From: Methanomassiliicoccus sp. | Lineage (GTDB): Archaea > Thermoplasmatota > Thermoplasmata > Methanomassiliicoccales > Methanomassiliicoccaceae | Reading direction: 5' to 3' | NCBI GenBank assembly: GCA_012719175.1 | Contig: JAAYAX010000005.1 | Span: forward strand, 62,001 to 126,000 | Length of the DNA: 64,000 nucleotides | In this document: piece after piece, positions 1 to 64,000 of the stretch | Position numbering within the stretch: position 1 is the first letter of the stretch | Layout: every line of letters begins with the position of its first letter | Position numbers and translations under genes: made by a program | Notes under the pieces: generated by a model | The model's database searches: none | Told to the model about the DNA's origin: nothing | Seen by the model: the letters and a program-made list of their open reading frames with translations, nothing else

Positions 1-396
1 GGACCTGACCGCCGCATCCCTCATGCCTTCAGTAACTTCCTGAGATCGGTTGGTCCCAACAGAACCGAAATATCCGGATATCACCGCCTCAAGTGCGGTG
101 AGGTCACGGTAGAATTCGTGCTGAAGGTCGCCCGAGACGGTCCCGAAGGCACGGCGGACATCGAACAAGGACCACTCCTCCTTGCCGCGTATCCTTACTG
201 AGGCCCCTTCTACCGATGTGTCGAATCGGTTGTCCCCGATCATCGTCTTGATCAGTGAGGACTTTCCCGAGCCGTTCGGCCCAAGTATCACTACCCTCTC
301 CCCACTGTCGATCATGAGATCCACATCATGAAGGATGGTGGCGCGACCCTTGGTGATGTTGACCCTCTTCATCTCTATGACTGGATTGAGTGGCAT
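1..396 (-). CDS. ABC transporter ATP-binding protein (C-terminal part off window)
   Basis: Only the first 132 codons are present; the gene runs off the left edge. A Walker A motif (GPNGSGKSS) lies near residue 42, in the usual N-terminal place for an ABC nucleotide-binding domain. The stretch FDVRRAFGTVS after it resembles stand-alone ModF/YlmA-type ATPases more than permease-coupled ones, but that subtype is a guess. The start is the ATG at 396, preceded on the minus strand by GAGGGAG, a good ribosome binding site. The Walker B, signature and H-loop would lie outside the window, so substrate and partners cannot be judged. No permease gene follows downstream of the start side. Confidence 0.9.
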   Translation of the reverse strand, partial: MPLNPVIEMKRVNITKGRATILHDVDLMIDSGERVVILGPNGSGKSSLIKTMIGDNRFDTSVEGASVRIRGKEEWSLFDVRRAFGTVSGDLQHEFYRDLTALEAVISGYFGSVGTNRSQEVTEGMRDAAVRS

Positions 397-536
397 GCTC
401 CCTCATCGTTGACGGACTATTTATCAGAATTTGGACTCGGAACGGATCTTAAAAACGGCGACGTCTGCCCATGGGATAAAAAAGGAGGGAAGGGGAGGCC
501 GTTAGGCCTACGTTGGTACTCGGACTAGACATAATC

Positions 537-1946
537 CTAAGGTTTCTTCTTTCTCAACAGCAAGAAGCCTGCAACGCATACCACAGCCACAGCCACTACC
601 CCAAGGGCTATAAGGAGCATCTGGGGGATGCCACCCTCGCCGGAAGAAAGGGTCTGGGATACCTGATCATAGGTCTGTTCCTCAGTTACCTGGCCGATGA
701 TGGTGTCTGCAACCTGCTGAGCATCTCCCACCGGTATGGACTTCATATCGAAGGTCATAGAAATCTCATACATGGCTGGTGGAGTGTGGAACTCTATGCC
801 TGCAAGGTAACCCTTTTCCGGATAGTACCATAGCTGAAGATAGTTCTCCAGGGAGGCGTTCCTGAATCCGAACTTGTTGATATCGATCGTCCCGTAAACG
901 GGATCATCGATCGTGGCTTGCCCTAGGCAGCTGAACTCAGGATTAACAGGCACGGAATCTATCTCCAATGTCCCATTGTCCACAGGGATTCCAGAACCGC
1001 CAGGGTTATAGATCTTCGCTAGGTCGACGGGGAATCCGGTTATCCCCGACTTCGCCAGATTCTCACTGAAGATCATATCGGTTATGTTCGATGGAAGTCC
1101 AGCAACGTTGAAGGCGCCGGTCCAGCTGAAGGACCCATTCAGGTAGCAGGTCTGCTCCCATAAGTCTCCTGTTGAGGGGTTGTCCTTGATGACCGGTAGA
1201 TAGGGCTCGAAGTCCAGACTGCCTGACATCGATAGGTCCAAGGTAACGGGGCTTTCGAACGAGTCGTAGGATGTGATGTTTATCGTGTCGATATCGTTCA
1301 TCCAATCATAGTCATAGGTTGTGTTGGCGTAGTTATCCATGTTCACGTATCCCCTGGCGTAGGCCGTCATCTCCATGTCAATGGATTTCATGGCCATGGT
1401 GCTCTTCTCCAGGTGGATGACATAGGTGCTGTTGGAGGCCGCCGCAATCTTGGTGTCGAAACCGAAGGTACCGTCCGCGGTCGTCGCCTCGCTGATGTTA
1501 AGGATATTATCAGGGTTTTCGGAATAGCCTTCATCCCAGTCTGTTATATAGAGACCGGGCTGGACCAGCTTACCATCAAGGGACAGTTTGGCCGCCAGAG
1601 AGATGTTGCTGGCCACGGTCATTGTGACCACGTACTCGTCGGAGGTTACTTCGGTCACCTCGAAGATGGCGACCGTTCCGGTATAGCCGGACATTCTCGC
1701 GTCGTTCAGCTTGGCGTCTCTCAACCAGGATGTCTCGTCAGCGAAGACCAGCATGCCGTTTGTGGTCTCAAGGTTGAGTCCAAGATTCCTCTCGCCCTTC
1801 AAGGCGAACTTATCACCCTTGTTCCAGGAGGCGAAAGAAGCCTCGGAGTCAGAGGTCACAAACAGGATCGTGAATGTGGCACACACTACCATGAGGGCCA
1901 CAAGCCCGATCACGGCAGGTCTGGCTGTCCGATTATTAATAGTCAT
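537..1946 (-). CDS. Putative secreted or membrane-anchored surface protein
   Basis: A 469-residue protein of unknown function. Residues 10-30 form a hydrophobic signal peptide or anchor. The central 400 residues are rich in Thr, Ser, Asn and Asp with several N-x-S/T sequons, as in exported archaeal proteins. The last 30 residues are a transmembrane helix followed by RKKKP, an inside-positive C-terminal anchor. The layout predicts a large extracellular domain tethered at the C terminus. I recognise no catalytic motif. An AT-rich TATA-like stretch sits just upstream of the start (about 1950-1975). Confidence 0.75.
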   Translation of the reverse strand: MTINNRTARPAVIGLVALMVVCATFTILFVTSDSEASFASWNKGDKFALKGERNLGLNLETTNGMLVFADETSWLRDAKLNDARMSGYTGTVAIFEVTEVTSDEYVVTMTVASNISLAAKLSLDGKLVQPGLYITDWDEGYSENPDNILNISEATTADGTFGFDTKIAAASNSTYVIHLEKSTMAMKSIDMEMTAYARGYVNMDNYANTTYDYDWMNDIDTINITSYDSFESPVTLDLSMSGSLDFEPYLPVIKDNPSTGDLWEQTCYLNGSFSWTGAFNVAGLPSNITDMIFSENLAKSGITGFPVDLAKIYNPGGSGIPVDNGTLEIDSVPVNPEFSCLGQATIDDPVYGTIDINKFGFRNASLENYLQLWYYPEKGYLAGIEFHTPPAMYEISMTFDMKSIPVGDAQQVADTIIGQVTEEQTYDQVSQTLSSGEGGIPQMLLIALGVVAVAVVCVAGFLLLRKKKP

Positions 1947-2497
1947 ATCAAAAAATATAATGAGTTGTATTCATAATACTAACCGTCTGAAAATCAACTT
2001 AGGTAATACCAATGAGTGATAAGTGACTAATGGCTGACAGAACTCCTTCCAAGAGGTCTGGCTAACCCGTAACTACTAGATGAGTACCTAGGGAGGATGA
2101 AGAAAAAACTCATTTTTCAAATTTTCATTACTTGATAATAACACAGTCAGTCACTGCATGATGTTGTGAGTGGAGTTGGGGCCGTTCATACCAGCATCGC
2201 CCCCCCTTCCTTCTATCAAAATACCCTCGTTCTCTTCTATGGTTCCGATGCTGTCAATGGATATGCGGCCTCATCCTTGAGGGATAGATAAAATCGCATG
2301 ATTCTAATTAAGATTTAATATTTTTTACCCAGATGAGTATCGTATGAGCAGGTTTGTACCGTTCTTGGATAAATCGGCTCTGCGTCAGAACACCATTCTT
2401 ACGAACCTTCTGATCATGCCATAGGAAGGAATGATGCCTACTTGCAAGGTGAGCGTAAGGTTATGACATGTTGAAAATGTGCGTGATAATAAATGGA
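1947..2497. other. Intergenic region, AT-rich, no supported gene
   Basis: The left end holds the probable promoter of the surface-protein gene. A TATA-like AATATTTTTTAC near 2320 is followed by a 26-codon ORF (2344-2424) ending in TAG. It has no recognisable similarity and no clear ribosome binding site, so I do not call it a gene. I see no RNA gene or strong repeat. Confidence 0.4.
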
Positions 2498-2683
2498 TCA
2501 GTCGGTACCGCTCATCCGCTCTATTACTCTCTTGGCCTCTGAGAATGCCGAGGCCCTCTCGTACTCATCGCATAGATACGCGATGGTCGCAAGAGCGTTC
2601 AGGTATTCTATGGCCTTGCTCCTGTCGATTAGTCTCCCTTCCCCCGATTCCTCAAAGTGAACGGTGGTCTCTATCTGTGGCAT
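2498..2683 (-). CDS. Small conserved-looking hypothetical protein
   Basis: A 61-residue protein, mostly predicted alpha-helical, with an alternating Ala/Glu/Tyr pattern (LATIAYLCDEYERA). I chose the ATG at 2683 over the one at 2719. A TATA-like TTTTATATA lies about 25-30 bases upstream of 2683, which would give a leaderless or nearly leaderless transcript, whereas the longer form would translate the promoter itself. Function unknown. It could be a small regulator or TPR-like fragment. Confidence 0.5.
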   Translation of the reverse strand: MPQIETTVHFEESGEGRLIDRSKAIEYLNALATIAYLCDEYERASAFSEAKRVIERMSGTD

Positions 2684-2902
2684 CCCATAACCTAATGGTT
2701 TTGCATGTATATAAAACACTATTTATTTTGAATTCTAAATTTTTAATGCAGGCCATAAGCTCGACCGCAACGTCCATACCAGTAGAAAACCTCGATCATA
2801 TAAAAAGATTGAATAAATCATGTTGATGGGATAAGAATACGGAAGAAAAAGATCGTGTATTGAAAGATGATGTAAGATCGGGACTGAAACATATCTTAAA
2901 TC

Positions 2903-4027
2903 CTAGGTGTAGCCGATGATCAAAAGCTCACCGTTCTTACGCTCCACCTTCTTGCTCAGCACGTACTTGTACTCCTTCCTCACAACTTTGACCACACTGC
3001 AGTACTGACCCACGATATCGCAGATCGTCCTCTCACTGGGTATGCCCGGCGATCTGTAGGATATGACCATAATTCGATCACTAAACTTTCTTATCAGCTG
3101 ATCAAAGGCCCCTCCGATCTCGTTCCTATCTGTCCAGGGCGTTCTACCTACCATCAACCTACGGTGCTTGGAACCCATATCGATCCGCGACCGCCAATTA
3201 TCATAGTCAACCATCCCCTCGAGAAAATGATAGAACTGTGCATAGTCCACTCCTACGCCCCCATCGGATAAGTAGGGGGTGTCGATGTAAACCAGATCCG
3301 TGTATTCGAGGAGGTCGAAGGCGTCCTCGTTCATCGCCTTGTTCTCACGGCCGTTAGAGAACACGGCCTGATCGAACTCCTCTGCGAACCTTGAGAAAAA
3401 ACCAGCGAACTCCCCATCCCAGGTGGTCTTGTTACCAAAGGAGCGATCGACCTCGGCAAATCTGACGTAAAGGTTCTTCCGATGGAACAGATTGAACGGC
3501 CTTTTGACCAGACAGGCTTGCCCCAATGCCGAATAGGCCAGAGCCCTTTTTATCTCATCATCGAGATAGGAAATGTTCGTTAGGGCCATGTCCAGGAAGG
3601 CATTTTCCTCATCCGTATAGTAGATATCTTTGAACGTATCCTGAACGAAAGTGGGGTAGTCTATCGAGGGATCGTTGGTGAGGACCATTCTTATGTCTTC
3701 ATCGCTCAGCGTGACGGCATCGTTCTGGATCAGAGAAAGCGCGATCTGATGGTTGAACTTGAGAATGTCATTAGATACGATCCTTTTTCCATGCTGTTTT
3801 ACATGGTAACCTACTGATCCGGTGCCGCTGAAGGCGTCGAGAAAGCTATCGAAGGACAGGTCCTTTATGGAGTCCCAGATCCACCCTACTAGCTTTTGTT
3901 TCGAGCCCTGGTATCTCGTGGAGGGGAACCGATGTTCCATACCAGAGATATCAGGGATGACCGACCGCACCGCCACCTGTCGCAGAATGGCATGGCCAGA
4001 TAAGAATGTGGTGACCTGAGCATTCAC
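2903..4027 (-). CDS. D12-class N6-adenine DNA methyltransferase (orphan)
   Basis: Transfers methyl from S-adenosylmethionine to N6 of adenine in a specific DNA sequence. Seen: an N-terminal YQGSKQKL block near residue 39, typical of D12/Dam enzymes; the SAM-binding motif DAFSGTGSVG at about 64; and the catalytic motif as DTPY (about residue 248) instead of the common DPPY. The length of 374 is normal. The target-recognition region between the two motifs is larger than in Dam. No restriction endonuclease is adjacent, so it may be an orphan regulator or protector methylase, or the survivor of a restriction system. It lies outside the tRNA-Pro element. An internal ATG about 28 codons in is an alternative start. 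Confidence 0.88.
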   Translation of the reverse strand: MNAQVTTFLSGHAILRQVAVRSVIPDISGMEHRFPSTRYQGSKQKLVGWIWDSIKDLSFDSFLDAFSGTGSVGYHVKQHGKRIVSNDILKFNHQIALSLIQNDAVTLSDEDIRMVLTNDPSIDYPTFVQDTFKDIYYTDEENAFLDMALTNISYLDDEIKRALAYSALGQACLVKRPFNLFHRKNLYVRFAEVDRSFGNKTTWDGEFAGFFSRFAEEFDQAVFSNGRENKAMNEDAFDLLEYTDLVYIDTPYLSDGGVGVDYAQFYHFLEGMVDYDNWRSRIDMGSKHRRLMVGRTPWTDRNEIGGAFDQLIRKFSDRIMVISYRSPGIPSERTICDIVGQYCSVVKVVRKEYKYVLSKKVERKNGELLIIGYT

Positions 4028-4280
4028 ATTCTGGTGTTCTGTCCGCTGTGGCTTCCCTTGATGCTACTTAAGGCCACATGGATATCTGTTATGGACGATC
4101 GTTCAAAGGTTTCTGAGCCGGTATCCTTCCAGGAGGCATGTCATAGCTCAATAGAACATCTCCACCTGGTACGATGATAAATGACGTTATTGGTCAACGC
4201 AGAGGAGACCCCTCGAAAATGCTCTTCTTTTGTGAGCTCAACCATTCTTCGACCTCTCTTCAGCACCGACTTCGTGACGT

Positions 4281-4679
4281 CTAGTGCTTCAGGTCTTCTT
4301 TCATGAGCAGATATTGTTCCCTAGTGATCTCTCCAAGCACATATCTCTTATCCAGGATCTCGAAACCGCTCAATTGATCTTCGTGGTTCGCTGGAAGATC
4401 TTTTTCTTTTCCTGTTCTTTCGAAAGCTAATGGAACGCCTTTGGAGTTCCATTCCTTGTAGCTCTCGATCCGAGCTTTCTTCTCTTCTTTGGTCTCGTAC
4501 GTGAAACCGTATGTACCAATTAGTATGCCAACAGCCAATAACGCCATGGACAATAGTATCAGCATCCCTCTGACATCATCCGGAGTGTTCGAAAAACCTA
4601 TGACGCCCAGTCCGATGATCCCGATGATGGAGATCCCACATCCTGCGAAAAAAAGACCTTTCTTCAATCTTTTCCCCAT
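4281..4679 (-). CDS. Two-helix membrane protein with C-terminal SHOCT-like domain
   Basis: A 132-residue protein. Two hydrophobic helices span about residues 8-30 and 38-60, giving a hairpin with both ends cytosolic. A charged linker follows (KEEKKARIE). The final 30 residues (ILDKRYVLGEITREQY) match the short SHOCT-type module, which usually terminates small oligomeric membrane or regulatory proteins. Function unknown. Confidence 0.65.
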   Translation of the reverse strand: MGKRLKKGLFFAGCGISIIGIIGLGVIGFSNTPDDVRGMLILLSMALLAVGILIGTYGFTYETKEEKKARIESYKEWNSKGVPLAFERTGKEKDLPANHEDQLSGFEILDKRYVLGEITREQYLLMKEDLKH

Positions 4680-4878
4680 CGTCCATACTGTTATTGGAAA
4701 CTTAATGTTTTACCATCTAACGTTGGTACGTTCTCGCGATGTCCTACCTAGCATGTGGGTCCAGGGACCCATTACTACTCTTTGAATGTTCATCGATCCA
4801 ACGAGAGAAAGGACTGTCGAGTCTAGCTCCATTTTGGTTTTTTAATCAATGTCGGGCTGCCGACAATTCCGATCTCAT

Positions 4879-5157
4879 TCATTTATCGGGCTGTAGCTTA
4901 TCGATCAGGCTGTCTATGAGGTGCGTCAATCGGTCCATCTCCTCCGACAAGCGATCGGCTTCCCCCACGAGCACCTCAGCGGTCTTACTCAAAGACTCAT
5001 CCTCAACCTGCTTCGCAAGGAGCCGAATACCGTGCTCTGCTCGCCTTATTGCATCTCTCTTGTTCTCGTAGTCCTTTATCTGTTTGATGATCCGCCTATT
5101 ATCCTTGCTCAAAGGAATATTGAGTTTTCCTATGACTATCTCAATTGGGCTGGCCAT
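4879..5157 (-). CDS. Small helical or coiled-coil hypothetical protein
   Basis: About 92 residues, strongly charged, with heptad-like hydrophobic spacing from residue 30 to the end (AEVLVGEADRLSEEMDRL), suggesting a coiled coil. No enzyme motif is visible. Two start codons four residues apart are possible (5166 and 5157). It is the last chromosomal gene before the left attachment repeat of the tRNA-Pro element. Confidence 0.5.
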   Translation of the reverse strand: MASPIEIVIGKLNIPLSKDNRRIIKQIKDYENKRDAIRRAEHGIRLLAKQVEDESLSKTAEVLVGEADRLSEEMDRLTHLIDSLIDKLQPDK

Positions 5158-5355
5158 GATGAGCAATGTTGATTATCGCCTAAAAAAGGTCCTGTATCAG
5201 TAACATGTTTTGATTCTGGACACGGTCTCCTCGACCCACGATCGCGATAGAGAACAGACATCCCGGATGCCTCAGACAGTATGCACCTATCTGAGGCCCT
5301 AGAGAAAGCTACTAGCAGGCCGAGGGATAGATAATAGGTAAAAATGAAGGGAAAA

Positions 5356-5371
5356 GTGGTGGGTCTGTCCG
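5356..5371. repeat. Left attachment repeat (copy of tRNA-Pro 3' end)
   Basis: GTGGTGGGTCTGTCCG is identical to 22097-22112. The match stops within the T-arm: the next bases here do not form a tRNA. The copy therefore marks the left integration junction and not a second tRNA gene. Confidence 0.85.
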
Positions 5372-5659
5372 GACTTTCAACACCGACTATCCAGATAATC
5401 ATTCCAGGTTTCAATAACGGCATTTTCGTCCTTTGAGGTTTGCTGGACAAACTCTTTCAATATTTTTTATATCCTCCTCTTACAAGGTTTATCATTTTGT
5501 CTGGTGTGCTGTTTATTACTAATCATATTATTTCTTTTTAAAAAAGATTATACCAAGTCGTTAAGTTGTTATTTTTCAATATTATTCTACACACTGGCTA
5601 TCCAGTAACGACCTACTTTTTTTAAGCCGTTATCGAGTCGTTAGGCCGTTATTGAGGCA
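5372..5659. other. AT-rich left arm of the element with short GTTA-type repeats
   Basis: No gene seen. From about 5555 to 5655 the motifs GTCGTTA(A/G)G and (C/T)CGTTAT recur (for example AAGTCGTTAAGTTGTTAT, then AAGCCGTTATCGAGTCGTTA and GGCCGTTAT). These imperfect direct repeats lie 200-300 bases inside the left att repeat. They could be arm-type integrase or excisionase binding sites; this is inference. Confidence 0.35.
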
Positions 5660-5959
5660 TCAATCATCTCGGATTGGACTCTTAACCTCCGAGACATAAT
5701 CATCAAATGCATACCGAACACCGTGGGCGCTCGCAAGAATATTCCTCTTCCACCGAACTAGGACACCACAGCTCGCATATGGTGCCTCTAGCAACATCTG
5801 CGAGTCACAGGACCTTATCCTATTATCAACGCCGCAGGCGGGGCAAGCTAATCGCTTGGTGATGTGCTGAGGGTTGTAACGCATGAAGAAATGAGCGTGC
5901 CTCTCCTTGACGCTCGTTGCGGTGGGATGTGCCCGAAAGTATTTGTTGCCAGCTACCAC
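5660..5959 (-). CDS. Uncertain small Cys-containing ORF
   Basis: A 99-codon ORF starting with GTG at 5959, overlapping the end of the Mrr remnant by 7 bases. It contains CPAC (about residue 39) and two later cysteines 14 residues apart (CDSQ...ASC), which could form a zinc site. Low sequence complexity is absent and the ORF follows the remnant in the same direction. There is no clear ribosome binding site and I recognise no family. It could be a real element gene or chance. Confidence 0.3.
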   Translation of the reverse strand: MVAGNKYFRAHPTATSVKERHAHFFMRYNPQHITKRLACPACGVDNRIRSCDSQMLLEAPYASCGVLVRWKRNILASAHGVRYAFDDYVSEVKSPIRDD

Positions 5960-6222
5960 TGAGTGAAATAGTCGTCATCAATTTTCTTAAGCTCGTATTT
6001 ATCGATGACAGAGACGCCCACATTGTTCTCGATCATCAGATCAGCCAGTTTTTCACCATCTATCAATGCCATCTCCATATCTGTCTTAAAAATAAATTGC
6101 TCCGCCTCCCTGGTGAAGGATAATGTCGTGATGAAGATGCCCTTATTCGCACCTTGCCAAGCCAACGCTCCGACGAATTTATGGACCTCAGGCCTTCCGA
6201 CGACATTATCGGGCTGCCATCC
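5953..6222 (-). pseudogene. Truncated Mrr-like restriction endonuclease (C-terminal remnant)
   Basis: About 89 codons encode the C-terminal part of an Mrr-family type IV restriction endonuclease. Seen: VVGRPEVHKFVGAL, GANKGIFITT with the catalytic-side lysine, then LIDGEKLADLMIENNVGVS, all typical of the Mrr_cat C-terminal half. A TAA stop lies immediately upstream in frame at 6223-6225 and no N-terminal half is found. The acidic residues of the first active-site strand are therefore missing and the gene must be inactive. Intact Mrr cleaves methylated foreign DNA. It is a decayed member of the defence cluster. Confidence 0.8.
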
Positions 6223-6344
6223 TTATACAGTGAATTTGTTAAAAAAATTAAAATCAGAATAATGTATGGATGGATGACGAATGAAGTTAGTGTGATGATA
6301 AATCGCAAACAAAAATATGTCTACACTGAAGAACATTTCCTTCT

Positions 6345-7976
6345 ATGCCCTCGGAGGAAAAGTTAACAATATTTAATTTTGATAAGCCACCCATTCTTTT
6401 AATTGGTTCTGGGATTACGCGCAGATATTTGAAAAATTCTCCTGACTGGAAAGGACTCCTTCAGATAATCGCAAACAGAATGGAGATTAATGAGGGTAGA
6501 CTTGTAGCCTTCAGGCATACAGCCAGGCATAACTGTATCCCAGAAATAGGAGAGTATCCAAGATTGGCAACGGAATTAAATCTTTACTTGAATGAAGAAA
6601 TAAAGAGTGGACGTATCGATCCTCAAAGGCTATTTAATGAAAAAGAATATGATTTATTCATCAAGGGAATAAATCCTATAAAAATTATTGCGTCATCGGC
6701 CCTGGAAGACCTTGAAATGACGGATGATGAATCTTTATTAGATGAGATAAATATATTTAAAAAATTAGTAGATATAATCCCATGTATTGTGACAACTAAT
6801 TATGATTGTCTTATTGAAGACGCCATATTTGAAAGGAAATTTGCAGTATATTCACGAGTGTCAGATTACTATCTTTCTGGTTCTCAGGGGATAGGTGAGA
6901 TATTCAAGATCCATGGAACGTTAAAAGAACCTAGCACCATCATTATTAATGAAGAGGATTACCAAGAATTTCGAGACAGGTCAAAAATCGTCTCGGCTAA
7001 ACTTCTCTCCACGTTATGTGACTATCCAATGGTAATTCTGGGATACCAGTTAAATGATGGAGATGTTAAGGATATTATTAATGACCTAATTTCGTCCTTG
7101 GATGAAGACAAATTTCATGAAATTGAGAAAAATGTAATTTATATTTCTTATATGCCAGGAGAGTTAGGATTTATAAAGACCACGACGAATTTTGACTATA
7201 AAGGAAAAAGACTCGCAATATCCTCTTTAAGCACTGATAATTTTAAAGCAATATTTCAAGAATTATCGGAAATGATACCTTCTGCATCACCGTCGAAAAT
7301 CAGAAAACTGAGACAATTGGTAAAAAAAATCATCGTTGTAGGGAGTTCTGCGGAAAGCAAATATGGGCTGATAGGAATAGATGACATATCTCCTGAAAAA
7401 TATGACAAGCTCGTTGTAGCAATTACAGATGAAAATTATTTGCGCGCGTTGAAGGAAATACCAATCTTCACATCCGATAGCATGGTAAATAGCGTCTTAT
7501 CTGGGGATTCGGAATATGATTCAAAAGCAGTGGTAAAATATTTCCAAGACTCTAAAAGAACAAGGAAAAGTGAATACGCTCCAATTTTCCATTACCTTAG
7601 AGAATCTGGTATGCCAAAAGAAGACTACGGTCCATACTTAACCGAATATATCGAAGAGAAGAAAAAACAGTATAGAGATAAGCTTGAGAACTACATTCCA
7701 TCCACATTCCGATCTGTCATAAGATCGATAAATGTGAAATCATTGGACGATGTAGACAGAGCCATATCTTCAGTGGCAGAATACGCAAAACCCCTCCTGA
7801 TTATGTATTATTACCAACAAGAAGCGATTTCTGAGGAAGAGGCGTTAATAATGCTACGCAGAATAAGTGACGAGTGGAAGAGCCGACCAGAAAGTGAACT
7901 TACTGGAAATTGTCGATCAAATTTTAAATGTGCAATCACATACTTAGCCTTCAAAGAAATGGGGCTAGAAAATTAA
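6345..7976 (+). CDS. SIR2-domain protein, probable anti-phage NADase effector
   Basis: A 543-residue protein. The N-terminal 250 residues are a SIR2-like Rossmann domain: LLIGSGITRRYL (about 19-30), TTNYDCLIEDA (about 150) with the conserved Asn, and KIHGTL (about 190) with the catalytic His. The C-terminal half is unrecognised and mostly helical. SIR2-family domains of this kind in defence systems (Thoeris ThsA, DSR, SIR2-HerA) hydrolyse NAD+ during abortive infection, and the retained Asn and His suggest activity. No HerA, TIR or Argonaute partner is adjacent. The coding sequence is far more AT-rich than the chromosome, a sign of recent transfer. The start is the ATG at 6345, only two codons before the conserved domain context. 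Confidence 0.8.
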   Translation: MPSEEKLTIFNFDKPPILLIGSGITRRYLKNSPDWKGLLQIIANRMEINEGRLVAFRHTARHNCIPEIGEYPRLATELNLYLNEEIKSGRIDPQRLFNEKEYDLFIKGINPIKIIASSALEDLEMTDDESLLDEINIFKKLVDIIPCIVTTNYDCLIEDAIFERKFAVYSRVSDYYLSGSQGIGEIFKIHGTLKEPSTIIINEEDYQEFRDRSKIVSAKLLSTLCDYPMVILGYQLNDGDVKDIINDLISSLDEDKFHEIEKNVIYISYMPGELGFIKTTTNFDYKGKRLAISSLSTDNFKAIFQELSEMIPSASPSKIRKLRQLVKKIIVVGSSAESKYGLIGIDDISPEKYDKLVVAITDENYLRALKEIPIFTSDSMVNSVLSGDSEYDSKAVVKYFQDSKRTRKSEYAPIFHYLRESGMPKEDYGPYLTEYIEEKKKQYRDKLENYIPSTFRSVIRSINVKSLDDVDRAISSVAEYAKPLLIMYYYQQEAISEEEALIMLRRISDEWKSRPESELTGNCRSNFKCAITYLAFKEMGLEN

Positions 7977-8247
7977 ATGTGCAGGGACCTGCAGACAAAT
8001 CATAGTGAAGTGGAGCTGCAGGTATGCATTGGTCAAATTACTAATGTAGAATCTCCATTTTATCTTTTGTGTATTAATCCTCAATATCTACAATGATTAT
8101 TTCTTTTTCAACTGTTTTACTATTTTTCATATTCTCGGACAAGGGTTGCTATTTCCGATATATAAGCATCAAATAATATTTCATTCCAGTTGGAGGAGCA
8201 ATCCGATACAGATTAATCACCTTGAGACCAATACCCGCCCGATCCAA

Positions 8248-11200
8248 TTGAATTTCAAATCCATCCTCAACAAGCACAGGGATTTGTCTTTTTCTGAGCG
8301 AGACAAAGGCGATCGATTTGAGCGCCTTATGCAGGGATACCTGCTCACAAGTCCATTATACGAGAACGAGTTCGACAAAGTTTGGCTGTGGAGCGAGTTC
8401 CCCTTCCGGGAGCAGTTCGGTCGCACTGACACAGGAATCGACCTGGTCGCCCTGACCAAGGACGGCGAGTACTGGGCCATCCAGTGCAAATGTTACCAAG
8501 AGGACTCCCGGATTGATAAGAAGGAAGTTGATTCCTTTTTATCAACGTCGGGCCGGGGGTTTGTGGATCGAAACGGCGAGATGATCAGGTTCTTTCACCG
8601 CCTGTGGATCTCCACCACCAACAACTGGGGCGGGAACGCCGAAGCGGCCCTGGTCAATCAGGACCCCCCAGTGTCGCGCATCAGCCTGACGGACCTGGAG
8701 AACGCCCCCATTGACTGGGAAAAGCTCGATGATGGCATTTTCGGCCTGCCTGCGAGGCTGGATAAAAAGACAATTAGACCACATCAAAAGGAGGCCTTGG
8801 ACAAGGTCCATGAGTACTTCAGGACCGCAGACCGAGGAAAGCTAATCATGGCCTGCGGGACCGGGAAGACGTACGCGGCCCTGAAGATCGCCGAGAACGA
8901 GACCGGTGGCAAGGGCACGATCCTTTTCCTGGTGCCGTCCATCGCGCTCCTAGGTCAAACGCTCAACGAATGGCACAACGATGCTGACAAACCTATCAAT
9001 GCCATCTGCATCTGTTCTGATTCCACTGTCTCCAAGAAGAAGAACAACAAGGACGATGAGGACGCCGCTAGTACAGTGGATCTAGCACTACCAGCCAGCA
9101 CGGACGTTGATAATATTATGCGGCAGCTTGCGCATATCAAGAACAGAGACAACGGCGGACTTTCAATCTTCTTCTCGACCTACCAGAGCATCGATGTGGT
9201 CTCGAAGGCGCAGGAAAGATTGGGAACTTCGTTCGACCTCATCATCTGCGACGAAGCACACAGGACAACTGGTGTGACACTGGCTGGCGATGACGAGTCC
9301 GCGTTCGTAAAGGTCCACGACAACGATTTCCTCAAGGCCAAAAAGCGCCTCTACATGACCGCTACGCCTCGGATATTCAGCGATGATAGCAAGAGCAAGG
9401 CGGATGAGAACGACGCCGTCCTCTGCTCGATGGACGACGAGACGTTGTACGGTAAGGAGATCCACAGGCTTGGCTTCGGAGAGGCGGTGGAAAGAGGGCT
9501 CCTCGCCGACTACAAGGTCCTCGTACTCACTCTGAACGACCGAAACATCTCGCCATCGGTGCAGAGGATGGTGGCCAATGTGGACCAGACGATTAACGCT
9601 GACGATGCCGCGAAGCTCATCGGTTGCATCAATGCGCTATCGAAGCAGATCGTCGGCGATGATGGCGTTATTAGGGACACAGACCCACTACCGATGAAGA
9701 GGGCCGTGGCATTCTGCCAGACCATAAAGATCAGCAAGGGCATCGCTTACAACTTCAACGAGGTCTCGGAGAAGTACATGGACGACCTGCCCGAGGAAAC
9801 GGTAGGAAGAATACTGGGAGTCGAGGCTCGACACGTTGACGGGACCATGAGCGCAACGATGCGCGATGAGATGCTCAGCTGGCTGAAGAGGGAGGGCGAC
9901 GAGTGCAGGATCCTCACGAACGTCAGATGCCTGAGCGAAGGCGTTGATGTACCATCATTGGACGCAGTGATGTTCCTGGCTGCGCGTAACTCTCAGGTCG
10001 ATGTTGTTCAGTCTGTAGGCCGCGTCATGAGGCTCTCTGAGGGTAAAAAGTACGGATACATCATCATCCCGGTCGTCATCCCCAGCGGCGTATCGGCCGA
10101 GAAGGCTTTGGAGGACAATGTCCGATATAAAGTCGTCTGGCAGGTACTTAACGCTCTGCGTGCCCACGATGACCGCTTCAATGCTACCATCAACAAGATA
10201 GACCTCAACAAAAAGAAGCCTACCACCATCCTAGTCGGTAGGCCGGACCTCGGCTTTGATGAGAACGGCAATCCGATAGTATCCGAAGGTCAGGTTGGGG
10301 AAGGGACAATACAGATGAGGCTGAACCTGGAGTTCGAGGAACTCCAGGACGCTGTCTATGCTCGGATGGTCATGAAGGTCGGGGATCGCCTGTACTGGGA
10401 GCAGTGGGCCAAGAATGTTGCAGAGATCGCTGAAAAACAGATAGACCGCCTATCCAGGTTGGTGGAGAACGAACGAATAAAGGATACCTTCAACGACTTC
10501 CTTTCGGAACTTCGGCGAAACCTCAACCCCGAGATCTCGAAGGAGCAGGCCATAGAGATGCTGTCACAGCACATGATCACGAGGCCGGTCTTCGAGGCCT
10601 TGTTCGAGAACTACTCGTTCGCGGACCACAACCCGATCTCAAGGTCGATGCAGAAGATGGTCGATCTTCTAGAGGCCAACGCGATTGAGAAGGACACTCA
10701 AGCCCTGGAACGCTTCTACGAATCCGTACGTATGAGGGCTTCCATGATCGATAACGCCGAGGGTAGGCAGCGTATCATCATCGAGCTGTACGACAAGTTC
10801 TTCAAGGCCGCCTTCCCGAAGATGGCCGACCAGCTCGGTATCGTCTACACCCCGGTGGAAGTGGTAGATTTCATCATCCGCTCGGTCGATGATGTCCTGA
10901 AGAAGGAGTTCAATAGAGGTCTGACGGATGAGAACGTTCACATCCTCGATCCATTTACTGGAACCGGAACGTTCATCACACGGCTACTTCAGAGCGGATT
11001 GATCGAGCAGGAGGACCTGGAACGCAAATACGCGAGCGAGATCCACGCCAACGAAATCGTCCTGCTAGCGTACTACATCGCCGCCGTGAACATCGAGAAC
11101 GTGTATCATGATATACTGGCAGTGGAGGATGAATATCGGACCTTCGACGGCATATGTTTGACCGATACTTTCCAACTGGGCGAGGCCGTACAGGGTGACC

Positions 11201-13110
11201 TGTTCCGCCCAAGTTTCTTCCCCGAGAACATCGGAAATGTTGAGAGCCAGCAAAAAGCACCTATCAATGTAATCATTGGCAATCCGCCTTATTCGGCGTG
11301 GCAAACATCGGCGAACGATGATGCACAAAATACATCATATCCAAAACTGAATGGGCGGATTTCAGAGACCTACGCTAAGAAATCAACTGCTACTTTGAAA
11401 AACTCGCTGTATGATAGCTATATCAAAGCGTTCCGTTGGTCATCTGATAGATTAGATGAGCATCGAGGAGGCATAATCTGTTTTATCTCGAATGGTGGCT
11501 GGTTGGACGGCAATGCCCAAGATGGTTTCAGAAAGCATCTGGAGAGGGAGTTCAGCAGCGTTTACGTGTTCAATCTGAGAGGGAACCAGCGTACCAGTGG
11601 AGAACTAAGCCGTAGGGAAGGCGGAAAAATTTTCGGGTCCGGATCGAGGGCTCCAATCGCTATTGCCCTGCTGGTAAAAAATCTTAAAGCGTCTAGAAAT
11701 AAAGCGACGATCTATTATCACGACATCGGTGACTACCTTACAAGGGAAGAGAAACTGGAAAGGATAGTGCAATTGAGTACTGTTACCAACCCAGACTTCA
11801 ATTGGGAAATTATCACGCCCAATGAGGCGGGCGATTGGATTAATCAACGTAGTGCTTCATTCAGTAAATTTATACCGATAGGAGATAAGGGTAACAAGGA
11901 TGGCAAATCATATTTCGTACCTAACTATTCGAGTGGTGTAAAAACCAATAGAGATGCCTGGTGCTTCAATTCCAACAGAGACAAGCTCGTTCAAAAAATC
12001 AAAGAATCTATCGATTACTACAACTCACAAGTGGATGGGTTCTCCAGCGCCAAATCCCAGACCAATGATCTGACCGTTGAGGACTTTATAACATATGATT
12101 CAACGCGGTTTAGCTGGGATGCCCAACAAAGGATAGATATAATAAAAGGCATGAAATATTCATTCGATCCAGAGTCTATCCGAATCAGCTCGTATAGACC
12201 GTTTTTTAAACAATATCTCTATTTTAACCGACATTTAAATAATAGGGTCTATCAAATGCCCAAACTTTTCCCGGATTCAAAAGTCTCAAATCTAGTAATC
12301 TGCACATCCGGTATCGGAGTAACAAAGGAGTTCTCTTGCATCATCACTAACATGATGCCTGACCTTGAGCTTGTAGGAAAATCTCAATGCTTTCCCCTAT
12401 ATCATTTTGAGGAAATTGGAGTCGGCAATTGGAAAATGATTGACTCATCCCAGTCCCTTCTAGATGTGGGGGACACCCATCTAAGTAACAAATGTGTCCG
12501 AAAAGATGGTATTAGCGATTTTATCCTTAATAAGGCAAGAAAGGAGTATGGCGACTCGGGACTTTCCAAAGAGGACATCTTCTATTACGTATACGGCATC
12601 CTACACAGCCCCGACTATCGTAAGACCTTCTCCAACGATTTGAAGAAGATGCTACCAAGGATCCCCTTGGTTGACGATGTTACGGACTTCTGGGCCTTTA
12701 GCCAGGCAGGGAGGAGGCTAGCAGATCTCCACCTCAACTACGAGGCAATCCCTTGGCACCCCGACGTTAAGGTCACAGGCGCTGAGGCCGGGGACTTCAC
12801 CGTCTGCAAGATGAGGTTTCCGAAGAAGGGCGAGAAGGGCACGATCAAATACAACAGTAAGATCAAGATCTCAGGGATACCGGACAAAGCCTATGAGTAT
12901 ATTGTGAACGGAAAGAGCCCCATTGAATGGATTATGGAGCGGTACCGGGTGACGATAGATAAGGCCAGTGAAATCAAGAACGACCCCAACGACTGGGCAA
13001 TTGAATCGGGCAAACCTCGCTATATCCTCGACCTGCTTTTGAGCATCATCAACCTCAGCGTCCAGACCGTTGACATCGTTGATGGTCTGCCGAAACTTAA
13101 AATTGAATGA
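8248..13110 (+). CDS. Type ISP restriction-modification protein (nuclease-helicase-methylase)
   Basis: A single-chain restriction-modification enzyme of about 1620 residues. Domains in order: an Mrr-like PD-(D/E)xK nuclease (FERLM, DTGIDLVA, AIQCK); an SF2 translocase with Walker A CGTGKT (about residue 207), DEAH, and motif VI QSVGRVMR; a helical coupler; an N6-adenine methyltransferase with DPFTGTGTF and NPPY; and a long C-terminal target-recognition region. This is the LlaGI/LlaBIII plan: asymmetric site recognition, ATP-driven translocation and cleavage after head-to-head collision, with self-protection by hemimethylation. The ORF is open to a TTG at 8146, but the family N terminus starts close to FKSILN, so the TTG at 8248 is more likely. 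GGAGGAG at 8192-8198 has no usual start at good spacing, so the start stays uncertain. Confidence 0.92.
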   Translation: MNFKSILNKHRDLSFSERDKGDRFERLMQGYLLTSPLYENEFDKVWLWSEFPFREQFGRTDTGIDLVALTKDGEYWAIQCKCYQEDSRIDKKEVDSFLSTSGRGFVDRNGEMIRFFHRLWISTTNNWGGNAEAALVNQDPPVSRISLTDLENAPIDWEKLDDGIFGLPARLDKKTIRPHQKEALDKVHEYFRTADRGKLIMACGTGKTYAALKIAENETGGKGTILFLVPSIALLGQTLNEWHNDADKPINAICICSDSTVSKKKNNKDDEDAASTVDLALPASTDVDNIMRQLAHIKNRDNGGLSIFFSTYQSIDVVSKAQERLGTSFDLIICDEAHRTTGVTLAGDDESAFVKVHDNDFLKAKKRLYMTATPRIFSDDSKSKADENDAVLCSMDDETLYGKEIHRLGFGEAVERGLLADYKVLVLTLNDRNISPSVQRMVANVDQTINADDAAKLIGCINALSKQIVGDDGVIRDTDPLPMKRAVAFCQTIKISKGIAYNFNEVSEKYMDDLPEETVGRILGVEARHVDGTMSATMRDEMLSWLKREGDECRILTNVRCLSEGVDVPSLDAVMFLAARNSQVDVVQSVGRVMRLSEGKKYGYIIIPVVIPSGVSAEKALEDNVRYKVVWQVLNALRAHDDRFNATINKIDLNKKKPTTILVGRPDLGFDENGNPIVSEGQVGEGTIQMRLNLEFEELQDAVYARMVMKVGDRLYWEQWAKNVAEIAEKQIDRLSRLVENERIKDTFNDFLSELRRNLNPEISKEQAIEMLSQHMITRPVFEALFENYSFADHNPISRSMQKMVDLLEANAIEKDTQALERFYESVRMRASMIDNAEGRQRIIIELYDKFFKAAFPKMADQLGIVYTPVEVVDFIIRSVDDVLKKEFNRGLTDENVHILDPFTGTGTFITRLLQSGLIEQEDLERKYASEIHANEIVLLAYYIAAVNIENVYHDILAVEDEYRTFDGICLTDTFQLGEAVQGDLFRPSFFPENIGNVESQQKAPINVIIGNPPYSAWQTSANDDAQNTSYPKLNGRISETYAKKSTATLKNSLYDSYIKAFRWSSDRLDEHRGGIICFISNGGWLDGNAQDGFRKHLEREFSSVYVFNLRGNQRTSGELSRREGGKIFGSGSRAPIAIALLVKNLKASRNKATIYYHDIGDYLTREEKLERIVQLSTVTNPDFNWEIITPNEAGDWINQRSASFSKFIPIGDKGNKDGKSYFVPNYSSGVKTNRDAWCFNSNRDKLVQKIKESIDYYNSQVDGFSSAKSQTNDLTVEDFITYDSTRFSWDAQQRIDIIKGMKYSFDPESIRISSYRPFFKQYLYFNRHLNNRVYQMPKLFPDSKVSNLVICTSGIGVTKEFSCIITNMMPDLELVGKSQCFPLYHFEEIGVGNWKMIDSSQSLLDVGDTHLSNKCVRKDGISDFILNKARKEYGDSGLSKEDIFYYVYGILHSPDYRKTFSNDLKKMLPRIPLVDDVTDFWAFSQAGRRLADLHLNYEAIPWHPDVKVTGAEAGDFTVCKMRFPKKGEKGTIKYNSKIKISGIPDKAYEYIVNGKSPIEWIMERYRVTIDKASEIKNDPNDWAIESGKPRYILDLLLSIINLSVQTVDIVDGLPKLKIE

Positions 13111-13271
13111 AGGGCTGATACCAGGGACACGTATCAAAGAGTAGGTAATCTTTTATATTAATGCCAAGAAGTGTTAAGTAATCGTCTACAATAAAAACAC
13201 TGGTTCACAGAATGTGCAAGAGTTAATCTTTTAAAATGTTGCTAAGATTTGGAAGTAGCAACAGAGAGTGA

Positions 13272-14276
13272 TTATGAATTAGTTCTATCTTTTATTTCGT
13301 CTTCAATCTCTGTAATTAAAGTTGTGTGGCATTCCTCGAATTTCATTGGATACCATCTATTATACTTTCCGGACCTATAATTCGTCAACCACTCACCACA
13401 TTTATCATCGGGACTAATTAAGACCACTTTTGCCTTAGTATTCATAATATGGTCCCAAATATGCTTATCATCTGGATTGGGCTTGACTCCGATGATTATC
13501 ACTAGGTTTGCATCATTCACTAACGATTGAAATTCAAATAGAATAGCATCTAGCTCTGCACTACAAGTTAAATTATCTTTATCCTTCGTAAAGAAACGCA
13601 TAGCAGGTTGTATTTGGCTATTCTTTATCTTATCTACAAGTCCGTCCAAGGACTCCACCTCAAACGGTACGATTATTTTATTCGCATAATGCTCTAGACT
13701 AGCCAACTTGATAGAGGGTAGGAAATTGCATGATCCATGGATTTTATCTAGCTTCACTCCGTTCGCTCCAGGTTTATATGCTATCTTCAATCCCTGTTTT
13801 TGTATTGCTTCATCGAGTAAACAATCGTAGTTCAAGGATCCGATGGTGATTATTCCCGATTCTAGCAATGAACGGAACTCTTTTACGAACCAAGTATAAG
13901 GATCTGAATAATCATCCCCAATACCTAAACGAAAACCAGCGAAATACTGGCCAAGGTCCTTTTGATATGTTTTTAAATTCCATTTGTCGGATTCTCTAGC
14001 CTCTGTTAGCATCAACCCCATGCCCCTTTCAAATGATCCTGGTACGGTATCATTGAAAACGTCCTTTAGGTATGGGGGTAAAACCCCCCAAGTTACTGGA
14101 AAATCCTTGGTCATTTCGAGAAATAGTGTCGTACTAAGGGGTGGATTTCTTGGTGTGCAAGAGCTTACTCCATAACTCGCGCCCGCTCCAAAAACAATTA
14201 CAACTTGCCCCTTTTTTGTCTTTATCGCTGGGGTCGTGTTGACTTTCATTGTTTGATTTTCTTCTTGAGATGTCAT
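13272..14276 (-). CDS. Second SIR2-like domain protein
   Basis: A 334-residue protein whose SIR2-like fold fills most of its length. Seen: VVIVFGAGASYG (about residue 27, dinucleotide loop), LNYDCLLDEA (about 152) with the conserved Asn, and KIHGSCNFLP (about 180) with the His. The C-terminal 120 residues include an IIGVKPN stretch that may complete the fold. It is not closely similar to the SIR2 protein at 6345. It lies convergent with the restriction gene, is AT-rich like other horizontally acquired genes, and is probably another NAD-targeting or nucleotide-binding defence protein. The second ATG (codon 10) is an alternative start. Confidence 0.72.
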   Translation of the reverse strand: MTSQEENQTMKVNTTPAIKTKKGQVVIVFGAGASYGVSSCTPRNPPLSTTLFLEMTKDFPVTWGVLPPYLKDVFNDTVPGSFERGMGLMLTEARESDKWNLKTYQKDLGQYFAGFRLGIGDDYSDPYTWFVKEFRSLLESGIITIGSLNYDCLLDEAIQKQGLKIAYKPGANGVKLDKIHGSCNFLPSIKLASLEHYANKIIVPFEVESLDGLVDKIKNSQIQPAMRFFTKDKDNLTCSAELDAILFEFQSLVNDANLVIIIGVKPNPDDKHIWDHIMNTKAKVVLISPDDKCGEWLTNYRSGKYNRWYPMKFEECHTTLITEIEDEIKDRTNS

Positions 14277-14478
14277 TTTTTCTAAATAATCAACAAAGAT
14301 TATGAAATAAGTGGATTAATTATGGAAGCGTTTAAGATGTGAAACCACAAGGACATTAGCAATAGAAAGTTTCAAACGAGCTTACGCTTCTATGCTTCTG
14401 GATTACTTCTTCTCCAACAATTAATATAACTCATTAACCATATTCATAGTAGCTACCATAATATGTGTAAGTGATATC

Positions 14479-15063
14479 ATGGGCGCGACCAAGTATCCAG
14501 TGTTGGACGAGAGCTTCTACCCGCGAATGATCGCCTCCTGCACCAACGACGAGCAGCGCGGTCTCATCACGGTCCTGGACCTCACCGGGATGCACGTCTC
14601 CTCGGTGTGTAAGCTCGGACCGGATAGCATGATCCGGCAGGGGGACAAGATCTACCTAAAATGGGTCAGACCGAAGAACAAGAAGACCTTACAATCCGAG
14701 GTTCCGCCCATCAAGGTCCACGTCATCCAAAACTTCCTGAATATGAGGCGAAAAACCCGGGAGTTTTATTTCATTCTAGTCAAGGAGATAGGCAGGACGG
14801 CAGGCTATCAAGATGTCAGCCCTATGACCTTCCGCCATAATAGGGCGATCAGGGCCCTGGTTACCGAGAGATACACGATCTATGAGCTGCCGCAGATCAT
14901 GGGATGCACCTTGGAGGTCGCCGTCAGGAACTATGCCAAGGTCAAAGAGGCGGATCTCATAAAGACGCAGAGAGAGCAGGAGCAAAGGGCTCAGTCGAAC
15001 GGCAAGCCTCGGACAAGGACCAAAGGCAAGGGCATGGTGTCCAAGCTCATGAGGAGGCGATGA
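14479..15063 (+). CDS. Small tyrosine-recombinase-like protein with altered active site
   Basis: A 194-residue protein resembling only the catalytic domain of tyrosine recombinases. Seen: TGMHVSSV where the first catalytic Arg normally follows TG-x (here His), MTFRHNRA as box II (His replaced by Met, Arg and second His retained), and NYAKV with the nucleophilic Tyr position. The N-terminal DNA-binding arm is missing and the C terminus is a basic tail (RTRTKGKG). The substitutions suggest an inactive or altered recombinase that might act as an accessory or regulatory factor for the full integrase at 20958. Codon use is GC-rich, unlike the adjacent SIR2 gene. A TATA-like CATAATATG precedes the start. 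Confidence 0.6.
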   Translation: MGATKYPVLDESFYPRMIASCTNDEQRGLITVLDLTGMHVSSVCKLGPDSMIRQGDKIYLKWVRPKNKKTLQSEVPPIKVHVIQNFLNMRRKTREFYFILVKEIGRTAGYQDVSPMTFRHNRAIRALVTERYTIYELPQIMGCTLEVAVRNYAKVKEADLIKTQREQEQRAQSNGKPRTRTKGKGMVSKLMRRR

Positions 15064-15096
15064 GGGACGTCCAGCGCGTTCATCACCACCAAGCCT

Positions 15097-15252
15097 TTGA
15101 TATATAGCACGAAAGGCGGTGTCGAGTGTCCAGCATGTGAGTTCTTCGATTACAGCTATATTTCCGATGTTGACGACATCCACGCCATCGTGGAATGTCG
15201 CAACTGTGGGGTATGGTATCAGGTCAGGCATGTCGATCTCCATCGATCTTAG
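15097..15252 (+). CDS. Possible small zinc-ribbon protein (TTG start)
   Basis: A 51-codon reading frame encodes CPAC and, 22 residues later, CRNC, the spacing of a complete zinc ribbon. It is in the same frame as the recombinase-like gene and follows its TGA stop by 33 bases. There is no ATG or GTG; the TTG at 15097 is the only plausible start. It could be a separate small protein or, less likely, a domain reached by readthrough of the TGA. Confidence 0.4.
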   Translation: MIYSTKGGVECPACEFFDYSYISDVDDIHAIVECRNCGVWYQVRHVDLHRS

Positions 15253-15464
15253 ACGCGTAGGGATACGTTCACGTTCAACGTTTACGGATGTACGCTGGCT
15301 CTTATGCAGCGAATGTCAAATCATGCCCATACAGGCGTTCACATACGTTCGATAGGGCGTCGTATGTCATCGTCAACGTTCATTGATCCCGCATGGTTCA
15401 CTTATCGGAGCGTCCCTCAGGGTCATCGTCTTAACGGTCATCACCTCGCCCGATCCAAAATTCT

Positions 15465-15503
15465 CATTGACAAAATAGACCCTAGCCAGTAATTTTGTCA
15501 ATG
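15465..15503. repeat. Perfect 12-bp inverted repeat, 15-base loop
   Basis: CATTGACAAAAT (15465-15476) and ATTTTGTCAATG (15492-15503) are exact reverse complements. The right arm abuts the TGA stop of the minus-strand ORF at 15504. It may be a transcription-terminating or mRNA-stabilising hairpin for that ORF, or a protein binding site. Confidence 0.7.
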
Positions 15504-15728
15504 TCAAATGGGGAGCGGGGTTGCGCAATATATAAAGAACAAGAGAAAGAAGAGAACGTAGGGAACAATGCCTAGTGCCGTATTCGTTGACAATTTCCTC
15601 TTCTCAGTCTTGACCCTCGGCTGTCCTCGAACGAGGCCGTGCTTTAGCGTCTCTAGGCCCTCCCCTGGACCGTAGATCCCTCCCTCGCACGCCGAGGTCC
15701 TTCCGGCCCGGGGCCTCGGCCCGATCAC
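15504..15728 (-). CDS. Small membrane protein of the element
   Basis: A 74-residue ORF. The GTG start at 15728 is preceded by AAGGAGG with 8-base spacing, one of the strongest ribosome binding sites in the element, which argues that the ORF is real. The N-terminal 50 residues are basic and hydrophilic; residues 51-70 (ALGIVPYVLFFLLFFIY) form a single transmembrane helix. Function unknown. The previous minus-strand ORF ends 4 bases upstream, so they may be co-transcribed. Confidence 0.5.
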   Translation of the reverse strand: MIGPRPRAGRTSACEGGIYGPGEGLETLKHGLVRGQPRVKTEKRKLSTNTALGIVPYVLFFLLFFIYCATPLPI

Positions 15729-15732
15729 TCGG

Positions 15733-15963
15733 TTAGCCTCCTTGTTGTGGGTTACTAAGGTCCACGTTGCCGTTTGTGATGATGGTTCCCGGCAACGTGC
15801 CTTGACGCCGATTAGGAGACCGGTCCCTCAAGGCCACATCTATTTTGGGAGTGACGCATATTTTTACTTTCATAAGAAGGACCAGATAATTACTCAGAGG
15901 ATTCAGATCCCTCAGAATACTCCGGCTCATCGTAAATTCGGAAGATTCTGAATCCTCGTACAT
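15733..15963 (-). CDS. Hypothetical small protein upstream of the membrane protein
   Basis: A 76-codon ORF starting with ATG at 15963 and ending with TAA 4 bases before the next GTG. The AAGGAGG serving the downstream gene lies inside its last codons, the usual geometry of a translationally coupled pair. No motif is recognised. Confidence 0.35.
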   Translation of the reverse strand: MYEDSESSEFTMSRSILRDLNPLSNYLVLLMKVKICVTPKIDVALRDRSPNRRQGTLPGTIITNGNVDLSNPQQGG

Positions 15964-15999
15964 CGCATTATCCGCTCGGATGAGTATCCATTAGCACTT

Positions 16000-16314
16000 T
16001 CATTGTGGTACGGACACTCGACCAGAAAAGACTAACATTCTAAATACCACATTTCTGGTAGGTCGTTTCATGGTAACGCGGAGAGCATGGAACAAAGAGG
16101 GCGGGATCTCATTGAGGCTCATCCTGCCGATTGCTTCATTCACCATCTCCCGCTTACTCCTTTTGGCAGCCGTGACCTCGGTCAAGGGTGAGGTCCTGGA
16201 CTTCTTCGCTCGGTTGTTCGGGACCTTCTGAGCCCTCCTTTCTGCCACAGGCGGACGACCAATGGGAGTTCTCCTTCCCCCAGAGGGTCGTGGGCGTCTA
16301 CTATTCAGCCCCAC
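16000..16314 (-). CDS. Hypothetical basic protein
   Basis: A 104-codon ORF with a GTG start. The first 55 residues are very rich in Arg, Lys and Pro, as in DNA-binding tails; the rest could form two helices. It is first in a run of three minus-strand ORFs (16314 to 15504) and lies divergent from the replication operon. No strong ribosome binding site is seen, so it may not be expressed. Confidence 0.3.
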   Translation of the reverse strand: MGLNSRRPRPSGGRRTPIGRPPVAERRAQKVPNNRAKKSRTSPLTEVTAAKRSKREMVNEAIGRMSLNEIPPSLFHALRVTMKRPTRNVVFRMLVFSGRVSVPQ

Positions 16315-16380
16315 GCCCCAAAAAATTCCTTTTTTTATGATTCGTGCCTATTTAATATCTGAAATTTCTCAATTTCTTTA

Positions 16381-16462
16381 ATTTCTCAATTTCTTTAATT
16401 TCGTATATTTTTTAATCTCTTTCATTTCTTTAATTTCTTAATTTCTTTAATTTCGTATATTT
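16381..16462. repeat. AT-rich direct repeat, possible origin element
   Basis: A 30-base unit occurs twice with one mismatch at 16381-16410 and 16433-16462 (52-base period), containing TTTAATTTCGTATATTT. It lies inside a 140-base run (about 16325-16465) built of degenerate AATTTCTTT units. Position just upstream of the replication operon suggests an unwinding element or initiator site. It is not CRISPR-like: the spacing is made of the same degenerate sequence. Confidence 0.55.
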
Positions 16463-16501
16463 CCAACGGAATGTATGATTTTTTAACGGTTTGTAGAGAG
16501 A

Positions 16502-16512
16502 AAGTATAAATC
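16502..16512 (+). promoter_or_regulatory. TATA-box promoter of the replication operon
   Basis: AAGTATAAATC fits an archaeal TATA box. Transcription would start near 16535-16540, giving a leader of about 160 bases that contains the 13-bp hairpin at 16611-16664. Confidence 0.5.
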
Positions 16513-16610
16513 TTTTAATTATAATTATCAACCTCAAATCCGAAAAACACATCCCGAAATTGCGTTTGGTCATGTCGAAAAAAACCTGACGCATCTCGAT
16601 TCGGAAACAA

Positions 16611-16664
16611 GCCTGGGACGTTCAGCACAATGCCGACCAAGCAATAGGACCGAACGTCCCAGGC
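16611..16664. repeat. Perfect 13-bp inverted repeat in the operon leader
   Basis: GCCTGGGACGTTC (16611-16623) and GAACGTCCCAGGC (16652-16664) are exact reverse complements separated by 28 bases. It ends 33 bases before the first gene of the replication operon. It could be an operator, an attenuator-like hairpin in the leader RNA, or part of the origin. Confidence 0.75.
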
Positions 16665-16697
16665 CGGCCAAACCCCATTGAAAGGAGATGGCGAACA

Positions 16698-16892
16698 ATG
16701 AATAACGAAAAGCAGGACTTAAATAATTCGCAGGACCGCGACAATGAGCCGCGAGCCATGCTGGCCTTGGTTCTGAAAGCAGACATTAATCGGATGTCGG
16801 AAATCGTCCGATTAGTCGATTCTGTTCCACATACTCGAATTATCTATCAGCGAGTGTCGGGCGGCCGTCTCACCGTTGTTGAAGAAAGGTGA
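16698..16892 (+). CDS. Small hypothetical protein, first gene of replication operon
   Basis: A 64-residue ORF with a good ribosome binding site (AAAGGAGA, 10 bases before ATG). An acidic, Asn-rich N terminus is followed by a compact alpha/beta-like C-terminal half (IVRLVDSV, TRIIYQRV, GRLTVVEE). No family recognised. It lies 6 bases before the next gene, so the two are probably co-translated. Confidence 0.6.
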   Translation: MNNEKQDLNNSQDRDNEPRAMLALVLKADINRMSEIVRLVDSVPHTRIIYQRVSGGRLTVVEER

Positions 16893-16898
16893 TCGGCG

Positions 16899-17099
16899 AT
16901 GGACCTAGTTAGGGCATACCGAGGTGGTTGCCTCGTTCATTCCGTAGCCACTCAGTTTAATCTTTTACATAATCCTGACATTTGCGAGTCGCTAAAAGTT
17001 ACAGAACGGAATCCGTTGGAGATTGTAAAGGAAGCGATAAGGAATATTCAGGATGATGAGGTGGTCCTCGCTCCGCACCATATTGGAGTGAGACGATGA
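16899..17099 (+). CDS. Small hypothetical protein of replication operon
   Basis: A 66-residue ORF whose TGA stop overlaps the next ATG (ATGA), a sign of translational coupling. It contains one Cys near the start and one in the middle but no clear zinc site. No family recognised. Reality is supported mainly by the tight operon packing. Confidence 0.5.
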   Translation: MDLVRAYRGGCLVHSVATQFNLLHNPDICESLKVTERNPLEIVKEAIRNIQDDEVVLAPHHIGVRR

Positions 17100-17473
17100 C
17101 CGACATTGACCAGGATAACGTCCAGTGCGTCATCTGCGGTAAGGCCTTTTCTTTCAACAGGTGGAGTTCAGGCCCTCGTCGCTGCACCTGTTCCGAAGCC
17201 TGCCAGATCTTACTTGACGAAATTACCGGTGATCGCACCTCGATGAAGTACATGCGCCAACGAGCAGCCGACCCGGACATCTGCATAATCTGTGCCGGCC
17301 CTCTGGAAAAAAGAGACCGCTCGTTCAAACTCTATTGTGGGCAGAGGTGTCAGAAGATAGGCTGGCGGCGGGGCGTTAATACCGAGGAACTTACCGCTAT
17401 CAGGGTGAACGCCGTTCGGACGGCGCACGGGCATCCTATGCATGCCAAGGAGGGTAAGGAGGGGGACCCTTGA
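17096..17473 (+). CDS. Double zinc-finger protein of the element
   Basis: A 125-residue protein with two similar Cys modules: CVICGKAF ... CTCSEAC (about residues 11-43) and CIICAGPL ... YCGQRCQKIGWRR (about 63-91). Each has CxxC followed about 20 residues later by C-x(3)-C, like small treble-clef fingers. It probably binds DNA or the replication proteins encoded downstream. Both ends overlap neighbours by 4 bases (17096 and 17470), so it is translated within the operon. Confidence 0.65.
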   Translation: MTDIDQDNVQCVICGKAFSFNRWSSGPRRCTCSEACQILLDEITGDRTSMKYMRQRAADPDICIICAGPLEKRDRSFKLYCGQRCQKIGWRRGVNTEELTAIRVNAVRTAHGHPMHAKEGKEGDP

Positions 17474-17673
17474 TCGAGGTGAAGAGACCGTTCATCCTTT
17501 ACGGACAGGGAACGGATGCAGCTCTTGACGCCATTGAGGAGCAGTGTGAGTTCTTAGTAAAATTACGCCAACTTGCTTTACCTCCGTTCGTGGCTAGAAA
17601 GCTAGACCATGATCTTGGATACCTCCTGGTGCGCGATAGTGAACTCGAAGGACTGCAGAGGCTTATTCGATGA
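17470..17673 (+). CDS. Small hypothetical protein of replication operon
   Basis: A 67-residue ORF beginning with a TTG that overlaps the previous stop by 4 bases and ending in an ATGA overlap with the primase-helicase gene. Largely helical (DAALDAIEEQCEFLVKLRQL). No family recognised. Its position suggests an accessory subunit of the replication protein, but nothing in the sequence proves it. Confidence 0.5.
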   Translation: MIEVKRPFILYGQGTDAALDAIEEQCEFLVKLRQLALPPFVARKLDHDLGYLLVRDSELEGLQRLIR

Positions 17674-20600
17674 AACCGGAGGGCGAGGACAGGATAGACC
17701 CACGGGAGCGGGTCCGTGAGTACCTTCGCCAGCACCCGGGGACCCGGCTTATGGGCCTGGAGGGATCCGATGATCCGGTGAAGATAGACATCGCCGTCCA
17801 GGTTAAGATCATGCTCCGGAATGGCGAACTGATCGAGCATCCAAAGACCAAGGTCCTGATGTTCCCTGGTGAGGGCCCTGTTCGATCAACGAAGGACTCA
17901 GTGCCGACCAAGGCGGAGGAGTACGTCCTGGTCCGAATGAACGTGGCCACCAGGCTAACGGACGCCGAGGGTGTGGCCAGGGATCTTCGCGTCGGTGATG
18001 TCGTGACCTTGCCCAATACCACAGCCAAGGCTCTTGTCATCAAGGAAATGGCAGTAATGGTGGATGCTTATCCACCTATCGAAGTGAAGGCGGAAGGGGC
18101 GACAGCCGAAGGGTCACCCTCGACCGTACCAGTGGCTTCGGGAGGATCGCCTGGGTGTGAGACACCTCCGACCACACCAGCACCGGATGAGGGAGACGTT
18201 TCTGCCCGCCAACGGGAGTGGCTGGAAAAGCTCCAGGCAGTTCAGGATGAACAGAGCAGGAAGCCTCGCCCCATCCGGATACAGCATCGCAAGACAGACA
18301 CCTGGCACCCCTGGAACGAGTGCCAGCACAAGGACCGCATCATCACCGCTGGAACGTTGCTCAATGAGATTGTCTTCGATTTCGATACCGAGGACTGGAG
18401 CGCAATCATCCAGGAGGGAAATAAGCTCCTGACCTATCTCAAGAATGAGGTCATACCTCATCAACTGGCATGGTCTGGAGGAAAGGGCATCCACATCCAT
18501 GTGTTCGTGGACATGGGCTCGGTGGAACCAGATCCCGCGCTGGCTGAACATCTTGAGGACCGGGCCGAATATGGCCTCGACGTTTCGGCCATCGTCCGAC
18601 GGGCGCTGAACGACCACATCGCTGCCGAAGCTGGCATGGACATCAAGAGGGCTGGACTAGACCCGTTGAAGGTGGACTTCAGCACCGCTCGAAAGGGCTC
18701 GATGATGCGAGCTTACGGCTGCCTTCGGCCTAAGGCGGAGAAGTACGCTGGCGGTGTTAAGACTCTCCTGGACTCCATACCGGAGCGCCGCCCCCGGCCG
18801 GGAGAGCTGCCCTTGGTCTTCCCCGAGAAGATCGGTCTGTGGAACATCGGGGCTTTGTCCAGCATCATCAACGACGCGCTTCGCGCCGAGATTCAGGAGG
18901 CCAGTCGGGAAGCGTTCACTCCAAAAGCCATCGAAGGCCCGCTATCGTCCATCCCGTGTTATTCCTACCTCCGTGCGAATGGTGCGCCACTCGGTCTCAG
19001 GAACGAGGGGGCGCTGACCATCAGTATATTCAACCAGGTCCATGGCCGCCTCCTTGAGGAGGCCCGGGACGAGGTCCGTGCCTACTCTCGCGCCTGCTCT
19101 CCATCGGGGGAGCTGGAGAGGGAGCATCTGGACACGCTGGAAGGGGTCTATAAACGTACCTACAAAGGGGCCTCATGTAAGCACATTCGAGGGAAGTTCG
19201 GGGAAAAGATCTGCATTAAGGGAAGGTGCCCAATATGCATCCAGGCCCGAGCTGATAAATCCGAGGATAAAGGGCGAAGTCGAAATGGCTCAGACGAACA
19301 GGTCGATTTCCTGTTACAGCTTGCTAGGCAGGACGGGGAGGCGGAGTTTTTTCATGATGCCGCTAACGTACCTTTCATCCGAGTTGTTAATGAATCTCAT
19401 CATGAAGTCAAGGCTGTTGGGGAGCAGGACTTTTCGGACTGGCTTAAGTACCAAGCAGTAAAAGTTGCTGGACATGCACCGAAGAAGGATCCTCTGAATC
19501 AGGCTATCGATACCATTTCGGTTCTAGCTAGGTTCGAGGGTGAGGAGCGAGAGGTCTATATCAGAAAGGGGGCGCATGATGGGGCGTTCTACTATGATCT
19601 CTGCAACGCCTCCTGGCAATCAATCCGAATTTCCGCTGATGGCTGGCAGGTGGTAGATGACCCACCAGTGATGTTTCGCCGCTTCGATACGATGCGACCG
19701 CAGGTGATACCATTATCAGGGAGGCCTGAGGCTCTCGATGAGATAGTCAGGTTGATCAACACTACTCCTGAGAGGAGGCGGTTACTGAAGTATCAGATAG
19801 CTGCATTTAACGTGGCCGACATAAACCACTATAATGCCTTTTTTCTTGGGCCACAGGGCTCAACAAAAAGTACAGGGAATGATGTGGTCAAGGCCTTGGA
19901 CGATCCAGGGACGGACAATAGAGACTCTTTGCCCCTGAAGGAGGACGACCTGGATCTCATATTATCTCGACGATGCACCGCAGCTTTCGACAACATATCT
20001 AGGATAAACCTAGAAATATCCGACAAGCTCACCAAGGCCAACTCCATGGGGCGTTCATCTCGCCGGACCCTCTACACCAATAATGACGAGAACGGTCGGA
20101 GATATAGGACAAAGATTATCCTCAACGCCATCGGCCTCGATGGTGGTGTTCGACCTGATCTGCTAGACAGGACGATCATTTACAATTGTGAGGTCGTGGA
20201 CGAATCCCAGCGGTTGGGGCAGGGGGAGGTTAATGCTCGTATCGACCAACTTCTCCCATACGCCTTTGGAGCAGCTCTGGACCTCCTAGTGAAGGCCATT
20301 CCAATCTATGAGCAGCTCAGCGATTGTAAGGGATGGAGCCCGCGCCTAAAGGATGCATATCTCTGGATGATGGCCATTGCCAAGGTTGATGGCATGGGCG
20401 AAGAAGAATTCGAGATTCTGTTCAAGAAGGTAATCGAGCAGAGGGATTCCGACGCTATAGAAGGCGATCCCCTGGCCATCGCACTGGAACACGTCGCAGA
20501 GATAGGCGGCTTCGTTGGGACTGCGGCACAACTGCATGAGTTGCTTAACGCCCCAGGACTTGACATCCCCGAGTTGTGTCAGATTGATACAAAGGATAAA

Positions 20601-20837
20601 GCATGGCCCCGTGGGGGGATAGGCATAGGCATGCGCCTACCTCGCATCATCGCCCCCCTACGCAGTCGAGGGGTATATGTTTACCAGTGTCACTTCTCCG
20701 AGATTGAAGAGACCTTCGGAGATGGAATAAAGGGACTAACCCGCGCATGGAGAGATAAGCCCTACATTGATCAGGACCGCATGATCATTATTTCTAAGGA
20801 CGACATCAAACTAGTTGAACAATCGATCCGGGGGTGA
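17670..20837 (+). CDS. Primase-helicase replication protein
   Basis: A 1055-residue multidomain replication protein. Residues 1-80 may be a winged helix. An archaeo-eukaryotic primase (AEP) domain follows, with the metal-binding DFD motif at about 235 and the SGGKGIHIHVF block (sGxGxHxH type) at about 269. A Cys-rich segment (CIKGRCPIC, about 515) probably binds zinc. The C-terminal third is an AAA+/SF3-like helicase with Walker A GPQGSTKST at about 728 and acidic motifs after it. Such fusions prime and unwind plasmid or viral DNA at the origin. It ends a five-gene overlapping operon and is probably the element's initiator. The match to a particular plasmid family was not tested. Confidence 0.85.
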   Translation: MKPEGEDRIDPRERVREYLRQHPGTRLMGLEGSDDPVKIDIAVQVKIMLRNGELIEHPKTKVLMFPGEGPVRSTKDSVPTKAEEYVLVRMNVATRLTDAEGVARDLRVGDVVTLPNTTAKALVIKEMAVMVDAYPPIEVKAEGATAEGSPSTVPVASGGSPGCETPPTTPAPDEGDVSARQREWLEKLQAVQDEQSRKPRPIRIQHRKTDTWHPWNECQHKDRIITAGTLLNEIVFDFDTEDWSAIIQEGNKLLTYLKNEVIPHQLAWSGGKGIHIHVFVDMGSVEPDPALAEHLEDRAEYGLDVSAIVRRALNDHIAAEAGMDIKRAGLDPLKVDFSTARKGSMMRAYGCLRPKAEKYAGGVKTLLDSIPERRPRPGELPLVFPEKIGLWNIGALSSIINDALRAEIQEASREAFTPKAIEGPLSSIPCYSYLRANGAPLGLRNEGALTISIFNQVHGRLLEEARDEVRAYSRACSPSGELEREHLDTLEGVYKRTYKGASCKHIRGKFGEKICIKGRCPICIQARADKSEDKGRSRNGSDEQVDFLLQLARQDGEAEFFHDAANVPFIRVVNESHHEVKAVGEQDFSDWLKYQAVKVAGHAPKKDPLNQAIDTISVLARFEGEEREVYIRKGAHDGAFYYDLCNASWQSIRISADGWQVVDDPPVMFRRFDTMRPQVIPLSGRPEALDEIVRLINTTPERRRLLKYQIAAFNVADINHYNAFFLGPQGSTKSTGNDVVKALDDPGTDNRDSLPLKEDDLDLILSRRCTAAFDNISRINLEISDKLTKANSMGRSSRRTLYTNNDENGRRYRTKIILNAIGLDGGVRPDLLDRTIIYNCEVVDESQRLGQGEVNARIDQLLPYAFGAALDLLVKAIPIYEQLSDCKGWSPRLKDAYLWMMAIAKVDGMGEEEFEILFKKVIEQRDSDAIEGDPLAIALEHVAEIGGFVGTAAQLHELLNAPGLDIPELCQIDTKDKAWPRGGIGIGMRLPRIIAPLRSRGVYVYQCHFSEIEETFGDGIKGLTRAWRDKPYIDQDRMIIISKDDIKLVEQSIRG

Positions 20838-20957
20838 AATTATTTTTAAAACAGCTTGGGGTTTAACACTAAACAGCCTGGTGAATAACTATGGCCCACA
20901 AGCTGTTAACGATAAGCCAGATGACGAATTTTCTGCCCTAATTAACAACTTTGCAGG

Positions 20958-22097
20958 TTGGTGAGCAATATCTCTACGCTCTCCTCCGAACAGGCTAAGG
21001 ATAACCTCCACGATACTGTAGGCGAGGTAAAACCTCATGCGAAACGCAGAGGACGCCTCAAGAGGACCGACATCAAGGAGGTTTTGTCCTTGCGGCTAGG
21101 GAGGTATCCCTTCCGCGGGGGTATAGACCGATATATAGAGAGCAGGAAAGGTTCGTGGAACACAAAAACAACAAAAAAGGAAGAGCGGAGAAAGTTGGAA
21201 CAGATTGGAAAGGAACTCGAAGCCCTGAAGGCCCAAGGACGAATATCGACCACAGACCCCAGACATCTAACGAGGTCGGATGTCCAGGAATATATGGTCG
21301 AATTACGTAAGGTCGATCCATCGTTCCAAAACAAACAGATAGGGCGTCTGAAGAGGTATATGGCATTCTACAAGAACCACGTTATCGAGGAAATGAAGAA
21401 CGAGGGTTTTAGGATGCCTAAGACTCCTAGGAAGCCAATCCGGGCACTGTCGGAAGATGAGCTATACGCAGTCTTCGGTTGTCTGGACGAATTAAAAAGG
21501 TGGCCCGGTTCGGTGGCCCGTGGGTTGATGGCGCTTTCGTTCGCCACCGGCCGACGGCCGTCAGAACTTCGCCTGGCCCATATGGAAGACCTAAACCTGA
21601 GGAAGCGAACGTTCTTTGTACGCTACCCAAAGGGTGAGGGCAACTGGGCTAGTCCCGAGGAGGTGGGCATTATCCGCGAGGACATGGTCCCCCTTATCGA
21701 GAGGTACGTTCGAGAGCGAGCTGCCCACCTTCAGAAAAAGAAGGCCGCTAACGCGATCGCTCTTTTCCCAAACACCCTTAGCACAAATGGGTTCTACTCC
21801 GCGAATCGATTCAACCAGATAAAGCACAAGGTCGAGGTACTGTCGGGGGTGGACTTCAAATTGAAGGACTTTCGCTCGACCCTTACGACCATCACCATCA
21901 ACGGTGATATGAGCCGGGTTATCGGCATGTCGGTCCAATTGGGGCATATGGATCCCAACACGACGCTAAAGTCCTACAATAGGATAGAACGAAGCGTCGC
22001 CAGGAAGAGACTCAAGGACGTTTGGAGGGAGAGCCCGATAATGGTGTCAAAAACCCCCTCTATTGAAAATCGTTTTGAAATGACTGGATATGGATAG
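20958..22097 (+). CDS. Tyrosine integrase of the tRNA-Pro element
   Basis: A 379-residue tyrosine recombinase that catalyses integration and excision at the tRNA-Pro att site. The N-terminal half is a SAM-like DNA-binding arm domain. The catalytic half shows GRRPSELR with the first Arg (about 195), KDFRST as box II (His replaced by Lys, Arg retained), LGH (about 332) and SYNRI with the nucleophilic Tyr (about 343). The start is TTG at 20958 or GTG at 20961; no ATG is available. The TAG stop (22095-22097) ends on the first base of the right att repeat, so the gene is not split by integration. Confidence 0.9.
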   Translation: MVSNISTLSSEQAKDNLHDTVGEVKPHAKRRGRLKRTDIKEVLSLRLGRYPFRGGIDRYIESRKGSWNTKTTKKEERRKLEQIGKELEALKAQGRISTTDPRHLTRSDVQEYMVELRKVDPSFQNKQIGRLKRYMAFYKNHVIEEMKNEGFRMPKTPRKPIRALSEDELYAVFGCLDELKRWPGSVARGLMALSFATGRRPSELRLAHMEDLNLRKRTFFVRYPKGEGNWASPEEVGIIREDMVPLIERYVRERAAHLQKKKAANAIALFPNTLSTNGFYSANRFNQIKHKVEVLSGVDFKLKDFRSTLTTITINGDMSRVIGMSVQLGHMDPNTTLKSYNRIERSVARKRLKDVWRESPIMVSKTPSIENRFEMTGYG

Positions 22098-22112
22098 TGG
22101 TGGGTCTGTCCG
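22097..22112. repeat. Right attachment repeat inside tRNA-Pro
   Basis: GTGGTGGGTCTGTCCG is identical to 5356-5371. It covers the CCA end, acceptor strand and edge of the T-stem of tRNA-Pro, so integration reconstitutes a working tRNA. Confidence 0.85.
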
Positions 22113-22173
22113 AATTTGAATCGGAGTCACCAGCACCCCAAGCTGGAAGGATACCAAGCTACCCCACAGACCC
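22098..22173 (-). tRNA. tRNA-Pro (GGG)
   Basis: The reverse strand folds as a canonical tRNA. The acceptor stem is GGGTCTG/CAGACCC with discriminator A and an encoded CCA. The D-arm is GGGTAGCTTGGTATCC. The anticodon arm is CCAGC-TTGGGGT-GCTGG with anticodon GGG. The T-arm is TCCGA-TTCAAAT-TCGGA. There is no intron. It lies 38 bases downstream of rpoN and is likely co-transcribed with the ribosomal operon. It is the integration target of the element to its left. Confidence 0.95.
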
Positions 22174-22211
22174 GTGGATAAAGGGGTTATAGTGAAGGGG
22201 TTTATTAACTT

Positions 22212-22403
22212 TCAGCCCAGCGGGATGACCTCGTCGACGAGGTCCGCGTGCGCTACGATCATGCGGCGGCAGCAGTAGCGCTGCAGTCCGAGGTCGTCCA
22301 GGACCTGTTGGGGGTCCTCGCCCAGTTGCACCCGCTTGAGGTACGTCTGATAAACGCCCCCGATGACCTTGCCGCACGTGAAGCATCTTACTGGGATGAT
22401 CAT
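22212..22403 (-). CDS. rpoN: RNA polymerase subunit N (Rpb10 homologue)
   Basis: A 63-residue protein of the expected length. Seen: the N-terminal zinc-binding CFTCGK (residues 7-12) and the paired cysteines in RYCCRRM near residue 44, the four ligands of the Rpb10/RpoN fold. It sits in the RNA polymerase assembly platform with subunits D and L. It is the last protein gene of the eL18-uL13-uS9-rpoN operon. Confidence 0.96.
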
Positions 22404-22407
22404 TTGC

Positions 22408-22809
22408 TCACCTGTAGGACTTCTGCCTCTTCTTCCTCGCGCCGCGACCCAGAGGCTTCTTGGGAAGCTTCCTGCGGGGATCGCTGATGAGCAGGGAACG
22501 GTCGTAGTCCTTGAAGAGCCTTTCTAGTTCCTCATCCTTGAGGAAGTCCACCAGGCCCTTGGCGATCGCCGTGCGCGACGCTTCCGCCTGGCCCATGAAG
22601 CCACCTCCCTGGACGTTCACCGAGACGTCGACCTTGGAGGCCTTGTCTCCGGCTAGGACCATCGGCTCCATGATCTTGAGGCGAACGATCTCAGGAGCTA
22701 AGATCTCGATCGGGACGTTGTTGATCCTGACCCTGCCGCTGCCCTCGCTGACGACGCACCGGGCCACAGCCTCCTTCCTCTTGCCGCTGGTATTTGCAAC
22801 TTCTGCCAT
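22408..22809 (-). CDS. rps9: Ribosomal protein uS9
   Basis: 133 residues. Small-subunit protein whose C-terminal basic tail reaches the P-site tRNA. Seen: [13 protein letters not shown] at the N terminus, [10 protein letters not shown] in the centre, and the terminal basic KKRQKSYR. I chose the ATG at 22809 (MAEVAN) and not the upstream in-frame ATG at 22878: the shorter form matches the family N terminus and follows GAGGTGA. Confidence 0.96.
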
Positions 22810-22814
22810 GTTGT

Positions 22815-23243
22815 TCACCTCAACCTCGATCCGAGGTGCTCTGCTACCTCTCCCAGGGTGACATACTTGTCCGTCCACAGGTTGGTCGCGGTCTCGATCC
22901 TCTCCATCTTCGCGGTCGCCATGTCCTTGGGCACGCCCACGAACACCTTCAGGTTCCTGTACACATCCCTGCCGCGGGAGGTCTTGTAGGGGATCATTCC
23001 CCTTACTGTCCTCTTCAGGATCAGGTCGGCCCTCTTAGGGAAGAACGGACCGTTGATCTGCTTGCCTCGCTTGTACTTGGCAGTGTAGTTCTCGAACACC
23101 ACGGCCCTGTTACCGGTGATGACGGCCTTCTCGGCGTTCACCACGATGATCTCCTCGCCATTCAGCAGGCGCTTGGCCACGTTGGTGCTGAGGCGTCCCA
23201 GGATGTGCCCTTCTGCATTGATGACAGCTACCATTTGGCTCAC
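22815..23243 (-). CDS. rpl13: Ribosomal protein uL13
   Basis: 142 residues, large-subunit protein. Seen: INAEGHILGRLST at the start, the central GPFFPKRAD and the RTVRGMIPYKTSRG block typical of archaeal/eukaryotic L13. It overlaps the eL18 gene by 4 bases and is followed closely by uS9, in conserved archaeal order. Confidence 0.96.
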   Translation of the reverse strand: MSQMVAVINAEGHILGRLSTNVAKRLLNGEEIIVVNAEKAVITGNRAVVFENYTAKYKRGKQINGPFFPKRADLILKRTVRGMIPYKTSRGRDVYRNLKVFVGVPKDMATAKMERIETATNLWTDKYVTLGEVAEHLGSRLR

Positions 23244-23602
23244 CCCATGATCCTGACGCCATTGCCCGTGGGGTTATCGGCGACCAGCTCGGTTATGGAC
23301 ATCCTCTTCCCGCCGGCCTCATCTATGGCCTTGGCGGCCGACTCCGAGAACCGGAACGCCGCTACCGTAACCTTCTTTTTGAGGCTTCCAGCGCCGAGTA
23401 CCTTTCCGGCGACGACGATGACGTCGCCCTCGTTCGCGTATCTCTCCAACTTGCTCAGGTTGACCTCGGCCCAGCTGCGGCTGGGCTTCTCCAAGCGCTG
23501 AGCAATGTCTCGCCAGATGGCGGTCTCCCTCTCCCGGGACTCCCTCTTCAGATCGTTGATGAGGGCCACCAGGTTGGGGTCCGTTTTTCGTATATGTTTC
23601 AT
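23240..23602 (-). CDS. rpl18e: Ribosomal protein eL18
   Basis: 120 residues, the archaeal/eukaryote-specific large-subunit protein. Seen: the N-terminal KTDPNLVALINDLK and the C-terminal GKVLGAGSLKKKVTV followed by an SxxA helix. First gene of the operon with uL13, uS9 and rpoN; the preceding 90 bases hold its promoter. RpoD and uS11, which precede it in some archaea, are absent here. Confidence 0.95.
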   Translation of the reverse strand: MKHIRKTDPNLVALINDLKRESRERETAIWRDIAQRLEKPSRSWAEVNLSKLERYANEGDVIVVAGKVLGAGSLKKKVTVAAFRFSESAAKAIDEAGGKRMSITELVADNPTGNGVRIMG

Positions 23603-23694
23603 TCTGACTCCCTCGACATTGAGCAGAGCCTCTAATAGGCAGGGGTTTAATAAACTTTCCCAGCAACAGGAACGCTCCCGATAAGCCCTATGGC

Positions 23695-26600
23695 CTACAG
23701 GGGCCTACGAAAGGAGTCGGATCCCGCAGAAGATAGATAACCGGCCGCCACCAAGCGTCTGAGAGCATCATCGACCCTTTTCATATCCGACTCCGACAGC
23801 CTATCATGGCGGTAGAAGCGTGTCACCCTGTCGAAGAGCTCCCTCTTGGCGATCATAACATCGCTACCCATCACATACAGCGCGGCCTCCCCCAGTTCCT
23901 CCGGGGCCACGCGGGCGAGCACCACTGCCTCCGCCCCCCGGGGCCCCCTCACAGGAGGTCGAGACATGCCCACTGGCCAGACGAAGTCCCCTCTGGCCAC
24001 GACCACCTTCTCTGCGATCATCTCGTTAAGGACGGCATCGAACGTGTCCCCGGACACCTCCCCCATGCCGGACCTTCCTAAAGAGATTCTCAGGCCCGGT
24101 CGATCCACGGGCCCCTCGATCCTCACCAGGTCCACCAAGGCGGTCCTCAGCAGCGACCGGCCCTCAAGCTCATCCCCCTTGGTGTCCTGAGATGCCCCCT
24201 CGTTCCCTGGGGGGGCACACCGGGAGGCGTTGATCCTAGCGATCTCCGCCCTGATCCTCTCCAGCTCCCGGCCTCTGTGGTCCACCCAATCGCGGGACCA
24301 CAGATGATGGATGTTCCAGCCCAGCCCCTTCAGGACCATGTCTCGCAAACGGTCACGGTCCCTCGCGGTCATGCCTGAACGGTAGGAGTCGCCGTCGCAC
24401 ACTATGCCCAGCAGAAATGATCCCGGTCTTGAGGGATCCTCAACGGCGAGATCTATGCGGTAGCTGGAGCATCCGATATGCTTCTGCACCTTCCAACCCT
24501 CACCGGTCAGAGCGTTGTGGACGTCGTCCTCCAGCTCCGTACCGAACGTGAGCCTTTGCACCCTCTCCGGAGCCCCCGGGAGCGTGGTCCTGCTGTCCCC
24601 GCTGGCCGCGTAGGCGATGTAGTCCCTCAACATTCTCGCCCCCTGGCTCATCGAGCCGTCCACGTCCTCAGGTCCGATGGACGCCACCAGCTTGATATGC
24701 ATCCTCGCCCGGGTGATGGCGACGTTGAGCCTTCTCTCCCCCCCTGCAGTGTTGAGGGGCCCATAGTTCTGGTGCATCCTGCCCTGGGGGTCCCTCCCGT
24801 AACCGACGGAGAAGATCATCACGTCACGCTCGTCGCCCTGAACGCTCTCCAGGTTCTTCACGAAGAACTCCTCGTCCCCATCCTCGGCGAAGTGGGCTTC
24901 GAACTCTGGCCTCTCTCGGCGGAGGTCGTCGATGACATCGATAATGGCCATCTGCTGTGCCTCGCTGAAGGCGATCACCCCCAGAGACCTTTCGGGAGTG
25001 CGGGCGAAATGCTCGAACACCAGCTCGGCCACCTTCCTTGCCTCCACGGGATTGGTCCGGCTGCCGCCCCTCTCGTACACTCCATCGGTCACACGAACGA
25101 AGCTGACGCCCCATTCCCCTGCCTCATGTCCGGCCGAGGGGAAGGTGTTCAGTAAACCGTCGTACATGCGCTGGTTGGAGAAGGCGATGAGCGACTCGTG
25201 CCGGCTGCGGTAGTGCCACAGGAGCATGTGCTGCTTGATGTTGAGGGCGGTGCACTCGTCCAGGATGCTCTCGAGGTCCTCCAGTTCCTCGTCCTCTGCC
25301 TCTCCCGCCTCGCTCCTGAAGAAGGAAGTGGGAGGAAGCTGCTTGCTGTCCCCTACTACTATGGTCTGGCCCCCTCTCATGATAGAGCCCACGGCATCCT
25401 CTGGCCGCACCTGTGAGGCCTCGTCGAAGACCACCATGTCGAACCTCACCACGGCCGGGTCAAGGAACTGGCTCACCGATAGGGGGCTCATGAGGAGGCA
25501 GGGTTTCAGCTTCAGGATGATGTCCGGGCACTGCTGGAAAAGCTGGCGGACCTGCTTGAACCTCTTCTTCTTTGCCAGCTCCCGCTTCAAGACGGCTAGC
25601 TCGCTACCCTTCTCCGCCTGCGCGCTCAGAGCCAGCTCAATCCCCGCGGCCAGCTTGGCCCTGAGCCTCGTCTGGGCGATCGCCATCTGTCTCTCGTCCA
25701 ACTCCCGGAAGCGGCCGATGGCGTCCTCACGGTCCTCGCCCCGGAAGTCACGAAGGCGAGAATCCAAGGAACAGACGTGCTCGAACCATAGGCGGTAGGA
25801 CCGCTTCTCGAACGCGGCCACAATGTCCCCTCCCGGAAGGTCTCCGTCCCTCCCGATCCGGAACAGGTCGGCTATGCCCTGCTCCCGGCACGCCCTCTCC
25901 AGGGAGGCCGCCTCCAGCCACTCCCTCATCGACGGCAGGTCCGCGAGATGACGCTCTGCGAACAGGGTAAGCTCCTCGAAGCTCCTGTCCTGCGTCCTGG
26001 CCCTGCCCTGAAGCTCGAAGTAGCGCTGCATCTCGCCCAGAGAGCGGGACAGGTCCGCCGCGGCAGCATCGCCCTCCTGGGCTGTGGTCTCCAGCTTCCT
26101 TCCCGGCCCGGAGGGATCGCACAGGGCCTGTACCAACGGCGACGGGAGAGGAGTAGGGAGTCCTATGACATAATCAGCGGTCCACGTGAGGCTGTTCCTC
26201 AGGTCGCCCCAGTCAGTGCTGGGCCCGCGGAACCGAGGTCCGAGGTTGCCTGCCGCGGACGCCTCCCTGGACTCCAGCTCTCGGGACCGCTCCTCCATGG
26301 ACACCAGACGGCGGAGGTCGGACACGATCTCACCATGATCGGGCCTGCGGCCGTCCCTACGTTGTTGCAGAACGAGGGCACGATCGGCCTTGAACCGCGA
26401 GCTAAGGGAGCGGAGCATACCCCTGTGCTCGGCCTCGAACCGGTAGAGGAGGCCCCGGGCATCCAGGGTCCGGACCTCCTCGTGGTAGCGCTCTCTGAGC
26501 CACCTCTGATCATCATCCTTCTGGCGGTATGCCCTCTGCAGCAGTTCACACTCCTGTAAGAGGGCAGCCGCCCTTCCCGGCGCCAGCCAGGACTCCATGG

Positions 26601-28206
26601 GGTAGGGGGTGGAGCCGGTCCTGTGGAGCAGGGACAGCAGCTTCTGGCCCTCGGCAAGGGATCGGGGGGGCTCCATGCCCACGGCCGCGCCCGCCCCGGA
26701 GGTGATCTCCTGCACCCTGTGCACTCCGTCCTTGAGCCCCCTCAAGGCCGAGGCCACGGCCACCTCTTCCCCGGCCTTCCAGCCGTCTGTGCGCAGGTCC
26801 CTCCAGGTGTGAACATCCATCCTCTCTACCAGGGCCCGCTGGGCCTGGACCTTGCCTACCAGCCGCAGGCGTGCCTCGAGATCCTCGGGGCGCATGGAGG
26901 CTACATCGGGGATGGCGATGGTCAGGTCCGGAGCCTCGTGCAGGGTGGCCAATCTGGAGAGGACCTGGAACGCCGAGCGGCCCAGGGGACCGCGCACGAT
27001 GTGGAGTGCGTTCACGTACCCGTTGATCTCATCGCGCACCAGCTCCAGCCTTCTCAGGTCGTCCACGTTCACCGGAGGTACTGGAGCGGGCATCATGCAG
27101 CGGCGAAGCTCCTCCACCACCGCGGTCTTGCTGGACTTCTGGCTGTGGATCTCCAGGGTGTAATCGCCCAGCCCCTTGTCCTCCAGACGGCCCTTGACCA
27201 CCTCCAGGGCGGCCATCTTCTCGGACACGAACAGAACCCGCTTGTCCTGCGCCAGGGCCTCGGCGATAATGTTGCTGATGGTCTGGCTCTTCCCGGTTCC
27301 GGGAGGGCCCTGCAGGACGAAACTGATACCCCGCTTGGCCATCTCTATGGCCTCCTGCTGCGAGGAATCGGCATCGAGGATCTGGAAGGAGTCGGCGGGG
27401 CGCACCATGGCGTCCATGCGATCGGCCCGGGGATGGTCGGGCAGGGCCGGGAGAAGCGATGGATCGCCTGCCAGCGCATTGATGAACGGATGCTTGGCCA
27501 ACCTCTCGTGCTCCACCAGCAGCTCCTGGTACATGCTGAGCTTGGCGAAGGAGAACAGGCCGAGATGGGCGCTGGCCTCCACCTCCCATTTAGGGGCGAC
27601 AGAGATGGACGCCCTGACCCTATCCAGGAACCCGTCCAGGGAGGTGAGCTCCTCCGGCCACTCTGGGAGGGTGATCGAAAGATCGACCTTCAGCTTGTAT
27701 GCCAGGTTGGGATTGACGACGATATCTTCATCGATGGCCCGGACGCGAAAGGGCACCAGCGGCCCCTCCTTGACCAGCTCCACGGGCACCAGGACCAATG
27801 GTGACATCAGCTCCTGGGACCTGTCCTTAGGATCGTACCATGTGATCATGCCCAAGGCCAGGAAGAGGATGTTCACCCCCTGTTCCTGAATGGACCCGCG
27901 GGCCCGCAGACGCATCCTCTTCAGGGTGGCGTCCATGCCTCGGGGATCATGAGGTACCCATAACCGGTCCGCGGCCAGTGGTTGCTGAGCTAGGTTACCA
28001 GGGCTCTCCTTCACCATCTCATCTAAGGAGATCATACGGCCTTTGACCACGAGCTCCTCGAAGACCGTCGAGGCCTGCGGCGCGATGATACGCACCGCTG
28101 AGCGGGGCTGGAAATTGAGGAGACGGTTCCTTAGGCTCATATCCAGGAGCTCCTCCCGCCATCTCTGGATCTTCTGTTCCAACGTTGATGCTGGCCGTGG
28201 GATCAT
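23695..28206 (-). CDS. DUF4011/COG1112 superfamily I helicase with C-terminal nuclease-like domain
   Basis: A 1503-residue protein. The N-terminal DUF4011-type domain (LLDMSLRNRLLNF near 20-32) precedes an SF1 helicase: Walker A QGPPGTGKSQT at about 300, Walker B-like FDEASQ at about 925 with GDSKQLPP, and QGDERDV plus NVAITRAR near 1120-1170. A Vsr/DUF559-like nuclease domain lies at about 1230-1310 (YRIDLAV, ARDRDRLR, GWNIHHLWSRDW). The motif usually read as IECDG...YH appears here as IVCDG...YR, so two expected catalytic residues are missing. A DUF3320-like tail follows. Relatives act in nucleic-acid defence or repair; the function here is unproven. It is in tandem with a paralog. Confidence 0.85.
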   Translation of the reverse strand: MIPRPASTLEQKIQRWREELLDMSLRNRLLNFQPRSAVRIIAPQASTVFEELVVKGRMISLDEMVKESPGNLAQQPLAADRLWVPHDPRGMDATLKRMRLRARGSIQEQGVNILFLALGMITWYDPKDRSQELMSPLVLVPVELVKEGPLVPFRVRAIDEDIVVNPNLAYKLKVDLSITLPEWPEELTSLDGFLDRVRASISVAPKWEVEASAHLGLFSFAKLSMYQELLVEHERLAKHPFINALAGDPSLLPALPDHPRADRMDAMVRPADSFQILDADSSQQEAIEMAKRGISFVLQGPPGTGKSQTISNIIAEALAQDKRVLFVSEKMAALEVVKGRLEDKGLGDYTLEIHSQKSSKTAVVEELRRCMMPAPVPPVNVDDLRRLELVRDEINGYVNALHIVRGPLGRSAFQVLSRLATLHEAPDLTIAIPDVASMRPEDLEARLRLVGKVQAQRALVERMDVHTWRDLRTDGWKAGEEVAVASALRGLKDGVHRVQEITSGAGAAVGMEPPRSLAEGQKLLSLLHRTGSTPYPMESWLAPGRAAALLQECELLQRAYRQKDDDQRWLRERYHEEVRTLDARGLLYRFEAEHRGMLRSLSSRFKADRALVLQQRRDGRRPDHGEIVSDLRRLVSMEERSRELESREASAAGNLGPRFRGPSTDWGDLRNSLTWTADYVIGLPTPLPSPLVQALCDPSGPGRKLETTAQEGDAAAADLSRSLGEMQRYFELQGRARTQDRSFEELTLFAERHLADLPSMREWLEAASLERACREQGIADLFRIGRDGDLPGGDIVAAFEKRSYRLWFEHVCSLDSRLRDFRGEDREDAIGRFRELDERQMAIAQTRLRAKLAAGIELALSAQAEKGSELAVLKRELAKKKRFKQVRQLFQQCPDIILKLKPCLLMSPLSVSQFLDPAVVRFDMVVFDEASQVRPEDAVGSIMRGGQTIVVGDSKQLPPTSFFRSEAGEAEDEELEDLESILDECTALNIKQHMLLWHYRSRHESLIAFSNQRMYDGLLNTFPSAGHEAGEWGVSFVRVTDGVYERGGSRTNPVEARKVAELVFEHFARTPERSLGVIAFSEAQQMAIIDVIDDLRRERPEFEAHFAEDGDEEFFVKNLESVQGDERDVMIFSVGYGRDPQGRMHQNYGPLNTAGGERRLNVAITRARMHIKLVASIGPEDVDGSMSQGARMLRDYIAYAASGDSRTTLPGAPERVQRLTFGTELEDDVHNALTGEGWKVQKHIGCSSYRIDLAVEDPSRPGSFLLGIVCDGDSYRSGMTARDRDRLRDMVLKGLGWNIHHLWSRDWVDHRGRELERIRAEIARINASRCAPPGNEGASQDTKGDELEGRSLLRTALVDLVRIEGPVDRPGLRISLGRSGMGEVSGDTFDAVLNEMIAEKVVVARGDFVWPVGMSRPPVRGPRGAEAVVLARVAPEELGEAALYVMGSDVMIAKRELFDRVTRFYRHDRLSESDMKRVDDALRRLVAAGYLSSAGSDSFRRPL

Positions 28207-28279
28207 TGCTTACCTCGAAGGAAGGCGCGGTCCTGGAGAAAAAGGTATGGACCGCTGGAAGGTGGTTCAGCCCTCAGCT

Positions 28280-31200
28280 TCAGCTCCCCTCTTTGAAGCC
28301 ATCTAGGTCATCCATGCGTCCATCGTCGATATCTTTGGCCTTCCTCGTCCTGCTCGGGGCGACGGTGGCCAGTGTCCTCTCGACCCGTTTCTTGATGGCA
28401 GCGGTAGGCCTCTTGTAGCCCAGGAGGTCGGAGACATCGTTCACCACCCTTTTCACCCTGATGTTGGGGGTCCTGGCGGTTATCATCCTCACCATGGCCT
28501 CCATCTCAGCATCGCACACATGATCGATGTCGCGCCGTGGTGAGTAACAGCGCCGGGGGCGCAGAGTCCTGAGGTCCGCGGGCCACAAGAAGTCGCCCTC
28601 TATCCTGATCCTGCTCTCTTCCTCCAGACCGCCGATCGCCGGCCGTATAAGCCTGTCCACGTTTGAGGGGCGCTTCCCTGTGGAGACCGCGACCAGCTCC
28701 TTGACCCGGTCCCGGACGACGGTCATATGGACCGGACCTTCCTCCTCGACCACCCTGATGGCCGCCTCCCGCATCGCCGCTTCTTGGTCCTGCGCAAATA
28801 GGTAGACCAGGGACGGGTCCTCATGCAGCCGGGCCCGGGAATAGATCGCGCACAGGTCCCTCAGGGGCTCGTCCGGGGCCATTAGCCCCTGGCTTACGGC
28901 CCTGGTGTCCGGCTCGGCGGCGATGGCGGCGGGCACCTCATCCACAATGAGCTCGGTCTCCTCCGAGGCGCTGTTAAAGGAGATGGACCCGCCCTCAGCG
29001 GATAGGTCGACCTCTTCCGCGGCCGACAGGGACGTCATTACGGTACCGTCCACCTCCGGATCGGCAGAGCTCCAGCCTCCGCCCGCGATGCCGTCATCGA
29101 CGGTCAAGGTGTTAGGTGCATCGGACGCCCCGGCCATATCCACCACTGACAGCGAGGCCACCAGGACCTCTAGTGGTCTCATCTCCTCATCGGCCTCCTT
29201 CTCCGCGTGCGCAGTCCTGCTCATCTCCACGGCGGCCACGATCCGCTCCACCTCCGCCTGGGGGTTGCTTAGCCAATCCTGGGACCAGAGGCGGTGGAGT
29301 ATCCAACCTAAGTTGGTGAGGACCTCCTGCCGGAGCCGATCCCGGTCCCTGGCGCCTCCTGCCTTGCGGTAGGACCGGCCGTCAGTAAGGATGCCCAGAA
29401 GGTATCTTCCAGGATGCTCATCATCGACTATGGCCAGATCGACCTTGCCGGAGGACATCCCCACATCCCTCTCCACCTTCAGGCCGCGCTCCTCCAACCG
29501 CTCACGGACGTCGTCCGCGATGGGGTCCCGTGCGCCCGAACTCGCTCCATTCTCCACTTCGTGCCCGGGCCATGCGGCGTATTCTAGATAATCCCTTAGC
29601 ACGTCCCTTCCATTGGCATCAGTCTCGATCTCCTCCGGCAGCAGCGAGGAGACGAGCTTGATGTGCTTCCTCGCCCGAGTGACGGCGACGTTCAGGCGCC
29701 TCCTGCCCATCTCGCCTTTGAGCAGGCCCAAGCTCCTGAACATCCTGCCCGATCGGTCCTTACAGTGGCCCACGGAAATTATGATCACGTCCCTCTCGTC
29801 CCCCTGCACGGCATCCAGACTCTTGACGAAGAAGGACTCCTCCCTGGCGCGGGTGAGCAGAGGTGCCAGAGCGGGATCCTGGGCGGTCCTGCGCTCCAGC
29901 TCCGCCAGGATGGCCACCTGCTGGGTTTCGGTGAATGCCACCACTCCCAGGGAATCTCGGGAACGATGACCGACATGCTCCAGGACCAGGTCGACCACCT
30001 TCTTGGCCTCCGCCTCGCTGTGGTCGCACCTGCCCTCTTCTCCGATCGCCCCCGGCACGTGGACGAACGAAACGCCCAGGTCCTCCCGGTCCAACGTTGC
30101 TGACGGGTAGGTTATCAACCGTCCACCGTAGAATCTTTCGTTGGAGAACGCGAACAGCGACTCCTGCCGCGACCGGTAATGCCACAAGAGCGATCTCTGG
30201 GGCAGCGACCCCGAGCACGCGTCCATAATGCTCTCTCGACCCTCCGCTATCGCTCCCTCGGCACCCGTGGCCAGGTCCATCGGGGGCAGCTGCATGCTGT
30301 CCCCCACTACCACCACCTGCTTGGCGCGGAGCATGCTGGCTATCCCGTCCTCTACGCGCATCTGTGAGGCCTCATCAAGGATAAGCAGGTCGAAGAGGGC
30401 GGTGGTAGGGTCCAGAAGGGCGGTGACCGCCCGGGGGCTCATCATGAGGCAGGGCTTTATCGCAAGTATGTGGTCCAAGGCCGAGGCGAACAATCCCCCC
30501 AGGGACCCCCTCTGCCCAATGCCGGATACCTCACTCTTGGGTATGGAATGCTGTTCCTCGCTCTGCTCCGAGATGCTCCTGAAGGCATCACCGCGGTGCC
30601 TTTCGAGCGCCCGTCTGGTCTGCGAGGTGGCCGCCTCCAAACTATCGAGGTCCAGCTCTGCAAAGCGGGCCGCCCTGCGCTCATGGGTCTCCCGGTCGAA
30701 GAGCCGAAGCCTGTCGTCACGGGACAGAAGAAGGTCGTGCCACAGCATGAGGTGCCGCTTGCGAACTCCCTCCCAAGTGCTCTCCGGAGAAAGCTTTCCG
30801 GCCGAGGCTAATATCAAGAGGTCCTCCAATCCGCTCTCCCGCGCCTCCTTCTGTATCCGCACCACCTCTGTCCACTCCTGGAAGGAGGTGGCGTGATCAA
30901 GATGGTTCTGGGCCCAGTCGTTCAGCTCCTGGAACGGCACCTCGCTGACGCTCCTACCGTTCATCAATGGGCTCAGGTCGAAACGTTCCCTTACCGCCGA
31001 AACGGCCGTGGACAGGCGCTGTGCGGCCTCGTCCAGGGAGTCGATCTTGGTCTTGAGGCCCTCGAGGGCGTCGGGACCGGAACACAGGAGGCGCGTGATG
31101 CCGGGGGTCTGTGGGACCCCGTTCTTGGCGCGGTACTCGCGCGTCCACTCGATGGCCTTGACGGTCTTGGCCCAGTCCGTCTTGTCCCCTTGGAAGTGCC

Positions 31201-33136
31201 TTCCCAGACGCTCGGCGCAATCCCTCTCATCCTTCTGGATGTGGGAGATCAGGTCCGAGACCTCGACCAGCTCCTTGAGCTCGAAGCACGCCTGAGCATG
31301 CTTGAGCTTGCGGTTCCCCCGTTTCAGGCTCTCCAATGCCTTCATGTCCCTGCGGTAGTCGTGGTCGAAGAGCCTCGTGGTCATCTTGCTGCCCTGGAGG
31401 GCCCTCTCCTGCATACCCTTGAGGTCCAGGTCGAGGACCCCATCGCGGTACATCTGTTTCACCCAGGTCATCCTTTCCAGGCGCTGCCTGTATGATTCCT
31501 GGATGTCCTCCACGAGCTCCAGCAGGGGAGCGGGGTCGCTGATCAGCCAACTCTCCTCAGGATAGTGGGTGAGGTTGATCGCCCGGAGATGGTCGGTCAG
31601 CTCGTTGGTGCCCTTGAGGTCCCGGGGGACGGGAAGGTCATACTCCTCGCACAGGCTCTTAATGACCTCCTCGAGGCGGGTCCGGGAAAGCTTAAGGTCC
31701 GAAAGCCGGCGCATGATCTCCGACTGCGCGCTCAGCTGCCATTTCCCTACCTCGCAGTCCGCCCAGGGGTGCGTCTCGCTCGTTTCCAGCAGAGGAGCAT
31801 ACTTCTCCAAGTCCTTTACCAGAGGCTGCAGGGACTCCAGGTATCTGGCGCTCATCCTCTCCAGTCCGGGGAAGCCCAGGGAGACCTCCGCTACCGATCT
31901 CAGCTCGGTGAGGCGGGATAGAACCTCATGGAAGGACATTCCCAGGCCCTCCCTCACCTGATGGAGGGCTTCCACGTATCCGTCCAGCTGTTTGCGGCAT
32001 TGCTCCATCTCCTCACGGGAGAAGGTCACCGTGGAGGAGGACGGGAGGGATGACAGGCATCTGCCGAGCTCGTCGGCCACTTCGCGGACGTCCCGCTGGG
32101 GGTCGTACAGATCGAGACAGTACCGACCCAAGCCTCTCGTCTCCATCCGTTTCCGGACCGTATCCAGAGCATACCTCTTCTCCGAAACGAAAAGGACCTT
32201 GCGTCCTCGCGCGATCTCCTCGGTGATCATGTTCACTATGGTCTGGCTCTTGCCAGTACCAGGGGGGCCCTGCAGCACGAAGCTGGTCCCGGAGAGCATC
32301 AGCGAGACCGCCTCCCTTTGGCTGGAATCCGCGTCCAGGACGCTGAACGCCTCCGCGTCGACCGCTTCCCTGGAGCCGGAGCACTCGTCCGGAGCGCCTT
32401 TGCCCTGGGCGATAACTCTTATCACCGGATGAGCGACCATCATGTCCTGGTACTTGGCGAACTCGTCGTGGACGGCCATATGGGGCAGCTCGAAAAGGCC
32501 CAGGTGTGCCGCCGACGTCACGTCCCAGCCTTTCCCCGTGAAAAGATCGCGCAACTCTTGGAAGTAACCATCCACGTCCACCACGCCCTCAGAGAGAGGG
32601 GGGAGGGACAGCGACATCTCTGTGCGCAGTTTATGCTCCAGGACAGGGTTGAGCAGGACCGGCCCGTCGGCCCACAGCTCGAAGTCCACCGAGGACGGTG
32701 GACGCGTGACGCGGACCGGTAATAAGAGCAAAGGGGAGCGTGCCCTCCTGCCCTGAGTGCCGTCACTCGACCACTCCAGGCTGCCCATGGCGAGGAACAG
32801 GACGCGGACGCCCTGGGCGTCTAGGACCTCCTGCGCCTTGGAGTACATCGACATGAGCGAACTGGAGACCTTGGCGTTTCCGACGGAGGAAGATAAGTGG
32901 AGGCACTCGATCGACCGCGAAGCATCGCCTTCCGAAGTCCCGAGGCGGACGACGAATGAGCCGTTACGAAGAGCGAGCTCACGGTATATCTCTGCGGGAG
33001 AGGTTCCGATCAGGCCCATGCAGGCAGTGCACCCCTCTCCCATGTCCACCAGCCTGTTCCTCAAGGTGATGTCGATAAGATCATTTCGTAAACTGGATAT
33101 ACGTTCGACTACAACATCCGCGCTCAGAGTGACCAT
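28280..33136 (-). CDS. Second DUF4011/COG1112 superfamily I helicase (paralog)
   Basis: About 1618 residues and collinear with the downstream paralog. Seen: DUF4011-like LIDITLRNRLVDM at the start, Walker A QGPPGTGKSQT at about 291, LDEASQ at about 920, GDSMQLPP, QGDERDV and NVAVTRAR. The nuclease-like domain at about 1230 reads KVDLAI and GILTDG...YR, so the usual Glu and His are absent as in the other copy. An acidic, Ser-rich linker (about 1310-1440) and two winged-helix-like segments (about 1470-1600) end the protein. I chose ATG 33136 over TTG 33145 because GGTGGG precedes it. The 73-base gap to the next gene suggests one transcript. Confidence 0.85.
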   Translation of the reverse strand: MVTLSADVVVERISSLRNDLIDITLRNRLVDMGEGCTACMGLIGTSPAEIYRELALRNGSFVVRLGTSEGDASRSIECLHLSSSVGNAKVSSSLMSMYSKAQEVLDAQGVRVLFLAMGSLEWSSDGTQGRRARSPLLLLPVRVTRPPSSVDFELWADGPVLLNPVLEHKLRTEMSLSLPPLSEGVVDVDGYFQELRDLFTGKGWDVTSAAHLGLFELPHMAVHDEFAKYQDMMVAHPVIRVIAQGKGAPDECSGSREAVDAEAFSVLDADSSQREAVSLMLSGTSFVLQGPPGTGKSQTIVNMITEEIARGRKVLFVSEKRYALDTVRKRMETRGLGRYCLDLYDPQRDVREVADELGRCLSSLPSSSTVTFSREEMEQCRKQLDGYVEALHQVREGLGMSFHEVLSRLTELRSVAEVSLGFPGLERMSARYLESLQPLVKDLEKYAPLLETSETHPWADCEVGKWQLSAQSEIMRRLSDLKLSRTRLEEVIKSLCEEYDLPVPRDLKGTNELTDHLRAINLTHYPEESWLISDPAPLLELVEDIQESYRQRLERMTWVKQMYRDGVLDLDLKGMQERALQGSKMTTRLFDHDYRRDMKALESLKRGNRKLKHAQACFELKELVEVSDLISHIQKDERDCAERLGRHFQGDKTDWAKTVKAIEWTREYRAKNGVPQTPGITRLLCSGPDALEGLKTKIDSLDEAAQRLSTAVSAVRERFDLSPLMNGRSVSEVPFQELNDWAQNHLDHATSFQEWTEVVRIQKEARESGLEDLLILASAGKLSPESTWEGVRKRHLMLWHDLLLSRDDRLRLFDRETHERRAARFAELDLDSLEAATSQTRRALERHRGDAFRSISEQSEEQHSIPKSEVSGIGQRGSLGGLFASALDHILAIKPCLMMSPRAVTALLDPTTALFDLLILDEASQMRVEDGIASMLRAKQVVVVGDSMQLPPMDLATGAEGAIAEGRESIMDACSGSLPQRSLLWHYRSRQESLFAFSNERFYGGRLITYPSATLDREDLGVSFVHVPGAIGEEGRCDHSEAEAKKVVDLVLEHVGHRSRDSLGVVAFTETQQVAILAELERRTAQDPALAPLLTRAREESFFVKSLDAVQGDERDVIIISVGHCKDRSGRMFRSLGLLKGEMGRRRLNVAVTRARKHIKLVSSLLPEEIETDANGRDVLRDYLEYAAWPGHEVENGASSGARDPIADDVRERLEERGLKVERDVGMSSGKVDLAIVDDEHPGRYLLGILTDGRSYRKAGGARDRDRLRQEVLTNLGWILHRLWSQDWLSNPQAEVERIVAAVEMSRTAHAEKEADEEMRPLEVLVASLSVVDMAGASDAPNTLTVDDGIAGGGWSSADPEVDGTVMTSLSAAEEVDLSAEGGSISFNSASEETELIVDEVPAAIAAEPDTRAVSQGLMAPDEPLRDLCAIYSRARLHEDPSLVYLFAQDQEAAMREAAIRVVEEEGPVHMTVVRDRVKELVAVSTGKRPSNVDRLIRPAIGGLEEESRIRIEGDFLWPADLRTLRPRRCYSPRRDIDHVCDAEMEAMVRMITARTPNIRVKRVVNDVSDLLGYKRPTAAIKKRVERTLATVAPSRTRKAKDIDDGRMDDLDGFKEGS

Positions 33137-33309
33137 CCCACCCAAGCGTCATGGGTTAATAGCGGAAAAATATTGCGCTGTCATTACCACGGCCTCTTAG
33201 CGTTATAAAGAAGGACTATTCCTGGCATTGATGTAGATAAATAGCAATTAAATATGCCCTCCCGCATTGCATTGTTCGTTCGGAACACACCGAGCGCATT
33301 GGTGCGATT

Positions 33310-34596
33310 ATGATTCGATTTGGCCCAGCGGGCATTCCACTCTCTTGCAAGGGCAGGACCCTCCGTGATGGCATCGAGGACGTCCACGGGCTAGGCCTTA
33401 ATGCCATGGAGGTCCAGATGGTGAGGGTCAACGTCATCGAGCGTTTCCCCGACGAAGAGGAGGTCGGGCTCACCCCCATGGACGTGGAGAGCGACCTCAT
33501 CATGGAGATCGTCCGGACCAAGAACAAAAAGGAGGTCCGGCTCACTCAGCCTAAGGAGAAGATCAAGGAGGACGATACCCTCATCACCCTGGCATCAGGC
33601 ATAGCGCAGAACTTCATGGAGCTCAAGGAGCTGGGCCGCATGGGTAAGGAGATGGATGTGCAGCTGTCCATGCACACCCCCTACTACATGGACCTCGCCA
33701 GCAACACCGAGCTGACGGCCCGCTGCATGGATAACATCCGGTGGGCCGGCACCATGACCGACCAGATGGACGGATGCCTGGTGGTGACGCACCTGGGGCT
33801 GGCGCCGAACAAGAGCAAGAAGCAGGCCAAGAAGAACATCACCGAGAACATCTCCTCCATCATGGACTGGTGGAAGGACAACGGCCTCAAGCCCCGTCTG
33901 GGTTTCGAGACCAGCGGCAGGCAGGAGGTGTTCGGCTCCTTGGACGAGGTTCTGGAGATGTGCGACGACATCGAGGGGACGGTACCTGTCATCAACTTCG
34001 CCCACGTGCATGCCCGGGATGAGGGCACTCTCCGGGAGCCACAGGATTTCGGCAAACTCCTGGATAAGGTCCGGGACTATATCGATGGTCACTTCTACAC
34101 TCACTTTTCCGGTGTCGAGCACGAGGGAGGGAACGAGAAGAGGATCACCCCCATCAAGAAAGGGGACCTCAAGTTCGAGCCTCTGGCGGACTACCTTGCA
34201 GAGGAGAACCCGAACATCACCATCATATCCTCATCCCCATTGCTCGAGCATGACGCCATGTATATGAAGGTCATCTACGAGCGGGTCCTGACCAAGAGGG
34301 TGGCCAAGGAGACCAGGGGCAAGAAGTCCGATAAGGGCAAGGATGAGGACCCGGAACTTGACATAGATGAGGATGATGGGGTGGAGTACGACGTCGAGAT
34401 CGATGAGGTGGAGGAGGACCAGGATGTTCTGGAGACCGCACCCCGACCCCGCGTAGAGAAGAAGGCTCCTGCAGAAAAGCAGACGCCAAGCGCCAAGCCC
34501 AAGAGCGAGAAGACGAAGCCGGCCGCCAAGCAGCCGGCAAAAGCGCCCGCCAAGGCCCCAGCCAAGCCTGCTACCTCCACCAAGAAGAAGCGGTGA
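33310..34596 (+). CDS. Endonuclease IV-like TIM-barrel protein
   Basis: A 428-residue protein of the Nfo/xylose-isomerase-like superfamily; Nfo enzymes incise abasic sites in base-excision repair. Seen: MHTPYYMDL (first metal His), THLGLA (second His), GFETSG (Glu), AHVHARDEG, YTHFSG and SSPLLEHDA. Two ligands differ from classical endonuclease IV: the Asp before AHVHA is Asn, and the D-x-H after NEKR reads I-T-P. Metal number or activity may therefore differ. The last 110 residues are an acidic then Lys/Ala/Pro-rich disordered tail. The stop overlaps the GTG of the next gene, implying coupling. Confidence 0.8.
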   Translation: MIRFGPAGIPLSCKGRTLRDGIEDVHGLGLNAMEVQMVRVNVIERFPDEEEVGLTPMDVESDLIMEIVRTKNKKEVRLTQPKEKIKEDDTLITLASGIAQNFMELKELGRMGKEMDVQLSMHTPYYMDLASNTELTARCMDNIRWAGTMTDQMDGCLVVTHLGLAPNKSKKQAKKNITENISSIMDWWKDNGLKPRLGFETSGRQEVFGSLDEVLEMCDDIEGTVPVINFAHVHARDEGTLREPQDFGKLLDKVRDYIDGHFYTHFSGVEHEGGNEKRITPIKKGDLKFEPLADYLAEENPNITIISSSPLLEHDAMYMKVIYERVLTKRVAKETRGKKSDKGKDEDPELDIDEDDGVEYDVEIDEVEEDQDVLETAPRPRVEKKAPAEKQTPSAKPKSEKTKPAAKQPAKAPAKAPAKPATSTKKKR

Positions 34597-35138
34597 ACAT
34601 GCAGGAATCCCTGTCATACATCATGAGGGAGATGCTCGAGGCCCTCTCCCGCGTGAGCCCCTCCGAGGTGGATGCGGCTATAGAGGCCTTCGCCGCGGCC
34701 AAGAAGATCTTCATCTATGGGGTGGGAAGGTCCGGCCTGGTGGGTCAGGCGTTCGCCGTCCGCCTGGTGCAGATGGGGTTCGATGTCCACTTCGTCGGTG
34801 ACATGACCACTCCCTTCGTCAACAACACCGATGTCGTCATAATCGTCTCCAACACCGGGGAGACGATGTCCGTTGTCCAGACCGCCAACATCGTCCGCAG
34901 GGTGGGGGCCAAGGTCATCGGTGTGACCTCCAATCCAAACTCCAAGCTAGGGCATGCTTCGAACATCGTCCTGGAGGTGGGCCAGGTGAAGGACGAACAG
35001 AAGAAGCGGCTGGCCCCGCTGGGAACAATCTTCGAGGACGCGGCCCTGGTGATGTTCGACTCCATGGTGCCTATGATAATGGAGAGGATGGACCAGAACG
35101 AAGCTTCCCTGAGAAGGCGGCACGCCATCTGGGTGTGA
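34593..35138 (+). CDS. hxlB: 6-phospho-3-hexuloisomerase-like SIS protein
   Basis: A 181-residue SIS-domain protein that interconverts hexulose-6-phosphate and fructose-6-phosphate in the ribulose-monophosphate pathway, which archaea use to make pentose phosphates. Seen: YGVGRSGLVGQAFAVRL (phosphosugar-binding loop), SNTGET (Ser/Thr-rich loop) and the C-terminal LGTIFEDAALVMFD with the catalytic Glu. Length and motifs fit the family closely. The hexulose-phosphate synthase partner is not in the window. The start is GTG 34593 overlapping the previous stop, or ATG 34599. Confidence 0.88.
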   Translation: MNMQESLSYIMREMLEALSRVSPSEVDAAIEAFAAAKKIFIYGVGRSGLVGQAFAVRLVQMGFDVHFVGDMTTPFVNNTDVVIIVSNTGETMSVVQTANIVRRVGAKVIGVTSNPNSKLGHASNIVLEVGQVKDEQKKRLAPLGTIFEDAALVMFDSMVPMIMERMDQNEASLRRRHAIWV

Positions 35139-35214
35139 TGCGTCGAGAGGTATCCCGAAAACATCGCGCTCCGCATGACCCACCATGTAATTCCCGTGTC
35201 GCAGTGTCTACATC

Positions 35215-35898
35215 CTATAAACGATGCCAACAGCGCGTGCCGGTCACGGCTCCCGGGCATGGGGCATCCGCCGTCTGGCGCATGCGCACGGTGGTCCCGA
35301 AATAGGGGCTCTGAAACTCGTCCCAGTATATGGCGAACGGCCTCGATCTCACCTTTTCCTCCTCCAGGTAGAAGGCCTCTATCTCTTTGTTGACAGGGTC
35401 GATGACCACAGCCGAATGGCAGCGCATGTTGAACATCCCCCGCTGGGTCTGGACGTCTGTTGAGGACATGTAGCAATGGTAGGAGGGATGGGAATGGTAC
35501 CATCCCACGATCACATATCGGAACCCGATGTCATCAAGGCAGGCGAACAGCTTCTCGAAGGCATTGGGATCGAAGCGTACGCTCACCTCGGTAGCGTCCA
35601 GATCAGTGGTGGCCACATCGCGCACCACCGCGTACTCCCTGCCCGCATATCGGAAGATTGACCCCAGCATCAGACCCATGACCTCCTTCCTCTCCTCCAC
35701 GTGCATGATCGCGTGGTTGCGCATCTTCTCCTCCGCCACCTTGGAGATGTATAGCTCGAACCCCGTGGCCTCCTGAGAGCGGTACTCCGACTGGCACTTT
35801 TCGGTCAGCCACTTGTGGGCCTTGATGCGATTCTTGGAAGGAGGAGGCGCTTCGCGCACCTCCGCCTGCTGCTTCCCCACGATGATCGGATGGCTCAT
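35215..35898 (-). CDS. JAMM/MPN+ metalloprotease, Rpn11-like deubiquitinase
   Basis: A 227-residue zinc isopeptidase candidate. The JAMM active site is complete: Glu72 (KEVMG), then His135-x-His137 and Ser145-x-x-Asp148 in GWYHSHPSYHCYMSSTD. The wording GWYHSHP...S..D.QTQ is strikingly close to eukaryotic Rpn11. A 50-residue charged N-terminal extension precedes the MPN core. It is the last gene of the E1-Ubl-E2-JAMM cluster; its ATG overlaps the E2 stop (ATGA). Predicted role: remove the six-residue tail of the Ubl precursor, cleave conjugates, or both. Confidence 0.93.
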   Translation of the reverse strand: MSHPIIVGKQQAEVREAPPPSKNRIKAHKWLTEKCQSEYRSQEATGFELYISKVAEEKMRNHAIMHVEERKEVMGLMLGSIFRYAGREYAVVRDVATTDLDATEVSVRFDPNAFEKLFACLDDIGFRYVIVGWYHSHPSYHCYMSSTDVQTQRGMFNMRCHSAVVIDPVNKEIEAFYLEEEKVRSRPFAIYWDEFQSPYFGTTVRMRQTADAPCPGAVTGTRCWHRL

Positions 35899-36404
35899 TC
35901 CCGACCCACCACCCTAGGCACAGGGGCGGAGAGCATGGGCGGCAACCTTCTCTCACCGTTGTTGAAATACTCCGCTGCCGCCGTGCAGCTGTCCGTTCCG
36001 AACGGGCTGCTGGGATTGGGGGTGGTGACCAGGGACTCCACTCCCTTTATGAACGAGATCATGGTGGAGTTGAAGCTCCAATCCTCCAGCAGCTTGGTGC
36101 AGACGTAGCCACCATCCTCGGGCATCATGATGTTGGGGTGGAATATCGGCGTCAGCCAGGCGATGTGCGGCTTGACGAACGGATAATCCCTGCCGATGCT
36201 GATGCGCAGGCGGTGGCTGTACCTCTGAACGACACGATCCCCCTCGACGCAGGGTCCGGGAACCTTCAGCAGCTCCACCTCTATATCGATGGGGAAGATG
36301 ACCTCTCTGGAGCTGCGGAGATCGGGGGAGGAGGTGATGTACCTCGCGCACGCCCTGATCTCGTTCCGCAACCTTGCCAGCAGGATGTCAGAGGGGAGGG
36401 CCAC
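35895..36404 (-). CDS. E2-like ubiquitin-conjugating enzyme
   Basis: A 169-residue UBC-fold protein. Seen from the GTG start: an N-terminal helix (residues 5-22), YPFVKP at 74-79, LTPIFHPN with the HPN triad at 89-91, the active-site Cys102 in GGYVCTKLL, then EDWS and a PNPSSPF loop. All are placed as in eukaryotic E2s. It would accept the Ubl from the E1 as a thioester and pass it to lysines. I prefer GTG 36404, which overlaps the Ubl stop and follows GAGGGCGG, over ATG 36446, which would add 14 residues inside the Ubl gene. Downstream JAMM gene overlaps by 4 bases. Confidence 0.93.
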   Translation of the reverse strand: MALPSDILLARLRNEIRACARYITSSPDLRSSREVIFPIDIEVELLKVPGPCVEGDRVVQRYSHRLRISIGRDYPFVKPHIAWLTPIFHPNIMMPEDGGYVCTKLLEDWSFNSTMISFIKGVESLVTTPNPSSPFGTDSCTAAAEYFNNGERRLPPMLSAPVPRVVGRE

Positions 36405-36645
36405 TGTATCCGCCCTCGGGGTCAGGGATGAGCTCCAGTTCATCATTGTTCTGGATGCCTGCTTCCGACACCGTCTGTTGGCCCCTTAGAAGCTTCTTAC
36501 CTCTCCGGATGACGTAGGCCCCAGCATCCTTTTCCCAATATCCTGCGGCCCCTTCTATGATCTCCTCCACGGTATTCTCCTGTTCTAGCTCCATGTCTAC
36601 CGTCGACCCGCTCTCTGCGTTCCTTACTTTCACCCTGAAGGGCAT
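36388..36645 (-). CDS. Ubiquitin-like modifier precursor with Gly-Gly and C-terminal tail
   Basis: An 85-residue beta-grasp protein. Features of the fold: TVDMELEQENTVEEII (first hairpin and helix start), YVIRRGKKL (third strand), TVSEAGIQNNDELELIP (last turn and strand). The end is PDPEGG followed by YSGPPL. Gly78-Gly79 are thus masked by six residues and need trimming before activation, like ubiquitin, SUMO and the Caldiarchaeum ubiquitin. The start is ATG 36645: a TATA-like box lies about 30 bases upstream, giving a leaderless message, while the ATG at 36681 lies inside the promoter. It is followed by E2 and JAMM genes and preceded by the E1. Confidence 0.9.
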   Translation of the reverse strand: MPFRVKVRNAESGSTVDMELEQENTVEEIIEGAAGYWEKDAGAYVIRRGKKLLRGQQTVSEAGIQNNDELELIPDPEGGYSGPPL

Positions 36646-36660
36646 ATTATTCAACCAATT

Positions 36661-36680
36661 GTATAAAATTAGTTTATACA
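36661..36680 (-). promoter_or_regulatory. TATA-box promoter for the Ubl-E2-JAMM genes
   Basis: The minus strand reads TGTATAAAC at 36672-36680 and TTTTATAC at 36661-36668, in an otherwise GC-rich region. The first lies about 31 bases before the Ubl ATG, so transcription could start at the start codon. The three downstream genes may be expressed apart from the E1. Confidence 0.5.
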
Positions 36681-36715
36681 CATAAAACTGACTGTTCTAT
36701 GTAGTCTATTTGATA

Positions 36716-37510
36716 TTATTCATGACCCATATGATGGAGCGGACAGAGGGGGTCGAAGGACGCCTCCAATACTTCCCAGGTGTTATGTAACCCATTGAGA
36801 TGAAGGACGTTCCTGATGATCGAATCATCTCGACCGCTCACGATCTTGAGAGCCTCACGCACCTGTACCGCCGCCACCATGGCCGTGGTTGTGATCTCCG
36901 CTGCCATCTTTGGCTGGAAGTAGGTCATCTCTGTTCCAGTGCATGAGTTCCTTCGCTCTAATATCCTGTAGTGGCTGCGGTTGAGGCCGCACTGCAGGCA
37001 GGGAGTGGACGGGGGAAGTATGACCTGCACCCTGCCCGCATGTCCGTTGGTGCCACCATCGATGTACGGCATCATGTTGAAATACGAGAAGGAGTTGACA
37101 TGTAGGCGCGCAGCCACATTATCCAGGCACCCTAGAACTATGCTATGCTCACCCCATGAATCTTCGGGAAGGTCCTCCACCTTTCCCACCACGGGATCGA
37201 TATCCACGCTAGGATCCAGCTCCCGAACCCTCTCGGCGACCACCTCTGCTTTGGGCCTCCTTGCCTCGCTGTCACCTTCTCTGAAGAAGATGCAGCGGTT
37301 GAGGTTGGAACGCACCACATGGTCCATGTCCACCAAGGTTATCTTGCGGGCGCCGGACAGAATCAGGTCCTTTACCACCTCGTTGCCCAAGGCCCCAGCG
37401 CCGACCACCAGAAAACTGGAGGACCGCAACTTCTCCATGTCCATCCACTTGATGCGCCGGGAACGATCCCAGCGGTCCTCGTCCCCCTCTCTGGCCCGTA
37501 TCACCGTCAT
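36716..37510 (-). CDS. E1-like ThiF-family activating enzyme
   Basis: A 264-residue adenylation enzyme. Seen: the nucleotide loop GAGALG (37-42); DMDHVVRSNLNR (61-72) with the conserved Asp, Asn and Arg; RPKAE with Lys88 region; GCLDN (127-131); DGG; CLQC (171-174) paired with CPLHH (256-260) as a zinc site; and NSCTGTE with Cys190 at the place of the catalytic Cys of eukaryotic Uba3-type E1s. The SNLNR wording is closer to eukaryotic E1 than to MoeB/ThiF. It would adenylate the Ubl Gly and carry it on Cys190 to the E2. It lacks the ubiquitin-fold domain, as single-domain prokaryotic E1s do. An AGGA site precedes the ATG; the Ubl gene starts 70 bases downstream. Confidence 0.92.
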   Translation of the reverse strand: MTVIRAREGDEDRWDRSRRIKWMDMEKLRSSSFLVVGAGALGNEVVKDLILSGARKITLVDMDHVVRSNLNRCIFFREGDSEARRPKAEVVAERVRELDPSVDIDPVVGKVEDLPEDSWGEHSIVLGCLDNVAARLHVNSFSYFNMMPYIDGGTNGHAGRVQVILPPSTPCLQCGLNRSHYRILERRNSCTGTEMTYFQPKMAAEITTTAMVAAVQVREALKIVSGRDDSIIRNVLHLNGLHNTWEVLEASFDPLCPLHHMGHE

Positions 37511-37706
37511 CCCGGTTCCTGAGTAATAATATAATATATATAGTAATAATTATATAGTATTGTTTATCAATAATGATTGGGGGCTAAGTAGCTATAAAGA
37601 CACCTCAGCGAATACTAATGTAAATAGCACTAGGGCTGACCGTAAGGAACGAACGCTCCCCAAATAAGATTAAAAAGCAGTCGCAAGGGCAAGGGAAAAA
37701 TTGACG
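37511..37706. promoter_or_regulatory. AT-rich divergent promoter region
   Basis: A run of TA-rich sequence (37525-37570, including ATATATA and AATTATATAG) lies between the E1 gene and the response regulator. It offers TATA boxes in both directions. No gene is seen. Confidence 0.5.
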
Positions 37707-38144
37707 ATGGACGATCCAGTTAGGCTGACGGCAAGGATACTGGTCATGGACGACGAGGAGAGCATCCTAGACGTGACCAGCGAGATCCTCCGCGTGTTCG
37801 GTTATGAAGTAGGGGTAGCTACCTCGGGAGAGATGGCCCTAAAGATGTACCAGGAGGCCATGGATGAGGGGAACCGCTACGACATTGTCATCATGGACCT
37901 GACCGTTCCCATGGGGATGGGAGGGGGCGAGGCCATAATAGAGCTTCTGAAGATCGATCCTCAGGCCAAAGCCATCGTCTCTACCGGCCTCGTGGATGAG
38001 CCCTTGGTCAAGAACTTCCGATCCTACGGCTTCGTGGGCATACTGCCCAAACCCTACCGCATGCAGGACCTGGAGAAGGTCGTCCGTGCCGCCCTGAGCG
38101 AGCCCAAGGAAAGAAGGGACACTACCGTCCCCAGAACAGAATAG
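37707..38144 (+). CDS. Stand-alone response regulator (receiver domain only)
   Basis: A CheY-like receiver of about 145 residues with no output domain. Seen: the acidic pair in VMDDEES (about residue 16), phosphoacceptor Asp in IVIMDLTVP (about 64), the conserved Ser-Thr in AIVSTG (about 93) and Lys in LPKPY (about 114). It probably works as a phosphorelay intermediate or by protein contacts. No histidine kinase is adjacent. ATG 37707 is preferred; TTG 37701 is in frame. Confidence 0.88.
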   Translation: MDDPVRLTARILVMDDEESILDVTSEILRVFGYEVGVATSGEMALKMYQEAMDEGNRYDIVIMDLTVPMGMGGGEAIIELLKIDPQAKAIVSTGLVDEPLVKNFRSYGFVGILPKPYRMQDLEKVVRAALSEPKERRDTTVPRTE

Positions 38145-38184
38145 GTTGATATATTCCCTGACCGCTTTGCCGGACGAGTTAGCA

Positions 38185-39312
38185 ATGAACGAGGACTTCA
38201 AGGTGACGCCCTGGGAGGTTAGCGGTGAGATCGACTACGACCTTCTGGTGGAGAAGTTTGGTACCAAGAAGATCGATGCGGACCTCATCGACCGCCTGTC
38301 CCAATACGCAGAGCCGCACCCTCTGCTGAAAAGGGGCGTGGTGTACTCCCACCGGGACATGGAATGGATCCTGGACCGCTACGAAGCAGGAGAGCCTTTC
38401 TATCTATACACCGGCCGGGGACCTTCCGGTAACACTCACCTCGGTCACCTCATGCCATGGATATTCACCAAATACCTGCAGGACACCTTCAAAGTGCCCC
38501 TGTACTTCCAGCTCACTGACGACGAGAAATACCTCTTCAACGACAATCTCGAACTCCAGGACACCCGCGACATGGCCTACCAGAACCTCCTTGACGTCAT
38601 CGCCCTGGGCTTCGAGCCTGAGCTGACCAGAATATTCATTGACACCGAGTTCATCCACTCCCTCTATCCGCTGGCGCTGAGAGTGGCCAAGCGCATCACC
38701 TTCTCCACCGCACGGGCGGTCTTCGGCTTCGACAATTCCAACAATATTGGGAGCATATTCTATACCAGCATTCAGTCCGCGCCCGCATTCCTGGGCTCTG
38801 TTCTCGCGGGCAAGAACGTCCCCTGCCTCATCCCCTGCGGGATCGACCAGGACCCCCATTTCCGGGTGGCCCGAGACATCGCGCCAACGCTCGGTTACTA
38901 CAAACCAGCGCTTTTGCACAACAAGATGTTCCCCGGCCTGCAGGGCACGGACAAGATGTCCTCCTCCCAGCCCAACAGCACCATATACACCACCGACCCT
39001 CCCAAGCTGGTCCGCAAGAAGATCATGTCCGCTTTCACCGGGGGCGCGGTCTCGGTGGAGGAGCAGCGCAAGAGCGGCGGGAAGCCCGAGGTATGTTCCG
39101 TCTTCAAGTACAAGCTATACTTGTTCGAGAAGGACGACCAGAAGCTCGCCGAGCTCTATGATAAATGCAGGAAGGGGGAGATCCTGTGCGGCGAGTGCAA
39201 GAAGGGCCTTGCGGACGTCATAGTCCCGTTCATCGAAGAGCATCAGCGGAAGCGCGAGGAGGCTAAGGAGCGTGTCGAGGAGTTCATGTTACGGGACTGT
39301 GGGCGAGCTTAG
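38185..39312 (+). CDS. trpS: Tryptophanyl-tRNA synthetase
   Basis: 375 residues, charges tRNA-Trp. Archaeal/eukaryotic type: SGNTHLGHL (HIGH motif) near residue 77, QLTDDEKYLF, GIDQDPHFR in the Trp pocket, and GTDKMSSS (KMSKS) near 256. The C-terminal anticodon-binding domain contains CRKGEILCGECKKG. I chose ATG 38185; the ORF extends to a TTG at 38146, but GATATATT there looks like the TATA box. It overlaps the TrmO gene. Confidence 0.95.
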   Translation: MNEDFKVTPWEVSGEIDYDLLVEKFGTKKIDADLIDRLSQYAEPHPLLKRGVVYSHRDMEWILDRYEAGEPFYLYTGRGPSGNTHLGHLMPWIFTKYLQDTFKVPLYFQLTDDEKYLFNDNLELQDTRDMAYQNLLDVIALGFEPELTRIFIDTEFIHSLYPLALRVAKRITFSTARAVFGFDNSNNIGSIFYTSIQSAPAFLGSVLAGKNVPCLIPCGIDQDPHFRVARDIAPTLGYYKPALLHNKMFPGLQGTDKMSSSQPNSTIYTTDPPKLVRKKIMSAFTGGAVSVEEQRKSGGKPEVCSVFKYKLYLFEKDDQKLAELYDKCRKGEILCGECKKGLADVIVPFIEEHQRKREEAKERVEEFMLRDCGRA

Positions 39313-39691
39313 ACCGATCGGTATCGTTCGGTCTGTGATAGGAAACGTCAGCGAGATAGAGGTCTGCCCAGACCTGGAGGAAGGGCTCTACCGCCTTGAC
39401 GATAACAAGGAGATACTGATACTCTTTTTTTTTGACAGGAGCGAAGGCTTCGACCTCAAGGTACACCCTCGCGGCGATCCCTCCGAACCCCTAGCGGGCG
39501 TCTTCGCCACCCGAAGCCCCCGGCGCCCCAACCAGATAGGTGTCACCTCCGTGCGACTACTGGGGGTAAGCGGCAATATCCTTACCGTCGAGGGTCTGGA
39601 CGCATGGGAGGGGACACCGGTCCTGGACATAAAGCCGGTACGACGCCGGGATGAATTGCACATGGACAGGATCAGAGGAAAGACTAATTAG
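39272..39691 (+). CDS. trmO: TrmO-like tRNA methyltransferase (TsaA/YaeB family)
   Basis: A 139-residue protein of the family that N6-methylates t6A37 in ANN-decoding tRNAs with SAM. Seen: PIGIVRS near the start, FFFDRSEGFDLKVHPRGD in the centre, GVFATRSPRRPNQIG (the family signature) and VLDIKPV near the end. It is shorter than bacterial YaeB and lacks its C-terminal domain, as do most archaeal forms. The GTG at 39272 has GGAGG 9 bases upstream inside trpS; GTG 39299 is an alternative. Overlap with trpS implies co-translation with other tRNA genes. Confidence 0.88.
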   Translation: MSRSSCYGTVGELRPIGIVRSVIGNVSEIEVCPDLEEGLYRLDDNKEILILFFFDRSEGFDLKVHPRGDPSEPLAGVFATRSPRRPNQIGVTSVRLLGVSGNILTVEGLDAWEGTPVLDIKPVRRRDELHMDRIRGKTN

Positions 39692-39716
39692 TCCAGAGTT
39701 TTTCTCGGTCCCTTAT

Positions 39717-41237
39717 ATGAACACCTCGGAGATCCTCGAGGGGCTGTCCGCCAACGAAGCCCGCCTGATGCTGGCACTGAACCGCCTCAACGGCCGCGCC
39801 GATCCGGAGGAGATCTTTAAAGCGGGAAGCTTCGGCCAGCTGGTCGAGGTGATGAACGCGGCATCCTGGTTGCAGTCCAAGGGCGCCTTGCAGATCTCAG
39901 AGGTGGCCAGGAAGGTCTACTCGCTTAAGTCCCGTGAGGCCATAGAGAAGGGGCTGCCGGAGCGCAGAGCGCTGCGGCTTCTGGACCAGAAAGGCGGAGA
40001 GATGGACATGAAGGACCTGTCCATGGCCGTCGGTAAGGAGGAGGTGTCCATCGCCCTGGGGTGGCTGAGGAAGAAGAACCTCGCCGCCATCCGCAAGGAG
40101 GGCGGCAGCACCATCATCACCATCACCGACAACGGGCGTAGCATGCTCGAGCGGGAGATGGACGATGAGCGCACCCTGGCAGCGCTGGCCGAGGGGGAGA
40201 TGCCCGAGGACCGGCTGGACAAGGCCACTATAGCCTCGCTCAAGTCCCGACAGGACCTCGTGGTGGAGCGTTTGCTCATCGACCGTACGTTGGAGATGAC
40301 GGCCTTAGGCAGGGAGCTGGTGGAGATGGGGCTGCAGGTCAAGGAGGAGGTCGCCCAGCTGACCCCGGAGCTCATCCAGACCGGAAAGTGGAGGGATGTC
40401 ACCATACGCAAGTACGATGTACGCTCCTTCGCCCCGGCGATATATCCAGGTAAGAAGCATCCCCTGACCCGGGTCGCCGATGAGATACGCAAGATCTTCG
40501 TGGACATGGGATTCCAGGAGATCGACGAGGAGTACGTGCAGCCTGCCTTCTGGAACATGGACGCCCTGTTCACACCCCAGGACCACCCGGCGAGGGAGCT
40601 GCAGGATACCTTCTACCTCAAGAGGCCTGACCACCTGCAGCTGGAGGACGAGGCGATAATCGACCGCGTATGCGATATGCACGAGTGCGGAGGCGATACT
40701 GGCTCTCTGGGGTGGAGGTACAAGTGGTGCCGCGGGGAGTCGGAACGTGCGTTGCTGCGCACGCACACCACGGTCAACACCATCCGCCACCTGTGGAAGC
40801 ACCCCCAGCCACCGGTCAAGGTGTTCTCCCTGAGCAAGGTGTTCAGGAACGAGTCCATCGATGCCACCCACCTCCCGGAGTTCGGGCAGATCGAAGGCAT
40901 CGTCATGGAGGAGGACGCTTCCTTCGACATGCTGTGCGGCGTCATCAAGGAGTTCTATGGGCGCATGGGCTTCAAGGACATCCGCTTCCGGCCGGGCTAC
41001 TTCCCCTACGTGGAGCCGGGACTGGAGGTGGAGGTGCGCTTCAAGAACAGCTGGATGGAGCTGGGCGGAGCGGGAGTGTTCCGCCCCGAGGTCACCGAAC
41101 CCTTCGGAATTAAGCATCCGGTGCTGGCCTGGGGCCTGGGCTTCGAGAGGCTGGCCATGCTGCGCTGGAACCTCAAGGACCTTCGGGACCTGTACATCAG
41201 TGATGTGGACCTGCTCAGAACGTCCCCGTTAATTTAA
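39717..41237 (+). CDS. pheS: Phenylalanyl-tRNA synthetase alpha subunit
   Basis: 506 residues, the archaeal-length catalytic subunit. The N-terminal 200 residues form winged-helix DNA/tRNA-binding repeats (ALRLLDQKGGEMDM and following). The class II core shows motif 1 near GFQEIDEEYVQPAFWN, motif 2 in KVFRNESIDATHLPEF, and motif 3 in GWGLGFERLAML. I chose ATG 39717 (MNTSEI) over 39651. The beta subunit gene pheT is not adjacent: the next gene is convergent and overlaps the 3' end by 23 bases. Confidence 0.95.
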   Translation: MNTSEILEGLSANEARLMLALNRLNGRADPEEIFKAGSFGQLVEVMNAASWLQSKGALQISEVARKVYSLKSREAIEKGLPERRALRLLDQKGGEMDMKDLSMAVGKEEVSIALGWLRKKNLAAIRKEGGSTIITITDNGRSMLEREMDDERTLAALAEGEMPEDRLDKATIASLKSRQDLVVERLLIDRTLEMTALGRELVEMGLQVKEEVAQLTPELIQTGKWRDVTIRKYDVRSFAPAIYPGKKHPLTRVADEIRKIFVDMGFQEIDEEYVQPAFWNMDALFTPQDHPARELQDTFYLKRPDHLQLEDEAIIDRVCDMHECGGDTGSLGWRYKWCRGESERALLRTHTTVNTIRHLWKHPQPPVKVFSLSKVFRNESIDATHLPEFGQIEGIVMEEDASFDMLCGVIKEFYGRMGFKDIRFRPGYFPYVEPGLEVEVRFKNSWMELGGAGVFRPEVTEPFGIKHPVLAWGLGFERLAMLRWNLKDLRDLYISDVDLLRTSPLI

Positions 41238-42492
41238 GATTGTTGGCCTTCAGGGCGTACTCTAGGGACCTGTCGCGGTTGCCGATGCTGTAGTACATCT
41301 CCGAGATCTTGTTGTATAGCTCGGTCTGCTTGGTGTTCATGGCGTTGCGGCTGAGGGCGAACATGCGGAGGGCCTCGTCGTCCTCCCCCGTCTTCAGGGC
41401 GATGACCCCCAGCAGATAGTATGCCCGTGCCTCTTCCTCGGGCTCCTCGAACCTGCGACTCAACAGCCGCTCCAGGATCTCCCGGGGCTCGTGGTAATCA
41501 CCGTTGCGGATCAGGGACTCCGCGATATGACACTCCAGGGCTGTGTTTATGTGATCATCGTACACCCCACGGGCGCGGATGAAGGCGCGGTAGGCGAGGG
41601 CGTACTCCTTCTTGTCCATGTTCAGGAGCCCCTCGATCATGTATCCGTCGAACCTCTCCGAGGGTATGCTGGACGCCTCCATGCACTTGCAGACGATGAG
41701 GCAGTACTCGTGCTTACCCACTCGGCGCGCGGTCTCCGCCTGCACATAATGGACCAGGCCGCTGTATCCCTTGGTGACATCGCGTATGTTGGACACCGCC
41801 TCCAGCAGGTCCTCGTCCGGTGATATGAGGAGCTCCTTGGCATGATGGAAGACCAGTATCTCCGCGTCCGCGAACCGCTTAGAGCACACCAGGTGGTAAA
41901 GCACCTCCTTGAGATCGTCCCAGTGGAGCCAGTAGTCGACAGCGAAGCTGTGGTAGTCCTTGAGCTTCTCGGGATCGGTGACGCTGACCACATATTCCTT
42001 GAGCTCCAGGGGCAGGTCCACCATCCCCCGCTCGTCCACCGGCAGGAGGGACGTGGCGATGTCCGGAAGTACCTCCCTCCGGAAGGGCTTACGGAACACG
42101 CAGGACATCGCCACCACCGGCTTGAACTTGTCATCGAGGGCGTCCCATAGCTCCGGGCCCTTGCATTTACGGATGTCCTGGAATGGGGTAAGGTCGATGG
42201 CATTGACATCCGCATACTGCATAATCTCCTTGGCCTTCTTCTCTCCCTGAGGGGTTAGGAAGTAGGCCTTCCTCTTGGTCCTCCCTTTCTTGATGTGGGA
42301 CAGGCGCTCTGCGACATCCTTGGAGTCCTTGAGCTTCTTCAGCTCCAGAGCGGCATGGGCGCGGGAGATGCGGAGGGCGGCGGCGATGCCATCCTGGCTT
42401 ATGTCTATAGGTACATCGTACGAATCGTGGTATTTCGTGTACTGCGACAAGTGGAAGATTATCCGTTCACCTACCGTCAACGATGCTGCCAT
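41215..42492 (-). CDS. Winged-helix and TPR-like regulator, copy 1
   Basis: A 425-residue protein. Residues 1-85 form a winged-helix DNA-binding domain (SQDGIAAALRISRAHAALELKKL, then the basic wing KKGRTKRKAYFLT). The remaining part is helical with TPR-like repeats after residue 250 (ALAYRAFIRARG, ARAYYLLGVIALKTGEDDEAL, AMNTKQTELYNKISEM). It probably senses a peptide or protein ligand and controls transcription. It is a tandem paralog of the next upstream gene. Its 3' end overlaps pheS by 23 bases. Confidence 0.7.
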   Translation of the reverse strand: MAASLTVGERIIFHLSQYTKYHDSYDVPIDISQDGIAAALRISRAHAALELKKLKDSKDVAERLSHIKKGRTKRKAYFLTPQGEKKAKEIMQYADVNAIDLTPFQDIRKCKGPELWDALDDKFKPVVAMSCVFRKPFRREVLPDIATSLLPVDERGMVDLPLELKEYVVSVTDPEKLKDYHSFAVDYWLHWDDLKEVLYHLVCSKRFADAEILVFHHAKELLISPDEDLLEAVSNIRDVTKGYSGLVHYVQAETARRVGKHEYCLIVCKCMEASSIPSERFDGYMIEGLLNMDKKEYALAYRAFIRARGVYDDHINTALECHIAESLIRNGDYHEPREILERLLSRRFEEPEEEARAYYLLGVIALKTGEDDEALRMFALSRNAMNTKQTELYNKISEMYYSIGNRDRSLEYALKANNLKLTGTF

Positions 42493-42568
42493 CTATGCTC
42501 CCCTTGCTGAACAGGGAGCTTAATGACCTTGCATTATTTAGTGTTTAACCACGGACCAGCTTTTTCGC

Positions 42569-43849
42569 TCACATGGATACATTGGGGGTGTGCACCTTTT
42601 TTGCGCGCACCGCATATTCCTCGGCCTTCTCGGTCATTCCCATCAGCCCGTAGGCATCGGAGAGGCGAAGGTACAGCTCGCCATTCTCCTTGTTGCGGGC
42701 CGCTCCCCGGCTCTTGCTGAAGCATCGAACCGCCCCCTCGGCATCCCCGCAGCACAGGGATACCGTGCCCAGCTGAAAGAATATCCGCTCCAGCTGTTCC
42801 CCGTCCCCACCCCCCTGGGTCAGCAGCCTTTCCAGCAGCTCCTTGGCCTCAGTATGACGTCCCGCCCGTATGAGGGTATCGGAGAGCTCGCACTGTAGCT
42901 CGATCTCATTCGAGTCCACCATTTCCGCGGCCCGTTTCAGGAGGCCCACAGATCCATCGTGGTCTCCTTTCTCCCTCAGTACCAAGGCCTCTATTATCAT
43001 GCCGTCATGACGTTCTTTGTCAGAAGACGAGCTACAAAGCTCCTTTGCCTTCACTAGCGCCAGCTCATGGTTCCCGGTCCGGCGGGCCACCTCCGCCTGT
43101 GCGTACAGCACCCGGCCGCGATAGCGCTCGTGATCGGTGGATACTGCCATCACTATGTCCAGAAGGTCCCTGTCGGGCATGCCCATGGACGCCGCTCCCT
43201 TGGAGGCCAGGAGCATCTCCGCCTCCCGCTTCCGGCCCGCTTTCATCAAGTGGTACAGTCTTTCACGGTACTGACCGAGAGGCAGCCAATAGTCTGCGGC
43301 CATGGAGTGGTACTGTCTGAGAAGGACCGGGGACACCTGCGTCGGCACGTAGGCACGCAGTTCCCCTGGCATGTCGACCATCCCTTCAGGACTGACGGGC
43401 AGAAGGGACACAGTGGTCTCGGGGAGAGCGTCCCTCCGGAACGGTCTACGGAACACGCAGGCCTGGGCCAGAACCCCCCTCTGCTCATCACTGAGTCCCT
43501 TCCATAGCTCTGGACCCTTGCACTTCTTTAGATCCAGGAACGGTTGGACGTCTATCCCCTCGCTGTCAGCGAACTGGCGGATCTTCCGGGCCCGCTCCTC
43601 CCCCGGGGATGTCAGGAAATATACCTTCCTCTTGGTCTTGCCCTTCTTGATGTGGACCAGCTTTTCCATCACCTCTCCCGTTTCCTTCAGCTTCTTAAGC
43701 TCTATGGCGGCATGGGCGCGGGAGATACGGAGGGCGGCCGCGATCCCGTCCTGGCTGACATCCAGCGGGGCGTCGTAGCTGTCGATGAATCTCGTATACT
43801 GTGCTAATTGCAGGACTATCCTTTCTCCTACGGTCAGGGAGCTGGACAT
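42569..43849 (-). CDS. Winged-helix and TPR-like regulator, copy 2
   Basis: A 426-residue paralog of the downstream protein with the same plan. The N-terminal winged helix (SQDGIAAALRISRAHAAIEL) is nearly identical in the recognition helix. The basic wing KKGKTKRKVYFLT follows, then divergent TPR-like repeats. The nearly conserved DNA-binding domain and divergent sensor suggest a duplication in which both bind related operators but respond to different inputs. Start ATG 43849, preceded by an AT-rich promoter. Confidence 0.7.
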   Translation of the reverse strand: MSSSLTVGERIVLQLAQYTRFIDSYDAPLDVSQDGIAAALRISRAHAAIELKKLKETGEVMEKLVHIKKGKTKRKVYFLTSPGEERARKIRQFADSEGIDVQPFLDLKKCKGPELWKGLSDEQRGVLAQACVFRRPFRRDALPETTVSLLPVSPEGMVDMPGELRAYVPTQVSPVLLRQYHSMAADYWLPLGQYRERLYHLMKAGRKREAEMLLASKGAASMGMPDRDLLDIVMAVSTDHERYRGRVLYAQAEVARRTGNHELALVKAKELCSSSSDKERHDGMIIEALVLREKGDHDGSVGLLKRAAEMVDSNEIELQCELSDTLIRAGRHTEAKELLERLLTQGGGDGEQLERIFFQLGTVSLCCGDAEGAVRCFSKSRGAARNKENGELYLRLSDAYGLMGMTEKAEEYAVRAKKVHTPNVSM

Positions 43850-43924
43850 GTAGGGTCGATAATTATTGGTATGTAAATATTTTATTACGTTATTTGTATA
43901 TTACGTTAAAAATGTATGTTCATT

Positions 43925-44308
43925 CTAGGGGTGCGGAGGTTCCAGAGCATCAACCTCGGTGACATCGATGACTATGACCGCCTGGGGAGGAGGCAGGTCC
44001 ATCCTGATGGACGAGGTGACGTCACAGGACAGCCCATAGGCGGACACATCGTCGTCGCGGTGCCCACGACCCTTGATCTGATATCCGTGTCCAGCATGGT
44101 CTTGGACCACCACCGCCACCTCCGGATGCCGGACCACGTTGTGTGACGTTCTCCCTTCCACGAGCTCCGCGTACATCAACCTCTCCTCATCCAGTACGGT
44201 AAGACTTCCTTTCAGGGCGACGTTGGGGATGCCTTCAGGGGACACCGTGGCCACCAGGGCCGGTCGGTTTCTCTTGATGAAATCGATGACATCTCTCTCC
44301 ATCTTCAA
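43925..44308 (-). CDS. Pyridoxamine 5'-phosphate oxidase-like flavin-binding protein
   Basis: A 127-residue split-barrel protein. Seen: PALVATVSPEGIPNVALKG (FMN phosphate-binding strand pair), ERLMYAEL and VVRHPEVAVVV. These small archaeal proteins bind FMN or F420 and may reduce flavins; the substrate is unknown. A different family member lies at 61455. The start is ATG 44308, with ATG 44302 possible. Confidence 0.8.
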   Translation of the reverse strand: MKMERDVIDFIKRNRPALVATVSPEGIPNVALKGSLTVLDEERLMYAELVEGRTSHNVVRHPEVAVVVQDHAGHGYQIKGRGHRDDDVSAYGLSCDVTSSIRMDLPPPQAVIVIDVTEVDALEPPHP

Positions 44309-44387
44309 CGGACTATCACCATCAGAACAAGTGCATGGCCAGGTTAATAAAAAGGGGGGGAAGGTGTTTCCATCCTTTCGAATGAGT

Positions 44388-45800
44388 TCAACGGTTGTTG
44401 GGATCTCCGAACCTAAGAGCAGAGCTGAGAGTGCTCTTGATCTCGCTCAGGGACCTGCCCACCTCCTCGTCCGCCAGGTCACGCTCTGAGATGTTCTGGG
44501 TGACGAGGGCGGAGGCGCAGCGGTCGGCGACAACCTCCAAGAGCTTGGCATCGCGGTCGTTCTCGGTCTTGGGAGTGTCCCAGGCCACGAACAGCGTCCC
44601 GATGATGTCCGAGCCCTGCTTTATGGGCACGCCCAGGAGGGATTTGGCCCCCGAGCTCTTGAGGGCGCTGGAGACCTCTCCGTACTGGACGCTCTCCACG
44701 AACACCGCGCGGTCCTCCTTCACGATATTTCCAGGGAATTCCTCGCCCACGCTCACCTCAAGGTTCGTGGGGACGGCCTCCCCGAAGCCATAGCTGGCAC
44801 GGCCGGTCATGTCGTCGCCCTTTCGGCTCATCACCATGGCGCCCTCGGCGCGAGTGACCTGCGCCAGGTTACGCAGGAGCGTCTCCAGGGTCTGCTGGGG
44901 TGCCGCGGCGTTGACGGGGATGGAGGACAGCTGCTTCAGCTCCGAGAGCTCCTCGCTCACCGAGGACAGCTGCTTCATAAGGTTCTCCTTGTCCTCCTGG
45001 GCCTTCCGCTTCTCAGTGATATCGCGGACCCTCTCCATCCGCGCCTCCTTGCCCTTGTACATGATGTCCCGCGACACGATCTCCACGGTGAGGGCCCTTC
45101 CGTCCTTGCGGTTGAGCATGACCTCGAATGTACCCTCCGCCGCCCCGGATAGCTGGGGGGATACCAGGCCGCGCAGGCCAGGAGTCACCAGGGAAGAGAG
45201 CGACATGCCGATGAGCTCACCGGTGTCGTAACCGGTCATGGTGGCATAGTGCTCGTTCACTTCCACGATCTTTCCCTCCTGAACTATGGCCAATCCCTCG
45301 AAGGCGGTCCCGATCATGTACTGGTTCCTTTCCTTGATCTCCTGAAGCTCCTTCTCTAGCTTCTCGGCTTTCTTCTTCTCCGTAAGGTCCTTTATGAGGG
45401 CGTAATAGTACTGTACCTTTCCATCCTTGTCGTTGGTCTGGCAGAGGATGACCTCCACAGGGGTCTTGGACCCGTCCTTGTTGAGCTGCCACTTCTCGTA
45501 GAACTGGGGTTGACCGGTCTTCCTCAGCTCCTCCATGGCCTGAGCCTCCCTGTCCTGGCACTCCGGCGGCGTTAGGTAAAGGACCCAGGGCATTCCTCGC
45601 AGCTCGTCCTCGGAATAGCCGCTGAGCTTGGTGAACGCCTCATTGAACGCCATGGTCTTTCCGTCGGGATAGCCGGCCACGAAGGGCATGGTCGATTTAT
45701 CCATCGCATCTGCTAGCAGGTGTACGTATTCCCGAAGGACCTTCAGCTCCCTCTGGATGTTGGTTTCATGTTTATCAATGACATCTGACACGACTATCAC
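44388..45800 (-). CDS. PAS-PAS-GAF sensory protein without kinase domain
   Basis: A 470-residue cytosolic sensor. First PAS at about 28-145 (AFNEAFTKLSGYSEDELRG, ending with ALIKDLTEKK), second PAS at about 155-270 (NEHYATMTGYDTGEL, ending with RVRDITEKRK), coiled coil at about 270-300, and GAF at about 310-445 (SLLGVPIKQGSDIIGTLFVA). No histidine kinase, GGDEF or output domain follows, so it must act through partner proteins. No transmembrane helix is seen. The GTG at 45800 is the furthest start; others a few codons in are possible. Confidence 0.85.
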   Translation of the reverse strand: MIVVSDVIDKHETNIQRELKVLREYVHLLADAMDKSTMPFVAGYPDGKTMAFNEAFTKLSGYSEDELRGMPWVLYLTPPECQDREAQAMEELRKTGQPQFYEKWQLNKDGSKTPVEVILCQTNDKDGKVQYYYALIKDLTEKKKAEKLEKELQEIKERNQYMIGTAFEGLAIVQEGKIVEVNEHYATMTGYDTGELIGMSLSSLVTPGLRGLVSPQLSGAAEGTFEVMLNRKDGRALTVEIVSRDIMYKGKEARMERVRDITEKRKAQEDKENLMKQLSSVSEELSELKQLSSIPVNAAAPQQTLETLLRNLAQVTRAEGAMVMSRKGDDMTGRASYGFGEAVPTNLEVSVGEEFPGNIVKEDRAVFVESVQYGEVSSALKSSGAKSLLGVPIKQGSDIIGTLFVAWDTPKTENDRDAKLLEVVADRCASALVTQNISERDLADEEVGRSLSEIKSTLSSALRFGDPNNR

Positions 45801-45966
45801 ACTTCTGGGCTGATCCCCGCCAACCCGTTGTCTCCGTTTCGCCGCTCTACCAGTCCCAGGACTGTGGCAAGCCCCTTCCTATTTTTCTCATCACATTAAT
45901 TCTTTCCTCCGTGAATTCTTAATATCCGGAATAACTCTGTAGCCAGACAATCAAGGTGTGAGGGAC

Positions 45967-46812
45967 ATGAGGTTATTGGTGTGTAGTCTGGAGGACAATG
46001 CGAGCGTGAACATCCGGGACCGGATCCTGGCCCTTGCCGATTGGACCGAGCAAGGAACGATGGAAGGCTCGCCCGTGTACTACCTGAAGGACATGGCCTT
46101 GATCACCGTCCCCCGCCTCCATCTGTGGAACGACAACATCGACAAGGCCGCAGCGAGAGCGCTGGGCACGTCCGTGGAGGAGGTGGTGTTCCTCTCTCGC
46201 CACAAGGCGGCCTCAGGAAAACGATCCCTCACCGTGCACCCCATAGGCAACTGGGGCCGGGCGGATTACGGCGGCAGGGAGGGGACCGTGGTCCCCTCGG
46301 CCCCCCATCTGATGTCCTCCCTGCTGAGGCAGCTGAAGGAGGAAGCGGCAGGGCTGGAGTTCGAGATCACCTTCGAAGTAACACATCACGGCCCCTACCT
46401 GGAGACGCCTACATTGTTCATAGAGATCGGCAGCAGTGAGGCCACCTGGGGGGACCATGACGCCGCCCAGGCCATCGCCCGCTCCCTGTTGAACGTGGAG
46501 GTGTCCGCTTACCCCGTGGCCATGGGGATCGGGGGCGGCCACTATGCTCCCCGGTTCTCCGAGTCTAGTCTGTTCAAGAAGATCGATTTCGGTCATATGC
46601 TGCCCAACCACGCCTTCGATCTGGAGGACAAGGAGGGTCTGGCCGATAAGATCAGGAGGGGCATGGAGGGAAGCGGGGCTTCCCTTGCTTACATCCACAG
46701 GAAATCGATGAAGCGGTCCGAGGCCACCACGCTCTCCGAGCTCGTGAGGTCGATGGGCTATGGGACGGTGGACAGCTCGGACCTGGAGAACATCCACCCG
46801 TCCGACCCCTGA
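45967..46812 (+). CDS. dtdA: D-aminoacyl-tRNA deacylase
   Basis: 281 residues, the archaeal/plant GEK1-type enzyme that hydrolyses D-aminoacyl-tRNAs to keep translation homochiral. Seen: VFLSRHKAASG near residue 77, HPIGNWGRADYGG, FEVTHHGPY near 140 (catalytic-type His pair), ATWGDHDAA, and GIGGGHYAPRF near 190. The ATG at 45967 has AAGGTG 8 bases upstream; GTG 45958 is the alternative. Confidence 0.93.
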   Translation: MRLLVCSLEDNASVNIRDRILALADWTEQGTMEGSPVYYLKDMALITVPRLHLWNDNIDKAAARALGTSVEEVVFLSRHKAASGKRSLTVHPIGNWGRADYGGREGTVVPSAPHLMSSLLRQLKEEAAGLEFEITFEVTHHGPYLETPTLFIEIGSSEATWGDHDAAQAIARSLLNVEVSAYPVAMGIGGGHYAPRFSESSLFKKIDFGHMLPNHAFDLEDKEGLADKIRRGMEGSGASLAYIHRKSMKRSEATTLSELVRSMGYGTVDSSDLENIHPSDP

Positions 46813-46825
46813 TGCGGGTGAGAGC

Positions 46826-47305
46826 TCACTTCTTGCGGGTCTTCGTCTTGGCCTTGGAAGATACGGCTGGCTTAGCGCTTTCCGCGGCCTTCTCCTCTTC
46901 CATTTCGGCGAACAGCTCGCTCAGTCCGCTCCTGGCAACCGACCAGGTGGGAACCCCGCCGCACACCACCGCTACGTGCATGGCCTCAACGATCTCCTGC
47001 TTGGTGGCCCCGTAGTTGACGGCGACCCGCGCCTGTGGGTATATGCAACCTTCGCACATCCGGGTGGCCACGCAGGCCAGGGCGATGAGCCTCTTGGTCT
47101 TGCGGTCCAAGGCCCCATCTTCCACTAGGACCCTGTCCAGTTCTTTTATTACAACTGCAAGTTCAGGGTTGTGCTCCCTTATATGATGGAGGGTGTGGGG
47201 TGCGTAGTTGCCCATGCGGCACTTCATCTCCGCGACCGCTTCCTCTGCGCTGACATCGTCCTTCAGGTTCTTGATCCGCTTGCACTGCTTACCTTCCTCT
47301 GTCAT
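46826..47305 (-). CDS. Carboxymuconolactone decarboxylase/AhpD-like protein
   Basis: A 159-residue helical protein of the AhpD-like family. Seen: LDRKTKRLIALACVATRMCEGCIYPQ with CxxC followed by a helix rich in Ala, and ATKQEIVEAMHVAVVCGG. The CxxC is the peroxidatic/resolving pair of AhpD-like thiol-dependent peroxidases, so a redox role is likely. The last 25 residues are a Lys/Ala/Ser tail. ATG 47305 is chosen; ATG 47326 adds seven residues. Confidence 0.85.
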   Translation of the reverse strand: MTEEGKQCKRIKNLKDDVSAEEAVAEMKCRMGNYAPHTLHHIREHNPELAVVIKELDRVLVEDGALDRKTKRLIALACVATRMCEGCIYPQARVAVNYGATKQEIVEAMHVAVVCGGVPTWSVARSGLSELFAEMEEEKAAESAKPAVSSKAKTKTRKK

Positions 47306-47366
47306 GTCCAATCCTCTTGACCTCAATGTCTATGATGCAGAGACCAGTTAATGCTTATCCCTGACA

Positions 47367-48047
47367 TCAACCGCCGATCACGGTGCCTTTGACCTTCCTG
47401 CCTCTGATCGCGTCCTCCATGTCCTGGAGATCGCGACCGGACACGATGAACAGGGGTATGCGGCACCTCTTGACGATCTCCGCCCCCATGGGATCGAACA
47501 CGTGCGAGTTTCCGGCTCCGTGGCCTCCTGCCATCATCTCCCCGAGCTGATCGAAGGTCAACCGATCGTACCTCCTGGCCTCAGGGAACTTCCGGGGGTC
47601 GGCGGAGTACACCCCGTCCACAGAAGTGGCGTTGACTATACGTGAGGCTCCGACCTTCTCGGCCAGCGCCGCGGACACCCCGTCGGTGGTATGCCCGGGA
47701 GTGGTACCCCCCATCACCGCCACCCGGCCACATCGGCCCTGGGCGGCCGTCTCCTCGACGGTGACCGGCACCTCGTCGTAGGCCATGTCCTTGAGCGCGA
47801 GCTGTAGGAGGCGGGCGTTGAGTCGGGTCACACCGATGCCCAGCTCGTCCAGCTGTTCCTCCGTGGCATCGAGGTCGCGGCCGGTGTTGATGTAATAGCG
47901 AGCGACCTTGCCGCCTCCGCACACGACGTAGATCTCCAGATCGTCGGTCAAGGTCCTGAGCAGGGATGCGAGATCCTTGAGGAAGGTTCCGTCCCGATCG
48001 TCCGGGATCAAGATGGAGCCTCCCAGCGAGATGACTACCTTTTCCAT
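47367..48047 (-). CDS. pyrH: UMP kinase
   Basis: 226 residues, phosphorylates UMP to UDP in pyrimidine synthesis. Amino-acid-kinase fold of archaeal type: VISLGGSIL (phosphate loop) at the start, VCGGGKVARYYI near 43, GGTTPGHTTDG near 113, and TSVDGVYSADPRK near 141. Length is typical of the archaeal enzymes, which lack the bacterial GTP site. Divergent from the candidate RNA gene. Confidence 0.93.
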   Translation of the reverse strand: MEKVVISLGGSILIPDDRDGTFLKDLASLLRTLTDDLEIYVVCGGGKVARYYINTGRDLDATEEQLDELGIGVTRLNARLLQLALKDMAYDEVPVTVEETAAQGRCGRVAVMGGTTPGHTTDGVSAALAEKVGASRIVNATSVDGVYSADPRKFPEARRYDRLTFDQLGEMMAGGHGAGNSHVFDPMGAEIVKRCRIPLFIVSGRDLQDMEDAIRGRKVKGTVIGG

Positions 48048-48139
48048 GTGGTCTTTCCCTCCAATTCAGCTATGGCCTACTCACGATGATGTAGATGTAG
48101 CCGCATATCGCCAAGGCATTTAATCATATCACTTGTTGC

Positions 48140-48354
48140 GTTCCCAACACATAGGGTCAAACTGTTCCCTACAGAAGCGTAGGAGGGCGTACCATCCGTG
48201 GATCCCCAGGCGAAACGGACCAGGAATCCGGTCACTCCCTTGACCCCCGGTCCATTTCATGGACATGCGCGGCATGCGGCCGTCCCTTGGTAGAGGAAGG
48301 AGCAGTATCGAACCAGCGTGCGTAGAGCGCGGCTTCGCCGGCCCGCCCTTTTAC
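48140..48354 (+). ncRNA. Candidate structured non-coding RNA, identity unknown
   Basis: This 478-base gene-free interval (48048-48525) contains about 215 GC-rich bases with strong pairing potential. GGGTCAA (48153 region) pairs with TTGACCC (48239 region), GTCCAT-TTC-ATGGAC forms a hairpin near 48251, and CGGC-TTC-GCCG sits just before CCCGCCCTTTT, which resembles an intrinsic terminator. A TATA-like ATTTAATCATA lies at 48118-48128. I compared it by eye with SRP, RNase P and tRNA consensus and found no convincing match. The strand is inferred from the TATA and T-run. Confidence 0.3.
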
Positions 48355-48476
48355 CTATAATCCTGAACTCTGCTGCCAGGGACCTTGTCAGCGACCTATC
48401 AAAGCTATCGATCTCGAAACAGAACGATCTCCCTAGTCGCAAGCATCCAGTGGGAAAGTGGAGGCTGACCAATAGG

Positions 48477-48485
48477 TTTAATATA
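48477..48485 (+). promoter_or_regulatory. TATA box of the aRF1 gene
   Basis: TTTAATATA, 41 bases before the ATG at 48526, predicts transcription start near 48510 and a short leader. Confidence 0.65.
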
Positions 48486-48525
48486 GAAATACCTTTAGCG
48501 TAAAAAAGCGTAGGTCGAAGTCAAG

Positions 48526-49779
48526 ATGGCTCCAGATGAGAGCGATAATGAGAGGATGATGGAGAAGCGCAGGTATGATTTCAAGCGCGCTCTAGAAGAG
48601 ATAAGGAACATCCATGGGCGAGGTACCGAGCTGGTATCCGTCTACGTGCCCCCGGACAAGCAGATATCCGATGTGGCCAACTACCTAAGGAACGAATATT
48701 CACAATCACTGAACATCAAGAGCAAGAGGACCAATAAGGCCGTCACAGGGGCCATCGAGTCCATACTGGCACGCCTGAAATATTTCAAGACCCCTCCCGA
48801 GAACGGCGTGATATTCTTCGTGGGTGAAGCGCCGACCGCAGGAGATCAGACCAGGCAGGTGCAGTTCGTCCTGGAACCCCCTGAACCGATCACCACGTTC
48901 ATGTACCGCTGCGACTCCGAGTTCTACACCGAGAAGCTGTGGGACATGCTTGATGAGAAGACCACCTTCGGCCTTCTGGTCATCGACAGGTCGGAGTCCA
49001 CCATCGGACTGTTGAAGGGCAAGAGGGTCATACCGGTGAAGAACATCCAGTCCCTGGTGCCGTCCAAGCACGGACGCGGTGGCCAATCGGCCCTGCGTTT
49101 CGAGCGGCTCATCGAGATCGCCGCGCACGAGTTCTACAAGAAGACCGCGGACATCGCCAACGAGGCGTTCCTGGCCCAGTCGGACCTGGAGGGAGTACTG
49201 ATCGGCGGTCCCGGCCCCACCAAGGAGTTCTTCGTGAAAGAAGAGTACCTTCATCACGAGCTGAGGAAGAAGATCATCGACACCTTCGATACCGGCTATA
49301 CTGACGAGTACGGCCTCAAGGAGCTGGTGGAGAAGGCCAAAGATTCGCTCGCGGACCTGGACCTGATGCGGGAGAAGGCGCTGATGCAGAGGCTGCTGGA
49401 GGAGATACGCAAGTCCGACGGCGGCCTCGCCTCCTATGGAGAGGAGCAGGTGCGGCACGCCCTGGCGCTGGGAGCGGTGGACACTCTGCTGATCTCCGAG
49501 GGTCTGAGGAAGGTGCGGGTGACCATGAAATGTCCGGAGTGCGGATGGTCCGGAACCCTAACCATGGACAAGGTGGAGGACGCCAAGTGCCCCTCCTGCC
49601 CCGGGGCCACGCCGATAATAGAGAGCTCGGTGGACTTTGTAGACGCGTTCTACGAGGACGCCTCCAAGGTGGGCTCCAAAGTGGAGCTGCTCTCGGTCGA
49701 CTCTGAGGAAGGGGAGCTGTTGCTCAAGGCCTTCGGTGGCATTGCGGCCATCCTTCGATATGGGATCGGTGGGATGTGA
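48526..49779 (+). CDS. prf1: Peptide chain release factor aRF1
   Basis: 417 residues, recognises all three stop codons and releases the peptide. Seen: NIKS (stop-codon reading) near residue 65, the catalytic GRGGQS near 183, and a zinc-ribbon insert CPECGWSGT...CPSC near 333-354 in the C-terminal domain. Length fits archaeal eRF1. The ArgRS gene overlaps the stop codon. Confidence 0.96.
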   Translation: MAPDESDNERMMEKRRYDFKRALEEIRNIHGRGTELVSVYVPPDKQISDVANYLRNEYSQSLNIKSKRTNKAVTGAIESILARLKYFKTPPENGVIFFVGEAPTAGDQTRQVQFVLEPPEPITTFMYRCDSEFYTEKLWDMLDEKTTFGLLVIDRSESTIGLLKGKRVIPVKNIQSLVPSKHGRGGQSALRFERLIEIAAHEFYKKTADIANEAFLAQSDLEGVLIGGPGPTKEFFVKEEYLHHELRKKIIDTFDTGYTDEYGLKELVEKAKDSLADLDLMREKALMQRLLEEIRKSDGGLASYGEEQVRHALALGAVDTLLISEGLRKVRVTMKCPECGWSGTLTMDKVEDAKCPSCPGATPIIESSVDFVDAFYEDASKVGSKVELLSVDSEEGELLLKAFGGIAAILRYGIGGM

Positions 49780-51494
49780 TGGACCCCCTGGAGCCGTTCC
49801 GAGAGGAGGTCCGTATCGCGGCCCAGAAGGCGTTCGCCCAGATGGGTGCGGACGTGAGCTTCGAGATCGAGGTGCCATCGACCGGGATCGCCGATTTTGC
49901 GGTGCCCTGCTTCCCCCTGGCCAAGAAGCTGCGGAAGGCGCCACCACTTATTGCTGAAGAGGCGGCCGCCCTCATCCCCTCCCTGGGCCTGGTCTCTAAG
50001 GTGTGGGCGGAAAAAGGCTACCTCAACTTCCAGCTCAACGACGGCCAGCTGAACGTCAGCACCCTGGAGGCCATAGCGGCGATGAAGGGTAGCTACGGCC
50101 GCGGGGACCTGGAGAAGAAGAGAGTGCTCCTGGAGCACACCTCGGTAAACCCTACCGGCCCCATACATGTGGGGAGGGCCCGCAACCCCATAATCGGAGA
50201 CACGTTGGCCAGGTGCATGCGGGCCTACGGCTACGATGTCACCACCGAGTACTACGTCAACGATGTAGGCAAGCAGGTGGTCATGCTCACCTGGGGCCTG
50301 GAGAACATCCCCGCAGAGGATCTCCCGGAGGTCGCTGGCGACAAGGCCGACCACCGCCTCGTGGTCTACTACCAGAAGGCCAACAAGATGATGGAGTCTG
50401 ACCCTGAGGTGGAGAGGCAGGTGGGGCAGATGCTGCGCCGCTTCGAGGATGGGGACGAGGAGGTCATGGGCAAGGTCCGCAGGACCGCCAAGCTCATGCT
50501 GGACGGCATCATCGAGAGCTTGGTCTCCATAAACGTCATCATAGACCAGTTCACCTGGGAATCCCAGTTCATCAAGGACGGGTCGGCCCACCGCGTGGTG
50601 GCGGAGCTGAAGCGCTCCGAGCACTGCTCCGAGGAGAAGGGCGCCTGCTATCTGGAGCTGAAGCCCTTCGGCATCCATGGCAAGGAGACCCGGTTCTTCT
50701 TCACCAGGGCTGACGGCACCACGCTTTACACCACCAGGGACATGGCATATCACCTTGACAAGTTCAAGCGTGCGGACCGTATGATCAACATCCTGGGAGA
50801 GGACCAGAAGCTGGGCCAGGCACAGCTGGCCATCGCCCTCAAGCTCCTGGGCCAGGACCGGGCTCCGGAGTGCGTGTTCTACTCCTTCGTATCCCTGCCT
50901 GAGGGACGTATGTCCACCCGCAAGGGAACGGTGGTGTATCTTGACGACCTCATCGAGGAGGCCGAGGAGCGTGCCCTGGAGGAGGTCAGGAAGCGGCGGA
51001 CGGACCTCTCAGAGGAGCGCATGCGCGAGATCGCCAAGGCCATCGGTAGGGGGGCGGTGCGTTATAATATAGTGCGGGTTCAGCCCGAGAAGCCCCTGGT
51101 CTTCAAGTGGGAGGACGCCCTCAACTTCGAGGGCAACAGCGCCCCCTTCGTGCAGTACGCCCACGCCCGTGCGTGCAGCATCCAGAGGAAGGCCGGAATC
51201 AGCGAGGGAGCGTACGATCCGGCGACCCTCACCAACGAGTACGAGCTGCGGCTCGTCCGCGTCCTCGCCCGTTATCCCTCCGTGATCAGGGAGGCGGGGG
51301 AGAAGGCCCGTATCCAGGTCCTGCCCGCGTTCGGCCACGAGCTGGCCGCTGCTTTCAACCAGTTCTACACCTACGTCCCGGTGCTGAAGGGCGAGGAGAA
51401 CAGGGAGGTCCGCCTGGCCCTTGTCGATGCCACCCGCATCGTCCTGGCCAATGTCCTCAACACCCTGGGTCTGAGCGCTCCTGAGGAGATGTGA
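49779..51494 (+). CDS. argS: Arginyl-tRNA synthetase
   Basis: 571 residues, charges tRNA-Arg. Seen: the N-terminal additional domain with FAVPCFPLAKKLRK, the class I signature NPTGPIHVGRARN (HIGH variant) near residue 126, FEGNSAPFVQYAHAR, and MSTRKGT (KMSKS-like) near 378. The C-terminal helical domain (DALIC type) binds the anticodon. The ATG at 49779 overlaps the aRF1 TGA by one base; GTG 49776 is also possible. Likely one operon: aRF1, argS and an acetyltransferase. Confidence 0.95.
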   Translation: MDPLEPFREEVRIAAQKAFAQMGADVSFEIEVPSTGIADFAVPCFPLAKKLRKAPPLIAEEAAALIPSLGLVSKVWAEKGYLNFQLNDGQLNVSTLEAIAAMKGSYGRGDLEKKRVLLEHTSVNPTGPIHVGRARNPIIGDTLARCMRAYGYDVTTEYYVNDVGKQVVMLTWGLENIPAEDLPEVAGDKADHRLVVYYQKANKMMESDPEVERQVGQMLRRFEDGDEEVMGKVRRTAKLMLDGIIESLVSINVIIDQFTWESQFIKDGSAHRVVAELKRSEHCSEEKGACYLELKPFGIHGKETRFFFTRADGTTLYTTRDMAYHLDKFKRADRMINILGEDQKLGQAQLAIALKLLGQDRAPECVFYSFVSLPEGRMSTRKGTVVYLDDLIEEAEERALEEVRKRRTDLSEERMREIAKAIGRGAVRYNIVRVQPEKPLVFKWEDALNFEGNSAPFVQYAHARACSIQRKAGISEGAYDPATLTNEYELRLVRVLARYPSVIREAGEKARIQVLPAFGHELAAAFNQFYTYVPVLKGEENREVRLALVDATRIVLANVLNTLGLSAPEEM

Positions 51495-51495
51495 G

Positions 51496-51984
51496 ATGAA
51501 GATAGTCCCCCTGACCGATGAGGAACGCGTGTCGGTGCGCATGCTGGAACTGGCCTGCGTGCGGGAGTATGTCGAGGGGCCCATGGCAATGAAGTGGGAC
51601 GACTTCTCTCAGGAGGTCAGGCAGAAGTTGGGAGCGTCGGCCAGCGGCTCGTTCTCGTTCTACCGGGACCAGGGCCTCAGCTTCATAGCCAAGGAGGGGG
51701 ACCAGGTAGTGGGCTTCGTCTTCGGCCAGATGGTCCAATGGATCGACGGCATCGAGAAAGCGGTGTGGCTGGAGAACATTGGGGTGGACAGGGAGTTCCG
51801 CCGGATGGGCATCGGCTACATGCTCCTGCGGCATCTGGCGCTGGAGGGCAAGAAGAAGGGTGCCCTGGTCGTCCACAGTTCGATAGCCCCGAACAACATC
51901 AGCTCGCTCCTCCTGCATAAGAAGATGGGGTTCATGGCCGAGGACAGGAAGGTAGCGTACCTGGACCTGGAGAAGTACGTCTAA
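51496..51984 (+). CDS. GNAT-family N-acetyltransferase
   Basis: A 162-residue acetyltransferase. The acetyl-CoA motif A is clear (LENIGVDREFRRMGIGYMLL), followed by NNISSLLLHKKMGF as the substrate-side motif B. The pattern resembles RimI-like protein acetylases, but the substrate is unknown. It starts two bases after the argS stop with GAGGAG upstream, so co-transcription with aRF1 and argS is likely. Its end overlaps the convergent lipoate ligase gene by 4 bases. Confidence 0.85.
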   Translation: MKIVPLTDEERVSVRMLELACVREYVEGPMAMKWDDFSQEVRQKLGASASGSFSFYRDQGLSFIAKEGDQVVGFVFGQMVQWIDGIEKAVWLENIGVDREFRRMGIGYMLLRHLALEGKKKGALVVHSSIAPNNISSLLLHKKMGFMAEDRKVAYLDLEKYV

Positions 51985-52709
51985 CGCAGGAAGGTATGCT
52001 GTTCCCGGCCGTACTTCGTAGCCACCAGGTCATCCATCGATTGAACCTCGTTGGAGGTCAGATACCCCTTCTCCATAGTGCATCCCAGAGCTTTCGAGAA
52101 CCCCCGGACCACCGCTATTTTCACCGCGTCCATGGACGGTACAGGCACAATTAACTCTGACAAGGAGACCATGGAGGCACGGACGCGCTTGTTCGAGCGC
52201 AGGACCGCGAACATCCTGTCATAGTCGACGCTTACCAACAACGTCCCGTGCTGCAGGACCGCACCCCCCCTGCGCATCTGGGCGCTCCCGGAGATCTTGC
52301 GGCCGTCGACCAGGATGTCGTTCACTGGCTTATATTCAGCACTCACCCCCAGCTCCTCCAGGCCCAGGACCAGCCCCCGACAGAGCATACGGAACGTCTC
52401 TTGGGGATCCTCGGGGACGGAGCGGCGGTCCATGATCACAGAGTAGATGAGCTGTCCGGGATCGGTATATATGGCGCTGCCGCCGCTCGCCCGCCTTACC
52501 GCCCTCACCCCCAGACGTTCCATGGCCTCCATGTCCAGGCATTCGTCAGACCTTTCAAAATAGCCCAGGGAGACCGTGGGACCGCTCCTTCGGTACAGGT
52601 GAAGCGTATCGGGGACGGACCCTTCCCCCCTCGCCTGGAGGATGGCCTCGTCGATGGCCGCGGAGCGCTCCGGGCTCACCAGGTCCGTGTCCACGAGACG
52701 AAGGCGCAT
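51981..52709 (-). CDS. lplA: Lipoate-protein ligase A-like enzyme
   Basis: A 242-residue LplA/BPL-fold enzyme. Seen: SLGYFERSDE near 47, VRRASGGSAIYTDPGQL near 72 (lipoyl-AMP binding), and NDILVDGRKISGSAQMRRGGAVLQHGTLL near 134 with the catalytic Lys. The C-terminal accessory domain of E. coli LplA is short, as in archaea that use a separate LplB. No lipoylated target gene is nearby. Confidence 0.88.
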   Translation of the reverse strand: MRLRLVDTDLVSPERSAAIDEAILQARGEGSVPDTLHLYRRSGPTVSLGYFERSDECLDMEAMERLGVRAVRRASGGSAIYTDPGQLIYSVIMDRRSVPEDPQETFRMLCRGLVLGLEELGVSAEYKPVNDILVDGRKISGSAQMRRGGAVLQHGTLLVSVDYDRMFAVLRSNKRVRASMVSLSELIVPVPSMDAVKIAVVRGFSKALGCTMEKGYLTSNEVQSMDDLVATKYGREQHTFLR

Positions 52710-52722
52710 GGCAGCGTTCTGC

Positions 52723-53880
52723 TCAGGTCACGATCTCCTTGAGGCGCCCTTCCTCCACCGCCCTCCTGACCTCCATGGCCAGCCTGCGCCCGGTGGACAT
52801 GTTCTGGCGCCACAGGGAGTTGCCGTAGGCATGCCCCACGTTCATATGGACGTTGGTGCCGCCGCCGATGCGTGGCGCCACATCATAGATGAAGAAGTTG
52901 AGGTCCTTGTCCACACAGGTCTGGAGGCAGAACGGTCCGATGATGCCCGGAGAGAACAGCTCCTTGGTCGCCTGGACGTACTTCTCTGCGAGCTCGAACG
53001 CCTTCTCCAGCAGGCTCTCCCTAAGGGTTGCGGAATTATGGCCGCAGACGGTGTACTCGGGTACCTTCTGCTCCTCGTTCAAGGTGATCTGCTGGACAGC
53101 AGGTATGCGCACATGCCCGTCGAGGGAGCTCTCGAACCTCCAGTCCACTCCGATGAGCTCCACCCGCTCCCCGCGCTTCTCCAGGGGCGAGTAGAAGAAG
53201 TCCAGGTTGAACACGGGGCCGATGATGTACTCCTCCATCCTCGCGCTCTCCAGGGTCTCCCGGTCGATGACCCCCTGCCTGATCAGTTGCTCCGATTTCT
53301 GAACATACTCATCATAGGACGCGCAGGTGAAGAAACCCCTCTCTAGCTTCTTCTTGGCATGATGGAGCTTCACGATGCTGAGGGAGTCTATGTCCTGTGG
53401 ATCTGTGATCTTCCGGGGGTAGGGCATCCCCGCCTTGTCCAGGAGCCAGTAGTAGTCCTGGGGCCCGCCCCGGTCCTCGCTGCGGAGGAGGTTGCGCGAT
53501 CCCACAAGGGGCACCAGGAAATCATTCTCCACCGAATCGATCGAGCAGTAGGAGGTGAAGGAGCGGTTGGGCACGAACAGGACGTTTCGGCTCCGGAGGT
53601 CCGACATGATGTCCGGTCTCAGGATGTCCTTGAACCTGGGCAGCAGCATGACCTCGTCCACCATCCCCCGGGTCACGTTGTCCTTCTTATCACGGAACGC
53701 CTTGAAGTAACGGGAATAGGGAGCGTCCCTGCCCTCCTGGCATACGGCCAAGGTGTGGAAGCCCTCCTCCACCGCACCATCGCAGGTGTCGAGCGCGGAG
53801 TGGGAGCCGATAACGCCTATCATTGCACTGCTGGGATCATAGTCCTCAAGGACCTCGTGGATGGCCTTACGTTCTATCAT
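52723..53880 (-). CDS. purP: FAICAR synthetase PurP (archaeal purine synthesis)
   Basis: 385 residues. ATP-grasp enzyme that formylates AICAR with formate and ATP to FAICAR, the archaeal replacement for PurH transformylase. Seen: IGSHSALDTCDGA near residue 22, FVPNRSFTSYCS near 108, VKLHHAKKK, the ATP-grasp middle part with EEYIIGPVFN, and DVAPRIGGGTN near 330. The start is ATG 53880 with GAGGG upstream; the open frame continues to 53958 but the extra 26 residues do not fit the family. Confidence 0.93.
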   Translation of the reverse strand: MIERKAIHEVLEDYDPSSAMIGVIGSHSALDTCDGAVEEGFHTLAVCQEGRDAPYSRYFKAFRDKKDNVTRGMVDEVMLLPRFKDILRPDIMSDLRSRNVLFVPNRSFTSYCSIDSVENDFLVPLVGSRNLLRSEDRGGPQDYYWLLDKAGMPYPRKITDPQDIDSLSIVKLHHAKKKLERGFFTCASYDEYVQKSEQLIRQGVIDRETLESARMEEYIIGPVFNLDFFYSPLEKRGERVELIGVDWRFESSLDGHVRIPAVQQITLNEEQKVPEYTVCGHNSATLRESLLEKAFELAEKYVQATKELFSPGIIGPFCLQTCVDKDLNFFIYDVAPRIGGGTNVHMNVGHAYGNSLWRQNMSTGRRLAMEVRRAVEEGRLKEIVT

Positions 53881-53965
53881 GGACCCTCGCCTTATAACCG
53901 GAACGTGGAGGAGAGTATAAGCCTGTCGGGAGCGTCTGAAAGGGCAGATCAGATACAAGCCCTGT

Positions 53966-55189
53966 TCAACCCACGGACAGCCCCATGATGACGATGAACA
54001 CCATGAGCGCCACCGCCCCCACGGAGTCTATGGCCGAGGAGGTCAAGGGGATGGAATGGTCATCGGGGTCGAGGGAGAAGCGATACGTCATCACGGCCAC
54101 GTAGTAGGCGATGATGTTGAGGATCGTCACCGTCACCAGACCTGCGGTCAAAGACAGGAAAACCATCTCCCACAGGGGCGGTGAGGCCAGCCCTAGAAGC
54201 AGCCCCACGGCGTAGGATGATATGCCCAGGAGTGTGAACACCCACAGAGCGAAGATGTAGATGATGGCGAAGTTCTCCATGGCCACCCTCCCCGGGGCCC
54301 TCCCCGGTTCCAGGATACCCATGTGCAGCAGGGATGAGAAGCGGGATGTGAGGATGCCCCCCAGGGCGTTGGCGTCCTCCAGGAAGGGGGGTATCAGTAC
54401 CAGCAGGACCGGCAGTGCCACCAGGGCCTCCAGCTGGTGCTCGATGGTCACCCCCGCGACTATGTCCAGCAGGATGCACAAGGTGAGAACGGGAGCGCTC
54501 TGTACAAAGATGCGCCGCATCTCCCCCGTTCCCTTGGATATGGCCATTCCCACCAGCACGATGGTCACGAGGATGAACATTATCGAGAACAGGAGGATGG
54601 TGAAATCCGGGGAGTTGAGGACGATTATGGCCGAGAGGAACAGCATGGGCAGGGTCACGATGTCCCCGGCCGCCGTGATCAGCGGAGCGGAAATGTTGTC
54701 GATGTCCCAGTTGCGCCGGAACCCGATGCCCGCCACGATGATGTTGATGAGGATCAGGACCAGGCCGGCCAGTATGCCGCCGAGAACGGAGATGAAGATC
54801 AGCTTCTCCACGGACATGGACTCCAGTCCCAGCAGGAGGCAGGTGGCGCTGGCAAGGACACCCATGAGGACGGACATGGCCAGAGTGAGGAGCAGGGAGG
54901 ACTCCATGTTCGATCGGAGGATGCCCCCCTTGCGGAAGGAGATCTCAAAGGTACCTATGTGCATCGCGGTGCCCAGACGGCTCCCCAGGGCGCCGAAGAT
55001 GTTGCCCCGCATACCGATGGCCGGAGGTATGAGGATCATGAGACCGGGAAGCAGCTCCAAGGTGCCGCTCATGGTGCCTAGGGTGACGCCGGCGATGAGA
55101 TCGCCTAACGAGGAGATCATCAGTGCTACCATGCCCAGGGAGAAGACCGATCTGTTGTTTACAAAGAAGGTCCTTGTCTCCTTGAACAA
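53966..55189 (-). CDS. MgtE/SLC41-like cation transporter
   Basis: A 407-residue membrane protein with two tandem MgtE-type transmembrane domains. Each repeat shows the family's signature region: LPGLMILIPPAIGMRGNIFGALGSRL in repeat 1 (about 46-72) and ALPVLLVLIPPFLEDANALGGILTSR in repeat 2 (about 257-282). MgtE proteins conduct Mg2+; the cytosolic CBS gating domains of bacterial MgtE are absent. The two divergent PhoU/TrkA-C genes at 55436 and 56068 may supply gating in trans. Confidence 0.85.
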   Translation of the reverse strand: MFKETRTFFVNNRSVFSLGMVALMISSLGDLIAGVTLGTMSGTLELLPGLMILIPPAIGMRGNIFGALGSRLGTAMHIGTFEISFRKGGILRSNMESSLLLTLAMSVLMGVLASATCLLLGLESMSVEKLIFISVLGGILAGLVLILINIIVAGIGFRRNWDIDNISAPLITAAGDIVTLPMLFLSAIIVLNSPDFTILLFSIMFILVTIVLVGMAISKGTGEMRRIFVQSAPVLTLCILLDIVAGVTIEHQLEALVALPVLLVLIPPFLEDANALGGILTSRFSSLLHMGILEPGRAPGRVAMENFAIIYIFALWVFTLLGISSYAVGLLLGLASPPLWEMVFLSLTAGLVTVTILNIIAYYVAVMTYRFSLDPDDHSIPLTSSAIDSVGAVALMVFIVIMGLSVG

Positions 55190-55435
55190 TATTGCTCACC
55201 TCGTGCAGGAAACCCCTACTTCCTATATGTAATTCTTTCACATGCCATGCGCAGCCCGGACCATGGCGGGGGCCGATAATTCATATATATGCCATAGAGA
55301 TTAGAGGAACGAGCGAGCGCGTTGAGCCTCGTGTTGGCGCGGTGCACAGAAGTGAAGGGCAAGGACGTTGTTAGGAAGGAGCTTCTGGACACGTACTTGG
55401 ATGGAGCACTGTGCCATGGGAGTGTGCGTTAACTA
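55190..55435. promoter_or_regulatory. Divergent promoter region of transporter and regulators
   Basis: A TATA-like TTCATATATATG at 55278-55289 would serve the rightward genes, with a leader of about 130 bases. The leader contains a 38-codon open frame from TTG 55321 to a TAA at 55432 just before the next ATG. No family is recognised, so it is not called as a gene. It could be a leader peptide. Confidence 0.4.
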
Positions 55436-56068
55436 ATGCCTTTCTTCGATTCCCCCGACGATGAGGAAGACGAGCATCTGACCGTAAGGGAGCTTCTCAC
55501 CGAGATGAAGGACATCTCGGAGGTCATTGTGGACTTGGCATATGCTGCCCTGCTGTTCGACAGCCAGGAGATCGGTGCCGAGGTGCATCATCTCGGATCG
55601 AGGATGGACACCCTCAACCACGAGATCAAGATCCGCATGATGCTAGCATCGCGTACCAAGCAGGACGCGGTGCAGCTATCCGTCCTCCTGCAGGTGGCCG
55701 AGGGTGCCGCCGCCATGTCCAAGGCCGCGGGTGACATCGTGGACCTGCTGGAGCTGAACCCCAAGGGCAGCCCCATCGTGAGCCTGGTGCTCAAGGAGGC
55801 GGAAGAGAAGATCCGCCTGCAGACGCTGTCCGAGCAGTCGGACATGAAGGGCAAGACCCTGGAATCTCTGAGCGTGGAGACTGAAACTGGGATGAGGATC
55901 ATAGCCATAAAGCGGGGGATCCGCTGGATCTACGACCCGGAGAAGGAAGTGACCCTGAAGGAGGGTGACGTCCTGGTGGTCCGCGGGACCGAGGACGGTT
56001 TTGAGCGCCTGCGGCGCTTCGCTACCGGAATGGAGAAGTGGCCAGTGTACCCACAGGAGGGACCGTGA
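55436..56068 (+). CDS. PhoU-like and TrkA-C domain regulator, copy 1
   Basis: A 210-residue cytosolic protein. The N-terminal 95 residues are a PhoU-like helical bundle (ELLTEMKDISEVIVDLAYAALLF). The C-terminal 85 residues are a TrkA-C (RCK_C) domain, with GKTLESLSVETETGMRIIAIKRG and EGDVLVVRGTEDG. TrkA-C domains bind small ligands and gate cation channels. Together with the paralog overlapping its stop and the divergent MgtE-like transporter, it probably forms a regulatory complex for cation uptake. Confidence 0.82.
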   Translation: MPFFDSPDDEEDEHLTVRELLTEMKDISEVIVDLAYAALLFDSQEIGAEVHHLGSRMDTLNHEIKIRMMLASRTKQDAVQLSVLLQVAEGAAAMSKAAGDIVDLLELNPKGSPIVSLVLKEAEEKIRLQTLSEQSDMKGKTLESLSVETETGMRIIAIKRGIRWIYDPEKEVTLKEGDVLVVRGTEDGFERLRRFATGMEKWPVYPQEGP

Positions 56069-56655
56069 TGGGACCCCTGGAGGAGATGCTGCTGGAGATC
56101 AAGGACACCTCCGAGCTGATGGTGGACCTCGCGTACTCATCGCTACTGTACAACAACCGCGACATAGCCGAAGAGGTCAACCAGCTGGATGCTCGCATGC
56201 AGGAGCTGGAGAACGACATCCAGGAGATGGCCGTCCAAAATGCTGTGGACGACAAGGACATCAAGAAGGCGCTTCTCATCATCCGGCTGGCGCAGTCCGT
56301 CGGGGAGATCTCCGGCGCAGCCATGAAGATCGCCGATGTGGTCAGGCGGGACGTCCCGCCTCATCCGGTCATACAGCTGTCGCTGCGCGAGACCGATATA
56401 ATCATCACCGCGGTGACAGTGGGAGTCACCTCCGACCTCGCCGGAGCGACACTGGGGAAGATCAAGCTGGCGACCAATACCGGTATGTACGCCATCGCCA
56501 TCCGCCGCGGCCGACGCTACATCTACGGTCCTGACCAGTACACCATGATGATGGAAGGAGACACCCTGTATGTGCGCGGCCCTGAGGACGGGGAGCAGTA
56601 CCTTAGGGACCTTGCCAACGGAACGGTGCATCTCGAGCCTAAGGACCTGAAATAA
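56068..56655 (+). CDS. PhoU-like and TrkA-C domain regulator, copy 2
   Basis: A 195-residue paralog of the preceding protein. PhoU-like bundle first (LLEIKDTSELMVDLAYSSLL), then TrkA-C (GATLGKIKLATNTGMYAIAIRRG, EGDTLYVRGPEDG). ATG 56068 overlaps the previous TGA by one base and has GGAGGG at good spacing. GTG 56038 is an in-frame but less likely start. The one-base overlap implies equal production of both copies, consistent with a hetero-oligomer. Confidence 0.82.
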   Translation: MGPLEEMLLEIKDTSELMVDLAYSSLLYNNRDIAEEVNQLDARMQELENDIQEMAVQNAVDDKDIKKALLIIRLAQSVGEISGAAMKIADVVRRDVPPHPVIQLSLRETDIIITAVTVGVTSDLAGATLGKIKLATNTGMYAIAIRRGRRYIYGPDQYTMMMEGDTLYVRGPEDGEQYLRDLANGTVHLEPKDLK

Positions 56656-56667
56656 GGGTTAGAAGGA

Positions 56668-56743
56668 TGGTAGCCCCGGGCAGATTCGAACTGCCGTCGC
56701 AAGATCCAGAGTCTCGCATGATTGACCGCTACACTACGGGGCT
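56668..56743 (-). tRNA. tRNA-Gln (CTG)
   Basis: Reverse-strand cloverleaf. Acceptor AGCCCCG/CGGGGCT with discriminator A and encoded CCA (TGG at 56668-56670 on the plus strand). D-arm with GTGTAGCGGTCAATCAT. Anticodon loop CTCTGGA with anticodon CTG. T-arm GGCAG-TTCGAAT-CTGCC. No intron. Confidence 0.95.
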
Positions 56744-56823
56744 ATAGTAGCGGGCCTGGAAAATGCTACTATATTTTAAATGTATCGCTGTGGGGACCGG
56801 GAGGGGCCCGGCCCCCATCATGT

Positions 56824-57462
56824 TCAGTTCTTGAAATCATTTATGGCCGCGAGGATGCGGTCGTACACATCGTCGATCTCCCCCTGACCATCGACGTCCA
56901 CCAGTATCCCCCTCTCGCTGTAGAACTTGGCCAACGGCAGGGTTCGCTCCTTGTACACCCGCAGGCGCTCCCTTACCACCGCCTCGGTGTCGTCGGTCCT
57001 CTGGTACAGCTCGCCCCCGCACTTGTCGCACACACCCTCCTCCCTCGTGGGTTTGGCGATAAGGTGGTAGACCTCGTTGCACTGTTTGCAGCTACGACGG
57101 TTCACGATGCGGTCCACGATGATCTGTTCGTCCACGTCCAGGTTCACCGCGAGGTTGATGTCTGCTATCTCATCGAGCATCCTGGCCTGCTCCAGGTTCC
57201 GCGGGAAGCCGTCGAGGAGGAACCCTCCTTTCAATGCCGACACCTTCTCACGGATAAGGCCGATGACCAGCTCATCGGGGACGAGCTTGCCGGCGTCCAT
57301 GAACCCCTTCGCCTTCACTCCCAGCGGGGTGTTGTTGCGGACCGCCTCTCTGAGGAGGTCGCCCGTGGAGATCAACGTCAGCCCTAGCTCCTGGCAAAGC
57401 CTCTTCGCCTGAGTACCCTTCCCCGAGCCGGGGGCCCCAAGCAGCACCATCTTCATGTCCAT
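56824..57462 (-). CDS. adk: Adenylate kinase
   Basis: 212 residues, converts ATP and AMP to two ADP. Long-lid bacterial type: GAPGSGKGTQ (P-loop, residues 9-18), STGDLLR (AMP site), DGFPRN near 86, and a zinc lid with CKQC (about 130) and CDKC (about 150). This type differs from the short trimeric AdkA of many other archaea. Start ATG 57462. Confidence 0.95.
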   Translation of the reverse strand: MDMKMVLLGAPGSGKGTQAKRLCQELGLTLISTGDLLREAVRNNTPLGVKAKGFMDAGKLVPDELVIGLIREKVSALKGGFLLDGFPRNLEQARMLDEIADINLAVNLDVDEQIIVDRIVNRRSCKQCNEVYHLIAKPTREEGVCDKCGGELYQRTDDTEAVVRERLRVYKERTLPLAKFYSERGILVDVDGQGEIDDVYDRILAAINDFKN

Positions 57463-57560
57463 GAGGTCGTCATATAATATTCTCCCTTAAGCCACTTTTG
57501 ACATCCCCCAATGATTATTATCGATTACCACCCTCATGAACGGACGGAGTGAAACTGTTC

Positions 57561-58097
57561 ATGAAACAAGGAGGTCAGGTGGGCCTGCGACCAATGCTAA
57601 GCGAGGATTCGTGGCTCTTCTACAAGTGGTTCAACGACCAGCGGGTATTGGCGGACATGGGCCTGAAGCACGCGCTGTTCTGCGTGTCCGTGGAGGAGGA
57701 GCGGGCCAGGATCGGAAAGAAGCTGTCCTCCCCCACCGACCGGGACTTCATCATAGTGGACCTGGAATCGGAGCATGCTATCGGCTGGGCGGGTCTGTCG
57801 CACATCGATCTGCGCAACTCCACCGCCGAGGTCAATGTCGTCATCGGCGAGCCCCAGGAATGGGACAGCGGAAAGGGCATCGAGGCCACACGCATGCTGG
57901 TGGATCATGCCTTCGAGGTGATGAACATGCACCGACTCTACCTAAGAGTGGCCGAGTACAATGAGCGAGCCATCGCCTGTTTCACCACCAGCGGCTTCAC
58001 GGTGGAGGGAACGATGAAGGACGACCATTACCATCACGGTAAGTACGCTTCATCGCACCTTATGAGCATCCTGAGGGAAGAGGGAGGGAGACGCTGA
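57561..58097 (+). CDS. GNAT acetyltransferase (RimJ/RimL-like), copy 1
   Basis: A 178-residue acetyltransferase. Seen: LRPMLSEDSWLFYKWFND at the start, IGWAGLSHIDLRNSTAEVNVVIG in the core, and NMHRLYLRVAEYNERAIACFTTSGF near the end, the signature of the RimJ/L type acting on protein N termini or small molecules. ATG 57561 is favoured by GGAG at 10 bases; GTG 57549 is in frame. Its stop overlaps the start of a paralog (TGATG). Confidence 0.85.
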   Translation: MKQGGQVGLRPMLSEDSWLFYKWFNDQRVLADMGLKHALFCVSVEEERARIGKKLSSPTDRDFIIVDLESEHAIGWAGLSHIDLRNSTAEVNVVIGEPQEWDSGKGIEATRMLVDHAFEVMNMHRLYLRVAEYNERAIACFTTSGFTVEGTMKDDHYHHGKYASSHLMSILREEGGRR

Positions 58098-58645
58098 TGC
58101 TAGAAGGAAAGCTAGTCCGTCTTCGCGCCCCTGAGAGAGGCGACCTTCCCGTGTTCGTGAAGTGGATAAACGATCCCGAGGTGACCGAGTTCCTGCAGTT
58201 CGAGCCACCCATGTCCATCGAGGACGAGGAGATATGGTACCAGCACATGATCCAGAGCAAGGACCGGACCTTCGTAATCGAGACCAAGGAGGGACGTCCC
58301 ATCGGGAACATCGGCCTTATGGGAATGGACCTGAGGAACCGCAAGACCGAGATCGGGATCATGATCGGGGAGAAGGACCTATGGTCCCACGGTTACGGCA
58401 CGGACGCCATGCTCGTCCTATTGCGTTATCTCTTCGATGAGATGAACATGAACCGGGTCGGCCTGTACGCTGATTCGCACAACCACCGCGCGCTAAGATC
58501 CTACGAGAAATGCGGTTTCACTCATGAGGGGGTGGTCCGGCAGTACCGTTTCAAGGACGGCCAGTATCTGGACAGCGTGCAGATGTCAATACTGCAGCAG
58601 GAGTGGAAGGTGGCGGAGCTGGCAAGAAGTAATGACGTGAGATAG
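58097..58645 (+). CDS. GNAT acetyltransferase (RimJ/RimL-like), copy 2
   Basis: A 182-residue paralog of the previous gene. Seen: VRLRAPERGDLPVFVKWIND, IGNIGLMGMDLRNRKTEIGIMIG, and NRVGLYADSHNHRALRSYEKCGF. ATG 58097 overlaps the previous stop by one base. The tandem arrangement suggests duplication with divergent substrates. Substrate unknown. Confidence 0.87.
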   Translation: MLEGKLVRLRAPERGDLPVFVKWINDPEVTEFLQFEPPMSIEDEEIWYQHMIQSKDRTFVIETKEGRPIGNIGLMGMDLRNRKTEIGIMIGEKDLWSHGYGTDAMLVLLRYLFDEMNMNRVGLYADSHNHRALRSYEKCGFTHEGVVRQYRFKDGQYLDSVQMSILQQEWKVAELARSNDVR

Positions 58646-58651
58646 GATTGC

Positions 58652-59593
58652 TCATTTACTCAGCAGTGACCGGTATACGGGCATGATCCGTTGTACGATC
58701 ACATCAGCACTGTGCTCCCTGCGGACATATTCTCTGCCAGCCAATCCTAGTTCCTTTACCGACTCCAGGTTCCTCACCGCCTCTCGGACCGCGCTCTTCA
58801 AGGCCTTTGCATCAGGATCGATGGTTATTACTGGACAGCCGGGATAGTACTTCCTATACTCCTCATCGAACGTGGAGATAGCGACCTTGCCCATGGCCAT
58901 GGCCTCAAAGGAGGCCAACCCGATGATGCTGGGGATGCCCACCTTGGAGACGTCGATGACCTGATCGATAAGGATGTGGGATCCCGCCAGCTCCTCCATG
59001 GCGCGCTGGTGATCTACGTTCTGAAGGACGATGTGGTCAAAGTCCAGACCTTCCTCGGTCAGTTCCTGCAACGCTTTCTCGATGAGGTCCGTGCCCTTTG
59101 CCCTTCGGTTGGTGGCCATATGGATGACACGAGGTCTTTTCTCCATGTCGAAGCTGTAGGGGTGTTCCCCTACGGGATTGGGGACGTACTCCCCATCAGG
59201 TACCCATCTGAAGAGATCAGGTCGGGAGATATATTTGTGGTCGGCGAGGGATCCATAATGCATCCCATAACCGTCCCTGGCCTCGCTGCCATGATAGTGC
59301 ACCACCAAGGGTTTGCGAAGCCCTAGTTTCAGTGCTAAGGCGTCCCATCGCTTCCAATGCAAGCCACCATGGACATGGATGATATCGAATCCCTGAGCGA
59401 ATTTGATTAGTTCCAGACCATTGAAAAGATCCTTACCCAGACTTGCGTGCGTGTAGTAGAACTCCCTGTCATGGGGTTCCTGGATGGCATTGGCCCATGT
59501 CTCTGCGACCAGGGCCTCATGCCCCATCCGCTTCTGAGCCTGAGCCAGCTGAAATGCCACGCCGGCCTGGTTCTCGATATGCAGTATCCTCAT
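58652..59593 (-). CDS. Glycosyltransferase, GT4-like
   Basis: A 313-residue GT-B glycosyltransferase. The N-terminal domain contains FDIIHVHGGLHW (about 69) and VVHYHGSEARDG (about 97). The C-terminal domain shows PRVIHMATNRRAKGT (about 153) and the donor-site SIIGLASFEAMAMGKVAI (about 225), where the conserved Glu-x7-Glu pattern is reduced. It probably builds a cell-surface glycan. It is a single gene with no glycan cluster around it. Confidence 0.85.
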   Translation of the reverse strand: MRILHIENQAGVAFQLAQAQKRMGHEALVAETWANAIQEPHDREFYYTHASLGKDLFNGLELIKFAQGFDIIHVHGGLHWKRWDALALKLGLRKPLVVHYHGSEARDGYGMHYGSLADHKYISRPDLFRWVPDGEYVPNPVGEHPYSFDMEKRPRVIHMATNRRAKGTDLIEKALQELTEEGLDFDHIVLQNVDHQRAMEELAGSHILIDQVIDVSKVGIPSIIGLASFEAMAMGKVAISTFDEEYRKYYPGCPVITIDPDAKALKSAVREAVRNLESVKELGLAGREYVRREHSADVIVQRIMPVYRSLLSK

Positions 59594-59763
59594 CCGGACC
59601 TACATGGAGTAACCACTTGGTAAAAATGTGTGCCTCATCCTTGAGGAAATGGAATTGACCAGTACAAAGGCGGTCAAGCAAATGTTATGAAATGTCCTGA
59701 TCGTTCTGCTGGCAAACTAAGGTCCAAATCATCATTAGTGTCAAACGTTTTCATGGGTTCGAT

Positions 59764-60951
59764 ATGTCCCAGGAAAACGATCATGTTTCACTGGTTCGAT
59801 GCGAGAACTACGACCCTGATCAGGTCATGGACGCTGTGCGGAAGGCGATAGGCCTGCTGGGAGGCCTGGACCGTTTCGTGTCCCCTGGGCAGAGGGTCCT
59901 GGTGAAGCCCAACCTTTTGCAGGGTGTCCCACCGGAGAAGTGCGTGACCACTCACCCGGAGGTGGTCTTCGCCGTCGCCAAACTGCTGAAGGACCACGGT
60001 TGTCAGGTGACGATAGCCGATAGCGCTGGAGGAGAAACACCATTCACCACGGCCCGGCTTCAGAAGCTGTACGAGGTAACGGGCATGGCCAAGTCCGCGG
60101 AGAGGGCGGGTGTCACACTGGGAACGGAGGCCAGGTACATGGAAGTACCCTCTCCCCAGGGGAAGGTGGTGAAGAGGTTCCAGGTGATCGCCCCCGCCGC
60201 CGAGGCCGATGTCATCGTGGTGGTCTCCAAGGCCAAGACCCATGTGCTCACCACCATGACGGGTGCCATCAAGTGCATCTTCGGTGTCCTGCCCGGGATG
60301 GAGAAGCCCAGCCTCCACGGCCGGATGCCGGAGGTGGACAGTTTCAGCGACATGCTCCTGGACCTCAACGAGGCGGTGAGACCCCATTTGCAGATCATGG
60401 ATGCGGTCATGGGGATGGAGGGAGAGGGACCATCAGGAGGCGACCCCCGTCACATCGGCGCTATCCTGGCCAGCGGTAACTGCGTTAGCCTGGACATCGT
60501 GGCCGCCACCATCATGTCCTTCCGCCCCGAGGAGATACCGGCCATCGCCAGGGCAGTGGCCAGGGGGATGGTGGACAGCGACCTGCAGGTTAAGGTGCTG
60601 GGCGAGGACCCGGGAAGCTTGACGGTTGCTGACTTCAAACACCCACCTCGGACGAAGAGCGCTCTTGGCAACAAGCTCGCCAGGGGCAGAGTGGTGACCC
60701 GTCTCCTACGTGCCTATGCCCTCAGGCCCGCGATCGACAGGGAACGCTGCATAGGTTGCGGCATCTGCGCCCGGAGCTGTCCCCAGAAGGTCATCCGCAT
60801 TGTCAGGGGGAAGGCCAGGATCAAGTATGGCAAATGCATCCGTTGCTACTGCTGCCATGAGATGTGCCAGGAGAAGGCGATAGGTTTGGAACGGAGTCGT
60901 GGTGGAAGGCTCATCGCCCGGATTATGGAGGACCGTAAGGCCCGCACCTAA
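59764..60951 (+). CDS. DUF362 protein with two [4Fe-4S] ferredoxin clusters
   Basis: A 395-residue protein. The DUF362 domain (about 1-300) contains GQRVLVKPNLLQG, DSAGGETPF and AKTHVLTTMTGAIKCIFG. The C terminus has two ferredoxin motifs: CIGCGICARSCPQ (about 326) and CIRCYCCHEMCQE (about 358), both with four Cys. Such proteins are thought to take part in redox or cofactor metabolism in anaerobes; the substrate is unknown. Confidence 0.87.
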   Translation: MSQENDHVSLVRCENYDPDQVMDAVRKAIGLLGGLDRFVSPGQRVLVKPNLLQGVPPEKCVTTHPEVVFAVAKLLKDHGCQVTIADSAGGETPFTTARLQKLYEVTGMAKSAERAGVTLGTEARYMEVPSPQGKVVKRFQVIAPAAEADVIVVVSKAKTHVLTTMTGAIKCIFGVLPGMEKPSLHGRMPEVDSFSDMLLDLNEAVRPHLQIMDAVMGMEGEGPSGGDPRHIGAILASGNCVSLDIVAATIMSFRPEEIPAIARAVARGMVDSDLQVKVLGEDPGSLTVADFKHPPRTKSALGNKLARGRVVTRLLRAYALRPAIDRERCIGCGICARSCPQKVIRIVRGKARIKYGKCIRCYCCHEMCQEKAIGLERSRGGRLIARIMEDRKART

Positions 60952-61039
60952 ATGTGGCCCGGAGCCAAAAAGCGGCTGGAGCTCAGGGGCAGAGGATTAT
61001 AAGTCCGAAATGTCGTTTTGGTGGCGAGCAGGTCATATC

Positions 61040-61435
61040 ATGAGGTTCGAGGAGTTCAAGAAAGACACTGAGATAAAGGCCACCGTACGCAGGAAGGAGT
61101 ATTCCATAGCCAAGGTTTCTGAGGTCCCGCCGCTGAGCGAGAAGGTGTTCGCCGTGGTCACTGACGGTGCGGAGATAACTCTGGTCGCGGAGCTGGACCA
61201 TGGGTTTGAGGTGCTCGAGGAGGAGAGGCCTTTCAAGATCATCTCTTTCGACACCAAGCTGCCCTTTGATCTGATCGGGTTCTTAGCCTACATCACCAAG
61301 CTGCTCGCCGACGAGAACATTAGCCTGTTCGCCATCTCCTCGTTCTCCACGGACCACATCCTTATGAAGGAAGCCTATCTGGATAGGGCCATGGAGGTCC
61401 TGAAGGATGCCCAGGTGAAGATCGAGGAAAAATAA
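61040..61435 (+). CDS. ACT-domain regulatory protein
   Basis: A 131-residue protein with a short N-terminal strand-rich part and a C-terminal ACT_7-like domain (FDLIGFLAYITKLLADENISLFAISSFSTDHILM, split here as FDLIGFLAYI and ISLFAISSFSTD). ACT domains bind amino acids. ATG 61040 is chosen; the open frame runs back to 60899 but overlaps the upstream gene and includes the promoter. Confidence 0.75.
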   Translation: MRFEEFKKDTEIKATVRRKEYSIAKVSEVPPLSEKVFAVVTDGAEITLVAELDHGFEVLEEERPFKIISFDTKLPFDLIGFLAYITKLLADENISLFAISSFSTDHILMKEAYLDRAMEVLKDAQVKIEEK

Positions 61436-61454
61436 AAAAGGTATAGGAAGACCC

Positions 61455-61865
61455 TCAGATCATCCTCTGGCCAGCATCATATGACGGACTCTCGTTCCAC
61501 ACCTCTTCGACCTTAAGCAGCCACAAGCCCTTGAGGTCGAACTTCATGCTCTTGAAGACACCTGCCATCTTATCGAATATTGGTCCCGAGGTCAGGTGGT
61601 CCGCGACCGACGCCTTTACCTCGTAGGACTTGAAGCCCTTGGACACCAGCATCGCCACCTTGGTGTTCTGGTCCTTGGCCAGGACGAGGTTCTCACCCGT
61701 CTTTTTCATGAAGATCTCCCCGACGAACAAGGTCTCCTTGTCAATAGCGCCAGCCCCACCGACGTTGATGAGGTGCACATCTCCGTTCGCCGCTCTCGTT
61801 CCCAGTACTTTCGCAGAGCTCTGATCGTTGATCAGGCCGAAAACATCCTCCGGTAATGCCACCAT
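61455..61865 (-). CDS. Pyridoxamine 5'-phosphate oxidase-like flavoprotein
   Basis: A 136-residue split-barrel protein. Seen: KVLGTRAANGDVHLINVGG near 18, TLFVGEIFMKKTGENL near 45, and NTKVAMLVSKGFKSYEVKA near 67, as in small FMN/F420-binding proteins. The substrate is unknown. Convergent with the ACT-domain gene. ATG 61865 is preceded by GATCG only, so the start is less certain. Confidence 0.75.
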   Translation of the reverse strand: MVALPEDVFGLINDQSSAKVLGTRAANGDVHLINVGGAGAIDKETLFVGEIFMKKTGENLVLAKDQNTKVAMLVSKGFKSYEVKASVADHLTSGPIFDKMAGVFKSMKFDLKGLWLLKVEEVWNESPSYDAGQRMI

Positions 61866-62042
61866 TCGATCACCTATGAACTAAAAGGGACCCGGATGAG
61901 TTAATCCTTCGGTTCCACAGCTCGGGAATACACCATCCCTTTTAGGCAGGTTCGAGAACGGAGTCCATCGAGCCAATGAAGAAATTCGTAACTTGCTCTC
62001 AAATTCCCGATAGACTTTTTATAATCCCTGCATAATCCTTTG

Positions 62043-63488
62043 ATGAGTGAGAAAATGGAGCAGGACGTGGTTGAGCAGATAGGGACGATCGTAGGCGAGA
62101 GCAACTATTCCACCAGGATTGCTGATCTGTATACTTATGGGTTCGACGCATCTATCCATCACGTCACCCCGGAGATCGTGGTGCAGCCTCGGAGCACGGA
62201 GCAGGTATCCAAGCTCATGAAGCTCGCCAACTCCCTGAAGATCCCTGTGGTGCCCCGTGGGGCCGGTACCGGCCTGTGCGGTGGAGCCGTACCTCTGCAG
62301 GGAGGAATGGTGATCGATCTCACCCGGATGAACAAGATCAAGGAGATCAGGGTGGAGGACCTCTACTGCGTATGCGAGGCAGGGGTGGTCTATGACCACC
62401 TGCAAAAGGCGCTGGGACCATACAAGTTCACCTTCCCTCCTACCCCCGGTAGCGCCGAGGCGTGCACCATCGGTGGCATGGTATCCACCAACGCCTCGGG
62501 CATGAGGGCCATCAAGTACGGGGGGACCAGGGACTACGTCCTGGGGCTGGAGGTCGTCCTGCCCTCGGGAGAGATCATGCAGCTGGGTACGAGGACGCTG
62601 AAGAACGCCTCCGGCTATCAGCTGGACCGCCTATTCGTAGGGGCCGAGGGAACTCTGGGGATCATCACCCAAGTGACCCTGAAGATCGTTCCCAAGCCCA
62701 AGAAGATGGCCATGATCATCGCCGGCTTCGACACCCTGGAGAAGGCCGGGAAGTGCGTATCCGCGCTCATCGCCAAGCCCCTGCTCCCGTCGGCAGTGGA
62801 GCTCATGGACTCCACATGCATCCGTGCCGTTAACAAGGCCATCAATGCCGGGCTGCCTGACGTGGCCGCGCTATGCATGATCGAGGTCGACGGCGACCCC
62901 AAGGTGGTGGCCGAGGAACTGGTGGAGGTCGTAAAGGTCGCGGATTCCATTGGCGCCGTGGGCCTGCAGCAGTCGGACGACCCCGCGCAGATGGCCAAGT
63001 GGACCAACTCCCGGAAGAGCGTCATGGCCGCTCTGTCACGTTATGGCGAGGGCCTGGTCTCGGTGTCCCTGGCCGATGATATGGGCGTCCCCATCTCCAA
63101 GATACCCGATGCGGTGGTGGAGTTCGCCAAGATCGCCGACAGGTACGGCGTCATCATCGGCACCTACGGGCACGCTGCGGACGGCAACCTGCACACGAAG
63201 ATGCTGCTCAACCCCGAGTCCCCGGAGTCATGGCGGGCTGGGGAGAAGGCGGTGCGCGATATCTTCGACACCTGCCTGCGGCTGGGCGGAACGGTTACAG
63301 GGGAGCATGGAGTGGGCATTTCCAAGGCACCCTATTTCCAGAAGGAGAGGGCCTCGGCCATCATCGCTATGAAGGCCATAAAGACGGCGCTCGACCCTAA
63401 CAACATCATGAACCCCGGGAAGATGCAGGACTGGGACGGGTACATCATCCAGCACCTGCGTTACCCCTGCGCCGATCAGAACCAGTGA
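62043..63488 (+). CDS. FAD-linked oxidase, GlcD/D-lactate dehydrogenase-like
   Basis: A 481-residue flavoprotein of the VAO family. FAD-binding PCMH domain: VVPRGAGTGLCGGAVP (about 69), FPPTPGSAEACTIGGMVST (about 131) and LGIITQV. C-terminal substrate domain: HAADGNLHTKMLL (about 378) and GTVTGEHGVGISK (about 417) with the metal- and substrate-binding His. Oxidises a 2-hydroxy acid such as D-lactate or glycolate. No partner FeS subunit (GlcF) is seen in the window. Confidence 0.92.
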   Translation: MSEKMEQDVVEQIGTIVGESNYSTRIADLYTYGFDASIHHVTPEIVVQPRSTEQVSKLMKLANSLKIPVVPRGAGTGLCGGAVPLQGGMVIDLTRMNKIKEIRVEDLYCVCEAGVVYDHLQKALGPYKFTFPPTPGSAEACTIGGMVSTNASGMRAIKYGGTRDYVLGLEVVLPSGEIMQLGTRTLKNASGYQLDRLFVGAEGTLGIITQVTLKIVPKPKKMAMIIAGFDTLEKAGKCVSALIAKPLLPSAVELMDSTCIRAVNKAINAGLPDVAALCMIEVDGDPKVVAEELVEVVKVADSIGAVGLQQSDDPAQMAKWTNSRKSVMAALSRYGEGLVSVSLADDMGVPISKIPDAVVEFAKIADRYGVIIGTYGHAADGNLHTKMLLNPESPESWRAGEKAVRDIFDTCLRLGGTVTGEHGVGISKAPYFQKERASAIIAMKAIKTALDPNNIMNPGKMQDWDGYIIQHLRYPCADQNQ

Positions 63489-63983
63489 TCACGCCAGGAC
63501 GTTGAGGTACACCATGGCCGCGAGGGCCGCCGATGCACCAAAGGTCACGATGTACACCGGAAGGTTCCACTTCATGACCTTGTAACCGTCCAGAGGCGGT
63601 ATGGGTAGCGGGTTGAAAGCAGCCAGCATCAGGTTCACGGTCCCGATCAGGTAGAGTGCCAATGCAAGTAGGCCTGCGTTGAGCCACAACCCCAGGCCCA
63701 TGAAGGACAATCCCAGAGCCAGGTTGGTGAGGGGGCCGGCGATGCTGATGAGGCCGTTCTGCTTGCGGCTGATCATGCCCTGGATGTACACCGCGCCGGG
63801 AGCGGCGAACAGGAAACCCATGAACGCGAACAGGACCGCCATGAGAAGGCCCATAGGGTAGGCGCGGAACTCCGCCCACGCCCCGCTCCTCTGAGCGACG
63901 ATCTTGTGAGCGAGCTCGTGCAGCATGAAGCCGGTGAGAACTGCGACAAAGGATACGCCCACCGTATACAGCAGAGACTCCAC
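63489..63983 (-). CDS. Site-2-protease-like M50 membrane metallopeptidase
   Basis: A 164-residue membrane protein with about five hydrophobic segments. Seen: HELAHK near residue 22 (HExxH zinc motif; the catalytic Glu is present) and NPLPIPPLDGYKV near 132, giving the third zinc-ligand Asp. Short site-2 proteases of this kind cleave transmembrane substrates. The first available start is GTG 63983; the frame stays open to the window edge, so the true start may lie beyond 64000. Confidence 0.87.
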   Translation of the reverse strand: MESLLYTVGVSFVAVLTGFMLHELAHKIVAQRSGAWAEFRAYPMGLLMAVLFAFMGFLFAAPGAVYIQGMISRKQNGLISIAGPLTNLALGLSFMGLGLWLNAGLLALALYLIGTVNLMLAAFNPLPIPPLDGYKVMKWNLPVYIVTFGASAALAAMVYLNVLA

Positions 63984-64000
63984 CGTCGTCAGTCCGCTGA

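Follow-up and report, generated by a model that had tools for sequence, protein, structure and literature searches.

The four-gene locus

The window analyzed in this study (a 64,000-nucleotide stretch of contig JAAYAX010000005.1 from the Methanomassiliicoccus sp. assembly GCA_012719175.1) carries a run of four ORFs on the minus strand between positions 35215 and 37510. A preliminary description had read them as the E1, ubiquitin-like modifier (Ubl), E2, and JAMM protease of a compact ubiquitin-like system, and all four were found at the coordinates it had given:

36716-37510, minus strand: E1-like activating enzyme of 264 amino acids, with an adenylation (ThiF) domain only and no C-terminal ubiquitin-fold domain (UFD)
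36388-36645, minus strand: Ubl modifier precursor of 85 amino acids, a beta-grasp protein ending in IPDPEGG followed by the six-residue tail YSGPPL
36388-36404, minus strand: 17-nt overlap between the Ubl 3' end and the E2 start, with inferred translational coupling
35895-36404, minus strand: E2-like conjugating enzyme of 169 amino acids counted from a conserved GTG, with HPN at residues 89-91, Cys102, and Cys140
35215-35898, minus strand: Rpn11-like JAMM metalloprotease of 227 amino acids, with E72, H135xH137, and S145xxD148

The E1 and Ubl ORFs are separated by a 70-bp gap, and the JAMM start overlaps the E2 stop through an ATGA sequence which, together with the 17-nt overlap of Ubl and E2, supports the earlier proposal that Ubl, E2, and JAMM are co-translated. 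An additional in-frame ATG for the E2 lies upstream at position 36446; counted from there, the HPN motif would fall at residues 103-105 and the catalytic cysteine would be C116. We preferred the GTG because relatives start at this same point (M-x-LP-x-D-x-L), and the residue numbers previously assigned to the HPN motif and the catalytic cysteine are exact when counted from it. The genome also encodes the alpha and beta subunits of a 20S proteasome.

Domain, fold, and residue conservation

Pfam searches matched the E1 to ThiF (3e-52), the E2 to UQ_con (2.7e-13), and the JAMM protein to JAB (1.1e-13), and the Ubl matched the ubiquitin family at 9.5e-5, under the gathering score. Because of this sub-threshold match, the Ubl was checked by structure: its AlphaFold2 model (mean pLDDT 87.7) has a ubiquitin/SUMO-like fold, and its top PDB matches include ubiquitin, SUMO, ISG15, and Caldiarchaeum ubiquitin (6fj7). 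The E2 model, of moderate confidence (pLDDT 71.7), has a UBC fold and matches UBC E2s. The profile searches placed neither protein in an unrelated family; PADLOC and NCBIfam yielded no specific family for the E2 or the Ubl. Similarity of the JAMM protein is highest to Rpn11/CSN5 (Rpn11, 2.6e-16), and the E1 scores higher against UBA1/UBA3 than against MoeB.

The catalytic features named in the preliminary description are all in place, and most are nearly invariant among relatives. The E1 contains the GAGALG and SNLNR motifs, a candidate thioester cysteine (C190) that is invariant in 58/58 loci, and four zinc ligands, of which C171, C174, and C256 are invariant and H259 is conserved in 49/56 loci, with cysteine instead in 6. 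In the E2, the HPN motif is found in 81/81 loci, the catalytic cysteine in 79/81, and a second cysteine (C140 from the GTG, C154 from the ATG) in 74/76. The complete JAMM site (E72, H135-x-H137, S145-x-x-D148) is conserved at the glutamate in 71/71 loci, at HxH in 69/72, and at the aspartate in 71/71. The Ubl ends, as described, in GG plus six residues (PDPEGG-YSGPPL); the terminal GG is present in about 69/72 loci, and almost all Ubls end in IPDPEGG or close to it, followed by a freely variable tail of 0-9 residues. Conservation of these residues across 58-81 loci argues against a chance resemblance and, together with the domains and the Ubl and E2 folds, bears out the E1-Ubl-E2-JAMM reading: the locus very probably encodes a ubiquitin-type tagging system.

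The JAMM active site and the Ubl tail

Across the order, 47 loci combine a tailed Ubl with an intact JAMM, 17 a Ubl ending at GG with an intact JAMM, and 7 a Ubl ending at GG with a dead JAMM; the fourth combination, a tailed Ubl with a dead JAMM, was found in 0 loci. In genus g5, E, HxH, and Ser are all gone from the JAMM protein, and the Ubl ends exactly at GG. In G435, a genome of genus g6, the JAMM reads GWYRSVPGGG where relatives have GWYHSHLGIG; its Ubl has no tail, and the other g6 Ubls examined have one residue after GG. On the tree these are two separate JAMM deaths, both with a GG-ended Ubl, and the link between JAMM and tail therefore rests on two events, a number with which a sign test cannot reach significance.

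The occurrence of JAMM death only alongside GG-ended Ubls fits a role of the JAMM protein as the maturase of the modifier. Caldiarchaeum Rpn11 has been shown biochemically both to mature Ub and to remove it from conjugates (PMC6043591, PMC5654768). In addition, the 17 GG-ended Ubls that are paired with an intact JAMM suggest that this protein has a further role beyond maturation, most simply deconjugation.

Distribution, gene order, and joint loss

To survey the E2, we searched PF00179 against 390 evenly drawn Thermoplasmatota genomes. It was present in 83/390, and gene order was rebuilt for about 80 loci around these E2s. The order E1-Ubl-E2-JAMM was found in every locus of this first set that belongs to the order of the window (Methanomassiliicoccales), in nearly all loci of the order overall, and again in several other Thermoplasmatota families; arrangements elsewhere include Ubl-E2-JAMM-E1, in-frame Ubl-E2 fusions, and E1(with UFD)-E2-JAMM.

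Within the order, an E2 was found in 96/147 genomes. An E1 of the window type (E<=1e-35) is encoded by 95 of the 96 E2-positive genomes versus 3 of the 51 E2-negative ones, and the JAMM protein (E<=1e-10) by 87/96 versus 1/51; eight of the nine E2-positive genomes without a JAMM match have degenerate copies, and in the ninth (G462) the locus is at a contig end. Losses of the operon fall in separate lineages of f1 and f2, two families in which even species of the same genus may have or lack it, and in G417 all that remains is a degenerate E1 and a dead JAMM. Among the same 147 genomes, the control gene PheS is present in 140 and the SIS gene that neighbors the operon in 138. Since both are retained regardless of the operon, most of the losses are not assembly gaps, and we rejected deletion of the whole region as the explanation for the joint loss because the SIS neighbor is retained in most E2-negative genomes. 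SIS is also missing in G282, G409, G410, and G379, so the operon may be unsequenced in these genomes, above all in G379.

The operon is single-copy and lies at a fixed site beside the SIS gene, and in many relatives also beside a ribosomal-protein cluster, and the trees broadly follow families, which supports the earlier view of the locus as resident rather than mobile. These patterns indicate that the operon is vertically inherited and has been lost as a unit many times, and the repeated loss shows that the system is dispensable.

A candidate RING E3 encoded outside the operon

The preliminary description had noted the absence of a RING gene. This holds for the locus, and no conserved RING neighbor of the operon was found within the order, but it probably does not hold for the system, with which an unlinked RING-CH-like gene is co-inherited. 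A DUF2116 zinc protein that neighbors the operon in part of the f2 genomes was considered as an E3 and rejected, as it occurs at too few loci. A RING search of the window's own genome returned one sub-threshold match:

G000 contig C5:326245-326985: RING-CH-like protein of 247 amino acids, encoded about 228 kb from the operon

This gene lies near FtsZ and the proteasome-alpha/exosome cluster. Relatives of the encoded protein carry a C4HC3 finger (CxxC-x10-CxCGxxxHxxC-x6-CPYC) that is complete in most of them; many have a strong hydrophobic segment, a predicted membrane helix, before the finger, and most have zinc ribbons after it. Eukaryotic RING-CH (MARCH-type) E3 ligases likewise have a C4HC3 finger, often near a membrane helix, and the archaeal protein is like them in ligand order and membrane anchoring only. 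Pfam RING scores are under the curated cut-offs, and in the family to which the window belongs, Thr or Ser replaces the fourth zinc ligand (RCGTGKVFH), a substitution that may weaken the RING of this family.

A profile of the finger (A4) matched 93/147 genomes of the order at E<=3e-6; one further match, in G195, was left out because it lies in a 33-codon frame. With G396 scored as operon-positive from an E2 ORF found by profile, 91 of the 147 genomes have both RING gene and operon, 48 have neither, 6 have the operon only, and 2 have the RING gene only. The six operon-only genomes are all 68-87% complete; of the two RING-only genomes, G379 is the one without SIS and G436 has SIS right at a contig end, so that the operon may be unsequenced in both. 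A plain Fisher test of co-occurrence gives p=1.9e-29, a value that ignores genome kinship. Because the genomes are related, we relied instead on tree-based pairs: on the PheS tree, the RING gene follows the operon in 7/8 independent contrasts and 0 oppose (sign test p=0.0156), whereas PheS and SIS, the comparison genes for this co-loss, do not follow it.

Outside the order, G022 has a RING-E1-Ubl-E2-JAMM operon with ATGA-type overlaps, in which the RING gene is ATGA-coupled to E1, and in G005, G017, G035, and G041 the RING forms the C-terminal end of a large ORF that lies immediately upstream of Ubl-E2 or E2-JAMM. Having the finger is not by itself diagnostic, because genomes of the class that lack the operon also encode large proteins with similar RING-like fingers.

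It is conceivable that the system comprises only E1, Ubl, and E2 and works without an E3, in which case the RING-CH protein would be an unrelated membrane or zinc protein and its losses coincidental. Such a reading agrees with the RING-free operon seen throughout the order, with the missing zinc ligand in the window's family, and with the direct substrate modification established for some E2s. We nevertheless consider it doubtful, as it leaves unaccounted for both the tree-based contrasts and the related RING found inside the operon in other Thermoplasmatota. From this genetic association, the RING-CH-like protein is probably the E3 of the system.

Relationship to known systems

According to the accounts in PMC5654768 (citing Nunoura 2011) and PMC6043591, Candidatus Caldarchaeum (Caldiarchaeum) subterraneum has a Ub-E2-E1-RING operon with a divergent Rpn11 gene. 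In the Caldarchaeum loci, which like the Asgard loci we took from one scan of genome contigs, the order is Ubl-E2-E1 with a divergent JAMM, and the E1 has a C-terminal ubiquitin fold. The E1 ORFs of Caldarchaeum accordingly carry a Ubl match that window-type E1s lack; the window E1 terminates 5 residues past the zinc ligand H259. The preliminary description was thus right that the gene order differs from that of Caldiarchaeum (Ubl-E2-E1(UFD)-RING, with Rpn11 divergent). Its claim of kinship stands as far as the enzyme classes and a Ub precursor with residues after GG are shared, but the window system is not a near copy: in Caldiarchaeum the Rpn11 gene is on the other strand, the E1 has a UFD, and a RING gene lies in the cluster, whereas the window system has neither a UFD nor a linked RING. 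By alignment, the C-terminus of window-type E2s is shorter and dissimilar, while Caldarchaeum E2s continue with conserved residues.

Phylogenies of the E1 and the E2 agree with this distinction. The E2 tree, which is unrooted and built on a short alignment, sets the window type apart from a group of eukaryotic, Caldarchaeum, Asgard, and some other Thermoplasmatota E2s (99/90); the E2 of a Methanomassiliicoccales MAG (L198) is placed within the window's order. The E1 tree groups the window type (98/97) with second copies from Calditenuaceae and with SAR202 Chloroflexi, and sets eukaryotes, Caldarchaeum, and Asgard in another group (93/89). Both trees therefore place the window system as a relative of the eukaryote/Caldarchaeum/Asgard one on a separate branch.

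The closest published description is that of the JAMM-3 group (Fuchs et al. 2018, PMC6043591), prokaryotic JAMMs whose operons also encode Ub, E1, and E2 but no E3, an operon content like that of the locus studied here; the main text of that account does not give the taxa and no E3 is proposed there, whereas here there is a RING E3 candidate. The protein WP_019177758 of Methanomassiliicoccus luminyensis has been listed as an Rpn11 orthologue without mention of the operon (Fort et al. 2015, PMC4453063), and PMC5654768 mentions a gene Cluster III in its supplement which may include a window-type system. A full-text literature search returned no paper with a title or abstract on such a system in Thermoplasmatota. 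As far as checked, the following appear to be new: the spread of the operon across the phylum together with its losses, the pairing of JAMM state with the Ubl tail, the placement in a clade of its own, and the joint inheritance with a RING gene.

Bacterial Bub/Bil systems and SAR202 Chloroflexi have E1, E2, Ubl, and JAB in one operon, like the locus described here. The SAR202 E1 (L187) groups near the window type in the tree, although the SAR202 locus differs in its in-frame Ubl-E2 fusion and in its order, JAMM-E1-[Ubl-E2]. The suggested kinship with Bub/Bil holds at the level of protein families, but these proteins are more distant from those of the window than the eukaryotic and archaeal ones are, and Bub proteins match the window E1 weakly. 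These shared families (E1, Ubl, E2, JAB), together with a helicase/REase-like gene (DUF4011 + MTES_1575) at 28280-33145, 2 kb from the operon, could point to a Bil/Bub-like role in anti-phage defence. This is unlikely: only 4 loci have the helicase gene close to the operon, PADLOC models match in part and weakly, and the operon has the single copy, fixed site, and family-like trees described above. Searches of viral contigs, phages, and plasmids gave no relative of the E2. We rejected a Bil/Bub defence origin on context, distribution, and the weak PADLOC matches.

It is very improbable that the modifier mainly delivers sulfur, as in SAMP/Urm1/MoaD-like carrier systems. The E1 does belong to the ThiF family, and SAMPs employ an E1 and a JAMM, but a conserved HPN/Cys E2, which sulfur carriers lack, is always present here; moreover, a separate MoeB/ThiF-type gene is encoded in the same genome (C4:437635), the Ubl model resembles Ub/SUMO, and the E1 scores favor UBA1/UBA3. 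A decaying pathway with little present function, to which the many independent losses, the G417 remnants, and the dead JAMM of genus g5 might point, is equally improbable for the window genus, which keeps all four genes with every catalytic residue intact.

Proposed mechanism and significance

Based on the catalytic residues and on the biochemically reconstituted Caldiarchaeum system, we infer the following cycle. The JAMM protein would cut the tail after PDPEGG, exposing GG; the E1 would adenylate the GG carboxylate with ATP and then form a thioester on Cys190; the modifier would pass from the E1 to Cys102 of the E2 and be joined to target lysines, probably aided by the RING-CH-type E3 encoded elsewhere in the genome; and the JAMM protein would take the modifier off again. 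The parts are present and jointly inherited. On sequence grounds an E1-Ubl-E2 cascade is very likely, and tail maturation by JAMM has comparative support from two lineages. Overall, we give a probability of roughly 0.85 to a resident ubiquitin-like conjugation system in which the JAMM protein acts as maturase/deconjugase and a RING protein is the probable E3. For Thermoplasmatota more broadly, we cautiously favor a complete E1-E2-E3-modifier-isopeptidase system, with an often membrane-anchored E3 of the RING-CH type, on a branch separate from the Asgard/Caldarchaeum/eukaryote one.

Archaeal ubiquitination has so far been reconstituted from the uncultured Caldiarchaeum and discussed mainly as a forerunner of the eukaryotic system. 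The branch described here is widespread, vertically inherited, and found in an order with cultured members (such as Methanomassiliicoccus luminyensis, whose Rpn11-like protein appears in PMC4453063), so that physiological tests become possible. It provides a minimal, UFD-less E1, naturally occurring strains that have or lack the system, and natural mutants with a dead deconjugase. Because of the conserved PDPEGG ending, modified lysines should retain a GG remnant after Glu-C digestion, by which existing K-GG antibodies could find the targets. If this reading is true, a methanogen order that includes gut species would have a complete conjugation cascade, whose E3 gene is unlinked yet co-inherited.

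RING proteins associated with the Ubl operon

A candidate E3 for the Ubl system is the RING-CH-like zinc protein of the genome that holds the window:

C5:326245-326985 (L117:8246-8986), minus strand, outside the window: RING-CH-like zinc protein of G000

This protein harbors an N-terminal hydrophobic segment, a RING and zinc ribbons, and gain and loss of its gene track the Ubl operon. In other genomes, RING fingers are encoded at the Ubl locus:

L090:1-3241 (G022): RING-E1-Ubl-E2-JAMM, five genes coupled by four-base overlaps
L084:3-5528, L087:2-5467, L095:3-5843, L097:2697-8360: very large ORFs whose C-terminus carries a RING finger

These large ORFs lie directly upstream of Ubl-E2 or E2-JAMM and exceed 1800 amino acids within the loci, reaching about 3150 for the Thermoplasmatota genomes G005 and G017; beyond the RING, the four showed no confident Pfam domain.

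Neighboring genes and variation of the components

28280-33145 (window): helicase-nuclease, 1621 amino acids (DUF4011/AAA_11/AAA_12/REase MTES_1575)
L203:4644-4874, L216:4083-4313: DUF2116 treble-clef membrane protein gene
L102:3050-3607, L108:5785-6342 (family f44): E2 with C-terminal zinc ribbon
L036, L040, L061, L199-L203 (genus g5), L216 (G435): pseudo-JAMM, catalytic residues gone

The helicase-nuclease is defence-like and lies close to the operon in few relatives only. The DUF2116 gene adjoins E1 in some genomes of family f2. The window E2 (35895-36404) has a second cysteine, C140 counted from the GTG, which is near-invariant (74/76 loci). The zinc-ribbon E2 sits in a Ubl-E2-E1 cluster, with JAMM further downstream in L108. 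In operons with a pseudo-JAMM, the Ubl C-terminus falls exactly at GG; the G417 remnant (L203) retains only a decayed E1 and the dead JAMM.

Ubl-E2 fusions and a bacterial operon

L078, L079, L081, L082, L112, L113, L171, L174, L183, L187: in-frame Ubl-E2 fusions
L187:4706-7332: JAMM-E1-[Ubl-E2] operon of SAR202 Chloroflexi

The junction lacks GG in the fusions of family f20, and the Ubl part of Ubl-E2 fusions may serve the E2 rather than act as a free modifier. Since the SAR202 E1 groups near the Thermoplasmatota type, the bacterial operon suggests transfer between domains.
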